NCBI GenBank assembly: GCA_963580285.1 | Contig: OY757019.1 | Coordinates: 64,748,587-64,812,586, forward strand | Reading direction: 5' to 3' | From: Lucinisca nassula | Taxonomy: Eukaryota > Mollusca > Bivalvia > Lucinida > Lucinidae | DNA length: 64,000 nucleotides | In this document: piece after piece, positions 1 through 64,000 of the stretch | Position numbering within the stretch: position 1 is the stretch's first letter | Layout: each line of letters begins with the position of its first letter | Translations under genes and position numbers: made by a program | The notes under the pieces: model-generated | Seen by the model: the letters and a program-made list of their open reading frames with translations, nothing else | What the model was told of the DNA's origin: nothing | The model's database searches: none

Positions 1-641
1 TTTGCCAGAACTCACGTCAGGTGGACGGTTCGTGACTTGACGCCAGTACTGTTTACTGAGTAGTCCAGATTCTGACTAAACTTCACTTATAAACGTCAAT
101 TAGTGTGGCGAATGTCTAAAGAGTCATTCGATGACTTGAATGTGGCAGAGCATGATCGCTATGGAAAGGGGTCAGTCATGGTTTGGGTTTGGATAAGCGT
201 GAACGGTAAAACTGACTTGTGTGGCGTTGTAAGCGGATCGTTTATGACAGTGAGGTACTGTTATAAGATTCTTGATGAGTTTGGCAGACCATACGCAGAT
301 GCTTTCGACCCGGACTTTATTCTGATGGACGATAATGCCCGCCCCAACCGTGCGTCACTGATTCCTATCTGGAACGTGAGACAATCGTTCGTATGCACTG
401 GCCTGCTCGGTCTCCGGACATAAATCCGATTGAGCATGCGCGGGACATGCTACAGCGTGCTGTTTCAGCCCGACCTGTGCATCCGAGGACTTTAAAGGAG
501 CTCAAAGATGCATTGGTTGCTGAATGAAAGCTGATTCAACAAAACCGAATACATACTCGGATTACGAGCATGCGCAGGCGATGTCATACTGTAATTGATG
601 CACGTGGAAGCCATACACGTTATTATGCACGTTTGTCTAAA
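1..641 (+). pseudogene. Tc1/mariner DDE transposase remnant
   Basis: The plus strand reads as the catalytic domain of a Tc1-type cut-and-paste transposase, which enters the window already truncated at its N-terminus. Landmarks in order are LFTE plus a stop codon at ~50-63, where the family has LFTDES (first Asp); GKGSVMVW (~160-190); MDDNARP (~325-345, second Asp); SPDINPIEH (~412-440, third acidic residue, in another frame); and RRCHTVIDARGSHTRY (~573-620), the usual C-terminal block. A Trp codon has become TGA at 525-527. The first Asp is lost and there are a frameshift and at least two stops, so it cannot be active. No terminal inverted repeat was found for it. Family call is firm; the subfamily is not resolved. 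Confidence 0.85.
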
Positions 642-873
642 CAAATTTCGAAATTTGTGAAAAATCAGTTGTCCAAATCCCTTAGTGTTACGGCAAGTTT
701 TGGGGCTGCCAAGACGGTTGCTGTTGTCACGCTTGAATGCAGTACCTGTTGACAAAATTAATCACTAGGTTTTGTGAAGGATACGTTTTCTATCATTATG
801 TATCAAATTTGGATTCAGCTGATTAATTCATCCAAACTTTATTTTGCATTAAAAAAGTGATCCCTATCAAACT

Positions 874-1167
874 TTGAGTAGTATATATCCGCCGGAGGAA
901 AGTTGCGGGCGATACACCAAAACGGAAAAAGCAAGAAGAAAGAAGACAGAACAACGAAGACAGATTGAAGATCCAACATCATCACCTACAACTGATTATG
1001 AAACACCAGAAAGCGAAACGACAGATGCAACCAACACCACCTATGAAACAGATGAAGATACGAATGATGATACTATGGAGGAAGATAGCTCCTACCCTAC
1101 TGCAGGACAGGGAAGCCAAATCTTGACAGTCAAGATATTCAAAGGATGTCATCATGGGCCAACATAA
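874..1167 (+). other. Unassigned acidic low-complexity reading frame (97 codons)
   Basis: The predicted peptide starts basic and becomes rich in Thr, Glu, Asp and Ser with no recognisable domain. It lies just upstream of a LINE endonuclease frame, so it could be a remnant of that element's first ORF or 5' leader. Nothing in the sequence proves this. It may be non-coding. Confidence 0.2.
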
Positions 1168-1239
1168 TGGAAGGACTATGAATCCCTAAAAGATATCCTT
1201 TATGTATCCTTAGCTTTTCGAAGTCATCTATGTTATTAA

Positions 1240-1428
1240 AATTTTAACCATCTATATGGAAAGGAACAACAAAATCAATTAACTAACATTTACAGCTTCA
1301 AATTCAAACCATAAACAAAAATAAGGAATATAAGCCATATTCCTTATTTTTGCTTATCATTTGAATCAGAAACTGTAAATGTTAGTTTATTGATTTTGTT
1401 GTTCCTTTCCATATAGATGGTTAAAATT
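1240..1428. repeat. Long inverted repeat at the 5' edge of the L1-like LINE
   Basis: The two arms (about 1240-1332 and 1337-1428) are near-perfect reverse complements, with roughly 90% match over ~90 bases and almost no loop. The right arm ends in the first codons of the endonuclease frame (ATGGTTAAAATT at 1417), and the left arm repeats those bases in reverse. This is an inverted duplication of the LINE 5' end. It could have arisen during reverse transcription (snap-back or twin priming) or later. Confidence 0.85.
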
Positions 1429-2135
1429 GTGAGTGTTAATGTTGCAGGTCTAAAAAATAAGCATGATAAAGTTTCCAAATTTATTATTGATAATAATTTA
1501 GATATTATATGTCTTCAGGAATTACATGTTTTTGATGACACTCTTACTCACAATTTTGAAAAATATTGTCAAGGAGGATTTTTTAAAGATACAGATAAGG
1601 GGTATACAGGAACAGGGATTCTTATTAGAAATAACATACACAATTTTCGAATTGAACATTGAGATATTAAATCTCCTATATTAAAAAACAGAGTAACGCA
1701 TCTTCAAATTTATTTACACCAAACCCTTAATATTATTAATGTATATGCGCCGGCAATTAAGTCTAAAAAACACCTTTTATAAAGTTTTTCTTAATTATTT
1801 AAAACAATATTCAGAAAATCTGATATTAACGGGAGATTTTAATAATGCTAGTGAAAATATTGATAGATTTCCGAAACTCAATAAGACGGATAAATGTCTT
1901 CAAAAACTTTTAAATAAACAAAATCTTAATATGTCAGACATTTTTAGACAGTAAAATAGTAATAAACAAGATTTCACACGTAACGTAGCTAGAATAGATA
2001 AAATATATATATCTAATTCTATAGCAAATAAAGTACAAGTAAGTAAACACCTAAATTTACTTGTAGATCATAGTCCAGTTTTGATACAAATAAATATAGA
2101 AGAAATTAAATTTTGGGGTCATTTTTATTGGAAAA
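1417..2135 (+). pseudogene. L1/Tx1-like LINE, endonuclease part
   Basis: This encodes an APE-type endonuclease, the nicking domain that starts target-primed reverse transcription. Visible motifs are VSVNVAGLKNK (family form: N-x-GL near the N-terminus), IICLQELH (catalytic Glu) at ~1500-1530, LTGDFNNASENID (~1820-1865, Asp/Asn pair) and LVDHSPVLIQI (~2060-2095, the terminal D-H pair). The reading frame is interrupted by a stop near 1660 and by frame changes near 1740 and 1955. It belongs to one element that continues through 9.35 kb in pieces. Long AT-rich frames and the SPGDDGLSAEFYKQFW signature downstream favour the L1/Tx1 group. Confidence 0.8.
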
Positions 2136-2147
2136 TTAACAACGTTT

Positions 2148-3087
2148 TATTTTGGATGATAAGCAACATAATGAAGAAATTAAAATTATTTTAAATAAAT
2201 ATGAAACCCGAAAACAATATCAAAAGCCTCTAGAAAATTGCGAATTATGTAAAAAAGAAATAGCAAAATTTTCAAAATCATATTGTCAGTTAAAACCCAA
2301 TCAGAGAAAAGCTGATCTTGCAATTGGGAAAGAGATGCTTTCTAATGGATATAAAAATAATGAAATGTTATTAAATATACAAAATACTGAAAAAGAAATA
2401 CGTAATTTTAGAACTAAAGGAGAACAAAAAAAAATGATGCCGAAAATCAAATTTATCAAGAAGGTAGGGAAATTACTTGAAAATCTGAACTAAAAAAAGG
2501 AGCATCCAAATTTGTTTTTCAAATAGCTAATGAAGATGGGATTTCCTCAGAAAAAGAAGAAATTTTGGAAAAAAATATAGAAATTTTATCAAGATCTATA
2601 TACATCAGAAAGCATTTCAGATAAAGACATCCATACATATTTAAGGACTTTAATCCCCCGAAAATTAGACAAGATCAGGTAGAAGAGACATTTTTTTTGT
2701 ATCAGCTGATGATGTACGTAATATTTGAACTCAATAATAATAAATCTCCAGGTGATGATGGTTTGAGTGCTGAATTTTATAAACAATTTTGGTCTACATT
2801 AGTTCCTATTTTAACAGAAATATATAATAACATATGTCTTGAAGACCAATTATCAAAATCTATGAAAAGAGGTATTATAACTTTAATATTTAAAAATAAA
2901 GGGAGTCCAAATGATTTGAAATTTTGGCGTCCGATTTCTTTATTAAATTTATATTATAAGATATTAACAAAAAATTTAACAAAGAAAATTTCAAAATTTA
3001 TAAATGTTTTAATTAATCCTTTCAAAAGTACTGGTTCAAAACCATAATTGAATATGTCAAGCAAAATAATTTATAAACTGCCTTTAA
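2148..3087 (+). pseudogene. L1/Tx1-like LINE, linker and first RT blocks
   Basis: The linker (2152-2493) is Lys/Glu-rich and probably helical, as in L1 ORF2. The reverse transcriptase begins near 2715 with NNNKSPGDDGLSAEFY, followed by ITLIFKNKGS and FWRPISLLNLYYKIL, the fingers blocks of L1-type RT. The frame shifts at ~2494-2690. At 3084 the RT is cut by a 505-bp insertion inside the codons for T-A-F-K-A-I-D. Removing the insert with one TTAA restores that reading, so the insertion post-dates a readable RT. Confidence 0.8.
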
Positions 3088-3592
3088 AGGTGCATTATTG
3101 AGCTACCTGGTCTCAATTTTTTTTTCTGATTTTTATCTTCAATGCATATTCCTTTGTCATGTGTACACTTTTGGAGCCAAATACAGCTTCAGAACTTTGT
3201 GAAAATGGTCGTTTTCACCCTTCGCTCTGAACATGTGTTCGGAATTTCTGTTCTAAAAATAAATCTGTCACTTTACACACACATGGTGACAGTATCGTCT
3301 CTGAGTGTCAATACTTATGGCATATTTTTTTCCGATTCAGGCACAGCCTAAGCAAACAAGGCCAAAAATGAACGTCGCATATGGGGATTCTATTTTTGTC
3401 ACGAACTAAAAATAGATCTAACTAGTGTTCGAAACACAGTTAGGGAATCCCTCTTAAATTCGTTTACCTGTCATCATAATTGTTCGCATTTTTGCAAAAA
3501 ATGCATTCATTTGTATTGTTTTAAAGAAAAATAACAGCTATATGTATTTTATTTTTGGAAGCATTTTTCCCGGATAGCTCAATAATGCACCT
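3088..3592. mobile_element. 505-bp element, 18-bp TIRs, TTAA target duplication
   Basis: The ends are perfect 18-bp inverted repeats, AGGTGCATTATTGAGCTA, at 3088-3105 and (reverse complement) 3575-3592. TTAA flanks both sides (3084-3087 and 3593-3596). The interior has no transposase frame. A TTAA duplication is typical of piggyBac and also of Kolobok-type transposons, so this is a non-autonomous derivative of one of those. It interrupts the RT of the L1-like LINE cleanly. Confidence 0.85.
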
Positions 3593-4083
3593 TTAAAGCT
3601 ATTGATAACGAGAAAGCTTTTGATAGAATAGAACATATCTTTATAAGATTAGTATTACAAAAATATCATTTTCCAAGAGAATTTATAAAATGGTTTGACA
3701 TAATATACAGTGACATTACTTCAAAAATAATGGTAAACGGTACTTTTACAAAGGATATTAAAATAAAACGCTCAGTACGACAATGATTTTATATATACTA
3801 AGTATATATACCTGTATATACCGCTAATATACAAGATCTCAAAAAAAATAATTTAATTAAAGGAATTAAACTACCAAATTGTGAAAATGAAATAAAATCT
3901 ATCCAACATGCAGATGATGTTACATCTATAACGATACCTCCTTTATACATGTACAGGAAGAATATAAAAAAAATGGAAAAGTTTCTGGATCTAAAATAAA
4001 TGAAGAAAAAAACCCGGAAATTCTAATATTTTGGTAAATTTGAGAGTATCCCAAGAAAATATAAAAAGGAAGATATTAAAATG
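3593..4083 (+). pseudogene. L1/Tx1-like LINE, central RT blocks
   Basis: RT resumes with AIDNEKAFDRIEH (catalytic Asp block, 3599-3640), then FIKWFDIIYS and SVRQ followed by a stop (3782), where the family has RQGCP. A later frame reads ENEIKSIQHADDVTS (3884-3930), which corresponds to the YADD active-site block with His for Tyr. Frames are broken at ~3785 and ~3960. The segment is cut at 4084 by another insertion. Confidence 0.75.
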
Positions 4084-4085
4084 TA

Positions 4086-4941
4086 CTCAGTCAAAAAGTT
4101 CCTATACTTAAAATTGCTTCTGTTACTATAGCTACTACAGATAAAAACTACACAAAGTTTGATATGTTTTGATATGAAGACTCATTTTTTCGTGCAAAAG
4201 CACCATTCGTTTTTGTTTTCGTAAACTCATCATCGTAGACTATTGCTTTAAACACCCATGGGGTCGCTGTGTCATTTTCGCAGAGAAAATCATTAAAAAC
4301 ATGCAATGATTTAACATTACAAAATTTCCCTTGCGTCTATTCACAAAAGATTTGGAACTTTAGTTGCATCAGCTACGAGAAACAGGCTATCACATATTGA
4401 CCTCCAATTTTTAGAAGTTGTGTGCAAATGCTGCTTACATTGGGAACTCCATAGAAAATCGCAATTGATAGTGCGACATGCTACATTTTCTGTATTTTTT
4501 ACCATCATGATGGTGGACACAAAGCGTTTTTTGAAATAATGGCAAAAGTTTATTGACAGGAATAAAATTACAGCAGTTCGTAAATTGCTATATTTTTAAT
4601 TGCAAGGGAGATAATTTGAGAATTTCACAAATTAAAACCTCGCTTATAATGCGAGATCATCAGATAATGCAAAAGTAAAGTGTTATCCGATGTTCAGAGA
4701 ATATTGTCTTCCATCTTAGACAAAATGAGCTTTCTGCGCATGCGCATGCATTTTCTACCAAAATCTTTCTAGGCCCATATTGCAAGACAACTCTGGAGCA
4801 GAAAAGTATGGGCAAATACAAGTTTGAGCATTCTCTAGCTAAACGTTCGAATTAAATGTCTACAACCAAATTTAGCTCAATAGCTGCCAGATATTTAGTG
4901 AGTTTCACCCGAAAGTTGGTATAGTTACTTTTTTGACTAAG
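4086..4941. mobile_element. 856-bp TA-flanked Tc1/mariner-like MITE
   Basis: The ends are imperfect inverted repeats: CTCAGTCAAAAAGTTCC at the left and, reverse-complemented, CTTAGTCAAAAAAGTAAC at the right, with the match extending to TATAC. The dinucleotide TA lies on both sides (4084-4085 and 4942-4943), the Tc1/mariner target duplication. No transposase remains visible inside. LINE sequence continues on both sides. Which Tc1/mariner family mobilised it is unknown. Confidence 0.7.
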
Positions 4942-4943
4942 TA

Positions 4944-5251
4944 TATTAGAAAAAAAATGAACTGGAATTAAATTTCTATAATAAAATAGTTAAAATGAAA
5001 AAAGAAACAGAAAATTGGAAATTTATTCGACTGAATATTATTAATAAAACATTGACCGTTAAAACATTTATAACAACCTTATTACAATTTCAATTACAGA
5101 TATTTCTTATACCATAAAAAATATTTAAAACAAGCAAATAAAGTAATTTATTCCTTCTTGTGGTCTAATAGAAGAGACAAGATTGCAAGAAAACTATTAA
5201 TTAGAAATAAAGTTAAAGGAGGAATAACTGTTCCAGGTTTAAAAACAAGAA
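4944..5251 (+). pseudogene. L1/Tx1-like LINE, post-RT segment
   Basis: Frames here read ENWKFIRL, LYHKKYLKQANKVIYSFLW and KGGITVPGLKTRN, matching the conserved FLW and GGL-x-(L/V)P blocks that follow the RT in L1-type ORF2. A frame change lies between them. The segment runs into oligo-T at 5252, where a SINE and other repeats interrupt the LINE. The LINE resumes near 8160. Confidence 0.7.
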
Positions 5252-5285
5252 ATCTTTTTTTTTTTTTTTTTTTTTAGCTTTTAAA

Positions 5286-5325
<40 letters not shown>

Positions 5326-5626
5326 TTCTTTTATTATTTTTTTCATTCACACAGAGACATAAAGACATTTATAACATATTACATGCCATATCCAGAGCGT
5401 TGGCAGTCACAGAGGTGAAGTGAAAAGACGTGGTGTTAAATCATCTTCCCTGAAATTCGGCTGACGGACGCCACCATCCTGAGGCCCGGAGACAATACAG
5501 ACATCAAAACCAATTCTCAAATCTCGACGTTCCCGTGCCACCAGAACCAAGGATCCGAACCTACGACAACCGGCACAGACGCCGTGTTGACTCTCTGGCT
5601 ACAGCCCCAGAGCCAAAGTGGCGTCT
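5252..5626 (-). mobile_element. tRNA-derived SINE with poly-A tail
   Basis: Read on the minus strand, a tRNA-like head contains GGGGCTGTAGCCAGAGAG (A-box region, ~5595-5610) and GGTTCGGATCC (B-box-like, 5551-5561). These are the internal RNA polymerase III promoter elements. A ~220-base body and A-rich tail follow, seen as T tracts at 5252-5275 and 5289-5319. The B box differs from GGTTCGAATCC at one base. I could not define target-site duplications because of the homopolymers. Confidence 0.6.
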
Positions 5627-5916
5627 TTCGAATATTTTCGATGATTTACCACTGAAATGGAAAAACAATAACACCATTTATCCATTTTTATTTTTTATCA
5701 TATGACGTCGCGTCTGAGAGTGTAATAACGCCATGTATTATTTTCGATAATCCACTAGTGGATTAAATATGCAAATTAGCTATATACGTCCCATAACGTT
5801 ACATGTACGACGTCGCATTTACTAACAGTGGAATATTGACATTTTTGTTAAACAATCGTGAATAAAATGCGTTTTAAATGTCATATGATAAATAGAATCT
5901 TTCATTCGTGCTCAAG

Positions 5917-6020
5917 TATTATTGAATTTATTAAACTTGTTGAGGAAAAGGGATAAAATGCTCGGCAAAAGCCTCGCATTTTATCCCTTTTCCTCAACTC
6001 GTTTAATAAATTCAATAATA
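5917..6020. repeat. 104-bp palindrome (foldback)
   Basis: The arms 5917-5961 and 5976-6020 are near-perfect reverse complements; the core reads GAGGAAAAGGGATAAAATGC, with a short loop containing GGCAAAAGCC. A diverged relative of the core lies at 35,491-35,560. The surrounding 5640-6060 is AT-rich with no coding signal. It is probably the end or centre of a MITE. Confidence 0.75.
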
Positions 6021-6456
6021 CATGACCACTCATGTAAGATCCTCTATATAATAAAACAACACACGTCGGGTCCCTCAGGGGAAGCTCAATACTCTCCAAT
6101 CAACCTCGTACCCAGACCACAGACGCTTGGAGTCAGGTCACCCGCCAGTGATCCAAGCCATCCTTACACCCCGCCGTAACTGGAGGACCCATACCACCGC
6201 AAGATGCGTCCAACAAACATATATAAGTAAAATAAGAATGTCAAATGTAAGTGAACGTCGCCCCACCATCAGGGCCCATATCAGTATCCCTAGACCATAC
6301 TTTCACTATTTCATATCGATGTCTAGATTCATTTGAAACTTAAAACGCAGCTAAACGGCGCAAGACGTTGCAAAAACAATTTGGAGAAGAACAAATGAAA
6401 TCATATATGGCTATATAGATCATATTCTCATTGCATCGTATTAAGGTCTTGTATTT
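6021..6456. other. No recognised feature
   Basis: Mixed-composition sequence between two foldback repeats. The short open frames have no family motifs. Confidence 0.5.
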
Positions 6457-7239
6457 CACCGCGTCCAATCGTAACGCCGAATGAGTGGTCGCAACACCGC
6501 ATAAGTGGTCGTTTCACGCCGAATTGTGGTCCTTTTTGATAGATTCGCCGCCATATCTCACTCGAGGAGACACGGTGAGTAGAAACAAAAGTTTATTTGA
6601 AATATACAAACATGTTAATCAACTATGAAAAGTAGCCTATCCGGATCTACATACATTCGTCTAGCTGCCAAATCTTCAGTTGATGAATTTGAATTTCCTG
6701 AATTTGTCAAACACTTCGCGAGATTTGTATTCACCAGTTGTTCATAGATTTGGAGTAAATTTGAAAAGTACGAAGCTTTCTGGTACGAATGCTTATTTGT
6801 GGTATGGCCGAACCTATACAACAATAATCTCGCGAAGTGTTTGACAAATTCAGGAAAGTTTATGCATCAACTGAAGATTTGGCAGTTAGACGAATGTATG
6901 TAGATCCGGATAGGCTACTTTTCATAGTTGATTAACATGTTTTTTATATTTCAAATAAACTTTTGTTTCTGCTCACCGTGTCTCCTCGAGCGAGATATGG
7001 CGGCGAATCTATCAAAAAGGACCACAATTCGGCGTGAAACGACCACTTATGCGGTGTTGCTACTTTTCATAGTTGATTAACATGTTTTTTATATTTCAAA
7101 TAAGCTTTTGTTTCTGCTCACCGTGTCTCCTCGAGCGAGATATGGCGGCGAATCTATCAAAAAGGACCACAATTCGGCGTGAAACGACCACTTATGCGGT
7201 GTTGCGACCACTCATTCGGCGTTACGATTGGACGCGGTG
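6457..7239. mobile_element. Foldback transposon-like element, CAC ends, 5-bp TSD
   Basis: The outer ends are perfect inverted repeats beginning CACCGCGTCCAATCGTAACG (6457 rightward; 7239 leftward). The homology continues inward for several hundred bases, to ~6730 on the left and ~6825 on the right. The right arm holds a ~145-bp tandem duplication (6914-7058 and 7060-7204). TATTT lies on both sides (6452-6456 and 7240-7244). CAC termini and a 5-bp duplication resemble Transib/RAG-like transposons, but the CACWRTG-type heptamer is not matched and no transposase is present. Class II non-autonomous element is well supported; the superfamily is open. Confidence 0.8.
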
Positions 7240-7299
7240 TATTTACTGCGTGACAGAACGTAGCAAAATAACAGGGATTGCAGCGGATGAGAAAGCAAT

Positions 7300-8158
7300 A
7301 TTATAATGTCATCTGTCAAGCAACCTCGCACCGGCCCAGCCACAGGTCCGAGGTCCACTGCATAGACCCGAACCAGAAAGCCGAGGCCCACACAGCCGAC
7401 CGCAGACCTGCAACCGGGACAGCCCGGAACTACCTGACCATTGCCTATTGATTCCCAACCTCATCGTTAATACGATGACCTCCAACAATACAGGATAGTT
7501 AGTTTATAAAAAGGTGTACATTATAACCGCCCGAAACGACACAAAATTAGCTTAGCCCAACAAGCGACAGCGAGATTGGGACCAACCTGATGGTAAGAAG
7601 GACGCTCCTCAATACCGCATTTAAAAGCCCCACACTCATGATTACCCACGACGGCACGAGCCCCAACCATAGCAATATACTAAAAGACAAACCCGGCAAA
7701 AAACAACAACAAAAAAACAAACAAGAAAGCCAGCACGAGACTCCAATCCAAGCGTATGCGGGCCCAACAGCTCCCACCCCCTCCAGGACCCGACATGAGC
7801 TTATAATGCCAACGCCCTCGGTGTCGATTAACATTAGTGTCCTATGCAGGTGTGGAATATTTAAAGTTTGTGCTCCCCTACCTGACTATAGCAGTACAAC
7901 ATCTTAAAACGTTGAGAAGGACAAACTCACACTCCGAAACAATTGAGCCGGGGCACAGCACTCCCCACAACCCACACGCACGCCCGGCGAAAAATCAGAC
8001 CAGCCCGCGCGCCCACACAGCCCAACCAGAGACCTCTCCTGCAGTACGTTGGGGCACCGGGTCCCTAGCCATACACGGAGCGCACACCGAAGTCCCCGAC
8101 CAGACTGCGCAAGAAATCTTGTTAATTTCATTAAGCACTTACAAAATATGCCTGACAA
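7300..8158. other. GC-richer intergenic segment, unassigned
   Basis: This segment is visibly C-rich on the plus strand compared with its AT-rich neighbours. It has open frames on both strands that lack domains. It separates two pieces of the L1-like LINE, so it is probably inserted DNA, perhaps one unit with the repeats from 5.25 kb onward. I see no terminal repeats that define it. Confidence 0.35.
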
Positions 8159-8347
8159 TTTAATAAAACCATGGTTATTTATTTATTGGTTTGTTCTTTA
8201 TTTAAAAAATATACATGCAAATTTCATAAGTAATAAATGGGTTCACAATATATGTATTCCAAAAAATTGCTACATATAAAATATATTATATTCAAATATA
8301 GAGAAAACAAAGTTATTTGGAAATTAAAAACCAACCCTTAATATAAA
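8159..8347 (+). pseudogene. L1/Tx1-like LINE, C-terminal piece
   Basis: The frame reads KPWLFIYWFVLYLKNIHANF and then ENKVIWKLKTNP, in keeping with the AT-rich LINE and collinear with 9098-9350. It is interrupted at ~8348 by a Tc1 derivative. Assignment rests on context and on the clear C-terminal block after the insertion, so it is moderate. Confidence 0.45.
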
Positions 8348-9097
8348 TATACCCGACAAAATAAAAAACGCACACAGTAGGATTTTCCCATTAAGTTTAC
8401 CTTTTTAGGTTCAACTTTAACCATCGATAAATTCCTTATAAGTGGTCGAAATCGATTGAAATTTCAGCATGGCATACATTGACATCCGTACATTTCACAT
8501 GCACGAAATTTTGATTCTTTGTCACCATTGAATAAGTTTTCCATGATCATATCTAAACATGCTGTGTACATGGAGTTTCCACTGTTTATATGTGTATGGA
8601 TATCGTTTCTTTGCACGAGCGCACACAGCCAGAATATCACAAGACTTCCTAAATACCCAAAACATCGCAACTCTACCTTAGCCATCTAGAAGCCTCAATA
8701 TGTCCCCCATAGAGCATTTTTGGGACATTCTTGGACGTAACGTAAGAAAACGCCACCAGGTTGGGACAAGTCAGCAGATGATTTGCGGCTTTACATCGCG
8801 AATGGAATGCAATTCCTCAGAATGACATCAGAAACATCATTGGGTCAATGCGTCAGCGATGTACAGCGTGCTGAAGGTGGACATACTTCCTATTGAAGTT
8901 TGTGCCTTTTAATTTTGACCCATCCCTACTTCAAGACTGATAACTTACTCCAGTTAAGACCAAATCAAATGAAATTTTGGGCATAGACTGTTGGATTATT
9001 GTACCACAGATCTGTTTAAATAAAAATTCTGAAGTATTTGTTATAATTCTGAAAAACGACAAAACCGACTGTGTGCGTTTTTTATTTTGTCGGGTAT
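8348..9097 (+). mobile_element. Tc1 deletion derivative with ~31-bp TIRs
   Basis: The perfect inverted repeats begin TATACCCGACAAAATAAAAA (left) and end with its reverse complement near 9097. The target is TA-rich, so the exact TA duplication is ambiguous by a few bases. Inside, 8697-8898 encodes the end of a Tc1 transposase: MSPIEHFWDILGRNVRKRH (third acidic residue of the DDE triad) and, after a frame change, QRAEGGHTSY, the usual C-terminus. The N-terminal DNA-binding and first catalytic parts are deleted. It interrupts the LINE. Confidence 0.8.
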
Positions 9098-9350
9098 ATA
9101 TAATAGAATCTTATAATATTGTTTCAAAAGTAGATCGTTATTATCCAAATCTAAATTGGGATATGATATGGAAAGCACTTCTATCTTATTAAAAAAACTA
9201 CAGATAAAACAATTATATATAGATATCTGTATAGTACTTTACCTACTGGCGAGTATCTTATAAGATATACTCACCGGGAATAGAAACTATACACTCATTT
9301 TTAAATTGTCACGGGCAAAATACTTTAATAAAAATTTGAATTCTAATTAT
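9098..9350 (+). pseudogene. L1/Tx1-like LINE, end of ORF2
   Basis: Frames read VDRYYPNLNWDMIWKALL, then IYRYLYSTLPTGEYLIRY, then GIETIHSFLNCHG. This matches the L1 ORF2 C-terminal pattern of W-x-x-I-W-K, Y-x-x-LPT and E-T-I-x-H-x-F-x-x-C. Stops and frame changes separate the pieces. No 3' tail was identified. Confidence 0.65.
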
Positions 9351-9710
9351 ATAAATACCATCAGTGGCATGGGTGATTTATCGAAAAAAAAAAATGTTTA
9401 ATGATAGCAACGATTTAACGGGGGAAAGCCACAGGTTCAAAGCAAGGGTCCAAATCTTGCTGTTCAAGTTTCCATTTAGTCAAACATTTTGTGTCGCGAA
9501 TGTGATTCCCATTTTTATCAGCTATTACTCATTATCTAACGTTTGGAATGTTGTTTACAAAATGAAAATTTTCCCAATGGTTGATATGTTATCGACCTTT
9601 AAATATTGGACCAAATCACCGGAAGTGAGCGAAAAGTATAGCATTTCTGATTGCGTTTTTTTGTTTTTATCAATATTTAAGACCCAGCTTGAAGATGCTA
9701 AAACGACTGA
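9351..9710. other. Open frame without recognised family
   Basis: A 116-codon plus-strand frame (9364-9714) ends just before the first ribozyme repeat. It shows no domain and may be LINE 3' flank or chance. Confidence 0.3.
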
Positions 9711-9855
9711 ATAAAAATAAAAAATGAGTTCCTTTAAGAGCAATGAAAACATTCATAAGAAAGAAGATGAGTCATACTACGTAGTTTCGGCTAATAAATA
9801 AAAATCTAAAATGAGATCCTTTAAGAGCAATGAAAACATTCATAAGAAAGAAGAT

Positions 9856-9901
9856 GGGCCATACTACGTAGTTTCGGCTAATAAAGCCTCATCAGTGACC
9901 C
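9856..9901 (-). ncRNA. Type I hammerhead ribozyme, intact core
   Basis: On the minus strand the order is GGGTCA (stem I), CTGATGA, GGCT-TTATT-AGCC (stem II), GAAA, then CTACGTAG completing a loopless stem III, TA, cleavage, and TGGCCC (stem I). All conserved core bases are present. Stem I has one G-U pair. Stem III is minimal, as in animal retrozymes and PLEs, where dimerisation or tandem RNAs are thought to help. Confidence 0.85.
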
Positions 9902-10238
9902 TGTAATGATCCGACAAAGAAAGCCAGAGGAAACATACTGCAATTTTGCGAATTTCGAATAGGCAGTCGATTCAAAAACTGATATAAATCAAAATTGGGT
10001 CCAAATAATTAAAAACCTGTCTAGAATATGAGTCTAAACGTATAATTTATTTCTGATTTCTCAGAATATTCACGCTGATCTCAAAGGACCAAAAGTAAAA
10101 TATAAACTGCACTATGGTTGATGTACGGGGAGACGTTTTACGGCCGCCACACGGCACAACACCAGCTGCAGTGAAGGCAAATAAAAATCTAAAATGAGAT
10201 CCTTTAAGAGCAATGAAAACATTCATAAGAAAGAAGAT

Positions 10239-10284
10239 GGGTCATACTACGTAGTTTCGGCTAATAAAGCCTCATCAGTGACCC
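10239..10284 (-). ncRNA. Type I hammerhead ribozyme, intact core
   Basis: It has the same architecture as the copy 383 bp upstream, here with a perfect 6-bp stem I (GGGTCA/TGACCC). CTGATGA lies at 10272-10278 and GAAA at 10255-10258 (reverse strand). Predicted cleavage is after the GTA triplet, between plus-strand bases 10244 and 10245. Confidence 0.88.
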
Positions 10285-10395
10285 TGTAATGATCCGACAA
10301 AGAAAGCCAGAGGAAACATACTGCAATTTTGCGAATTTCGAATAGGCAGTCGATTCAAAAACTGATATAAATCAAAATTGGGTCCAAATAATTAA

Positions 10396-10974
10396 AAAAC
10401 TAGAACAAAAAAAGCATGTAAACTAACACAAACTCATTACCTCCTGGGTGGTCAGGCTTATGCTTGTTCCACTTTGGATGATTAGAGTTACATTAATTAG
10501 ATACGAACAATAAATGAAAATAAATAGAAATAAATAATAATAAAAAAAAACCTTAACTAAGACACACAGTGATTTTATAATCATTAGTTGTGAAACTTAG
10601 TGTCACAAAAAAATGTATCAGATATGATACATCGGGCATTAAATCTACAGTATCATATATGATACATGAGAATTAAAATTTAGAAGGTTACTGTGTCTTG
10701 TTTCAACTACATCTATCACAATCTTTTATTTTGTCTAATATTATTGACATGAAATTAAGAGACCTCATACATTATATTTCGATACTTGCTAGCAAACATG
10801 CGCATGCTGCCGTTTGTTTTGTGTATCAAATATGAAACATTGACCATTCATCATGAAAACACACCTAAATAATCTTGACCCCCTTAAACCCCACTTCCGT
10901 GTAGTAAAACTGGGTTTTACCGGCGTATACATCATTTTATCCCTCGACCAATTAGGTTCGGGGGATATTGCAAT
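10396..10974. other. No recognised gene
   Basis: AT-rich sequence with short repeated TATGATACAT motifs around 10,620-10,670. Nothing codes for a recognisable protein. Confidence 0.5.
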
Positions 10975-11560
10975 CAGCCTGGCACCCATGTCCATGTCCG
11001 TCCGAATGTCCGTCCGTCTGTAGACAAAACCTTGTGGTGGCCTTTATTCCAATACCCTTTGAGATATGATGGTACTTGGCACAATTGTACACACATTTGA
11101 GAAGGTGTTTGATGCGCAAGAATCACAACTCTGGGTGCCATGGTATTTGAGTCATATCCCCTTCCATTATCATATATAGTATGACGACATTGTGATTGCC
11201 ATATCTCCAATATTTATTGTACATAAGGTTGAGAAGGTGTGTCATGCGCAAGAACCAGAACTCTCGATGCCATGGTATTTGAGTTTTCTCCCCATACAAT
11301 AAAAGAGTATGACTACCTTGTGATCACCATATCACCAAATACCCTTTGAGGCATTCTGATCGTATTCAGTACAATTGTACACATGAAGTTAAGCGGGCGT
11401 AAAATGCACAAGTCCCACAACTCTTGTTGCCCTGATTTTTAGTTATCTCCCCTGACAATATAATCTTGTAATGGCTTTCAAATATCCTTTGAGATATATA
11501 GATGGTACTTGGTTCAACTGTACACAATGTTAAGAAGGCCTCTGCTGGATGCCTATGGAC
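10975..11560. repeat. Degenerate tandem repeat, ~180-190 bp period
   Basis: About three diverged units share phrases such as CCTTGTGRTNRCC, CCTTTGAGATAT, TACTTGGCACAATTGTACAC and TTAAGAAGG/TTGAGAAGGTGT. The left edge is a CCGTCCGT-type simple repeat (10,990-11,020). No coding signal. Confidence 0.6.
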
Positions 11561-11821
11561 TTCTGTAGGAAAAAAATTTTGTTGTTCCCCTGTTACATAT
11601 TAGTGTGTTAAGCCATTACAAACGCAACTGAGAGGTTTGGCTGCATTTGGGGCATCAAACAAGAGACAAAATCAAAGCTCAATACACATACCTTATTACA
11701 ACATTATTCCAAAAATCTTGCCAATTTGAAGTATAAATTGATTGAAAAAATTGATCGTTGTGTGCATTTGATGCATAACACACTATGAAATTTAACTTCA
11801 TTTCATTTGCACCCGCTTGCA

Positions 11822-12075
11822 CTAATACTGTGTGTGTCCCCCATTAGCAGCAACTACAGCATTACAACGATCCCTCATGGACCGGATGCGGCGACGACCT
11901 TAGGAAGTTGCATTTTCCTTATCCGCTGTTTGAGAAGCCCCGACAGTGCTCTATTGGATTAAGATCAGCCGATAAAGATGGCCAATTATCAAGCATTCTA
12001 ACGTTAGCAAGAAGTAAGAACCGAGTTGTCTGACGTGCGGTCTAGCGTTGTCGTGTGGAGGTCGAGGCCATTGAC
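11822..12075 (-). pseudogene. Tc1 transposase C-terminal remnant
   Basis: Read on the minus strand, the pieces are PHDNARPHVRQL (second catalytic Asp), L-I-L-I-Q near the position of the N-P-I-E-H block with a stop in it, and IRSMRDRCNAVVAANGGHTQY ending in a stop at 11,822-11,824. This is the order and spacing of a Tc1 C-terminal half. Frame changes and stops make it non-functional. It appears to be a different copy from those at 8.7, 18.5 and 19.2 kb. Confidence 0.8.
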
Positions 12076-13580
12076 CTTACAACATAGTCGAGTATTACAT
12101 GCAATAGGTCAAGTATGACCCTTGAGCAAATAATCATATATACAAACATTTATAAAGCAACATAAGCATGGCGGACAGTGTAAAATGAATCTGAAAGTTA
12201 CACAATCATATCTGGCAGTGTGTTTGCATATGCTTGACACTAAGTCACTTATATACTCAGAGGCAATAAAAATTATACAGTTTTTGATTTGGAACACCGG
12301 ATCTTGTAATGCTGTCTGTAATAAAATATGCCTATGTCCATTTTTCCCAAACGTCTGAGTTTGTAAAACTCCAATTCTTTTCCTGTTGCAGTCATCTATG
12401 ATGGAGTTATCGCCCTTAATTGAAAATCAATATTTCCAATAAAATCTCGTGTTGTATATGACATTCAAATCTAGGCACACTGCAAAAGTCATGCATGAAT
12501 GTTCCTCGATAAGACCACATCATTACTTAGCCATCTAACACAAGCAAACAGCTTCAAACTCAATTTGAATTTCTGCCTGTTCCGGATTATCTCCCCTTCA
12601 ATTAAAATCATAGTGAATTAAATTAATCTTATTCTCAAATCTTGTAAGAGATATTCATTTGAAACTTTCGCATAATTTTGTCTTGCTCGGCATCTTTGTG
12701 CTTACTCCAGAGTAAACCCTCTAAAATTGCTCAATGAAAAGTTAATCACCAATTCAAATCCCATAGAAACATAAGGCATTTAATCAAAGGAAGAACGTAA
12801 AAGGCGAAAATCCCATTTTGTTGGACAAAAGATGTTGCACTTTACCTTGTGTTTAATTTCAATATGCGATATATTCTTGCTCGTCTTTGAATCTGTTGCA
12901 TGAAAAATCATTTATTGAATAACACATATTCGTAACACATGTTTAAAGGGAAGCTACTCAAGACAAAATATTGGATCAGACCCCTTGTCCCTTTCAAGTG
13001 ACGCAATTTCATTATCCTTTGATCAATTTTAACGGAAAATGCCGTATAGTATGCGGAAGAGGTTGATCTTATTTATCATGCCTCATATGTATGTAGAACG
13101 GGAGACATTGGGACGCAAATAGGCATTCTGTAACCTGTATACTTACTTTTGCCTCTCAGTATATATTTCTTTACAAATATGCTACTCACGACAGACTATA
13201 CATACAGAAATGTTCTGACATAATAGAGAACTAGCCTTTTAAGAAGAATTCTCCTGTCCCTAATGACGTCTAACGGACATGCTACAGACAACCCTCTTTA
13301 TGCTAACATTCGTCACAGCAACAAAACTCGCAATGAAATAATAAAAAGCCCTTCGTAATCTTTTCATACTCCTAATTGGGATTCTTTATAACGACCGAAT
13401 CTTTATAACGGCACAGTAATAGGGAACAAATATCGTCGATATAACGAAGATTTTTTGTACTTTAATGTCCTTACACAACTGTTTATTCTTTTGCTGCTTT
13501 TGTACTATACATACTAATTCATCATGTTAAAAAGACCGAGAATTGGAAACTCCCGCAAACTCCACATTATTTCTCCAAAT
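12076..13580. other. No recognised gene
   Basis: About 1.5 kb of AT-rich sequence with no long frame, no terminal repeats and no tandem structure that I can see. Part of the right end is probably the 3' UTR of the minus-strand LINE that follows. Confidence 0.5.
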
Positions 13581-13586
13581 AGCCGC

Positions 13587-13660
13587 CCCAAAACACAGGT
13601 CGCGGGTACCCGCTAGAACCACGTCGGTGCTGGGGTTATAACGAGCACCCACAACCCACG
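13587..13660 (-). other. Conserved LINE 3' UTR stem-loop (copy A)
   Basis: On the minus strand a 5' arm GTGGGTGCTCGTTATAACC pairs with a 3' arm GGTTCTAGCGGGTACCCGC. It lies ~170 bases past the stop of the minus-strand LINE. Homologous stem-loops occur at 44,070-44,126, in the 3' UTR of a second LINE, and at 53,124-53,172. Confidence 0.65.
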
Positions 13661-13828
13661 CCACGAGCGGCAATAAGCAAAATATCACAAATCCACTACA
13701 AAAAAAAAAAAAACAAAACAACTTCTGGTGATATGATGGACGCCATTTTTGCACATGTGTAATGTAATGTAATGTTACCATGCTCCTGTTTCATAAAAGA
13801 TCGAACTATCTGACTGTTAACACAGACA

Positions 13829-16025
13829 CTAAACTATAATAATAATGAGACTGAGAGCATGATGGGGTAGAGTAGGGAAAAACTTAATTAGTGTAAAATC
13901 GTTACGTTTTTCAAAACACTTAAAAATATATACTGCGAGATTTTGTAATTCTTTTTTATTATTTGACCGTAATAATTCAACTGTCTTTTGCATACTTATT
14001 CTTCTCAGAAAAAAAGGTTTAATTAACTTTTTTTTTTCGTTGCTATACAGCAAGCACTCAAATAAAAAATGGTATTCATCTTCTAACTTCTTACATATCA
14101 TACATTTTCGATCTTCTCTGGGTGTTGGTTGTGGTCTGTTCAATCTACCTGCTTCAATAGCGAGTCTATGAGAAGATAACCTTTATTTTGACATTGCTAC
14201 TCTAAACTTCTTTATTGTTAATAAGGCTGATATTGAAAAGTACAGAAATGTCATGCCAGTTTTGTATGAAATTATCTTTAAGTCTTTGTCTTAAAATAGA
14301 TAAAAATGTTTTAATATTTCCTACCCCCTGGGATAACCAAACTTCAAGAAAACCAAGATTAGACAATGTGTTTTTAATTAATGCTGCCCAATTTTGTAAG
14401 TTTGCACAAATAATTTTCAACCAGTATTTAACTATGCTATATATCCTCTGTGTATAATAATTCGTCCTGCCAAGTTCGCCGTATATAAAATCATTTTGTG
14501 TCGATGTTTTAACACCTAATAATTGTTTACAAAAAAAACATATGCGTTTGCTTGACAAAACCCCCAAACCTCGGACCCATAATTAAAAATAGGAGTCACT
14601 AGTTTGTCAAAGAGTTCAATCCTATGCCTAACTGTAATGCTTGTAAATCTGTAAAGATAACTGTTTAACTTGAAAATTGCTTTAAGTGCCTGTCCGGATA
14701 AGGTCTTCTGACAGTCTGCAAAAGACCCGCTAGTTAAAAAGACAATACCTAAATAGGAAATTGTTCTTACAATAGATAATTCGCTTTGATTATAATAAAT
14801 TTGAGATCTCTTGGTAGAATGCCCCCTCGTCTGAAAACCATGACTTTTGTTTTGAGCGTGTTAACCACTAAACGATACCGATTACAGTATTCTGATAATA
14901 CGTTTAACTCATTTTGAAGTTCGGCGGCTGATTTTGCAAAAAGTATAATATCGTCAGCGTATAATAAAAGAAATATCTTTAGAAAACCTACATCTATACC
15001 GTCACATCCTTTAAGCTGGAATTCTGCTTCGAGATCATTTACATATATAGCAAAGAGGAAGGGAGAGAGGCATTCACCTTGTCGAACACCTAAATTACAC
15101 TCGAAACCCTTACTAATGATATTATTTAACTTCACATGTTGATACATTAAAATTATTATATTTAATATTTTACCTCTTACTCCAAGTTTAATTAATTTAT
15201 ACCACATTATATCGCGGACCACATAGTCGAATGCATTTGTAAAGTCTACAAAGGCACAATAAAGTTTTTCTCCTTTATTTAACAAATGATTAATTATTCC
15301 ATGTAACACGAAAACATTATCAGTTGTGCTCATGGATGCCCTAAACCCTGCCTGCGCTTCAATATATACAGAATATTCTTCAGCCCAATCTGTGAGGCGA
15401 TTATTAAGTATTCTGGTAAAAACTTTCCCAGTGTACTTAGAAGTGTAATCCCTCTGAAATTGCTAACATCATCTAAAGACCCTTTTTGTGTAGCGGAACT
15501 ATGTATCCTTCGGTCCACGACTCAGGAAAGTATTCTAGATCAAATATCTTATTAAAAAGCGTATGCAAATATGATACTAACTCATTACTACCATAGACAA
15601 AGAATTCATTAAGAAATTTGTCTGGTCCCCCGCTTTTCCCATTTTTCAGCTGCCTTATTGCTTTGGTTATTTCTTCTGCTGTAATTGGACAATTTAATTC
15701 GTCGAACATGATCTGAATTTCCGATTTTAAAAAATATTCATTAAATGTATAATGTCTTCGTCGGGTTGAAAAAAGGGTTCATCGGGATTATTTATGGCTT
15801 TGAAATAGTTTTCAAAATCTATTGAAGAAAGTTTTTTTATTTTGGTAACACAAAAGAGTCTTTTAATAGTTTCCAATACTCTTTTGCATTATTAAATTTT
15901 GCTTTAATAAGTTTCAAGCTTTTTTTTTCTTATCTTGTTCAAAGTTAAACTTTCTTACTGCATTTTTATATTCCGTACGATCTTTAACCCTTTTTTGTCG
16001 ATTATCGACAGTCCAATTTTTCTAA
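13829..16025 (-). pseudogene. Non-LTR retrotransposon RT and C-terminus, 5'-truncated
   Basis: From 5' to 3' on the minus strand: an RT N-terminal block KNGKSGGPDKFLNEFF (~15,640); YIVPLHKKG and FRGITLLSTLGK (~15,480); LYCAFVDFTNAFDYV (~15,250, first catalytic Asp); LGVRQGECLSPFLFA (~15,090); LLLYADDIILFAKS (~14,950, YADD active site intact); then a long tail ending in a zinc-knuckle-like motif C-x2-C-x8-H-x4-C at ~14,100. Frame changes occur near 15,520, 15,330 and 14,770. The endonuclease is missing because the copy stops at the ribozyme repeat at 16,026. It resembles the 36-44 kb LINE in RT tail, zinc motif and 3' stem-loop, so the two are probably the same clade (Jockey/CR1 superfamily, not resolved). 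Confidence 0.85.
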
Positions 16026-16424
16026 ATTAAAAATAAGAAATGAGTTCCTTTAAGAGCAATGAAAACAATCATAAGAAAGAAGATGGGTCATACTACGTAG
16101 TTTCGGCTAATAAAGCCTCATCAGTGACCCTGTAATGATCCGGCAAAGAAAGCCAGAATAAACATACTGCAAGTTTATGAATTTCGAATAGGCAGTCGAT
16201 TCAAAGACTGATATAAATCAAAATGGGGTCCAAATAATTAAAAACCTGTCTAGAATATGAGTCTAAACCAATAATTTATTTCCGATTTCTCAGAATATTC
16301 ACGCTGATCTCAAAGGACCAAAAGTAAAATATAAACTGCACTATGGTTGATGTACGGGGAGACGTTTTACGGCCGCCACACGGCACAATACCAGCTGCAG
16401 TGAAGGCAATTAAAAATAAAAAAT
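16026..16424 (-). mobile_element. Retrozyme-like 383-bp repeat, single copy
   Basis: This is a full-length copy in the same orientation as the 9.7-10.4 kb tandem. It is bracketed by near-identical AT-rich sequences, ATTAAAAATAAGAAATGA on the left and ATTAAAAATAAAAAATGA on the right. It abuts the truncated 5' edge of the minus-strand LINE. The bracketing bases are either target duplication or the repeat's own boundary sequence. Confidence 0.8.
16085..16130 (-). ncRNA. Type I hammerhead ribozyme, intact core
   Basis: CTGATGA, the GGCT/AGCC stem II, GAAA, the palindromic ACTACGTAGT stem III and a perfect 6-bp stem I are all present on the minus strand. It is identical to the 10,239 copy through the core. 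Confidence 0.87.
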
Positions 16425-16911
16425 GAGTTCATTCAAACAACTATGAAAAATACTTCTTTTTTTCTGAGCATGCATTATTGAACGCATAATTATTTTCTTT
16501 TTGACAAGGTTTGTTTGCTGTATTTGCAGATGAAGATCTACCAAATAAAGGTGTACACTCCGAGTGCATCAGTGAAGGACAAAACAGAGGCATTAATATC
16601 ATCATCACATGAAGCATTTTGAACTTCATTTGTCAATACAGCAATGCTCTCTTTAAAACTGTCCGATGATATACGTGACTGATATTTTTCTTTATTTTTA
16701 TTATCCCATTTAAAATAACTAAAAGCCGTATTATCATCGTCATAATTATCATCATCTAGTGTGTGATGTCTAAATATTGAGGATAATTACCTCCTTTTAT
16801 GTGCATGACCCGAATATCTTTTCCGATCATTGCTTAATTGAATTTTCATTGGTAAAGTGGGAAAGTAATTCTATATTTACTATACAATAATCTATAAGGC
16901 TGCTACCTTGT
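16425..16911. other. No recognised gene
   Basis: AT-rich sequence between the ribozyme repeat and the truncated PLE, with a few short frames without motifs. Confidence 0.45.
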
Positions 16912-17628
16912 CAGAAAGTGTGTGATGCCCTCACCTTTCTACTTGACAATATTTATATTAGATTCGGTACTAAGTTATTTAGACAAATTTTGGGCATTCC
17001 GATGGGTACGAATTGTGCACCTCTTGTGGCTGATCTATTCTTGTATTGTTATGAAAGAGATTTCATGTTGTCGCTATCCATTGATAACCAATCTGAAATT
17101 ATTGAAGCTTTTAGCTCCACTTCTAGATATTTAGATGATTTATTAAATATTGATAACACCTATTTCGATGGTTTGATCAGTCAGATTTCCACCCTAGAAC
17201 TTCAGTTAAATAAAGCAAATTATTCTGATACCAAGGATTTTGGATTTACATCTTTCTATTGTACATGGGTTTGTTTCGTGCAAAATTTATGATAAACGCA
17301 ATGACTTTGATTTTGAGATTGTAAATTTTCCTTTTTTGGATGATGTTCCTCGTGCGCCATCCTATGGCCTTTATATTTCGCAATTAATTCGATTTACTAG
17401 AGTGTGTAGTCATGTAACTGACTTCAACACTCGTGATTTATTATTAACGGCTTCACTTCTTAATCAGGGTTATCGGTACCATAAACTACGCAAAGCTTTT
17501 TAAAAATTTTATAGACATTCTGATTTAATTTCAAAATTCAATATTGTACTTAAATCTCTTCTGCAACAAGGTCTATCGGTCTATATACAAGGTCTCTATA
17601 ACCGAAATTTGACTTTAGCACCCAATTT
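16912..17628 (+). pseudogene. Penelope-like RT, 5'-truncated copy
   Basis: The catalytic half of a Penelope-type reverse transcriptase: GIPMGTNCAPLVADLFLY (~17,000), then SRYLDDLLNID (~17,125, YLDD active site), then a thumb/tail reading YDKRNDFDFEIVNFPF and YGLYISQLIRFTRVCSHV. A frameshift lies near 17,235. The copy begins at ~16,912, inside the RT, where it starts to match 51,456 of the longer PLE. The GIPMG and YLDD blocks and the WLPKLHK block in the longer copy support the PLE call. No GIY-YIG endonuclease is visible in either copy. Confidence 0.7.
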
Positions 17629-18371
17629 CGTAAAATCATTCTTCGATATAAAAAGATTGGGTACAGCATGGATATTATACTTCAGACTGCATGCATGGTA
17701 GTTAACCCAATCACGGTTGGCAACTTTGCTTCCTTCTTTCATTGCAAGCCGGTGGGTCAGGCCTCAGATTCTATGACGGTTCCAGCGTAAAGGCTTATTG
17801 AGAATTAGAGAGATCTAATTCAAGGTAATGTTGGTTGGTGCCTGATGCTCTGTCTCTGGTCGGGCCCATCGGAGTCTAACTGTTGGTTTTCTTTTGCTCC
17901 AGCATTTCAGTGGTTTCTTGCTTTCGAATCCTCACCGTTGTCTCACCTCTGTGGTTCTTTGATTATTTGTGTTCACGGAGATGTTGCACTGATGAGTTAG
18001 GAGACCTTCATGCGGACTGAACAAATTATTTGTCTAAATCGCTACGGAAGTAAGGGCGAGGATTGTGGCCACGTAAAATCGATTTAAGCCCCCCAGTGGA
18101 AATCTTTCCACTGACCGTTCCAAGGCGGCTCTTCTGTGGCGATTTGTTTATGTTGTTGTTTGTTTCTTACTGTGTGTATCATTTGTGTCTTGTTATTTTG
18201 GATGGCCATATGGCTATTTTGTGGGAAAGTAACTGTCCTTATGGCCTTCCTTTGTCTAGGTTTCCATTATGGTCTGGTCGCTTAATGTAAGTGTTTCTTT
18301 CCCTTTTGTGTCTTTGATGGGTGTAGTAAATTAATTGTATCGATTCCTGATCTTTGTTTTACTTCTACTTT
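17629..18371 (+). mobile_element. PLE 3' region
   Basis: This non-coding tail follows the RT and matches 52,190-52,588. Its last ~275 bases (18,097-18,371, ending CTTCTACTTT) recur as separate 5'-truncated fragments at 37,743-38,016 and 59,139-59,391. The recurrence of one shared 3' boundary with differing 5' starts is the pattern of retrotransposition from the 3' end. It breaks a Tc1 frame at its right edge. Confidence 0.7.
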
Positions 18372-18642
18372 TTATACTTGGTCGGTTTCGCCCCGGTGTT
18401 TGGTTTGTAGTTTCCGTTGCCGGACTAAAGCGTTGACGGAGATGGCTGTCTGTGCGGTGGGTCGTTACGCGTGGTTGACCAGGGCGTGGACGATCATCAA
18501 CGGACCCCGTCTGGACGTAGCGTTGATGAAGCCGAGTTATTGTCGATTTGTTGACGCCAAAGGCTGCGACAATATCCTTCAGTTGTCGACCAGCCTCAAT
18601 TTGCCCAATTGTACGTGCCCGATCAATTTTAGAAAGCCTCAT
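18372..18642 (-). pseudogene. Tc1 transposase N-terminal (DNA-binding) fragment
   Basis: The minus-strand frame starts MRLSKIDRARTIGQIEAGRQ and continues as a helix-turn-helix DNA-binding domain: VAAFGVNKSTITRLHQRY, then the GRPR-like linker DRPRPGQPRVTT. This is the paired N-terminal domain that recognises the transposon ends. The frame is cut after TNQTPGRNRP by the PLE 3' end at 18,371, so the catalytic domain is gone. Confidence 0.8.
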
Positions 18643-19194
18643 TTCCAGTAAATCCAATGGCTTTTTATGAATGTCAGACCGGATAATGTGTTCATGCATA
18701 AACCTCGATATTGTAAGCAACTTGATACACATCAATACATACCAGGTCTAGAGTTGCACGTGCTGGACACCAAAACCACTCTGTGTGGGAAAACGGGTTT
18801 ATTAGGGTGTAAAAGTTACATTTACACTTTACACACAATAGCTGGACGGTCCGTTATTTTCTGGACAGCATTATAAGGTTATCATTTTAATGTAAAAATG
18901 GGACACCCTTAAAAAAGTTGCGTTTTTAATGGCTTTAGTATACACAAAACACACAATGTTTGAAGTTTAATTTTTCAGGACTACAATGAAATATCAATAA
19001 AATTTACATACCGGTATTAAGACAATTCATTTACCCATTAAATTTTAAATCAAAATTTATTCAGCGTGAACGTATTGAATCATAACCACGTTAACGTACA
19101 GGTGGGGTGCACAAATTTGTTTTTCAAAGTCATACTCTAGTGTAAAGTAAAGTTTCCGATCAAATTGTTTTCAGAAAACACACTTCTTCAAATG
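18643..19194. other. Tc1 5' flank and unassigned sequence
   Basis: Non-coding sequence between two Tc1 remnants. It probably includes the 5' UTR of the 18.6-kb fragment. I could not pair terminal inverted repeats with confidence. Confidence 0.4.
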
Positions 19195-20197
19195 TCAGTA
19201 TCGGTTGTGTCCTCCTTGAGCCCGAATCACAGCGCGACTCAGCCTACCCATGGAATAAACATAACGTCAGACAATGCACTGAGGGATAGCCTGCCATTCT
19301 TGAATCAGCGCCACTTCCAGTTGTGTAAAAGTCGCTGGTTGCATAGCCCTCGATCGTACTCGTCTGCCAAGTTCTGCCCACAAATGTTCTAACGGGTTAA
19401 GATCAGGACTCAGTGACGGCCACGGTTACAGGTTGACGTTCTGCTGCCGTAAGAAGTCGATGGAAATTCTTGCAAGATGTGGCCGGGCGTTGTCCTGATG
19501 GAACAGCCGCAAACCGTGTTGTGTCATGAAAGGAACAACCAGCGGGGCCAAGATTGTATTGCGGTATGGGACTGCATTCAGGCGAACACGAACAACGTGA
19601 AGTGGCGTCTTTTGACCGGCGCTGATACCGGCCCACACCATATTTCCACCACCGCCCCATCGGTTGTGCTCCAAAACGCTACACTGGGCAAACCACTCAC
19701 CCACTCGTCGGTAGACTCGCTTGTTGCCGTCAGCGAATGACAAGTTAAACTTTCTTTCGTCGGAAAAGAGAAATTGCCTCCATTGCTGTCTGCACCATCC
19801 CCTATGACTGTTGGCCCAGACTAGCCGATTGTGACGATGACGCCCTGTAAGAATGGGCCTCCTGGAGAACAGTCCGCTGGCTGCTAGTCGGCTGCGAACC
19901 GTTTGTGCGCTAATGCGACGGTTTTGAGTCCCCACGGTGTTCCTGGCTGTCTCCGTCGCTGGCAAAAACCGACGTACATGCTTCAAATGGATGTACCGGT
20001 CCTTGTTGGGCGTTGTCACCGATGGGTGGCCTGATCTGGGAAGGTTCCTCCAACCCTTGTCCCTGTTGAAAGCGGTTCCAGAGATTGTGTTTTGTCCATT
20101 TGCTACAGTTCATAATCCTTGCAACTTGACGGTTCGATGTCCCGGCCTGCAAAAGGCCTATGCCTCGGTTTCTGTTCGCTAATGACAGCCTTCCCAT
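19195..20197 (-). pseudogene. Nearly full-length Tc1-like transposase
   Basis: Read from 20,197 leftward: MGRLSLANRNRGIGLLQAGT and a helix-turn-helix (QVARIMNCSKWTKHNL), a frame change at ~19,950-20,000, then a second DNA-binding half and the catalytic domain. The DDE landmarks are FLFSDERKFNL (first Asp, ~19,770), FHQDNARPHLAR (second Asp, ~19,480) and SPDLNPLEHLWAEL (third acidic residue, ~19,395). The end is AQGGHNRY, with the stop at 19,195-19,197. In-frame stops occur at 19,426-19,428 and near 19,270. All three catalytic acids are kept, but the frameshift and stops make it inactive as written. It is the best preserved Tc1 here. Confidence 0.88.
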
Positions 20198-20479
20198 TTT
20201 ACTCTAACGAAACTTTATGCAGAGAATGTGTTTGTCTAAAGTCCACGACTGTCTACATCAATGGACATTAAAATCTATCCAACCGTGTAGGCGCACGCGC
20301 AATTTTGACATTTTGTACATGTAAGCACTGATGCATAAATCTATAGGTAATAGCCGAATGATTTTGGATTTGATCGAAAGAAAAAGAGTTGGGGGCCATG
20401 CTGAAAATTTTGGATTTGTAGAGATATTAGATTTGAAAATATTCAAAATTAAAAACTGTGAAGTTACTTTTGGCTTTGA
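20198..20479. other. Tc1 outer flank to array edge
   Basis: AT-rich non-coding sequence. The tandem array begins abruptly at ~20,480 without a recognisable element terminus. Confidence 0.4.
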
Positions 20480-23400
20480 GTATATATATGGTTTTGGGGT
20501 GGGGATCTAAACGGTTTCTGAGATATTGGGCCTTTTACGAAGTGGATGGGGGTGGGTATCGGCCCGGCACATCCCAGGGTACCCCCAGTTTGGTGTCACT
20601 GAATGCGTCTTATCATAAGAAAAAAAAATATATATATAGTTTAGGGGTGGGGATCTGAATGGCTTCTGAGATATATGAAGTGGAGGGTTGGGGCATGGCC
20701 CCGGCGCACCCTAGGTTGAAATCACTGAATGCGCCTATCATAAGATACAAGAATATGTATGGTTTAGGGGCTGGGATCTGAACGGTTTCTGAGATATTGG
20801 GCCTTTTACGAAGTGGAGGGAGAGGGGATCCCCAGGTTGGTGTCACATAATGTGTCTTATCATAAGAAACAAGAATATATATGGCTTTGGGATGGGGATC
20901 TGGATGGTTTCCAAGATATATGGCCTTTTATGAAGTGGAGGGGTGGGGCATGGCCCCGGCGCACCCTGCGAGACCCCTAGGTTGGTATCACTGAATGCGT
21001 CGTAGCATAAGACACAAAAATACATATGGTTTTGGGGTGGGGATCTAAACGGTTTCTGAGATATTTGGCCTTTTACGAAGTGGAGGGGGTGGGGCATGGG
21101 CCCGGCACATCCCAGGGTACCCCCAGTTTGGTGTCACTGAATGCGTCTTATCATAAGAAAAAAAAATATATATATAGTTTAGGGGTGGGGATCTGAATGG
21201 CTTCTGAGATATATGAAGTGGAGGGTTGGGGCATGGCCCCGGCGCACCCTAGGTTGAAATCACTGAATGCGCCTATCATAAGATACAAGAATATGTATGG
21301 TTTAGGGGCTGGGATCTGAACGGTTTCTGAGATATTGGACCTTTTACGAAGAGGAGGGGGTGGGGCAAGGCACAGGCACATCCCAGGGGGTCCACAGGTT
21401 GGTGTCACTGAATGTGTCTTATCATAAGAAACAAGAATATATATGGTTTGTGGTGGGGATCTGGATGGTTTCCGAGATATATGAAGTGGATGGGTGGGAC
21501 ATGGCCCCGGCGCACCCTGCGAGACCCCTAGGTTGGTATCACTGAATGCGTCGTAGCATAAGACATAAGAATACATATGGTTTTGGTGTGGGGATCTAAA
21601 CGGTTTCTGAGATATTGGGCCTTTTACGAAGTGGAGGGGGTGGGGCATGGGCCCGGCACATCCCAGGGTACCCCCAGTTTGGTGTCACTGAATGCGTCTT
21701 ATCATAAGAAAAAAAGAATATATATAGTTTAGGGGTGGGGATCTGAATGGCTTCTGAGATATATGAAGTGGAGGGTTGGGGCATGGCCCCGGCGCACCCT
21801 AGGTTGAAATCACTGAATGCGCCTATCATAAGATGCAAGAATATGTATGGTTTAGGGGCTGGGATCTGAACGGTTTCTGAGATATTGGACCTTTCACGAA
21901 GAGGAGGGGGTGGGGCAAGGCACAGGCACATCCCAGGGGGTCCACAGGTTGGTGTCACTGAATGTGTCTTATCATAAGAAACAAGAATATATATGGTTTG
22001 TGGTGGGGATCTGGATGGTTTCCGAGATATATCGCCTTTTATGAAGTGGAGGGGTGGGGCATGGGCCCAACACATCCCAGGGGACCCCTAGTTTTGTGTC
22101 ACTGAATGCGTCTTATTATAAGAAAAAAATAATATATATGGTTTAGGGGTGGGGATCTGAATGGCTTCTGAGATATATGAAGTAGAGGGGCGGGGCATGG
22201 CCCCGGCGCACCCTAGGTTGAAATCACTGAATGCGTCTTATCATAAGGTACAAGAATATGTATGGTTTAGGGGTGGGGATCTGAACGTTTTCTCAGATAT
22301 TGGGCCTTTTACGAAGTGGAGGGGTGTGGCAAGTCCCAAGCACATCCTAGGAGATCCCCAGGTTGGTGTCACTGAATGTGTCTTATCATAAGAAACAAGA
22401 ATATATATGGCTTTGGGATGGGGATCTGGATGGTTTCCGAGATATATCGCCTTTTATGAAGTGGAGGGGTGGAGCATGGCCCCGTCGCACCCTGGGAGAC
22501 CCCTGGGTTGGTATCACTGAATGCGTCTTATCATAAGAAACAAGAATATATATGGTTTTGGGGTGGGAATCTAAACGGTTTCTGAGATATTGGGCCTTTT
22601 ACGAAGTGGAGGGGGTGGGGCATGGGCCCGGCACATCCCAGGGGAACCCTAGTTTGGGGTCACTGAATGCATCTTATCATAAGAAAAAAAAGAATATATA
22701 TGGTTTAGGGGTAGGGATCTGAATGGCTTCTGAGATACTTGAAGTGGAGGGGTGGGGCATGGCCCCGGCGCACCCTAGGTTGAAATCACCGAATGCGTCT
22801 TATCATAATGTTCAAGAATATGTATGGTTTAGGGGCTGGGATCTGAACGGTTTCTGAGATATTGGACCTTTTACGAAGAGGACGGGTGGGGCAAGGCACA
22901 GGTACATCCCAGGGGGTCCACAGGTTGGTGTCACTGAATGTGTCTTATCATAAGAAACAAAAATATATATGGTTTGTGGTGGGGATCTGGATGGTTTCCG
23001 AGATATATCGCCTTTTATGAAGTGGAGGGGTGGGACATGGCCCCGGCGCACCCTGCGAGACCCCTAGGTTGGTATCACTGAATGCGTCGTAGCATGAGAC
23101 ACAAGAATACATATGGTTTTGGGGTCGGGATCTAAACGGTTTCTGAGATATTGGGCCTTTTACGTAGTGGAGGGGGTGGGGCATGGGCCCGGCACATCCC
23201 AGGGTACCCCCAGTTTGGTGTCACTAAATGCGTCTTATCATAAGAAAAAAGAAATATATATAGTTTAGGGGTGGGGATCTGAATGGCTTCTGAGATATAT
23301 GAAGTGGAGGGTTGGGGCATGGCCCCGGCGCACCCTAGGTTGAAATCACTGAATGCGCCTATCATAAGATACAAGAATATGTATGGTTTAGGGGCTGGGA

Positions 23401-26400
23401 TCTGAACGGTTTATGAGATATTGGACCTTTTACGAAGAGGAGGGGTTGGGCATGGCACAGGCACATCCCAGGGGGGTCCACAGGTTGGTGTCACTGAATG
23501 TGTCTTATCATAAGAAACAAGAATATATATGGTTTGTGGTGGGGATCTGGATGGTTTCCGAGATATATCGCCTTTTATGAAGTGGAGGGATGGGACATGG
23601 GCCCGACACATCCCAGGGGACCCCTAGTTTTGTGTGACTGAATGACCCATCTTCTTTCTTATGAATGTTTTCATTGCTCTTAAAGGAACTCTTTTTTTAT
23701 TTTTATTATTATAAGAAAAAAATAATATATATGGTTTAGGGGTGGGGATCTGAATGGCTTCTGAGATATATGAAATAGAGGGGCGGGGCATGGCCCCGGC
23801 GCACCCTAGGTTGAAATCACTGAATGCGTCTTATCATAAGGTACAAGAATATGTATGGTTTAGGGGTGGGGATCTGAACGTTTTCTCAGATATTGGGCCT
23901 TTTACGAAGTGGAGGGGTGTGGCAAGTCCCAAGCACATCCTAGGAGATCCCCAGGTTGGTGTCACTGAATGTGTCTTATCATAAGAAACAAGAATATATA
24001 TATGGCTTTGGGATGGGGATCTGGATGGTTTCCGAGATATATCGCCTTTTATGAAGTGGAGGGGTGGGGCATGGCCCCGTCGCACCCTGGGAGACCCCTG
24101 GGTTGGTATCACTGAATGCGTCTTATCATAAGAAACAAGAATATATATGGTTTTGGGGTGGGAATCTAAACGGTTTCTGAGATATCGGGCCTTTTACGAA
24201 GTGGCGGGGTGGGGCATGGGCCCGGCACATCCCAGGGGAACCCTAGTTTGGGGTCACTGAATGCATCTTATCATAAGAAAAAAATAATATATATGGTTTA
24301 GGGGTAGGAATCTGAATGGCTTCTGAGATACTTGAAGTGGAGGGGATTTAAATCACCGAATGCGTCTTATCATAAGGTACAAGAATATGTATGGTTTAGG
24401 GGTGGGGATCTGAACGGTTTCTGAGATATTGGGCCTTTTACGAAGTGGAGGGATAGGGGCAAGGCCCAGGCACATCATAGGGGATCCCCAGGTTGGTGTC
24501 ACTGAATGTGACTTATCATAAGAAACAAGAATACATGTATGTATGGCTTTGGGATGGGGATCTGGATGGTTTCCGAGATATATCGCCTTCATATAAAAAA
24601 GTGGAGGGGTGGGGCATGGGCCCTGCACATCCCAGGGGACCCTCAGGTTGTGTCTTATCATAAGAAACAAGAATATATATATGGTTTTGGGGTGGGGATC
24701 TTGATGGTTTCCGAGATATATCGCCTTCATATAAAAAGTGGAGGGGTTGGGCATGGCCCCGGCGCACACTGGGAGACCCCTAGGTTGGAATCACTGAATG
24801 CGTCTTAGCATAAGAAACAAGAATATATATGTTTTTGGGGTGGGGTCTAAACGCTTTCTGAGATATTGGGCCTTTTACGAAGTGGAGGGGGTGGGGCATG
24901 GGCCCTGAACATCCGCGGGAACCCCCAGGTTGGTGTCACTGAATGCGTCTCATCATAAGAAAAAAGAATATATATGGTTTAGGGGTTGGTATCTGAATGG
25001 CTTCTGAGTTATATGAATTGGAGGGTTGGGGTTCTAGGTCCCGGCGCACCTTAGATTTAAATCACTGCATGCGTCTTATCATAAGGTACAAGAATATGTA
25101 TGGTTCAGGGGTGGGGATCTGAACGGTTTCTGAGATATTGGACCTTTTACGAAGTGGAGGGTGTGGGCATGGCCCAGGCACATCCCAGGGGATCCCCAGG
25201 TTGGTGTCACTGAATATGTCTTATCATAAGAATCAAGAACATATATGTCTTTCGGATGGGGATCTGGATGGTTTCCGAGATATATCACCTTTTATTAAGT
25301 GGTGGGGTGGGGCATGGCCCCGGCGCACCCTGGGAGACCCCCAGGTTGGTATCACTGAATGCGTCTTATCATAAGAAACAAGAATACATATGGTTTTGGG
25401 GTGGGGATCTAAACGATTTCTGAGATATTTGGCCTTTTACGAAGTGGAGGGGGTGGGGCATGGGCCCGGCACATCCCAGGGGACCCCCAGTTTGATGTCA
25501 CTAAATGCGTCTTATCATAAGAAAAAAAAAAAGAATATATATGGTTTAGGGGTGGGGATCTGATATATGAAGTGGAGGGGTGGGGCATGGACTCGGCGCA
25601 CCCTAGGTTGAAATCACTGAATGCGTCTTATTATAAGGTACAAGAATATGTATGGTTTAGGGGTGGGGATCTATACGATTTCTGAGATATTGGGCCTTTT
25701 ACGAAGTGGAGGGGGTGGGGCATGGGCCCGGCACATCCCAGGGTCCCCCAGTTTGGTGTCACTAAATGCGTCTTATCATAAGAAAAAAAGAATATATATG
25801 GTTTAGGGGTGGGGATCTGAAGGGCTTCTGAGATATATGAAGTGGAGGGGCCCCGGCGCACCCGAGGTTGAAATCACTGAATGCGTCTTATCATATGGTA
25901 CAAGAATATGTATGGTTTAGGTGGGGGAATCTGAACGGTTTCTGAGATATTGGGCCTTTTATAGAGTGGTGGTGGTGGGGTAAGGCCCAGGCACATCCTA
26001 GGAGATCCCCAGGTTGGTGCCACTGAATGTGTCTTATTATAAGAAACAAGAATATATATGGCTTTCGGATGGGGATCTGGATGGTTTCCGAGATATATCG
26101 CCTTTTATGAAGTGGAGGGGTGGGGCATGGCCCCGGCGCACCCTGGGAGACCCCTAGTTTGGTATCAGTGAATGCGTCTTATCATAAGAAACAAGAATAC
26201 ATATGGTTTTGGGGTGAGGATCTAAACGGTTTCTGAGATATTGGGCCTTTTACGAAGTGGAGGAGTTGGGGCATGGGCAAAGGCACATCACAGGGAACCC
26301 CTAGTTTGGTGTCACTCATTGCGTCTTATCATAAGGTACAAGAACATGTATGGCTTAGGGGTGGGGATATGAACGGTTTCTGAGATGTTGGGCAGTCAGC

Positions 26401-26539
26401 GGGTGGGGCAAGGCCCAGGCACATCCTAGGGGATCCCCAGGTTGGTGTCACTGAATGTGCCTTATCATAAGAAACAAGAATGTATATGGCTTTGGGATGG
26501 GGATCTGGAGGGTTCACGAGATATATCGCCTTCATATAA
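20480..26539. repeat. Tandem array, ~145-bp units in 4-unit higher-order pattern
   Basis: Units begin CTTATCATAAG and run through GAATATATATGGTTT, GGGGTGGGGATCT, GAGATAT, CTTTTAYGAAGTGGAGG, GGGGCATGG and a CGGCRCATCCCAGG/CGGCGCACCCT region to TCACTGAATGYGT. Four variants can be told apart: A (...CTAAACGG...GGCCCGGCACATCC, ~145 bp), B (...CTGAATGGCTTC...GGCGCACCC, ~125 bp), C (...CTGAACGG...GGCACATCC, ~146 bp) and D (...CTGGATGGTTTCC...GGCGCACCC, ~143 bp). The A-B-C-D cycle of ~560 bp recurs with occasional hybrid or missing units. Open frames are frequent but merely reflect unit sequence. Other blocks of the family lie at 28.1-32.3, 34.2-35.5, 38.8-40.9, 44.3-50.4 and 59.4-62.1 kb. Confidence 0.9.
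23643..23705 (+). mobile_element. Fragment of the 383-bp ribozyme repeat
   Basis: About 63 bases inside the array match the ribozyme repeat from TGACCCATCTTCTTTC to GGAACTC plus its AT-rich edge. The start coincides with the base after the predicted hammerhead cleavage site. It replaces CGTCTT of the array unit and is absent from the duplicated segment at 29.5 kb. Confidence 0.75.
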
Positions 26540-28139
26540 ACAAGAGGGCCCAGAGGGCCCTGAGTCGCTCACCTGAGATTTGTGTCTCCAGTATATTCTA
26601 GGCCCGAGGGCTATAATTTGAACAAACTTGGAAATGGTCCACTAGATGAAGCTTCATACCGAATATCAAAGACCTGGACCTTCTGGTTTCAGACAAGAAG
26701 ATTTTTAAAGGTTTTCCCTATATAAGCCTATGAAAATTGTTTGTTTGTTTGATTTGAGGTTTAACGTCCCCGTCAACACTGTAAAGGTCATTTTGGAGAC
26801 GTTGCTTCCATTTTTGTGGGACTTTTACCCGACATTGAGATGAAATGACATCTCAAGCCCTGTCGCCCAATGAAACCAATAGGGTTTATTAGCATGGACG
26901 GTCCGCCTCGCACCGCGGTTCAAGGACAGGCTTAGATCCTCTAAGCGGTTTACCAGTACTAGTGTGCGGGCCGGATTCAGCTCTGCGTGGAAGCATCATG
27001 CAGCCCATATATTTCTTCAAGCCCCAAGCCTATGAAAAACCAAAGGGTCCCGGGGTGGGGGCATTTTTGGCCCCAGGGCTATAATTTGAACAATCTTGAA
27101 AGAGGTCCACTAGATGAAGCTTCACACTTAATTCCAAAGATCTGGGCCTTGCGGTTTCAGAGAAGAAGATTTTTAAAGATTTTCCCTGTATAAGCCTATG
27201 TAAAACCAAAGGCCCCAGGGGCGGGGGCATTTTTGGCCCCAAGGCTATAATTTGAACAATCTTAGTAAAGGTCCACCAGGTAAAGCTTCACACCAAATAT
27301 TAAAGACCTGGGCCTTGTGAAGAAGAAGATTTTGTTAATGATTTTCCCTATATAAGCCTACATGTATGTAAAACCATAGGCCCCCGGGGCGGGGGCATTT
27401 TGGCCCCCAGGGCTATAATTTGAACAATCTTGTTAGAGGTCCACTAGATGAAGCTTCACACCAAATATCAAAGATCTGGTCATTGCGGTTTCAGAGAAGA
27501 AGAATTTTAAAGATTTTCCCTGTATAAGCCTATGTAAAACCATAGCCCCCCGGGGCGGGGGCATTTTTGGCCCAAAGGCTATAATATGAACAATCTTAGT
27601 AGAGGTCCACCAGGTAAAGCTTCACACCAAATATTAAAGACCTGGGCCTTGTGGTTTCAGAGAAGAAGATTTTTTAATGATTTTCCCTATATAAGCCTAT
27701 GTAAAACCATAGGCCCCGGGGCGGGGGCATTTTGGCCCCCAGGGCTATAATTTGAACAATCTTGAAAGAGGTCCACTAGATGAAGCTTCAGACCAAATAT
27801 CAAAGATCTGTGCCTTGCGGTTTCAGAGAAGAAGATTTTTAAAGATTTTCCCAGTATAAGCCTATGTAAAACCAAAGGCCTCCGGGGCGGGGGCATTTTT
27901 GGTCCAAAGGCTATAATTTGAACAATTTTAGTATTGGTCCACCAGGTAAAGCTTCACACCAAATATTAAAGACCTGGGCCTTGTGGTTTCAGAGAAGATT
28001 TTTTAATGATTTTCCCTATATAAGCCTATGTAAAACCAAAGGCCCCCGGGGCGGGGGCATTTTGGCCCCAGGGCCATAATTTGAACATCTTGGTAGAGGT
28101 CCACTAGATGAAGCTAAATATCAAATATCGATGACCTGG
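26540..28139 (+). mobile_element. Short element copy 1 (ACAAGAGG...), 3'-truncated
   Basis: It starts ACAAGAGGGCCCAGAGGGCC, a palindrome, with GCTCACC at 26,567-26,573. A core of about seven tandem ~165-bp units follows (27,039-28,139; recurring ATAATTTGAACAATCTT and GTCCACTAGATGAAGCTTC). A SINE-like insert sits at 26,737-27,025. The copy stops at 28,139 in mid-unit and passes straight into array sequence, so the 3' terminus seen in copy 2 is missing. No protein is encoded. Confidence 0.8.
26737..27025 (-). mobile_element. SINE-like retroposon, 13-bp TSD
   Basis: The 289-bp insert is flanked by AAGCCTATGAAAA on both sides (26,724-26,736 and 27,026-27,038). On the minus strand it ends GACGTTAAACCTCAAATC followed by (AAAC)n, a 3' end seen in molluscan short retroposons. 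No clear tRNA head is visible. The same insert exists in the duplicate at 32,544-32,832, so it predates the duplication. Confidence 0.75.
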
Positions 28140-29080
28140 TTTAGGGGTGGGGATCTGAACGGTTTCTGATTCCTTTTACGAAGTGGAGGGGGTGGGGCAA
28201 GGCCCATGCACATCCCAGGGGATCCCCAGGTTGGTGTCACTGAATGTGTCTTATCATAAGAAACAAGAATATATGTGGCTTTGGGATGGGGATCAGGATG
28301 GTTTCCGAGATGTATCGCCTTTTATGAAGTTGAGGGGTAGGGCATGGCCCCGGCGCACCCTGGGAGACCCCTAGGTTGGTATCACTGAATGCGTCTTATC
28401 ATGAGAAACAAGAATACATATGGTTTTGGGGTGGGGATCTAAACGGTTTCTGAGATATTGGGCCTTTTTACGAAGTGGAGGGGTTGGGGCATGGAACCGG
28501 CACATTCCAGGGGACCACCAGTTTGGTGTCACTAAATGCGTCTTATCAAAAGAAAAAAAAAGAATATATATGGTTTAGGGGTGGGGATCTGAATGGCTTC
28601 TGAGATATATGAAGTGGAGGGATGGGGCATGGCCCCGGCGCACCCTAGGTTGAAATCACTGAATGTCTTATCATAAGGTACAAGAATATGTATAGTTTAG
28701 GGGTGGGGATCTGAACGGTTTCTGATTCCTTTTACGAAGTGGAGGGGATGGGGCAAGGCCCATGCACATCCCAGGGGATCCCCAGGTTGGTGTCACTGAA
28801 TGTGTCTTATCATAAGAAACAAGAATATATGTGGCTTTGGGATGGGGATCAGGATGGTTTCCGAGATGTATCGCCTTTTATGAAGTTGAGGGGTAGGGCA
28901 TGGCCCCGGCGCACCCTGGGAGACCCCTAGGTTGGTATCACTGAATGCGTCTTATCATGAGAAACAAGAATACATATGGTTTTGGGGTGGGGATCTAAAC
29001 GGTTTCTGAGATATTGGGCCTTTTACGAAGTGGAGGGGTTGGGGCATGGAACCGGCACATCCCAGGGGACCACCAGTTTG
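28140..29080. repeat. Array block nearly identical to 47.19-48.14 kb
   Basis: Two ~556-bp array cycles. They share private variants with the 47-kb block: the TTTTTACG run, CACATTCCAG, GATCAGGATGG, and CTGATTCCTTTTACG in place of CTGAGATATTGG. It begins exactly at the breakpoint that truncates short element copy 1. Confidence 0.85.
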
Positions 29081-32000
29081 GTGTCACTCAATGCGTCTTA
29101 TCATAAGAAAAAAGAAATATATATAGTTTAGGGGTGGGGATCTGAATGGCTTCTTAGATATATGAAGTGGAGGGATGGGGCATGGCCCCGGCGCACCCTA
29201 GGTTGAAATCACTGAATGCGCCTATCATAAGATACAAGAATATGTATGGTTTAGGGGCTGGGATCTTAACGGTTTATGAGATATTGGACCTTTTACGAAG
29301 AGGAGGGGTTGGGCAAGGCACAGGCACATCCCAGGGGGTCCACAGGTTGGTGTCACTGAATGTGTCTTATCATAAGAAACAAGAATATATATGGTTTGTG
29401 GTGGGGATCTGGATGGTTTCCGAGATATATCGCCTTTTATGAAGTGGAGGGATGGGACATGGGCCCGACACATCCCAGGGGACCCCTAGTTTTGTGTGAC
29501 TGAATGCGTCTTAGAAAAAAATAATATATATGGTTTAGGGGTGGGGATCTGAATGGCTTCTGAGATATATGAAATAGAGGGGCGGGGCATGGCCCCGGCG
29601 CACCCTAGGTTGAAATCACTGAATGCGTCTTATCATAAGGTACAAGAATATGTATGGTTTAGGGGTGGGGATCTGAACGTTTTCTCAGATATTGGGCCTT
29701 TTACGAAGTGGAGGGGTGTGGCAAGTCCCAAGCACATCCTAGGAGATCCCCAGGTTGGTGTCACTGAATGTGTCTTATCATAAGAAACAAGAATATATAT
29801 ATGGCTTTGGGATGGGGATCTGGATGGCTTCCGAGATATATCGCCTTTTATGAAGTGGATGGGTGGGGCATGGCCCCGTCGCACCCTGGGAGACCCCTGG
29901 GTTGGTATCACTGAATGCGTCTTATCATAAGAAACAAGAATATATATGGTTTTGGGGTGGGAATCTAAACGGTTTCTGAGATATCGGGCCTTTTACGAAG
30001 TGGCGGGGTGGGGCATGGGCCCGGCACATCCCAGGGGAACCCTAGTTTGGGGTCACTGAATGCATCTTATCATAAGAAAAAAATAATATATATGGTTTAG
30101 GGGTAGGAATCTGAATGGCTTCTGAGATACTTGAAGTGGAGGGGATTTAAATCACCGAATGCGTCTTATCATAAGGTACAAGAATATGTATGGTTTAGGG
30201 GTGGGGATCTGAACGGTTTCTGAGATATTGGGCCTTTTACGAAGTGGAGGGATAGGGGCAAGGCCCAGGCACATCATAGGGGATCCCCAGGTTGCTGTCA
30301 CTGAATGTGACTTATCATAAGAAACAAGAATACATGTATGTATGGCTTTGGGATGGGGATCTGGATGGTTTCCGAGATATATCGCCTTCATATAAAAAAG
30401 TGGAGGGGTGGGGCATGGGCCCTGCACATCCCAGGGGACCCTCAGGTTGTGTCTTATCATAAGAAACAAGAATATATATATGGTTTTGGGGTGGGGATCT
30501 TGATGGTTTCCGAGATATATCGCCTTCATATAAAAAGTGGAGGGGTTGGGCATGGCCCCGGCGCACACTGGGAGACCCCTAGGTTGGAATCACTGAATGC
30601 GTCTTAGCATAAGAAACAAGAATATATATGTTTTTGGGGTGGGGTCTAAACGCTTTCTGAGATATTGGGCCTTTTACGAAGTGGAGGGGGTGGGGCATGG
30701 GCCCTGAACATCCGCGGGAACCCCAAGGTTGGTGTCACTGAATGCGTCTCATCATATGAAAAAAGAATATATATGGTTGGTTTAGGGGTGGGGATCTGAA
30801 TTATGAGTTATATGAATTGGAGGGTTGGGGTTCTTGGTCCCGGCGCACCTTAGATTTAAATCACTGCATGCGTCTTATCATAAGGTACAAGAATATGTAT
30901 GGTTCAGGGGTGGGGATCTGAACGGTTTCTGAGATATTGGACCTTTTACGAAGTGGAGGGTGTGGGCATGGCCCAGGCACATCCCAGGGGATCCCCAGGT
31001 TGGAGTCACTGAATATGTCTTATCATAAGAATCAAGAACATATATGTCTTTCGGATGGGGATCTGGATGGTTTCCGAGATATATCACCTTTTATTAAGTG
31101 GTGGGGTGGGGCATGGCCCCGGCGCACCCTGGGAGACCCCCAGGTTGGTATCACTGAATGCGTCTTATCATAAGAAACAAGAATACATATGGTTTTGGGG
31201 TGGGGATCTAAACGATTTCTGAGATATTTGGCCTTTTACGAAGTGGATGGGGTGTGGCATGGGCCCGGCACATCCCAGGGGACCCCCAGTTTGATGTCAC
31301 TAAATGCGTCTTATCATAAGAAAAAAAAAGAATATATATGGTTTAGGGGTGGGGATCTGATATATGAAGTGGAGGGGTGGGGCATGGACCCGGCGCACCC
31401 TAGGTTGAAATCACTGAATGCGTCTTATTATAAGGTACAAGAATATGTATGGTTTAGGGGTGGGGATCTATACGATTTCTGAGATATTGGGCCTTTTACG
31501 AAGTGGAGGGGGTGGGGCATGGGCCCGGCACATCCCAGGGTCCCCCAGTTTGGTGTCACTAAATGCGTCTTATCATAAGAAAAAAAGAATATATATGGTT
31601 TAGGGGTGGGGATCTGAAGGGCTTCTGAGATATATGAAGTGGAGGGGCCCCGGCGCACCCTAGGTTGAAATCACTGAATGCGTCTTATCATATGGTACAA
31701 GAATATGTATGGTATAGGTGGGGGAATCTGAACGGTTTCTGAGATATTGGGCCTTTTATAGAGTGGTGGTGTTGGGGTAAGGCCCAGGCACATCCTAGGA
31801 GATCCCCAGGTTGGTGCCACTGAATGTGTCTTATTATAAGAAACAAGAATATATATGGCTTTCGGATGGGGATCTGGATGGTTTCCGAGATATATCGCCT
31901 TTTATGAAGTGGAGGGGTGGGGCATGGCCCCGGCGCACCCTGGGAGACCCCTAGTTTGGTATCAGTGAATGCGTCTTATCATAAGAAACAAGAATACATA

Positions 32001-32346
32001 TGGTTTTGGGGTGAGGATCTAAACGGTTTCTGAGATATTGGGCCTTTTACGAAGTGGAGGAGTTGGGGCATGGGCAAAGGCACATCACAGGGAACCCCTA
32101 GTTTGGTGTCACTCAATGCGTCTTATCATAAGGTACAAGAATATGTATGGCTTAGGGGTGGGGATATGAACGGTTTCTGAGATGTTGGGCCTTTTACGAA
32201 GTTCAGCGGGTGGGGCAAGGCCCAGGCACATCCTAGGGGATCCCCAGGTTGGTGTCACTGAATGTGCCTTATCATAAGAAACAAGAATGTATATGGCTTT
32301 GGGATGGGGATCTGGAGGGTTCACGAGATATATCGCCTTCATATAA
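29081..32346. repeat. Tandem array, duplicated segment
   Basis: Array units collinear with 23.2-26.5 kb at an offset of 5,862 bases before 23.64 kb, 5,799 just after it, and 5,807 by 26.5 kb. Differences are scattered substitutions and small indels, including the 63-bp ribozyme-repeat fragment present only in the first copy. Confidence 0.88.
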
Positions 32347-34230
32347 ACAAGAGGGCCCAGAGGGCCCTGAGTCGCTCACCTGAGATTTGTGTCTCCAGTA
32401 TATTCTAGGCCCGAGGGCTATAATTTGAACAAACTTGGAAATGGTCCACTAGATGAAGCTTCATACCAAATATCAAAGACCTGGACCTTCTGGTTTCAGA
32501 CAAGAAGATTTTTAAAGGTTTTCCCTATATAAGCCTATGAAAATTGTTTGTTTGTTTGATTTGAGGTTTAACGTCCCCGTCAACACTGTAAAGGTCATTT
32601 TGGAGACGTTGCTTCCATTTTTGTGGGACTTTTACCCGACATTGAGATGAAATGACATCTCAAGCCCTGTCGCCCAATGAAACCAATAGGGTTTATTAGC
32701 ATGGACGGTCCGCCTCGCACCGCGGTTCAAGGACAGGCTTAGATCCTCTAAGCGGTTTACCAGTACTAGTGTGCGGGCCGGATTCAGCTCTGCGTGGAAG
32801 CATCATGCAGCCCATATATTTCTTCAAGCCCCAAGCCTATGAAAAACCAAAGGGTCCCGGGTGGGGGCATTTTTGGCCCCAGGGCTATAATTTGAACAAT
32901 CTTGAAAGAGGTCCACTAGATGAAGCTTCACACTTAATTCCAAAGATCTGGGCCTTGCGGTTTCAGAGAAGAAGATTTTTAAAGATTTTCCCTGTATAAG
33001 CCTATGTAAAACCAAAGGCCCCAGGGGCGGGGGCATTTTTGGCCCCAAGGCTATAATTTGAACAATCTTAGTAAAGGTCCACCAGGTAAAGCTTCACACC
33101 AAATATTAAAGACCTGGGCCTTGTGAAGAAGAAGATTTTGTTAATGATTTTCCCTATATAAGCCTACATGTATGTAAAACCATAGGCCCCCGGGGCGGGG
33201 GCATTTTGGCCCCCAGGGCTATAATTTGAACAATCTTGTTAGAGGTCCACTAGATGAAGCTTCACACCAAATATCAAAGATCTGGTCATTGCGGTTTCAG
33301 AGAAGAAGAATTTTAAAGATTTTCCCTGTATAAGCCTATGTAAAACCATAGGCCCCCGGGGCGGGGGCATTTTTGGCCCAAAGGCTATAATATGAACAAT
33401 CTTAGTAGAGGTCCACCAGGTAAAGCTTCACACCAAATATTAAAGACCTGGGCCTTGTGGTTTCAGAGAAGAAGATTTTTTAATGATTTTCCCTATATAA
33501 GCCTATGTAAAACCATAGGCCCCGGGGCGGGGGCATTTTGGCCCCCAGGGCTATAATTTGAACAATCTTGAAAGAGGTCCACTAGATGAAGCTTCAGACC
33601 AAATATCAAAGATCTGTGCCTTGCGGTTTCAGAGAAGAAGATTTTTAAAGATTTTCCCAGTATAAGCCTATGTAAAACCAAAGGCCTCCGGGGCGGGGGC
33701 ATTTTTGGTCCAAAGGCTATAATTTGAACAATTTTAGTATTGGTCCACCAGGTAAAGCTTCACACCAAATATTAAAGACCTGGGCCTTGTGGTTTCAGAG
33801 AAGATTTTTTAATGATTTTCCCTATATAAGCCTATGTAAAACCAAAGGCCCCCGGGGCGGGGGCATTTTGGCCCCCAGGGCCATAATTTGAACATCTTGG
33901 TAGAGGTCCACTAGATGAAGCTAAATATCAAATATCGATGACCTGGGCCTTGCGGTTTCAGAGAAAAAGATTTTTAAAGTTTTCTTTTAAAAAATCTATT
34001 TTTAGCTCCTGTGACCTAGATGTGCAATGGACCGGAACCATTTGAACAACTTTGAAAGGGGACCACCTAACGATCATTCCTGTGAAGTTTGGTCAAAATC
34101 TGATCAGGAGGAGATGTCATTTGAAGAAAAAGTTTACGCACACACGCACACACGCACGCACGCACTGACGACGGACGACGGACGAAAAGTGATCACAAAA
34201 GCTCTCCTTGTCACTACGTGACAGGTGAGC
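32347..34230 (+). mobile_element. Short element copy 2, both ends present
   Basis: The 5' end ACAAGAGGGCCCAGAGGGCC and GCTCACC (32,374-32,380) match copy 1. The core of ~165-bp units runs 32,846-33,990. The 3' part has ACGCACACACGCACGC simple repeats, then a hairpin GTCACTACGTGAC and the terminus AGGTGAGC at 34,230, followed by TAAAAA. GGTGAGC is the complement of the subterminal GCTCACC at the 5' end. Left and right flanks join to an ordinary array unit (CTTCATATAAAAA...). No open frame of note. Non-autonomous Helentron-type (HINE) element is a hypothesis. Confidence 0.8.
32544..32832 (-). mobile_element. SINE-like retroposon (duplicate)
   Basis: Same 289-bp insert with the same AAGCCTATGAAAA flanks as at 26,737, carried along by the segmental duplication. 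Confidence 0.75.
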
Positions 34231-35485
34231 TAAAAAGATTAGGGGTGGGGCATTGCCCCGGACGGGGTGGGGCATGGGCCCGCACATCCCAGGGGACCCC
34301 TAGTTTGGTGTCACTGAATGCGTCTTATCATAAGATAAAAAAAGAATATATATGGTTTAGGGATGGGGATCTGATATATGAAGTGGATGGGTGGGGCATG
34401 GACCCGGCGCACCCTAGGTTGAAATCACTGAATGCGTCTTATCATAAGGTACAAGAATATGTATGGTTTAGGGGTGGGGATCTAAACGATTTCTGAGATA
34501 TTGTGACTTTTACGAAGTGGAGGGGGTTGGGGCAAGGCCCAGGCACATCGCAGGGGATCCACAGGTTGGTGTTACTGAATTTGTCTTATCATAAGAAACA
34601 AGAATATGTATGGCTTGGGGTGGGGATCTGGATGGTTTCCGAGATATATCGCCTTCATATAAAAAAGATGAGGGGTGGGGCATGGCCCCGGACGGGGTGG
34701 GGCATGGGCCCGGCACATCCAAGGGGACCCCTAGTTTGGTGTCACTGAATGCGTCTTATCATAAGAAAAAAAGAATATATATGGTTTAGGGGTGGGGATC
34801 TGAATGGCTTCTGAGATATATGATGTGGAGGGGTGGGGCATGACCCCGGCGCACCCTATGTTGAAATCACTGAATGCGACTTATCATAAAGTACAAGAAT
34901 ATGTATGGTTTAGGGGTGGGATATAAACGGTAGCTGAGATATTGGGCCTTTTAAGAAGTGAAGGGGTTGGGGCATGGGCCCGGCAAATCCCAGGGGACCA
35001 CCAGTTTGGTGTCACTGAATGCGTCTTATCATAAGAAAAAAAAAAGAATATATTTGGTTTAGGGGTGGGGATCTGAATGGCTTCTGAGATATATGAAGTG
35101 GAGTGATGGGGCATGGCCCAGGCGCACCCTAGGTTGAAATCACTGAATGCGTCTTATACAAGAATATGTATGGTTTAGGGGTGGGGATATGAACGGTTTC
35201 TGAGATATTGGACATTTTACGAAGTGGAGGGGATGGGGTTAGGCCCAGGCACATCCCAGGGGATCCCAACGTTGGTGTCACTGAATGTGTCTTATCATAA
35301 GAAACAAGAATATATATGACTTTGGAGTGGGGATCTGGATGGTGTCCGAGATATATCGCCTTTTATGAAGTGGATGGGTGGGGCATGGCACCGGCGCACC
35401 CTGGGAGACCCCTAGGTTGGTATCACTGAATACGTCTTATCACAAGAAACAAGAATATATATGGTTTTGGGGTGGGGATCTAAAC
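34231..35485. repeat. Tandem array, right part
   Basis: Array units of A-D type continue after the short element and stop at ~35,485 within an A unit (GGGGATCTAAACG). A foldback-related sequence begins there. Confidence 0.85.
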
Positions 35486-36182
35486 GCTAGTTGAGGAAAA
35501 AGATAAAATGCGAGGCTTTGCCGAGTCTTTTGTACCTTTTCCTTCACGGGTTTTATAGGTTCAATAATGACTGAGCAGGAATGTTTTTGATGTATATACA
35601 TGTATAACAAAATCTTTCAATTCTAATTATAACAGGTTTTGACGCGACGTCACTGCCTTACATCGTCAAAGGAACGTTATGTAACGAGAAGAGGTTTTTG
35701 CGTATAGATCTGTGCAGTATTCAGTTCTATCATATGATAACGACAAGCCGTGGCATTTTGTGTGGCTGTGTGATGGATGGATTTTCAATTTTTATCATCT
35801 CTGTTTTCTTTAAAATTTTACGTTCATGATAGCACTCTAAGGTAAAAATGATTAAATTATTAATTGGTCGCGTCTAGTGCGGACGGGACTTTGCGGATGC
35901 GAGCAGAGAGGGAACAGGGGAGTCTGAGTACCCTGCAGCCTCGCCGTGACCTCCATTTTTCGCTCATGTAATAGGTGGCACTGGTCTCTGTATGGGACTG
36001 GGCATGCGCAAGTGAGGTTTCACGTGACAGAATGCCGAAGTCACGTTTTCGCTTGGTGCTGGTGTCTTCACTTTCAATGATCAGGTACAGTCGTCGACTT
36101 TTTATGTGTATGTCATTAATACAAGAATGCAGTATTCTCAAATTGACAGTAGCACGTCTGCTAACAAGCACTGTTAAAAGAT
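35486..36182. other. Foldback-related repeat and LINE 5' leader
   Basis: GTTGAGGAAAAAGATAAAAT and GCGAGGCTTTGCCGAG at 35,491-35,525 are a diverged relative of the palindrome at 5,917-6,020. The rest, up to the first endonuclease codons at ~36,183, is probably LINE 5' UTR or flank. No gene is recognised. Confidence 0.45.
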
Positions 36183-36621
36183 TGGCCACTGGAATTTAAA
36201 TGGTATCGTGTCTAAACAATACGGAAAAAAACTCGAACACAGAGAAGTATTTACTATGGTAAGGAATTTTGACATATTTGGGGTTAGCGAAACTCACTTG
36301 TTGCCAAATAATTGGAAGCAGATTGACACTTTCAAAGATTTTCACTCTTATAGAAAGCCGGGTAAAAGGCATAATTATGGTAGCGGAGGAATTTCAGTAT
36401 ACATTAAAAACGATATTGTAAAAGGTACTTCAGTTATACACGGCGAATCACCAGATTTTATTTGGGTGTGTCTGAAGAATTCTTTCTTTGATTTAGAAGA
36501 GGATATCTTTATAGGTTTCATATACATTTCGCCAGTAAATTCGAGTGTTAACAACTATCAAGAATATCAGTCTTTTGAACTGTTAGAAAAGGACATTTGC
36601 AAGTTCATTTTTGATTTTTAT
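36183..36621 (+). pseudogene. Second LINE, endonuclease N-terminal half
   Basis: APE-type endonuclease start: GHWNLNGIVSKQYGKKL (Asn block), FDIFGVSETHLLPNNW (catalytic Glu), YGSGGISVYIKND and FIGFIYISPVNSS. The frame is open until the ribozyme repeat inserts at ~36,622. It continues at 37,005. Together with 37.0-38.7 and 42.26-43.9 kb it forms one LINE, related to the minus-strand LINE at 13.8-16.0 kb, whose endonuclease part is missing. Confidence 0.85.
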
Positions 36622-36987
36622 TTGCCTTCACTGTAGCTGGTGTTGTGCCGTGTGGCGGCCGTAAAACGTCTCCCCGTACATCAACCATAGTGCAGTTTAT
36701 ATTTTACTTTTGGTCCATTGAGATTAGCGTGAATATTCTGAGAAATCAGAAATAAATTATTGGTTTAGATTCATATTCTAGACAGGTTTTTAATTATTTG
36801 GACCCTATTTTGATTTATATCAGTTTTTGAATCGACTGCCTATTCGAAATTCGCAAAATTGCAGTATGTTTCCTCTGGCTTTCTTTGCCGGATCATTACA
36901 GGGTCACTAATGAGGCTTTATTAGCCGAAACTACGTAGTATGACCCATCTTCTTTCTTATGAATGTTTTCATTGCTCTTAAAGGAAC
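36622..36987 (+). mobile_element. Retrozyme-like repeat inserted in LINE endonuclease
   Basis: A 366-bp insert flanked by identical 17-bp sequences, TCATTTTTGATTTTTAT (36,605-36,621 and 36,988-37,004). Insert plus one flank equals 383 bp, the tandem unit length. The orientation is opposite to the other copies. It begins TTGCCTTCACTGTAGCTGG and ends CTCTTAAAGGAAC. The flank may be a target duplication or the repeat's own edge, because similar AT-rich sequence borders every copy. Confidence 0.82.
36901..36946 (+). ncRNA. Hammerhead ribozyme with mutated core
   Basis: All stems match the intact copies, but the core reads CTAATGA instead of CTGATGA (36,906-36,912). The changed base corresponds to G5, an essential core residue, so this copy is predicted inactive. 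Confidence 0.8.
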
Positions 36988-37004
36988 TCATTTTTGATTT
37001 TTAT

Positions 37005-37742
37005 ATTCAAATCTAAGGGCAAAATATTGCTAATGGGGGATCTTAATAGCAGGGTTGGTGGCCTTCCAGATTTCAATGTCAGTGATGACGACAAATATAC
37101 CCCCGTGCCAGACGTCTACAAGGCCGACGAGGGTGATTCTTGTTGTAATCGCAGAAATAAGGATAGCTTTTATACAAATGAATATGGTAACCGATTAACT
37201 GAACTGTGTATTGCAGCAGAACTCAGAATATTAAATGGTAGAACTCTAGGGGATTTAGACGGCAAATTAACTTGCCATAAATGGAATGGTTCCTCAGTAG
37301 TAGATTATGGGATAGTCCAAAATGACATATTTTACATCATTGATTATTTTAAGGTACATGACTTTTTAGGTCATTTGTCAGACCACTGTTCTATTTCATT
37401 GGAACTCAAGTGCAAACTAAAGAACAGAACAAATAGATGCTTTAAATAAGCCCAGTTTTAAATGGGATAGTCAGTCAGACTTGGTTACAGATCAACATTG
37501 TCATTAAACTATATATGTGAAAAAATAAATAAAATTTGTAACATGCGTTCAGATATTGGTATAAGCGTTGGTGAAATGACAGAGGAAACTAATAATATAT
37601 TATTAATTGCTGCAAATCGGGCATTTGTGCAACGCAAATGTTCAAGAAAACACAAGCAAAAGAAAAGAAAATGGTTCGATAAAGACTGTTTTAATTTAAG
37701 AAAAGAAGTTATTAAATTGGGCAGAAAATTGTGTAGAAATAG
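37005..37742 (+). pseudogene. Second LINE, endonuclease C-terminal half and linker
   Basis: GKILLMGDLNSRVGG (catalytic Asp/Asn block, ~37,020), GNRLTELCIAAELRILNGR, TCHKWNGSSVVDYGI and LGHLSDHCSISLEL (terminal S-D-H block, ~37,370) complete the endonuclease. A frameshift near 37,445 leads into a basic linker, KHKQKKRKWFDKDCFNLRKE. It is cut at ~37,743 by a PLE 3' fragment. Confidence 0.85.
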
Positions 37743-38016
37743 GGTGGAAATCTTCCACTGACCGTTCCAAGGCGGCTCTTCCGTGGCGATTTATTTATGT
37801 TGTTGTTTGTTACTTACTGTGTGTATCACTTGTGTCTTTTAATTTTGGATGGCCATATGGCCATTTTGTGGGAAAGTAACTGTCCATATGGCCTTCCTTT
37901 GTTTAGGTTTCCATTATGGTCTGGTCGCTTAATGTTTGTATTTCTTTCCCTTTGATGTCTTTTATGGATGGAGTAAGTTAATTGTATCAATTCCTGATCT
38001 TTGTTTTACTTCTACT
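37743..38016 (+). mobile_element. 5'-truncated PLE 3' end
   Basis: Matches the last ~275 bases of the PLE at 18,097-18,371 and 59,139-59,391, ending at the same CTTCTACTTTA boundary. It has no coding capacity and splits the LINE linker. Confidence 0.7.
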
Positions 38017-38707
38017 TTACTCATGAGCAAAGAATGATATTTTTTCAAAGAAAACGAGAACTGAGACAGATAGTTAAGCAGAAGAAACGTATGTTTAGAC
38101 AACAGATATTGGACCAATTAAATGATATGTCTGACAAAAATCAAAAACAGTACTGGGAAATAGTAAAAGACCTCAAAGGACTTGTTTCTAATTCGGTAAA
38201 AGGTATGTGTTCAATCACACCCGAGGAATGGCTTGAACATTTTAGTAAACTTTTATTCACGGACAAACAAAGCACGTGCTCGCAACTTGAAGGACGTATA
38301 ACTGAAATGCTATCGTGTAATTATTTTTCTGATCTTGATTAACAAAAGATTAACAAAATAACAAAAGATGAAATCAAACGTGCAATTCTCACTCTCAAAT
38401 CGGGAAAGGCAATAGGCCTTGATACTGTATCTTCAGAAATGGTAAAATCTTCTTTAACTGCTTTGCAAGATGTCTATGAAAAACTATTCAATCGTATATT
38501 GAGAGAGGGTACCTATCCCAGATGGTGGCATGAAAGTTACATTACACCGATTTATAAATCCGGTCCCCACAACGACCCCTCTAACTACAGAGGTATAGCA
38601 ATAAACAATAAATTGGGGAAGGTATTCAGTAATATATTAAATAGCAGGCTCGAGAAATTTATAATTACAAATAAATTAATAGACGATACACAAATAGGGT
38701 TAAAAAA
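38017..38707 (+). pseudogene. Second LINE, pre-RT and RT N-terminal blocks
   Basis: A basic helical linker (FFQRKRELRQIVKQKKRMFR) precedes RT blocks LKSGKAIGLDTVSSEM, YPRWWHESYITPIYKSGPH and YRGIAINNKLGKVFSNIL, and then DDTQIGLK. The RT is cut at 38,708 by a 3.5-kb element. The codons on either side join as I-G-L-K-T-A-E-R when the insert is removed, so the break is clean. One stop lies near 38,340. Confidence 0.85.
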
Positions 38708-41700
38708 ACAAGAGGCCCATGGGCCACAATGCTCACCAGAACTCAGGCGGACACTGCCCACTGGCAGCCATGTATAGTTTCAGGTTTTAATTAATTGATT
38801 ATAAAGTCTCCCAAACAAACCCCCATTTCAAATGAGCACCCATGTGGACTCTGTATCTGAAATATTAGGCCTTTTATGAGGAGGAAGGATGAGACATGGA
38901 CCCAACAGAGCCCTGAATGGTATCACTGAATCCATCTTATCATAAGGCACATGAATATATATGGTTTAGGGGCTGGGATGTGTACTGTTCCTGAGATATA
39001 AGGCCTTTTAAGCTGCGAAGGGGTTGGAGCATAGCCCTGGCAGACCCCAGGAAAGCCAAGATTGTTGTCGCTGAATGTGTCTTATAATAAGGACCAAGAA
39101 AATATATTGTTTAGGGGTGGGGATATGAACAGTTTCCAAGATATGAGGCCCTCTTATGATGAGGAGAGGAATGGCACCTGTGGACCCCCAAGTTTGTGTG
39201 ACTGAATGTGTCTAACCATAAGAAACAAGAATATATATGATTATGAGGTGGGTATCTTAATAGTGTCTGAGATATATGGCCTTTAATGAAGTAGAGGCGT
39301 GGGCCATGGCATCAGCATGTTGCCCTAGCACATAGACGCATTGATGTAAGTGAATGGGTCTTATTATAGGGAACACAACTATACATATTTTAGGGGTGGG
39401 GATCTGAACAGTTTCTGAGATATATTGCATTTTATGAAGTGGAAGGGTGGGGCATAGCCCCAGCACACCCCCAGAGACCCCTAGGTTGGTATCACTGAAT
39501 GTGTCTCATCATCAGGAACAAGAATATATATGGTTTAGGGGTGGGGGTTCTGAATGGTTTCTGAGATATTGGGCCTTTTACGAAGTGGAGGGGGTTGGGC
39601 ATGGCCCCGGCACATCCCAGAGGACCCCCAGGTTGGTTTCAATGAATGCCTCTTATCATATGAAACAAGAATATATATGGTTTTGGGATGGGGATCTGAA
39701 TGGTTTTCAAGACGTATCACCTTTTATGAAGTGGAGTTGTGGGGCAAAGCCCCCGTGCGGCCCGGGAGACCCTTAGGTTGGTATCACTGAATGCGTCTTA
39801 TCATAAGTAACAAGAATTTATATGCTTTATGGGTGGGGATCTGAACGGTTTCTGAGATATTGGGCTTTTACTAAGTGCAGGGGGTGGGGCATAGCCCTGG
39901 CACATCCTAGGGGACCCCCAGATTGGTGTCACTGAATGCGTCTTTTCATAAGAAACAAGAATATACATGGTTTTGGGGTGGGGATCTGAAGGGTTTCCGA
40001 GATATATCACCTTTTATGAAGTGGAAGGTTGGGGCATAGCCCTGGTGCGGCCTGGGAGATCCTAAGATTGATATCACTGAATGCATCTTAACATAAGGAA
40101 CAAGAATTTATATGGTTTAGGGGTGGGGATCTGAACGGTTTCTGAGATATTGGGCCTTTTATGAAGTGGAGGGGTCGGGCATAGCCCCCCGTGCGGCAAG
40201 GGAGACCCTAAGGTTGGTATCACTGAATGTGTCTTTTCATAAGGAACAAGAATTTAAATGGTTTAGGGGTGGGGATCTGAACGGTTTCTGAATTATTCAG
40301 CCTTTTACGAAGTGGAGGGGTCGGGGCATAAGCCCCGCCACATCCTAGGGGACCCTCAGATTGGTGTCACTGAATGCGTCTTATCATAAGAAACAAGAAT
40401 ATATATAGTTTAGGGGTGGGGATCTTAATGGTTTCTGAGATATATGGCATTTATGAAGTGGAAGGATGGGGCATGGCCCCAGCGCACCCCAGAGAGACCC
40501 CAATGTTGGTATCACTGAATGTGTCTTATCATAAGGAACAAGAATATATATGGTTTAGGGGTGGGGATCTCAATGGTTTCTGAGATAAATGGCATTTTAT
40601 GAAGTGGAGGGAGTGGGGCATGTCCCCGGCACATCCCGGGGGGACCCCAAGGTTGGTGTCACTTAATGCATCTTAGCATAAGGAACAAGAATATATATAG
40701 TTTAGGGGTGGGGATCTGAATGGTTTCTGAGATAAATGGCATTTTATGAAATAGAGGGGGCAGGGCATGTCCCCGGCACATCCCGGGGGACCCCCAGGTT
40801 GGTGTCACTTAATGCATCTTATCATAAGGAACAAGAATACATATGGTTTAGGGGTTGGGATCTGTAAGGTTTCTGAGATATAAGGCATTTTATGAAGTGG
40901 AGGGGGCGGGGCATGGCCCCGGCACAACCTAGGGGACCCCCAGATTGACATAAAAGCATATGGCCGAGAGAAGTTACTCAAGGAACATGTTTATGTAAGT
41001 TTTGTAAAAATATCTGCAATGACTTGGCAGTAAATGCCATTTTTCAGTTTTCCCCATTATAAGTCAATGGAAACTCTAAGTTGCCATAGCAACAAAACTA
41101 AAAGGCCAAATTTCATAAAAAACACAAAACCTGTAAAGGCAAATATGGTGAATATTTTCATAAAGTCTCAGCCTCCTACAGCATATGGTTTCTGAGGAGA
41201 TGATTTTTTAAGTATTTTTTGTCTATTTTTTGCATTTTGGTTTCCATGGCAACCAAAACAAATAAGCAGTAGGCCTAAAATCATATGGCAGATAGTAGAT
41301 TCCCTAAGGAATATTTCTATGAAAGTTTTGTCAAAATATCTGCAGCCGCTTGGCAGTAAATGCCATTTTTCAATTTTCCCCATTATAAGTCTATGGAAAT
41401 TCTAAGTTGCCATAGCAACCAAACTAATGAGCCGAATTTCATAAAAAACACAAATTTTCAATCCCCCAACCCAAGGATGCTACAGATGAAATTTGGGCCC
41501 AATGGGCCTAGCGGGTTCAGAGGAGAAGTCGTTTAAAAGTGTTGACGTCACACGACGTAGACGACGCAGACGCCGACGGACAACTGCCTATCCTATAAGC
41601 TCCCCGGAGCCTTCGGCTCTGGTGAGCTAAAAATTGTCTAAATATCTGCAACGGCCTGGCAGTTAATGCCATTTTTCAATATTCCCCATTAAAAGTCAAT

Positions 41701-42256
41701 GGAAACATTTAAGTTGCCATAGCAACCAATCTAAAAAGCCGAATTCCATAAAAAACACAAAACCCGTTGAGGCTAATATGGAGAATTTTTTCAGTAAATC
41801 TCAGCCTCATAGAGCATATGGTTCGTGAGGAGATGATTTTTAAGTATTTTTTCTTCTATTTTTTTGCATTTTGGTTTCCATGGCAACCAATAAAATTGAG
41901 CAGTAGGCCTAAAATCATATGGTAGATACTAGATTGCTTAAGGAACATTTCTATGAAAGTTTTGTTCCAATATCTGCAAAGGCTTGGCAGTTAATGCCAT
42001 TTTTCAATTTCCCCCATTATAAGTCTATGGGAGCTCTAAGTTGCTATAGCAACCAAACTAATGGGCCAATTTTCATAAAAAACACAAACTTTCAATCCCC
42101 CAGCCCAAGGATGCTACAGATGAAATTTGGACTCAATCGGCCCAGTGGCTTCAGAGGAGATGTCGTTTGAAAATGTTAACGCCAGACGACGACGACGACA
42201 ACGACGGACAACTGCCTATCCTATAAGCTCCCCCGGAGCCTTTGGCTCTGGTGAGC
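38708..42256 (+). mobile_element. 3.5-kb short-element relative with array core
   Basis: The 5' end ACAAGAGGCCCATGGGCC is palindromic, with GCTCACC at 38,731-38,737. The core (38,800-40,950) consists of diverged ~145-bp units of the main array family. The 3' part (40,950-42,256) is itself duplicated, with two copies of a ~620-bp block each ending CGACGG...GCCTATCCTATAAGCTCC, a GAGCCTTCGGCTC or GAGCCTTTGGCTC hairpin, and GGTGAGC (41,627 and 42,256) followed by TAAAAA. No protein is encoded. It shares both ends with the element at 32,347 despite a different core, which defines a family. It sits in the RT gene of the second LINE. Confidence 0.82.
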
Positions 42257-43879
42257 TAAAAACTGCAGAACGACGGATCATGTTTATAGTTCGGGCATCG
42301 ATTGAAAAATATGTGAAGAAACTGAAATCGCCCCTTTATGTTTGCTTTGTTGATTTTAGAAAAGCATATGACAGTGTTTGGCGACATGCTTTGATGTTAA
42401 AACTTCTTTCACAAAACGTGTCGGGCATGTTCTTTGCAATTCTAAAATCAATGTATTTAAATAATTACATGTGCGTTAAAATTAACGGTGGGGAGAGGAC
42501 ACGTTTCTTTCAGAGTAATGTCGGCCTTCTCCAAGGAGACAATATCAGTCCCCTTCTTTTTAATCTTTACGTGTCCAACTTAAAAGACTACCTCGGAGTA
42601 GATAATGATACGCCAAAATTAGTCAGTAGCGACGTAAATTGCCTAATGTATGCAGATTACCTCATTTTACTTTCAAGTTCTGAAGTTGATTTACAAGTTC
42701 TTTTGAATCGATTGGGAGATTTTTGTCGAAAATGGCGAATGGAAGTCAACACTGATAAAACGAAAGTAATGAAATTCAGTGGTAATGGACATAAATCTAA
42801 AACAATTGTCTTATACAAACACAGACCTTTAGAAAATGTACTGAAGTATAAGTATTTAGGAATTGAATTCAATTCATGTGGGTCATGGAGCAGTGCATTA
42901 TCAAATATTTCGAACAGAGGTTTGAAAGCGTTATTCCTATTGAAAGGCTATGTATGCTCTGGAAATATAAAACCGAAACTTTTCGATCAAATCATTAAAC
43001 CTATTTTATGTTATGGGTCAGAACTGTGGAGCGCATTTGACAGCAACAAGAAATCCTTTCAAAATAATGATGGCATTGCTAAATTTCTAGATTCACTAGA
43101 TATTGAAAAAGTACACATAAAATTTTGTAAATTCATTCTGGGTGTTAACAAAAGGGCAGTAAATTTAGCAGTCAAATGGGAATTGGGACGTTTCCCTATT
43201 GGTATTTCATGCATGCTTCATGCTGTAAAACACTGGTTTCACTTACAAACATCGAGTAACAAATTACTCAGAGAAGCTTTAGTTTTATCTGAAAATCTCC
43301 ATAAAGAACATATATTTACTTGGTATTCATTCTTAACGAGCTTATGTAAAATGGTAGATATAAAAGCATCTTAAGTTACTGCAGAAACAACTGCACTCTT
43401 AAAGATGAGACAATGTGATAAATATGTCCAATACTGGTCAGGTTCTATTAAATCATTGAGCAAGTTGGATACCTATAACTCAGTAAAACAAAAGTTTCGA
43501 ATGGAAAACTATATCTCAGAGGTAAAAAATAGGTCCCAACAGGGTTACACTGACAAAAATGAGGATAAGCAACCATAGATTATCTATAGAAACGGGGAGG
43601 TTTTCTAAAGTACCAAGAAATGATAGGGTATGTGGTTACTGTAAAGCAAAAAATATTTTCGAAATAGAAGACGAGAAACACGTTTTATTGCGGTGTACTG
43701 TTTACTCAGATATAAGGAGTGAGCTTCTTGCTTCAGTGAGAAAACACTGCCCCAAATTTGACTTATTAGATGAACAAAACCAATTATTTTATCTTTTAAA
43801 TTCCGGTGGATCGGTCATAAAGGAAGTAGCACGATTCTACTATGAATCTCAAACCACAAATCTCAGCAGATTGTCCTAG
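42257..43879 (+). pseudogene. Second LINE, catalytic RT and C-terminus
   Basis: RT continues: YVCFVDFRKAYDSVWRHAL (first catalytic Asp), VGLLQGDNISPLLFNLY, and then MYADYLILLSSSEVD, where the YADD active site has become YADY. This loss of a catalytic Asp would abolish polymerase activity. WRMEVNTDKTKVMKF and YKYLGIEF follow, then a long tail with a stop at 43,373-43,375 and a frameshift at ~43,558. The end is a zinc-knuckle-like C-x2-C-x14-H-x4-C motif (~43,635-43,695) and a stop at ~43,879. The clade matches the minus-strand LINE at 13.8 kb. Confidence 0.88.
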
Positions 43880-44069
43880 TGATTTTCGCTATTTCTATCG
43901 CTTTCCTTTTCACATTTCTAGTCAATCATTCATATCATAGCAACAGAGAGGCATTGAGTCATCAGTGCATTGCGGTAGCACGTCCGTACGTCATAGTGCA
44001 TTATCTCATGCTCCCAAAAAGACTGGTTTGTAGATAAAATGTGCGCTGATTTTCTTCCTTTGGAACTTG

Positions 44070-44126
44070 GGCAGTGGTGCTCGTTGGGGCCGCGTCATTG
44101 TGGCGGTTCTAACGAGTACCCACGGC
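44070..44126 (+). other. Conserved LINE 3' UTR stem-loop (copy B)
   Basis: The 5' arm GTGGTGCTCGTTGGGGCC pairs with the 3' arm GGTTCTAACGAGTACCCAC over ~18 bp including G-U pairs. It lies ~190 bases after the LINE stop codon, the same relative place as copy A of the 13.8-kb LINE. Confidence 0.7.
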
Positions 44127-44260
44127 TGGTGTTTTTGGGCGAAGATAACAAGTCTAACGTATACCCAGTTTTCTCTAAAGGTGTAAATATCGTTACATTG
44201 TGTAATTATTGCATGCTATATTGCATTGTTTTATAGAATATGTTGTGAATATCCCAAATG

Positions 44261-44310
44261 TAGGGATGAAACAATAAAGATATTGTATTGTATTGTATTG
44301 TATTGTATTA
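44261..44310 (+). repeat. LINE 3' end: AATAAA and (TATTG)n tail
   Basis: AATAAAGATATTGTATTGTA and further TATTG repeats end the LINE and abut array sequence directly. Short tandem tails of this kind replace poly-A in several LINE clades. Confidence 0.7.
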
Positions 44311-46800
44311 TCATAAGAAACAAGAATATATATGGCTTTGGGGTGGGGATCTGGATGGTTTCCGAGAAATGTCGCCTTTTATGAAGTGGATGGGTAGGGC
44401 GTGGCCCCGGCGCACCCTAGTTGGTATCCCTGAATGCGTATTATCATAAGAAACAAGAATATATATGGTTTTGGGGTGGGGATCTAAACGGTTTCTGAGA
44501 TATCGGGCCTTTTACGAAGTGGATGAGTGGGGTATGGGCCCGGCACATCCCAGGGGACCACCAGTTTGGTGTCACTGAATGCGTCTTATCATAAGAAAAA
44601 AAGAATATAATTATATGGTTTAGGGGTGGGGATCTGAATGGCTTCTGAGATATATGAAGTGGAGGGGTGGGGCATGGCCCCGGCGCACCCTAGGGTTGAA
44701 ATCACTGAATGCGTCGTATCATAAGGTGCAAGAATATGTATGGTTTAGGGGTGGGGATCTGAACGGATTCTGATTCCTTTTACAAAGTGGAGGGGGTGGG
44801 GCAAGGCCCATGCACATCCAAGGGGATCCCCTGGTTGGAGTCCCTGAATGTGTCTTATCATAAGAAACAAGAATATATGTGGCTTTGGGATGGGGATCTT
44901 GATGGTTTCCGAGATATATCGCCTTTTAAGAAGTGGAAGGGGTAGGGCATGGCCCCGGCGCACCCTGGGAGAACCCTAGGTTGGTATCACTGAATGTGTC
45001 TTATCATAAGAAACAAGAATAAATATGGTTTTGGGATGGGGATCTAAACGGTTTCTGAGATATTGGGCCTTTTACGAAGTGGAGGGGTTGGGGCATGGAA
45101 CCGGCACATCCCAGGGGACCACCAGTTTGGTGTCACTAAATGCGTCTTATCAAAAGAAAAAAAGAATATATATGGTTTAGGGGTGGGGATCTGAATGGCT
45201 TCTGAGATATATGAAGTGGAGGGGTGGGGCATGGCCCCGGCGCACCCTAGGTTGAAATCACTGAATGTGTCTTATCATAAGGTACAAGAATATGTATGGT
45301 TTAGGGGTGGGGATCTGAACGGTTTCTGAGATATTGGACCTTTAACGAAGTGGAGGAGACGGGGCAAGGCCCAGGCACATCCCAGGGGGTCTCCAGGTTT
45401 GTGTCACTGAATGTGTCTTATCATAAGAAACAAGAATATATATGGCTTTGGGTGGGGATCTGGATGGTTTCCGAGATATATCGCCTTTTATGAAGTGGAG
45501 GGTCGGGGCATGGCCCCGGCGCACCCTGGAAGACCCCTAGGTTGGTATCACTGAATGCGTCTTATACTAAAGAAACACGAATATATATTGTTTTGAGGTG
45601 GGGATATAAACAAATTCTGAGATATTGGGCCTTTTACAAAGTGGAGGGGGGTGGGGCATGGTCCCGGCACATCCCAAGGGATCACCAGTTTGGTGTCACT
45701 GAATGCGTCTTATCATAAGAAAAAAAGAATATATATGGTTTAGGGGTGGGGATCTGAATGGCTTCTGAGATATATGAAGTGGAGGGGTGGGGCATGGCCC
45801 CGACGCACCCTAGGTTGAAATCACTGAATGCGTCTTATCATAAGGTACAAGAATATGTATGGTTTAGGGGTGGGGATCTGAACGGTTTCTGAGATATTGG
45901 GCCTTTTACAAAGTGGATGGGGTGGGGCAAGGCCGAGGCATATCCGAGGGGATCCCCAGGTTGGTGTCACTGAATGTGTCTTATCATTAGAAACAAGAAT
46001 ATATATGGCTTTGGGATGGGGATCTGGATGGTTGCCGAGATATATCGCCTTTTATGAAGTGGAGGGGTGGGTCATTGCCTGAATGCGTCTTATACTAAAG
46101 AAACAAGAATATATATGGTTTTGGGGTGGGGATCTTAACGGTTTCTGAGATATTGGGCCTTTTACGAAGTGGAAGGGGTGGGGCATAGGCCAGGCACATC
46201 CCAGGGGACCCCTGGTTTGGAGTCACTGAATGCCTTTTATCATAAGAAAAAAAAGAATATATATTGTTTAGGGGCGGTGATCTGAATGGCTTCTGATATA
46301 TATGAAGTGGAGGGGCATGTTCCCGGCGCACCCTAGGTTGAAATCACTGAATGCGTCTTATCATAAGGTACAAGAATATGTATGGTTTAGGGGTGGGGAT
46401 CTGAACGGTTTCTGAGATATTGGACCTTTTACGGAATGGAGGGGGTGGGGCAAGGCCCAGGCACATCCCAGGGGATCCCTAGGTTGGAGTCACTGAATGT
46501 GTCTTATCATAAGAAACAAGAATATATGTGGCTTTGGGGTGGGGATCTGGATGGTTTCCGAGAAATATCGTCTTTTATGAAGTGGAGGGGTGGGGCATGG
46601 CCCCGGCGCACCCTGGGAGACCCCTAGGTTGGTATCACTGAATGCGTTTTATACTAAAGAAACAAGAATATATATGGTTTTTGGGTGGGGATCTAAACGG
46701 TTTCTGAGATATTGGGCCTTTTACGAAGTGGAGGGGGTGGGGCATGGGCCCGGCACATCCCAGGGGACCACCAGTTTGGTGTCACTGAATGCGTCTTATC

Positions 46801-46843
<43 letters not shown>

Positions 46844-46897
46844 GCTGGAGATCCTAAGGAAGGGCTCCACAATACAGGTGGAAATATAAAAAGAGAA

Positions 46898-47040
46898 ATC
46901 GGAAACACCACAACACGTTACATTTTGTTTTATTCCTCAAGCGCTTTCAGTAGTTAAACATTATCAAGAGGTTTTGATGTTTCACTACTGAAAGCGCTTG
47001 AGGAATAAAACAAAATGTAACGTGTTGTAGTGTTTCCGAT
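46898..47040. mobile_element. Hairpin element, 57-bp arms, between AT repeats
   Basis: The arms 46,898-46,954 and 46,984-47,040 are complementary with one mismatch around a 29-base loop. They include CCTCAAGCGCTTTCAGTAGT. It is bracketed by A and TA tracts (46,801-46,842 and 47,047-47,061). It interrupts an array unit and encodes nothing. Probably a foldback MITE with TA-rich target. Confidence 0.75.
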
Positions 47041-49143
47041 TTTTCTTTATATATATATATATAGTTTAGGGGTGGGGATCTGAATGGCTTCTGAGACATA
47101 TGAAGTGGAGGGGTGGGGCATGGCCCCGGCGCACCCTAGGGTTGAAATCACTGAATGCGTCTTATCATAAGGTACACGAATATGTATGGTTTAGGGGTGG
47201 GGATCTGAACGGTTTCTGATTCCTTTTACGAAGTGGAGGGGGTGGGGCAAGCCCCATGCACATCCCAGGGGATCCCCAGGTTGGTGTCACTGAATGTGTC
47301 TTATCATAAGAAACAAGAATATATGTGGCTTTGGGATGGGGATCAGGATGGTTTCCGAGATGTATCGCCTTTTATGAAGTTGAGGGGTAGGGCATGGCGC
47401 CGGCGCACCCTGGGAGACCCCTAGGTTGGTATCACTGAATGCGTCTTATCATGAGAAACAAGAATACATATGGTTTTGGGGTGGGGATCTAAACGGTTTC
47501 TGAGATATTGGGCCTTTTTACGAAGTGGGGGGGTTGGGGCATGGAACCGGCACATTCCAGGGGACCACCAGTTTGGTGTCACTAAATGCGTCTTATCAAA
47601 AGAAAAAAAAAAAGAATATATATGGTTTAGGGGTGGGGATCTGAATGGCTTCTGAGATATATGAAGTGGAGGGATGGGGCATGGCCCCGGCGCACCCTAG
47701 GTTGAAATCACTGAATGTCTTATCATAAGGTACAAGAATATGTATGGTTTAGGGGTGGGGATCTGAACGGTTTCTGATTCCTTTTACGAAGTGGAGGGGA
47801 TGGGGCAAGGCCCATGCACATCCCAGGGGATCCCCAGGTTGGTGTCACTGAATGTGTCTTATCATAAGAAACAAGAATATATGTGGCTTTGGGATGGGGA
47901 TCAGGATGGTTTCCGAGATGTATCGCCTTTTATGAAGTTGAGGGGTAGGGCATGGCCCCGGCGCACCCTGGGAGACCCCTAGGTTGGTATCACTGAATGC
48001 GTCTTATCATGAGAAACAAGAATACATATGGTTTTGGGGTGGGGATCTAAACGGTTTCTGAGATATTGGGCCTTTTACGAAGTGGAGGGGTTGGGGCATG
48101 GAACCGGCACATCCCAGGGGACCACCAGTTTGGTGTCACTAAATGCGTCTTATCATAAGAAAAAAAGAATATATATGGTTTAGGGGTGGGGATCTGAATG
48201 GCCCAGGCACATCCCATGGGGTCTCCAGGTTTGTGTCACTGAATGTGTTTTATCATAAGAAACAAGAATATATATGGCTTTGGGTGGGGATCTGGATGGT
48301 TTCCGAGATATATCGCCTTTTATGAAGTGGAGGGTCGGGGCATGGCCCCGGCGCACCCAGGGATACCCCTAGGTTGGTATCACTGAATGCGTCTTATACT
48401 AAAGAAACACGAATATATATTGTTTTGGGATGGGAATCTAAATAATTTCTGAGATATTGGGCCTTTTACGAAGTGGAGGGGGGTGGGGCATGGTCCCGGC
48501 ACATCCCAGGGGACCACCAGTTATGTGTCACTGAATGCGTCTTATCATAAGAAAAAAAGAATATATATGGTTTAGGGGTGGGGATCTGAATGGCTTCTGA
48601 GATATATGAAGTGGAGGGGTTGGGCATGGCCCCGACGCACCCTAGGTTGAAATCACTGAATGCGTCTTATCATAACGTACAAGAATATGTATGGTTTAGG
48701 GTTGGGGATCTGAACGGTTTCTGAGATATTGGGCCTTTTACGAAGTGGATGGGGTGGGGCAAGGCCCAGGCATATCCTAGGGGATCCCCAGGTTGGTGTC
48801 ACTGAATGTGTCTTATTATTAGAAACAAGAATATATATGGCTTTGGGATGGGGATCTGGATGGTTTCCGAGATATATCGCCTTTTATGAAGTGGAGGGGT
48901 GGGTCATGGCCTGAATGAGTCTTATACTAAAGAAACAAGAATATATATGGTTTTGGGGTGGGGATCTAAACGGTTTCTGAGATATTGGGCCTTTTACGAA
49001 GTGGAGGGGGTTGGGCATGGGCCAGGCAAATCCCAGGGGAACCCTCGTTTGGAGTTTCTGAATGCGTCTTATCATAAGAAAAAAATAATATATATTGTTT
49101 AGGGGCGATGATCTGAATGGCTTCTGAGATATATGAAGTGGAG

Positions 49144-49305
49144 TGAGTGAGTGAGTTTTAGTTTTACGTCCCACCAACAGCTAAGGTCATATGGAGACGG
49201 GACCTCGTTTTAAGACTCATCCGAAAGTCTGGAGAAGCCCGGGATCGATCCTGCGATCCCTGGATTACAAGGCGAGTAGCATAACCACTGCACCACGGAG
49301 GCTTC
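49144..49305 (-). mobile_element. V-SINE (RUDI-like), 14-bp TSD
   Basis: TATATGAAGTGGAG flanks both sides (49,130-49,143 and 49,306-49,319). On the minus strand a tRNA-like head reads GCCTCCGTGGTGCAGTGGTT (A box) and GGATCGATCCC (B box). A core then contains GATGAGTCTTAAAACGAGG, resembling the V-domain, and the tail is GGGACGTAAAAC with (CTCA)n. V-SINEs of this kind are widespread in molluscs. It post-dates the local array duplication, since the paired block at 46.29 kb lacks it. Confidence 0.8.
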
Positions 49306-50357
49306 TATATGAAGTGGAGGGGCATGGCCCCGGCGCACCCTAGGTTGAAATCACTGAATGCGTCTTATCATAAGGTACAGGAATATGTATGGTTTAGGGG
49401 TGGGGATCTGAACGGTTTCTGAGATATTGGACCTTTTACGAAGTGGAGGGGGTGGGGCAAGGCCCAGGCACATCCCAGGGGATCCCTAGGTTGGAGTCAC
49501 TGAATGTGTCTTATCATAAGAAACAAGAATATATGTGGCTTTGGGGTGGGGATCTGGATGGTTTCCGAGAAATATCGCCTTTTATGAAGTGTGGGGGGGG
49601 GGGCAAGGCCCATGCACATCCCAGGGGATCCCCGGGTTGGTGTCACTGAATGTGTCTTATCATAAGAACAAGAATATATGTGGCTTTGGGATGGGGATCT
49701 GGATGGTTTCCGACATGTATCGACTTTTATGAAGTTGAGAGGTAGGGCATGGCCCCGGCGCACCCTGGGAGACCCCTAGGTTGGTATCACTGAATGCGTC
49801 TTATCATAAGAAACAAGAATACATATGGTTTTGGGGTGGGGATCTAAACGGTTTCTGAGATATTGGGCCTTTTACGAAGTGGAGGGGTTGGGGCATGGAA
49901 CCGGCACATCCCAGGGGACCACCAGTTTGGTGTCACTAAATGCGTCTTATCAAAAGAAAAAAAGAGTATATATGGTTTAAGGGTGGGGATCTGAATGGCT
50001 TCTGAGATATATGAAATGGAGGGGTGGGGCATGGCCCCGGCGCACCCTAGGTTGAAATCACTGAATGTGTCTTATCATAAGGTACCAGAATATGTATGGT
50101 TTAGGGGTGGGGATCTGAACGGTTTCTGAGATACTGGACCTTTTACGAAGTGGAGGGGGTGGGGCAAGGCCCAGGCATATCCCAGGGGGTCTCCAGGTTT
50201 GTGTCACTGAGTCTGTCTTATCATAAGAAACAAGAATATATGTGGTTTGGGTGGGGATCTGGATGGTTTCCGAGATATATCACCTTTTATGAAGTGGAGG
50301 GTCGGGGCATGGCCCCGGCGCACCCTGGAAGACCCCTAGGTTGGTATCACTGAATGC

Positions 50358-52185
50358 GTCATTTTGCTATAAATATAACAAACCTGTTAGATCTATCGTT
50401 TTTAATTACAATAAACTTATTTCAGATCTTGATATTGATACTAATACTCCTGATTCATGTGATTCTAAAAACTCAGTGTATTGCTATCCTGCTGCTGGTC
50501 ATGTAATTACTGGCAATTTGAAAATTATTCCTGATTCTAGGTTAAGGAATATAATTTCTAAAGGACCGAAATATCGGTTTCCTTCTAAAATTGATTTCAG
50601 TAAATGTAGAGATGATATCGCTGCATCCTTGAATGAATTCGGTAATCGATGGTGTAAGCGAGAGTATGTTGAGCATAAAGCCCTTAAGGACTGGAAACTT
50701 AGGATTTTAAAACTAGTGAATAAACGCATTTCTTTCTATTCTCAAAATACTAACTTATTACCTCCTAAGCCCAAGACACCTTTACGTCATCTTAAACTAG
50801 GTATTCAAGAATTTCATAAGAAGTTTATTTTGGCCCCTGCAGACAAGGCCGCTAACAACGTCGTCGTTGTGTGACGGCTCCACTATGTTAACACGCTTAA
50901 GCAGGAGCTTGTTGGTACTAAGGTCTATGAACTTCAGCCTTTAGCTGAAGAGAGAGCTATAGTAGATAAACATGTTTGTCATTCAGCCCCCAAGTTTGCT
51001 GTGTGTGTTACCGAAGGCCAAGACAAGTTTCCTACGCTATACTGGTTACCAAAACTTCATAAAAGACCATACAAAGCACGGTTTATTGCAAATTCTAGCT
51101 CTTGCACTACCACTGAACTTTCTACATTATTAACTTCCTGTCTTACTGCTATTAAAACGCATGTGATTAAATATTTTGATAAAGTCTTTGAAAAATCAGG
51201 AAGAAATATGTTTTGGTCTATAAAAAATTCGAATGAGGTTTTAAATAAATTGAAATCCAGACATTTTCGTGCTTCAAGTCTGTCTACTTACGATTTTTCC
51301 ACTCTTTACACTACACTTCCTCATAATCTTATAAAAGAAAAGCTTAATGATTTAATTGAATGGGCTTTTCACAGAGAAGAGTCTCTCTCTCTTGCATGAA
51401 ATGTCAGAAATGCATTTTTCACTTCTAAAGAGCATAAGAATTATACACTTTGGTCATGTCAGAAAGTGTGTGATGACCTCACCTTTCTACTTGACAATAT
51501 TTATATTAGATTCGGTACTAAGTTATTTAGACAAATTGTGGGTATTCCGATGGATATGAATTGCGCACCTCTTGTGGCTGATCTGTTCTTGTATTGTTAT
51601 GAAAGAGACTTCATGTTGTCGCTTTCCATTGATAACCAATCTGAAATTATTGAAGCTTTTAGCTCCACTTCTAGATATTTAGATGATTTATTAAATATTG
51701 ATAAAACCTATTTCGATGGTTTGATCAGTCAGATTTACCCCCCAGCACTTCAGTTAAATAAAGCAAATTCTTCTGATACCGAGGCCCCGTTTTTGGATTT
51801 ACATCTATCTATTGTAGATGGGTTTGTTTCGTGCAAAATTTATGATAAACGCGATGACTTTGATTTTGAGATTGTAAATTTTCCTTTTTTGGATGGTGAT
51901 GTTCCTCGTGCGCCATCCTATGGAGTTTATATTTCGCAATTAATTCGATTTGCTAGAGTGTGTAGTCATGTAACTGACTTCAACACTCGTAATAAATTAT
52001 TAACGGCTAAACTCCTTAATCAGGGTTATCGGCACCATAAACTACGCAAAGCCTTTTCAAAATTTTATAGACGCCATTCTGATTTAATTTCAAAATTCAG
52101 TAATGGACTTAAATCTCTTCTGCAACAAGGTCTATCGGAACCCGAATTTTATGGTGACTTAGTATATAAATTCAGAAAAATATAA
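50358..52185 (+). pseudogene. Penelope-like reverse transcriptase, near full length
   Basis: One continuous frame with only two stops, both TGA, at ~50,872-50,874 (after VVVV, probably a former Trp) and 51,397-51,399. Blocks in order are a basic N-terminal region (YRFPSKIDFSKCRDDI), FILAPADKAANNVVVV, then TLYWLPKLHKRPYKARFIAN (the PLE-type PK-x-H block, ~51,040), STYDFSTLYTTLPHNLI (first catalytic Asp), VGIPMDMNCAPLVADLFLY (~51,540), SRYLDDLLNID (YLDD, ~51,680) and a conserved tail to the stop at 52,183. No GIY-YIG endonuclease is seen. It begins precisely within an array unit. Alternative: another lineage of non-LTR-like RT. Confidence 0.75.
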
Positions 52186-52588
52186 AACCGCAATGACTTC
52201 AGCTCCCAATTTCGTAAAATCATTCTTCGATATAAAAAGATTGGGTACAACATGGATGTTATACGACAGACTTCATGCATGGTAGTTAACCCAATCACGG
52301 TTGGCAACATTACTTCCCTCTTTAATTGCATGCCGGTGGGTCAGGCCTCAGATTCTATGACGGCTCCAACGTAAAGGCTTATTGAGAATTAGAGAGATCT
52401 AATTCAAGGAAATGTTGGTTGGTGCCTGATGCTCTGTCTCTGGTCGGGCCCATCGGAGTCTAACTGTTGGTTTTCTTTTGCTCCAACATTTCAGTGGTTT
52501 CTTGCTGTCGAGTCCTCACCGTTGTCTCACCTCTGTGGTTCTTTGATTTTTTTGTGTTCACGGAGGCCTTCATGCGGACTGAACAAAT
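52186..52588 (+). mobile_element. PLE 3' region, interrupted
   Basis: Matches 17,629-18,028 of the shorter PLE, then breaks at CTGAACAAAT. The terminal ~250 bases reappear at 59,139-59,391, immediately before array sequence. The simplest reading is insertion of the intervening 6.5 kb, including the CR1/L2-like LINE, with loss of ~100 bases. Confidence 0.6.
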
Positions 52589-53123
52589 AAGCGAATTGGT
52601 CTGAACTGCGAGTTGTCAGAGTCAATGATTTTTATTGCACATACATATAAAAATACACAATATATGCATTTATATATGGTACCGTAATTCTCTACCTCCC
52701 CCATTCTTATGTTTCGTTTCGGTAAGGATGGATGGAATGAGAATGCTCGGTTACCATATCTATAAAATTCACATGTTCGATCAAGATCGTGTTTTATACT
52801 TCATGCCTGTGCTCTCTACTGTTCTTCTATTTTCACATGTATGTATTGTTTCCAATTTTACCATTACATGTATTACTCTCCTTTTTGGAGAAAACAAATC
52901 AAATGATTAATTACATTGCCAATGCTGTGCCAATGCTGTGCATTAATCCTTTACTCTGACGACCCGCATGTCTGGACCAAATCATTACTCTGTTTCCAAT
53001 AGACACGATGTAGTAAAATGTAGTTATTGAAAACGCCAATCCAAAAGATTACGATTAAAAGCTGGATTTTTTTTTTTTCTCAAAAAATCCAGATAGTTTT
53101 TCTATTTGGCCCCGAGACATTGA
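52589..53123. other. No recognised gene
   Basis: AT-rich sequence of the insert inside the PLE 3' region. The short frames lack motifs. Confidence 0.45.
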
Positions 53124-53172
53124 CTGTGGGTACTCGCTAGAGCCTCAGTGAGGCGGTTCTAGCGGGTGGCCA
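53124..53172 (+). other. Conserved stem-loop (copy C)
   Basis: GTGGGTACTCGCTAGAGCC pairs with GGTTCTAGCGGGTGGCCAC around a short loop, with ~18 of 19 positions paired counting G-U. It is homologous to the stem-loops at 13,587 and 44,070, but no LINE frame is seen next to it, so it is probably a relic of a LINE 3' UTR. Confidence 0.6.
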
Positions 53173-54983
53173 CCGTCGGTGTCTTTTGACGGGAATGAGA
53201 CAAATAGTCCATACCGCTGTGAAACTCAGTTTCAAGGGGGGTACAAACCCTATAGGCGTGTTTTCGCAAGGGAAGTGTGCAGAAATTTTCTTCTTCTTTT
53301 TTATTATTTTTTAATTCTGGAAGAAGCGTCTTTTGGTCAGTGACTACCTCTGGGAGTGTTCCAAGGTGGCCTAAAGACCACTTTTGAGCGGTCTCAATGA
53401 TGGTCTTAATAAAGGAATTTTACTGAGTACTAGTGAGTCAAGTGCCTCTGAGTGTGGGCTGGAAAACAGTACCTAACTGCGACAAAATTGTCTCGTTTAG
53501 TTTTAATGCGAGTTAATGTTGGTCTACCCTGTTTACATAGCTTAACCAATGAGCCCCGTCTGGGTGTTGGTGACCTTTCTGTGTCAATTGTGATCTCACA
53601 AATGACTGCACGCTTTATCTTCCTTATCGGTGGGATCCTGGCCCGTTGTTTTGCCCGATGAGCGTGTTGTGTGTGTCCTGGATCGGAGCAGGTGTAGGAC
53701 AAGCATCTCGGACTTTTTTTTTTCATTTCTCATGCGGTAGTGCGAGTTATATCTTTCTCTGTCTCGTTTTGACTGGTTTGCACATTCAGCTGGCTTATCG
53801 GGCAAATCGGCGGGTCGGTGCCGGTGACTTTAACTTACCCAACTGTCAAGTCTAGAATTTTTAATCCATATATAGCATAGTGATAGTCACATATTAGCAA
53901 CATTTAAAATTACCATTCATAAAAATACTGAGTCGCGTACAAATAAGAGCGACCTTGTACGCAGCACGTGCAATTTCACAGTTCAGTGAATTAATGGGCC
54001 GACTAACCAAGGGAGACAACTTATTCAGTGTATATCAATCCAGTGTATATTAAGTTACTTACCTTCCACTAACCCGTTTTTTTTTTTTTTTATATTTTGT
54101 GTGCGTCTGCAGTAAACGGAGCCTGCACTTGGACCTATGCGACCAGCGAAGACTCGGACCGGCCTGGGCATCCGCAAGGTCTGATCGGAGTTTCTGCTGT
54201 TCGCATGGGTCTTCTGGGGACTTCGGATTGTCACGGGAGCAATGGGAACTGGTGGTACTGATTGTATGCACCGGTTGATCTCGGTCTCGGTCTTCACTGG
54301 TTACATAAATCCGGTCGTAGATTTTGTAATGCGCGGGCTCATATGTTGTCCAAACCCGTTTAAATATGTCTTTTTTTCTTTTGTTCATTCTATAATGTTA
54401 GCAACAATGTTTAGTGCGAACAAATTGACCTAATACTTACCTTTATGCAAAGAATAAATTATTCAATGCTGTGACCGAATACGTCGGGTTGCGAAGGCTT
54501 CTCCTGAGTCTTCGGCGGCTCGTGGGTCGCGATCCATTTGCTGTCCTCATGGTATTAAATGACCAAGTGCATGCCAAGGCCTACAAGAGGGCTTGGGCGA
54601 TCAGCGAACACTCAGATAAGCCTGCGCATTCGCGCAGTCTGATCAGGGTCTTCGCTGATCGCATGAGCATACTATAGGTTACAGTATATGAGGAGAGACA
54701 TTGGCGGGGGGTCGGGTGCCGAGCTTTATTTGAGTCTGGTCTGGTAGCACCGGTCTAACTGCAGGATTTGTTATGCGCTGACTGATATGATAAAGACAAT
54801 TTCGACCTCTTCGGAAAACTGCGAAGATGAATATGTGTGTTCGGTCGGGTGTTGAATTATGCTGATAGAGGTCACGAGTATCAGGTCAATTTGCGCGCAC
54901 TATAAATCATTATAAGATGTCACGTATTGCGACATCTGGTCCTGGCGTGCACTGTTTGCCTATACCTTTATGTTTTCTTTCTC

Positions 54984-54986
<3 letters not shown>
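53173..54986. other. No recognised gene; paired inverted motif
   Basis: The one structure I see is a ~70-base imperfect palindrome at 54,140-54,215 (GACCAGCGAAGACT...). A related copy lies in the opposite orientation at 54,599-54,664 (GCGATCAGCGAACACTC...). The open frames on both strands have no domains. Confidence 0.4.

Positions 54987-55021
<35 letters not shown>
54987..55021. repeat. (ATT)n microsatellite
   Basis: Uninterrupted TTA/ATT trinucleotide repeat. It lies ~500 bases upstream of the LINE ORF. Confidence 0.95.
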
Positions 55022-55022
<1 letters not shown>

Positions 55023-55537
55023 TCCTCTAGATATTTTAAATGGACTTTTGTACCATATTTTATTCGTTAAGTCTTTGTGCATTGTTCAGCAGATGACCGC
55101 TAGACAATGAGGATCCTGATCAGAAAATAACAGATATGTCCATTGTTTGCATCCTTGATGTCTAAGCCCAAGTTATGGGTGTTGGGCCTGCTTGGGTCAT
55201 CATTTCAACACTACATTCAACTCTAGCTGATCTCAAACTCCTGCTTAAAAACCTCATTTCTTGCTGCCATTTTAAGGTTATAAGTTTGATCAAATTTAAA
55301 CATATATAGATTTCTGATGCTCATGATGTACCAACTTACTAACCAACGATATGGACTTTTACTTGTCATTGTACATGTATTTGTTGTTTTGTTATTCTCT
55401 TTATTTTTCTTTCTTTTATGTATTCATGGTAACGGTACTCAAACCTAGTATTTACATATTAATGTTTAATCATCAAATATCCTTGTGTTCAGCCAAGCTG
55501 CCCTATTTACTAAAATCTTTGTACACTATCTCTCCGA

Positions 55538-58500
55538 ATGGGGATTGACATTGAAACTTATAGGGCAGCTATTGGGATATTCTATACTTCTTCCCACAAA
55601 TCATTGAATTTACCTAAGAAGGCGAATAATTTTAACCTTCGTTTTCATTTTTACTGTACTCTGGGTATATTTGCCATATTGTTATTAGGCTGTTATTTAA
55701 AAAACGACAAGTTTACATTTTATAAAATAATTTTGCTGATGATTTGTATGGATGTACACCCAAACCCAGGCCCGAACAGTACCAGTACAATATGCACATT
55801 AGACATCATGCATCTTAATACTCGGAGCATACGTAACAAAATAAATTATATCTCTAATTTGTCTGACTCATACCAAATTTTATGTTTCTCTGAAACACAT
55901 TTGGACGATTCTGTTGACACTAGCTCACTGCAGTTAGATGGTTTTGATGTGCCTGTTAGGAGAGACAGAACGCATAATGGTGGTGGTGTCATGATTTATT
56001 TATCAAGTATGTTGAGTTACAAACGACGCCCCGACTTAGAAAACCAACGTTTAGAAATCATTTGGACTGAAGTGAAATTAAAATCCCAAATTTTACTTAT
56101 TTGCTGTTTTTATCGCAGCGATTTCAGTGTCTCGCAGTCTGTTTTCATAAACGAAATACAACCTTCCATTGAACAAGCGTTAGATTATACTCCAAACGTC
56201 ATTCTATTGGGCGACTTAAATATAGATTTTATAAACCTTACAAACCATGAACTGCATGACTGCTTAACAATCTACAATCTTAGTAACATAATCAAGGAAC
56301 CGACTCGAATTGTAGGTAATTCCAGAACTTTAATTGATCCTATCATCGTAAGTGACGGATGTCAGATACTCGATTCTGGCACATTTGATGTCGATCACAA
56401 TATCAGTGATCATAAGGCTACGTATGTTAGTATTAAAACCGAACTATCCTTTGGCCGCCCCTATTACAGAAATATATGGAACTATAAGAATGCTGATTTT
56501 GAACAATTAAACCATAAAATTATTCAGTTTAATTGGGATAATATAATTAACCATGAAACTACTGTTGACGAAGCATGTTTTAATTTTACCGAAACATACA
56601 TCAATTTATGTAAATCATGTATACCACGTAAAAAAGTTTTAATCCGACCGACAGATAAACCATGGTTCACGTCAGAACTCAGATACAATATACGAGTAAG
56701 AGACAGATTGCGCCAAAAAGCATTAAAGTCAAGCAATACAAGAGACAAGGATTGCTACAAGAAACAAAGAAATAAGGTTAATAATATGAAGAAGTATGCT
56801 AAGGAAAATTATATGAACAATTACGAAGATATGATATTAAACAAAAATTGTGGTAGTAAAACATTTTGGCAGCTTATGGGCAGATTAGTAGATAAACAAC
56901 CAAAAACTAGTACTCTTCCTCCATTACACAACTCGAATGATATTTTTGCATTTACTGATGATGAAAAGGCTACTTTACTCAACGATTATTTTTGCACAAT
57001 ATCTTCGCTTGACGACTCAAATATCGAACTCCCAGATTTTAATAAAAGAACAGACTCAAGTCTAACTAGCATAACTATTAACACGTCCGAAATTATAGAT
57101 GTTTTAAGTAGTCTTAAGCTAAACAAAGCATCGGGCCCTGACGGCATCAGTCACCGTATGCTAAAATATACATCTAAAACAATTGCAGTACCTTTATGCA
57201 AACTATTTAATATATCACTTCGTTCAAAATCGTTTCCAGCTTTATGGAAACTTGCACATGTCATGCCCATTTTTAAAAAAGGAGATCGGTCGGTTGTGAG
57301 CAATTATAGACCAATATCACTTGTAAGCTGCGTTGGTAAAGCATTCGAAAGAGTTGTATTTAAATATGTATATAATCACCTTATCACTAATTCACTTATA
57401 TATCAATACCAGTCAGGATTTCTACCCGGTCACTCTACTGTACATCACCTGATTGAACTGACTCACCAAACATGTTTAGCGCTAGAAAAATATGAAACCA
57501 ATTGCCAAATTTTTTGCGATATTTCTAAAGCGTTCGATCGGGTCTGGCACCGAGGTTTATTACTGAAATTGGAAAGTTATGGAATTGATGGGCACATGTT
57601 ACACTGGTTTGAAGATTATCTAAACAACAGACGACAAAAAGTTTTAGTTAATGAAATATGTTCATCTGAGAAACTTTTATCGGCAGGTGTCCCGCAAGGA
57701 TCCGTTCTCGGTCCACTGTTATTTTTAATTTATATTAATGACATTTCAGATGATTTAAATGGCTTAGCCAGACTGTTTGCAGATGATACTTCCTTGAGTT
57801 ACTCGTCCGCAAACCTACAGCAGATCGAAATTGTATTGAATGAAGATTTACGCAAACTTAGTGAGTGGGCAAAGAAATGGCAGATACTCTTCAACCCGCT
57901 TAAAACAGAAGTCATGTTAATTTCGAACATTTTCCATGATGATAACTTTGAATTGACCATGGATGGCACAATCTTGAAAATTGTTGAAATTCATAAACAC
58001 TTAGGAGTAAACCTATCATCAACAAATAAATGGTCCAAACACATCGACATAATAATAGAATCATCATCTAAGCAAGTATCATTTTTAAGGAAAATTAAAT
58101 ATCGTTTTTCTAAAGACACTCTTAATACCCTATATTGCTCGTACATACGGCCGCTTTTAGAGTATGCCAGTGAAGTTTGGGATGGCTGTACCAAAACGGA
58201 TGCAAATAGACTGGAACAGGTCCAATTAAATGCAGCCAGAATAGTTACCGGCCTACCAATTTTTGCTTCTCTTAACTCACTTTACGCAGAAACTGGATGG
58301 GAAACCTTATCAGTGAGAAGAGTAAATAAGAAACTTTCATTAATGTACAAAATAGTAAATCATGAGGCTCCAAGTTATCTCATTAATCTCATGCCTAATC
58401 GAGTAAATGAACAAACACCATACCAGTTAAGAAATAATCAAAACTTCGATGTCCCCTTTTCTCGATTATGTTCATTTGAAAATTCCTTCTTTCCATCCAC

Positions 58501-58916
58501 TTTACGACTATGGAATGGTCTAGACCTAGAAACAAGAAATTCATCTTCGCTGATGGAGTTTAAAAACCATACAAGAAAAACCCACAAGCTACGTTTTTGT
58601 CGGACAAAGAACACACGAAATATCCCTAGTACGAATCAAACACAACTGCAGCAGCTTAAATGCCGATCTAAACCGAGTTAATATTGTCCCGAGTCCATTT
58701 TGTACCTGTGGACCAAACATTGAAAATGCTTATCATTACTTTCTTAACTGTCCATTGTACCTGATTCCCAGAAACCGATTAATAACGTCGCTACCCCAGG
58801 TGGATATCAACATTGAATTGCTTATTAATGGTAATGAATTCTTAAATCCAGAAACAAATCGTCAAATACGTAAGTCTGTGCTACAATTTGTAAAGGAAAC
58901 GGGAAGATTTAAATGA
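55538..58916 (+). pseudogene. CR1/L2-like LINE ORF2 (EN-RT), one C-terminal frameshift
   Basis: A 1,047-codon open frame (55,538-58,681), the longest and best preserved gene here. Residues 41-70 are hydrophobic; 72-79 read DVHPNPGP, a 2A-like motif. The APE endonuclease spans ~85-300: HLNTRS, CFSETHLD (~120), GDLNIDF (~226), SDHKATYVS (~291). RT blocks are LNKASGPDGIS (~531), YRPISLVSC, ISKAFDRVWH (~661), GVPQGSVLGPLLFLIYINDI (~717) and LFADDTSLSYSS (~747, FADD active site intact), then IRPLLEYASEVWDG. Near 58,600 the frame slips: the expected C-terminus (NCSSLNADLNRV, a C-x-C...H-x4-C motif) continues one frame over to a stop at 58,914-58,916. Only this lesion is visible, so it is young. The 3' end at ~59,136 has AATAAA and short CTTAAT repeats. 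It lies inside PLE 3' sequence. Confidence 0.92.
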
Positions 58917-59138
58917 ATCACATCCATATGTTTACATAGGTTTTTGTGCCGTTACCACTTGTCCTACTGTTGGTTTTGTATCTCATTTTTATTATTTTCA
59001 AAACATTCCTGTCACACCGTTGTACCATATGTGCTGTTATCTGTTAATGTTTAGGGAGAGGATTTACTAATGTTGTATAACTTGTATCCAATCCCATTGT
59101 GTTTCATGCAATAAAATATGTTTAATCTTAATCTTCCA

Positions 59139-59391
59139 TGGGGTTCTTCTGTGGCGGTTTATTTATGGTTTTGTTTGTTACTTACTGTGTGTATCACTTG
59201 TGTCTTATTATTTTGGATGGCCATATGGCCATTTTGTGGGAAAGTAACTGTCCTTATGGCCTTCCTTTGTTCAGGTTTCCATCATGGTCTGGTCGCTTAA
59301 TGTTTATATTTCTTTCCCTTTGGTGTCTTTGATGGGTGGAGTAAGTTAATTGTATCGATTCCTGATCTTTGTTTTACTTCTACTTTATACT
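59139..59391 (+). mobile_element. PLE 3' end
   Basis: Terminal PLE sequence (GGCGGTTTATTTATGG... to CTTCTACTTTA) that abuts the array. It is either the 3' remainder of the 50.36-kb PLE or an independent truncated copy. Confidence 0.65.
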
Positions 59392-62140
59392 AAAGAAACA
59401 CGAATATATATTGTTTTGGGGTGGGGATCTAAACACTTTCTGAGATATTGGGCCATTTACGAAGTGGAGGGGGTGGGGCATGGTCCCGGTACATCCCAGG
59501 GGACCACCAGTTTGGTGTCACTGAATGCGTCTTATCATAAGAAAAAAAGAATATATATGGTTTAGGGGTGGGGATCTGAATGGCTTCTGAGATATATGAA
59601 GTGGAGGGGTGGGGCATGGCCCCGGCGCACCCTAGGATTGAACTCACTGAATGCGTCTTATCATAAGGTACAAGAATATGTATGGTTTAGGGGTGGGGAT
59701 TTGAACGGTTTCTGATTCCTTTTACGAAGTGGAGGGGCAAGGCCCATGGACATCCCAGGGGATCCCCAGGTTGGTGTCACTGAAAGTGTCTTATCATAAG
59801 AAACAAGAATAAATGTGGCTTTTGGGTGGGGATCTGGATGGCCCCGGCGCACCCTGGGAGACCCCTAGGTTGGTATCACTGAATGCGTCTTATCATAAGA
59901 AACAATAATACATATGGTTTTGGGGTGGGGATCAAAAAGGTTTCTGAGATATTGGGCCTTTTACGAAGTGGAGTGGTTGGGGCATGGAACCGGCACATCC
60001 CAGGGGACCACCAGTTTGGTGTCACTAAATGCGTCTTATCAAAAGAAAAAAAGAATATATATGGTTTAGGGGTGGGGATCTGAATGGCTTCTGAGATATA
60101 TGAAGTGGAGGGGTGGGGCATGGCCCTGGCGCACCCTAGGTTGAAATCACTGAATGTGTCTTATCATAAGGTACAAGAATATGTATGGTTTAGGGGTGGG
60201 GATCTGAACGGTTTCTGAGATATTGGACCTTTTACGAAGTGGAGGGGGTGGGGCATGGGCCAGGCACATCCCAGGGGACCCCTAGTTTGGAGTCACTGAA
60301 TGCGTCTTATCATAAGAAAAAAAGAATATATATTGTTTAGGGGCGGTGATCTGAATGGCTTCTGAGATATATGAAGTGGAGGGGTGGGGCATGGCCCCGG
60401 CGCAACCTAGGTTGAAATCACTGAATGCGTCTTATCATAAGGTACAAGAATATGTATTGTTTAGGGTTGGGGATCTAAACGGTTTCTGAGATATTGGACT
60501 TTTTACGAAGTGGAGGGGTTGGGGCAAGGCCCAGGCACATCCCAGGGGATCCCTAGGTTGGCGTCACTGAATGTGTCTTATAATAAGAAACAAGAATATG
60601 TGGCTTTTGGGTGGGGATCTGGATGGTTTCCGAGAAATATCGCCTTTTATGAAGTGGAGGGGTGGGGCATGGCCCCGGCGCACCCTGGGAGACCCCTAGG
60701 TTGGTATCACTGAATGCGTCTTATCATGAGAAACAAGAATACATATGGTTTTGGGGTGGGGATCTAAACGGTTTCTGAGATATTGGGCCTTTTACGAAGT
60801 GGAGGGGTTGGGGCATGGAACCGGCACATCCCAGGGGACCACCAGTTTGGTGTCACTGAATGCGTCTTATCATCAGAAAAAAAAAGAATATATATGGTTT
60901 AGGGGTGGGGATCTGAATGGATTCTGAGATATATGAAGTGGAGGGGCGGGGCATGGCCCCGGCGCACCCTATGTTGAAATCACTGAATGCGTCTTATCAT
61001 AAGGTACAAAAATATGTATGGTTTAGGGGTGGGGAACTGAACGGTTTCTGAGATATTGGGCCTTTTACGAAGTGGAGGGGGTGGGGCAAGGCCCAGGCAC
61101 ATTCCAGGGGATCCCTAGGTTGGTGTCACTGAATGTGTCTTATCATAAGAAACAAGAATATATGTGGCTTTGGGGTGGGGATCTGGATGGTTTCCGAAAT
61201 ATATCGCCTTTTATGAAGTGGCGGGGTGGGGCATTGCCCCGGCGCACCCTAGGTTGAAATCACCGAATGCGTCTTATCAGAAGGTACAAGAATATGTGGG
61301 TGGGGATCTGAACGGTTTCTGAGATATTGGGCCTTTTACGAAGTGGAGGGGATGGGGCAAGGCCCAGGCACATCTCAGGGGATCACCAGGTTGGTGTCAC
61401 TGAATGTGTTTGTTTGTTGATTTGAGGTGTAACGTCCCCGTGTTAACACTGTAAAGGTCATTTTGGAGACGTTGCTTCCAATTTTGTGGGACTTATACAC
61501 GATATTGAGATGAAATGACATCTCAAGCCCTGTAACCCAATGAAACCAATAGGGTTTATTAGCATGGACGGTCCGCCACGCACCGCGGTTCCTGGACAGG
61601 CTTAGATCCTCTAAGCGGTACCAGTACTGGTGTGCGGGCCGGATTCAGCTCTGCATGGAAGCATCATGCAGCCCATATATTTCTTCAAGCCCCTATGGGC
61701 GGGGGCTAGTCACTGAATGTGTCTTATCATAAGAAACAAGAATATATATGGCTTTGGGTTGGGGATCTGGATGGTTTCCGAGATATATTCCTCTTTATGA
61801 AGTGGAGTGGTGGGGCATGGCCCCGGCGCACCCTGTGAGACCTCTAGGTTGGTATCACTGAATGGGTCTTATCATAAGAAACAAGAATATATATGGTTTT
61901 GGGGTGGGGATCTAAACGGTTTCTGAGATATTGGGCCTTTTACGAAGTGGAGGGGGTGGGGCATGGGCCCGGCACATCCCAGGGGACCCCTATTTACGCG
62001 TCACTGAATGCGTCTTATCATAAGAAAAAATGAATATATATGGTTTAGGGGTGGGGATCTGAATGGCTTCTGAGATATATGGCCTTTTATGCCTTGGAGG
62101 GGTTGGGGCATGTCCCGGCACACCCTTGGGACCCCCAGGT
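59392..62140. repeat. Tandem array, right block
   Basis: A-D type units, interrupted by a SINE-like insert at 61,410-61,708. The last units run into the 3' segment of the short-element family near 62,140 (CCCAGGTTGGCATAAAAGC), as at 40,950. Confidence 0.87.
61410..61708 (-). mobile_element. SINE-like retroposon, 14-bp TSD
   Basis: Third copy of the 26,737 family, here an independent insertion flanked by GTCACTGAATGTGT (61,396-61,409 and 61,709-61,722). The last bases before the right flank (CTATGGGCGGGGGCTA) differ from the other copies, suggesting a little source-flank carry-over. Confidence 0.75.
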
Positions 62141-62495
62141 TGGCATAAAAGCATGTGGCTAAAAGAATTTCCGTCCAGGAATATTTCAATAAAAGTTTTG
62201 TCAAAATATCTGCAAAGGTTTGGCAGTAAATGCCATTTTTCTATTTTCTCCATTAGAAGTCTATGGAAACTCTAAGTTGCCACAGCAACCAAAATAATGA
62301 GCTGATTTTCATTAAAAACACAAACTTTTAATCCCCCACCCCAAGGATGCTACAGATGAAATTTGGGCTGAATCAGCCCAGTGGCTTCAGAGGAGATGTC
62401 GTTTGAAAGTGTTGACGCCAGACGACGATGCCGACGACGACGACGGACAACTGCCTATCCTGTAAGCTCCCCCGGAGCCTTCGGCTCTTGTGAGC
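62141..62495 (+). mobile_element. Short-element 3' terminus
   Basis: Matches the 3' block of the 38,708 element: GATGCTACAGATGAAATTTG, then CGACGACGACG repeats, CTGCCTATCCTGTAAGC, a GAGCCTTCGGCTC hairpin (62,475-62,487) and TGTGAGC ending at 62,495, followed by TAAAAA. It marks the right end of an element whose core is the array to its left. Confidence 0.75.
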
Positions 62496-63523
62496 TAAAA
62501 ATTAATACACAAGACACAGTGTAATTTATGACATATTTATTATAAACTATATGCCTTTGTCGCGACTTTGACATAGTCAAATTTAAACAGATATATCTAA
62601 TAACAATAACTGAGATTGCAAGAAATTCATTGCACGTAGTGTTTCATAAGCCAGTTTATATGGAAAGTTATAAAGCAAGGGGAATGGACACAACTGACAT
62701 ATTTTCAGGTTCCTTTGCTTAAAAATTTAGCGCTTTCAAAATTAAGGGGCTTCTTAGGAGCAGACACAATATTTGGGACAGTAATACTTTTTATACGTTA
62801 GCACCCCTGAAAGAGTTTCAGTTCCCCTTCATACGACCAGATCTATGGCCCTCATTTGGAATTCACATACTATTGATTTCAATATCTATTAGACTTTCAA
62901 TCAAATGCAGGAAATCAAAGGGGTGCATTCTGATGAAATTTCAGAGGTCAGTGCACCAGAAAAAACATCAAACTTTCACTAAACTCTTTCTACCCCAGAC
63001 TTGTCACAGGTGATTGACGTGTGGTAGGCTATCTCTTATTGGGCATGTGCTAAAAACGAAAGTCGAAATTGTATCGCACACTTGTTGTGTCTAATCTGTC
63101 TAATACTTTTCTAGCCTTGTCAGTTTGTGACATTATAACCTAAAGTTCAAAGGATACAGCAGCAGCTTTGAAAGGACAGTTATTGAGTATCATGTCCACT
63201 CCAGAAGTCTAGTGAATATTCTAACACAGCGCGCCTATATAGGCAATGCAAAATAACTGTGTTTTATTCTGCAACAAATCACAGCTCGCAAGAGCGTGAC
63301 GTGTGAAGTCATTAAAAACTGCAAATTTATGACGTCACTAGTCGATTTACTTGACGTTAGACGGTGTAACGTCATTTTCTCGCATCAAAAACATTAGAAA
63401 AGGATATAAATGCATGTGTTTCAGTCGATAATTTTAGCGGGATTTCCTCTAACAATGGCGAAAAGTTGTGAGATTTTGAAGGGAAGAACAACATTATTGC
63501 CGATTTTCAGCGTGTTAGAATCG
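62496..63523. other. No recognised gene; start of a direct-repeat pair
   Basis: Unassigned sequence. 62,937-62,989 (TTTCAGAGGTCAGTGCACC...) recurs at 63,764-63,817 with few changes, bracketing ~775 bases that contain the foldback described next. Confidence 0.45.
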
Positions 63524-63744
63524 AAATAGATCAGCTCTAGCCAGTGATTTGTTGTGTAATAAATCACAGTTTGTCGGTCAGTTGTAAGGCCAGTGATTTG
63601 TTGTGTAATAAATCACAGTTTGTCGGTCAGTTGTAAGTAGACAAAACACGCGCGCTACGCGCTCGTGATTTGTCTACTTTACAACTGACCTCCAAACTGT
63701 GATTTATTACACAACAAATCACAGTTAGAGCTGATCTATTTCTT
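63524..63744. repeat. Foldback repeat with duplicated arm
   Basis: The left arm (63,524-63,645) and right arm (63,670-63,744) are complementary: GATCAGCTCTA, GTGATTTGTTGTGTAATAAA and CAGTTGTAA are all mirrored. The left arm contains two 49-bp tandem units (starts 63,541 and 63,590) against one in the right arm. The loop is GC-rich (CACGCGCGCTACGCGCTCG). Confidence 0.8.
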
Positions 63745-63829
63745 AATTGAAATCAGTAATTGTAATTTCAGAGGTCAGTGTACCAGAAAGATACATCAAA
63801 CTTTCACTAAACTCTTTAGACTCCAGACC

Positions 63830-63885
63830 GCCAGACGATAACGGACAACTGCCTATCCTATAAGCTCCTTTCGGCTCTGGTGAGC
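63830..63885 (+). mobile_element. Short-element 3' terminal fragment
   Basis: GACGATAACGGACAACTGCC, CTATCCTATAAGCTCC, a shortened hairpin (TTTCGGCTCT) and GGTGAGC followed by TAAAAA. This is a relic of the same 3' terminus as at 42,256 and 62,495, with a deletion in the hairpin. Confidence 0.65.
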
Positions 63886-64000
63886 TAAAAATGTGACACT
63901 AGCATAGATCTGTGGCTAGAGAATATTATGGTTAGTTTGGAAATTGTAGAGGTCGTAATCAAGGTCGAGCGAAAGGTAGAGGTTTTCCTTGTAGAAGATA

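Follow-up and report, generated by a model that had tools for sequence, protein, structure and literature searches.

A hammerhead retrozyme family in Lucinisca nassula with a near-constant 3' end, suggesting reverse transcription from one fixed start

Hammerhead repeats in the window

The sequence analysed here, referred to as the window, is the 64,000 nt stretch C12:64748587-64812586 of the 2.93-Gb L. nassula genome. It contains a minus-strand tandem array of a 383 bp unit along with dispersed copies of the same repeat, of which those at 36605-37004 and 23642-23707 are additional to the ones recorded in the initial annotation. Unit positions are numbered from the first base past the hammerhead cut; the features are as follows.

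9710-10401, minus: retrozyme array of 1.8 units
10401-10245, minus: partial unit of the tandem
10244-9862, minus: full unit, cut to cut, 383 nt
9861-9796, minus: tail of the next unit
9798-9710, minus: internally deleted copy at the tandem end (hammerhead 3' half 9798-9775, tail 9774-9710), about 296 bp absent
10239-10284, minus: type I hammerhead, complete, with the cut predicted between 10245 and 10244
9856-9901, minus: second complete hammerhead, with a single G-U wobble in stem I and the cut predicted between 9862 and 9861
9775-9798, minus: hammerhead 3' half lacking the catalytic 5' half, in the internally deleted copy
16025-16449, minus: second retrozyme insertion, 1.1 units, with the shared 3' end at position 66
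16085-16130, minus: third complete hammerhead
23642-23707, plus: 66 bp tail-only retrozyme insertion in a 145 bp satellite, with the shared 3' end at position 65
36178-37449, plus: LINE endonuclease frames flanking a retrozyme (Exo_endo_phos 36178-36636, Exo_endo_phos_2 36982-37449)
36605-37004, plus: third retrozyme insertion, 1.04 units, splitting the LINE endonuclease frame, with the shared 3' end at position 64
36901-36946, plus: hammerhead with the core CTAATGA in place of CTGATGA, predicted inactive

The tandem had been placed at 9711-10395; it is present, with its extent corrected to 9710-10401. Its 692 bp are made up of about 221, 383 and 88 bp, the last including the deleted copy. The longest start-to-stop frame wholly within it is 59 aa, two longer listed frames crossing its edge, and the 383 bp unit is non-coding, with a GC content of 37%.

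Two complete minus-strand hammerheads had been reported exactly 383 bp apart, and both are found, at 10239-10284 and 9856-9901; likewise, the intact core noted near 16,085 proved to belong to the complete hammerhead at 16085-16130. Stem I is GGGUCA/UGACCC, such that the six base pairs originally ascribed to both tandem hammerheads hold for the 10239 copy, whereas the 9856 copy has its single wobble there. Stem II (GGCU/AGCC) closes a loop of five bases, and the core, CUGAUGA...GAA, is intact. Stem III, first described as palindromic and loopless, is better interpreted as a helix of three pairs (A15.1-U16.1, C-G and U-A) capped by an ACGU tetraloop. As the 10 nt ACUACGUAGU at this stem is palindromic, two ribozymes could pair with one another via stem III. 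The cut presumably follows GUA, as predicted from hammerhead rules.

The pattern CTGATGA-N4-24-CGAAA has three matches in the window, all on the minus strand (9872-9895, 10255-10278 and 16101-16124), compared with the 0.12 predicted from shuffled sequence. Genome-wide, the exact 24 nt core matches 22,825 times (11,383 + 11,442) and the exact tail 21,320 times (10,667 + 10,653), while the reversed control of each gives none; together, these counts exclude chance. The core is intact in 90 of 98 hammerhead units. Copies are dispersed as monomers to multimers: 40 of 83 arrays are shorter than one unit, 32 have one to two units, seven have two to three and four have at least three, the longest reaching 5.2 units. 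This dispersal as mono- to pentamers, in addition to the unit length, type I topology, low GC content and lack of a long open reading frame, supports the earlier description of the repeat as retrozyme-like.

The initial annotation had staked that description on covariance-model matches at 9,856, 10,239 and 16,085. Taken literally, the outcome is adverse: an Rfam search of the window returned no hammerhead at the gathering score, and relaxed limits recovered RF00008 at 28 bits (gathering score 48.5; E 0.085) at 9866-9920 and 10249-10303, with no match to the hammerhead at 16085. However, the search is uninformative for these ribozymes, because with E values up to 1 it also missed others from the same genome, namely the hammerheads of two retrozyme families in locus L072, those in L049 and that of a Penelope element in L105. 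Rfam was consequently set aside as an arbiter. The core and stems I-III can form at the three window sites; in folding predictions, the minimum-energy folds of isolated 62 nt pieces keep most of stem I and stem II, with stem III replaced by core pairing, under an energy model that ignores tertiary contacts. Folded as a circle, the 383 nt unit is predicted to be more stable (-91.7 kcal/mol) than 100 shuffled sequences, which average -75.2 kcal/mol (z -3.6).

Several other repeats are found in the window. The 145 bp satellite occurs in many blocks between 20823 and 62140, with a block of around 5.8 kb apparently repeated (24.3-28.1 and 30.2-34.0 kb). Near-perfect long inverted repeats, resembling MITEs, lie at 1258-1410, 5931-6006, 6639-6913 and 46865-47071, and are scored by Rfam as microRNA families below the gathering score. 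A LINE-like repeat whose 3' end, CTTCTACTTT, is fixed and whose 5' ends vary is present at 17968-18368, 37744-38015 and 59134-59383; in locus L089, one such repeat has apparently been inserted into a retrozyme, perhaps with duplication of TTT. The long LINE frame at 55514-58681 extends for 1055 aa between stops and has endonuclease and reverse transcriptase domains.

Ends, lengths and insertion sites of the arrays

The new element of this analysis is the manner in which retrozyme copies end. Stretches fetched around listed sites on C1, together with the window, yielded 101 called copies, ten of which were dropped as being shorter than 50 bp or no more than 85% identical. Of the 91 arrays kept, 63 contain one of 99 fetched tail sites (100 having been listed) and the other 28 were for the most part selected on an intact core or encountered incidentally. 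The sample covers the window and the initial 13 Mb of a single chromosome and, having been selected by exact patterns, favours young copies.

In 83 of the 91 arrays, the 3' end falls between unit positions 60 and 71, a single 12 nt window, with 62 of these 83 at positions 65-67. The densest 12 nt window for 5' ends holds 9 of 91, and the maximum in uniform simulation was 14; an apparent cluster of 5' ends within the hammerhead (10 of 57 within 20 nt) was not significant (p 0.07). The near-constant stop, around 66 nt past the cut, suggests that RNA circles were copied by a reverse transcriptase whose starting point is fixed. Against this explanation, eight arrays end elsewhere, at positions 54, 75, 85, 210, 270, 271, 271 and 356; one of those ending at 271 (L089) runs into a LINE, and that ending at 210 (L049) into seven CCCTAA repeats. 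In the portions of the literature searched, no earlier report of a fixed 3' end in animal retrozymes was found.

The L049 array (700-1720 of that locus; C1:94892-95660) is an observation in its own right. It is a two-unit retrozyme joined directly to approximately seven telomere-type repeats and, as its 5' end is at position 209, its span is very close to two turns. One possible origin is a cDNA for which a telomeric end served as primer.

Array lengths are compatible with a memoryless drop-off. Among the arrays selected by their tails, the 57 with 3' ends at 60-71 have excess lengths compatible with an exponential with a mean of about 430 nt past the first 52 (KS p 0.20), the 52 nt offset being a consequence of the pattern used for selection; 57, 23, 9, 3, 1 and 1 of these arrays exceed zero to five turns, respectively. 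Comparable units are present in 25 of the 83 arrays of at least 100 bp, and in all 25 there is greater likeness inside than between arrays: units diverge by 1.7% within arrays (mean of array means) and 4.9% between them, whilst the fraction of non-majority variants shared is 0.721 within and 0.045 between. One array in L027 has five identical units with the same three non-majority letters. Such identity is expected from the repeated copying of one template, and fits both a circle and a homogeneous linear multimer.

For four insertions, the empty site could be seen by comparison by eye: these are the copy at 36605 in the LINE endonuclease frame, that at around 23642 in the 145 bp satellite, and two in a LINE 3' region (L009 and L040). 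Either up to 3 bp are common to both sides, resembling microhomology, or a few bases have been lost. Across 81 copies, the best flank-to-flank matches are distributed as those of mismatched flank pairs, with no target-site duplication above chance.

Template and candidate enzyme

We think it fairly probable that this repeat is a non-autonomous retrozyme of the metazoan type, copied by a reverse transcriptase that starts at a fixed internal site and circles the RNA template. With the order of steps taken from published retrozyme work and Penelope biochemistry (PMC7229834, PMC11167929), we infer that tandem copies would be transcribed and the RNA cut into 383 nt monomers by hammerheads acting singly or paired via the palindromic stem III, the monomers then being closed into circles by a host ligase. 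A reverse transcriptase from another element would bind the tail motif past the cut and nick DNA; copying would begin at one fixed internal site, at about unit position 64-68, and the enzyme would run round the circle until a random drop-off, with a chance of about 0.4 for each further turn. The combination of a fixed start and a random drop-off would result in inserts of 0.15 to 5.2 units with a common 3' end and varied 5' ends, and the 5' end of the insert would be joined to target DNA without duplication.

Confidence in this explanation is lowered by a minimum-energy fold that is not that of a hammerhead and by one shared flank. Loci L027 (C1:5152144) and L028 (C1:5193608), 41 kb apart, have 300 bp 3' flanks that are 99.7% identical, but different 5' flanks and ends; this may reflect duplication or transduction.

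Cleaved linear monomers were rejected as the main template, since run-off at position 1 would be expected, yet only 2 of 91 arrays start at position 383, 1 or 2. Short inserts starting at the cut do exist: that at 23642 in the window (66 bp) starts no more than 1 nt from it, and another is found in L082 (60 bp). Throughout the genome, a pattern for starts at position 1 has 95 matches and a start-4 control 30, beside the 21,320 exact tails, both patterns detecting only starts at which all three flanking letters are unlike the unit (approximately 42%, were flanks random). Among the 95 matches listed, the same three flanking letters recur in single loci and flanks of ACT or AGT resemble hammerhead variants, whilst 12 of the 30 listed control matches read GAC, resembling a one-base insertion; both counts are therefore discounted. 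Starts at the cut may be in two- to threefold excess, though this is tiny in comparison with the number of tails, and in most copies reverse transcription apparently continued across the cut site, whether uncut or religated.

A reading we regard as rather unlikely is that a linear multimer, transcribed from an existing tandem locus and left uncut, serves as the template, the enzyme still starting internally at a fixed site. Purified Penelope with a mutated ribozyme inserts unchanged, and unprocessed RNA was judged the dominant substrate in the available text of PMC11167929. Homogeneous arrays could derive from uncut multimers of loci that were already homogeneous, and as the source arrays are so, within-array similarity alone is compatible with such a template; the common 3' flank and differing 5' flanks of L027 and L028 are also in its favour. 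However, array lengths have no upper step, and a LINE 3' end that abuts the retrozyme accounts for the four arrays that have an identical 5' flank in common (the position-269 starts in L028 and L089 adjoin a LINE 3' end). L028, L029 and L082 are similar on both flanks, and so look like insertions into one repeat. The retention of the core in 90 of 98 units also counts against uncut templates, although descent from active masters predicts the same.

Mobilisation of a SINE-like element by a LINE appears improbable. LINEs are common in this genome, and a fixed 3' end with 5' truncation is also typical of LINE-driven insertion. Nevertheless, the 81 copies have no target-site duplication above chance, and multi-turn arrays require a start internal to a circle or multimer. 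The one abundant LINE family compared has a different 3' end, its tail being matched as well by 955 (family 1) and 938 (family 2, below) of 1000 shuffles, and it was rejected as the partner on this basis. Finally, the suggestion of an ordinary satellite spread by unequal crossing-over, with the ribozyme as a passenger, is disfavoured and very improbable: the unit is tandem and the window rich in satellites, but copies are dispersed, 40 of 83 are below one unit, 83 of 91 arrays have a common end, and copies are found inserted within a LINE frame, the 3' region of a LINE and a different satellite.

A second retrozyme family has a 261 bp unit and hammerheads with C as H17 (L072 1118-1378, L005, L018, L026 and L028); these are intact in L026, L028 and L072, while the core in L005 has a G-to-A change. 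One pair of stem II has undergone a compensated change from T-A to C-G, and the tetraloop has changed from ACGT to AGCT, keeping the palindrome. The tail of this family resembles that of family 1 (1 of 1000 shuffles as good), as does a third tail, from L026 (0 of 1000), around which no frame longer than 82 aa is found on its strand within 5.9 kb. The tail motif reads TGTNTTC...TTG...AAAGG.

A GIY-YIG search gave at least 138 matches with 150 of 746 candidates scored, some in frames of 763-820 aa. Of 13 Penelope stretches, one (L105) contains a hammerhead within the portion inspected. With a 321 bp query from this locus, and 40 of 664 candidates scored, 11 of 46 matches end at query position 204, which is +98 past its cut; 27 end at 247, maybe just the junction of L105 itself, and one starts at 107, the first base past the cut. 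A Penelope-like enzyme is the best candidate, the hammerhead Penelope of this genome also having a recurrent 3' end. The more specific proposal, that a Penelope-type enzyme acts in trans on circular RNA, starting at a dedicated site about 66 nt past the cut, making an exponentially distributed number of turns straight into the genome and recognising a tail motif common to at least two retrozyme families, we hold to be an even prospect.

The Penelope-like machinery invoked in the initial annotation gains better grounds from the anatomy of the ends, but no tail homology proves the partner. The retrozyme tail has no similarity to that of the hammerhead Penelope in L105 (1429 of 2000 shuffles as good) and no match to that of L099, and both were rejected on this evidence. 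L099 itself (C5:145336400-145341900) has Penelope-like tandem copies 4.03 kb apart, identical over 1474 bp and with two long frames per unit, and looks to have been recently active. A further argument against Penelope as the partner is that both Penelope families with sampled 3' ends, in neither of which a hammerhead was found, insert into (TA)n repeats (6 of 6 copies), whereas just 1 of 83 retrozyme arrays has (TA)4 or more no further than 20 nt from its 3' junction. One of these Penelope families has two alternative end sites, separated by 41 nt (2 + 1 copies), like the optional Penelope tail. The other, the L100 type, ends after TTTTTGATTTT in two of three copies, and this 11-mer is also found at the retrozyme 3' end; in a post hoc comparison, 24 of 5000 shuffles were as good for the last 30 nt, and 317 of 5000 for the whole tail. 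The sharing is a lead only; those elements enter (TA)n.

Comparison with known retrozymes and Penelope-like elements

These results bear on the identity of the enzyme that mobilises animal retrozymes, and on the status of the circle as a true intermediate. A 2020 review, in the part available, describes retrozyme repeats as being without a conserved motif useful for deducing the partner (PMC7761336). The 91 arrays offer a handle in the fixed start, the tail motif of two retrozyme families, the memoryless length law and the per-array identity, each of which is testable in any retrozyme-bearing genome; the start site, moreover, tells the biochemist which pair of RNA and reverse transcriptase to mix.

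Like the LTR retrozymes of plants, as outlined in PMC7761336, the L. nassula repeat appears to be a non-autonomous retroelement processed by a ribozyme. Those elements are described there as having type III hammerheads, LTRs, a tRNA primer site, a polypurine tract and 4 bp duplications, whereas the present repeat has a type I hammerhead and shows no target duplication above chance. The amphibian satellite-2 and axolotl retrozymes described in sections of PMC7229834 are closer, sharing a type I hammerhead whose short stem III ends in a tetraloop, which in the first axolotl family is palindromic, as it is here; likened by description, their units are about 330 and 350 bp, in another host.

Metazoan retrozymes are reported to undergo self-cleavage, ligation by RtcB and circularisation (PMC7229834, in part). 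The small, low-GC repeat of the metazoan non-LTR type (about 170-400 bp) has its counterpart in the 383 bp, 37% GC unit, and the likeness extends, within the account given in PMC7229834, to the short tandem arrangement, type I hammerhead, unit size, thousands of copies and presence of autonomous Penelope elements in the same genome. The nearest family by description is that of Mytilus galloprovincialis, with repeats of 350-390 bp (Cervera and de la Pena 2020, PMC7229834); the available text of that paper gives no fixed 3' end comparable to that found here around 66 nt past the cut. It describes target duplications as optional, and longer than 4 bp when present, such that membership is compatible with the absence of any above chance in L. 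nassula.

Penelope-like elements encode a reverse transcriptase and GIY-YIG endonuclease, unlike the non-coding 383 bp retrozyme unit. In the portions of PMC11167929 consulted, the purified Penelope enzyme starts reverse transcription internally, 111-118 bp into the ORF, while the ribozyme cuts 26 bp in, and its targets are AT-rich. The retrozymes of L. nassula resemble such pLTR-hammerhead Penelope elements in having an internal start downstream of the hammerhead, judged here from genomic ends, and, on the descriptions available in PMC11167929 and PMC3846280, Penelope-like elements also occur as tandem and 5'-truncated copies, with duplications that are not constant and 5' junctions reported to form by microhomology.
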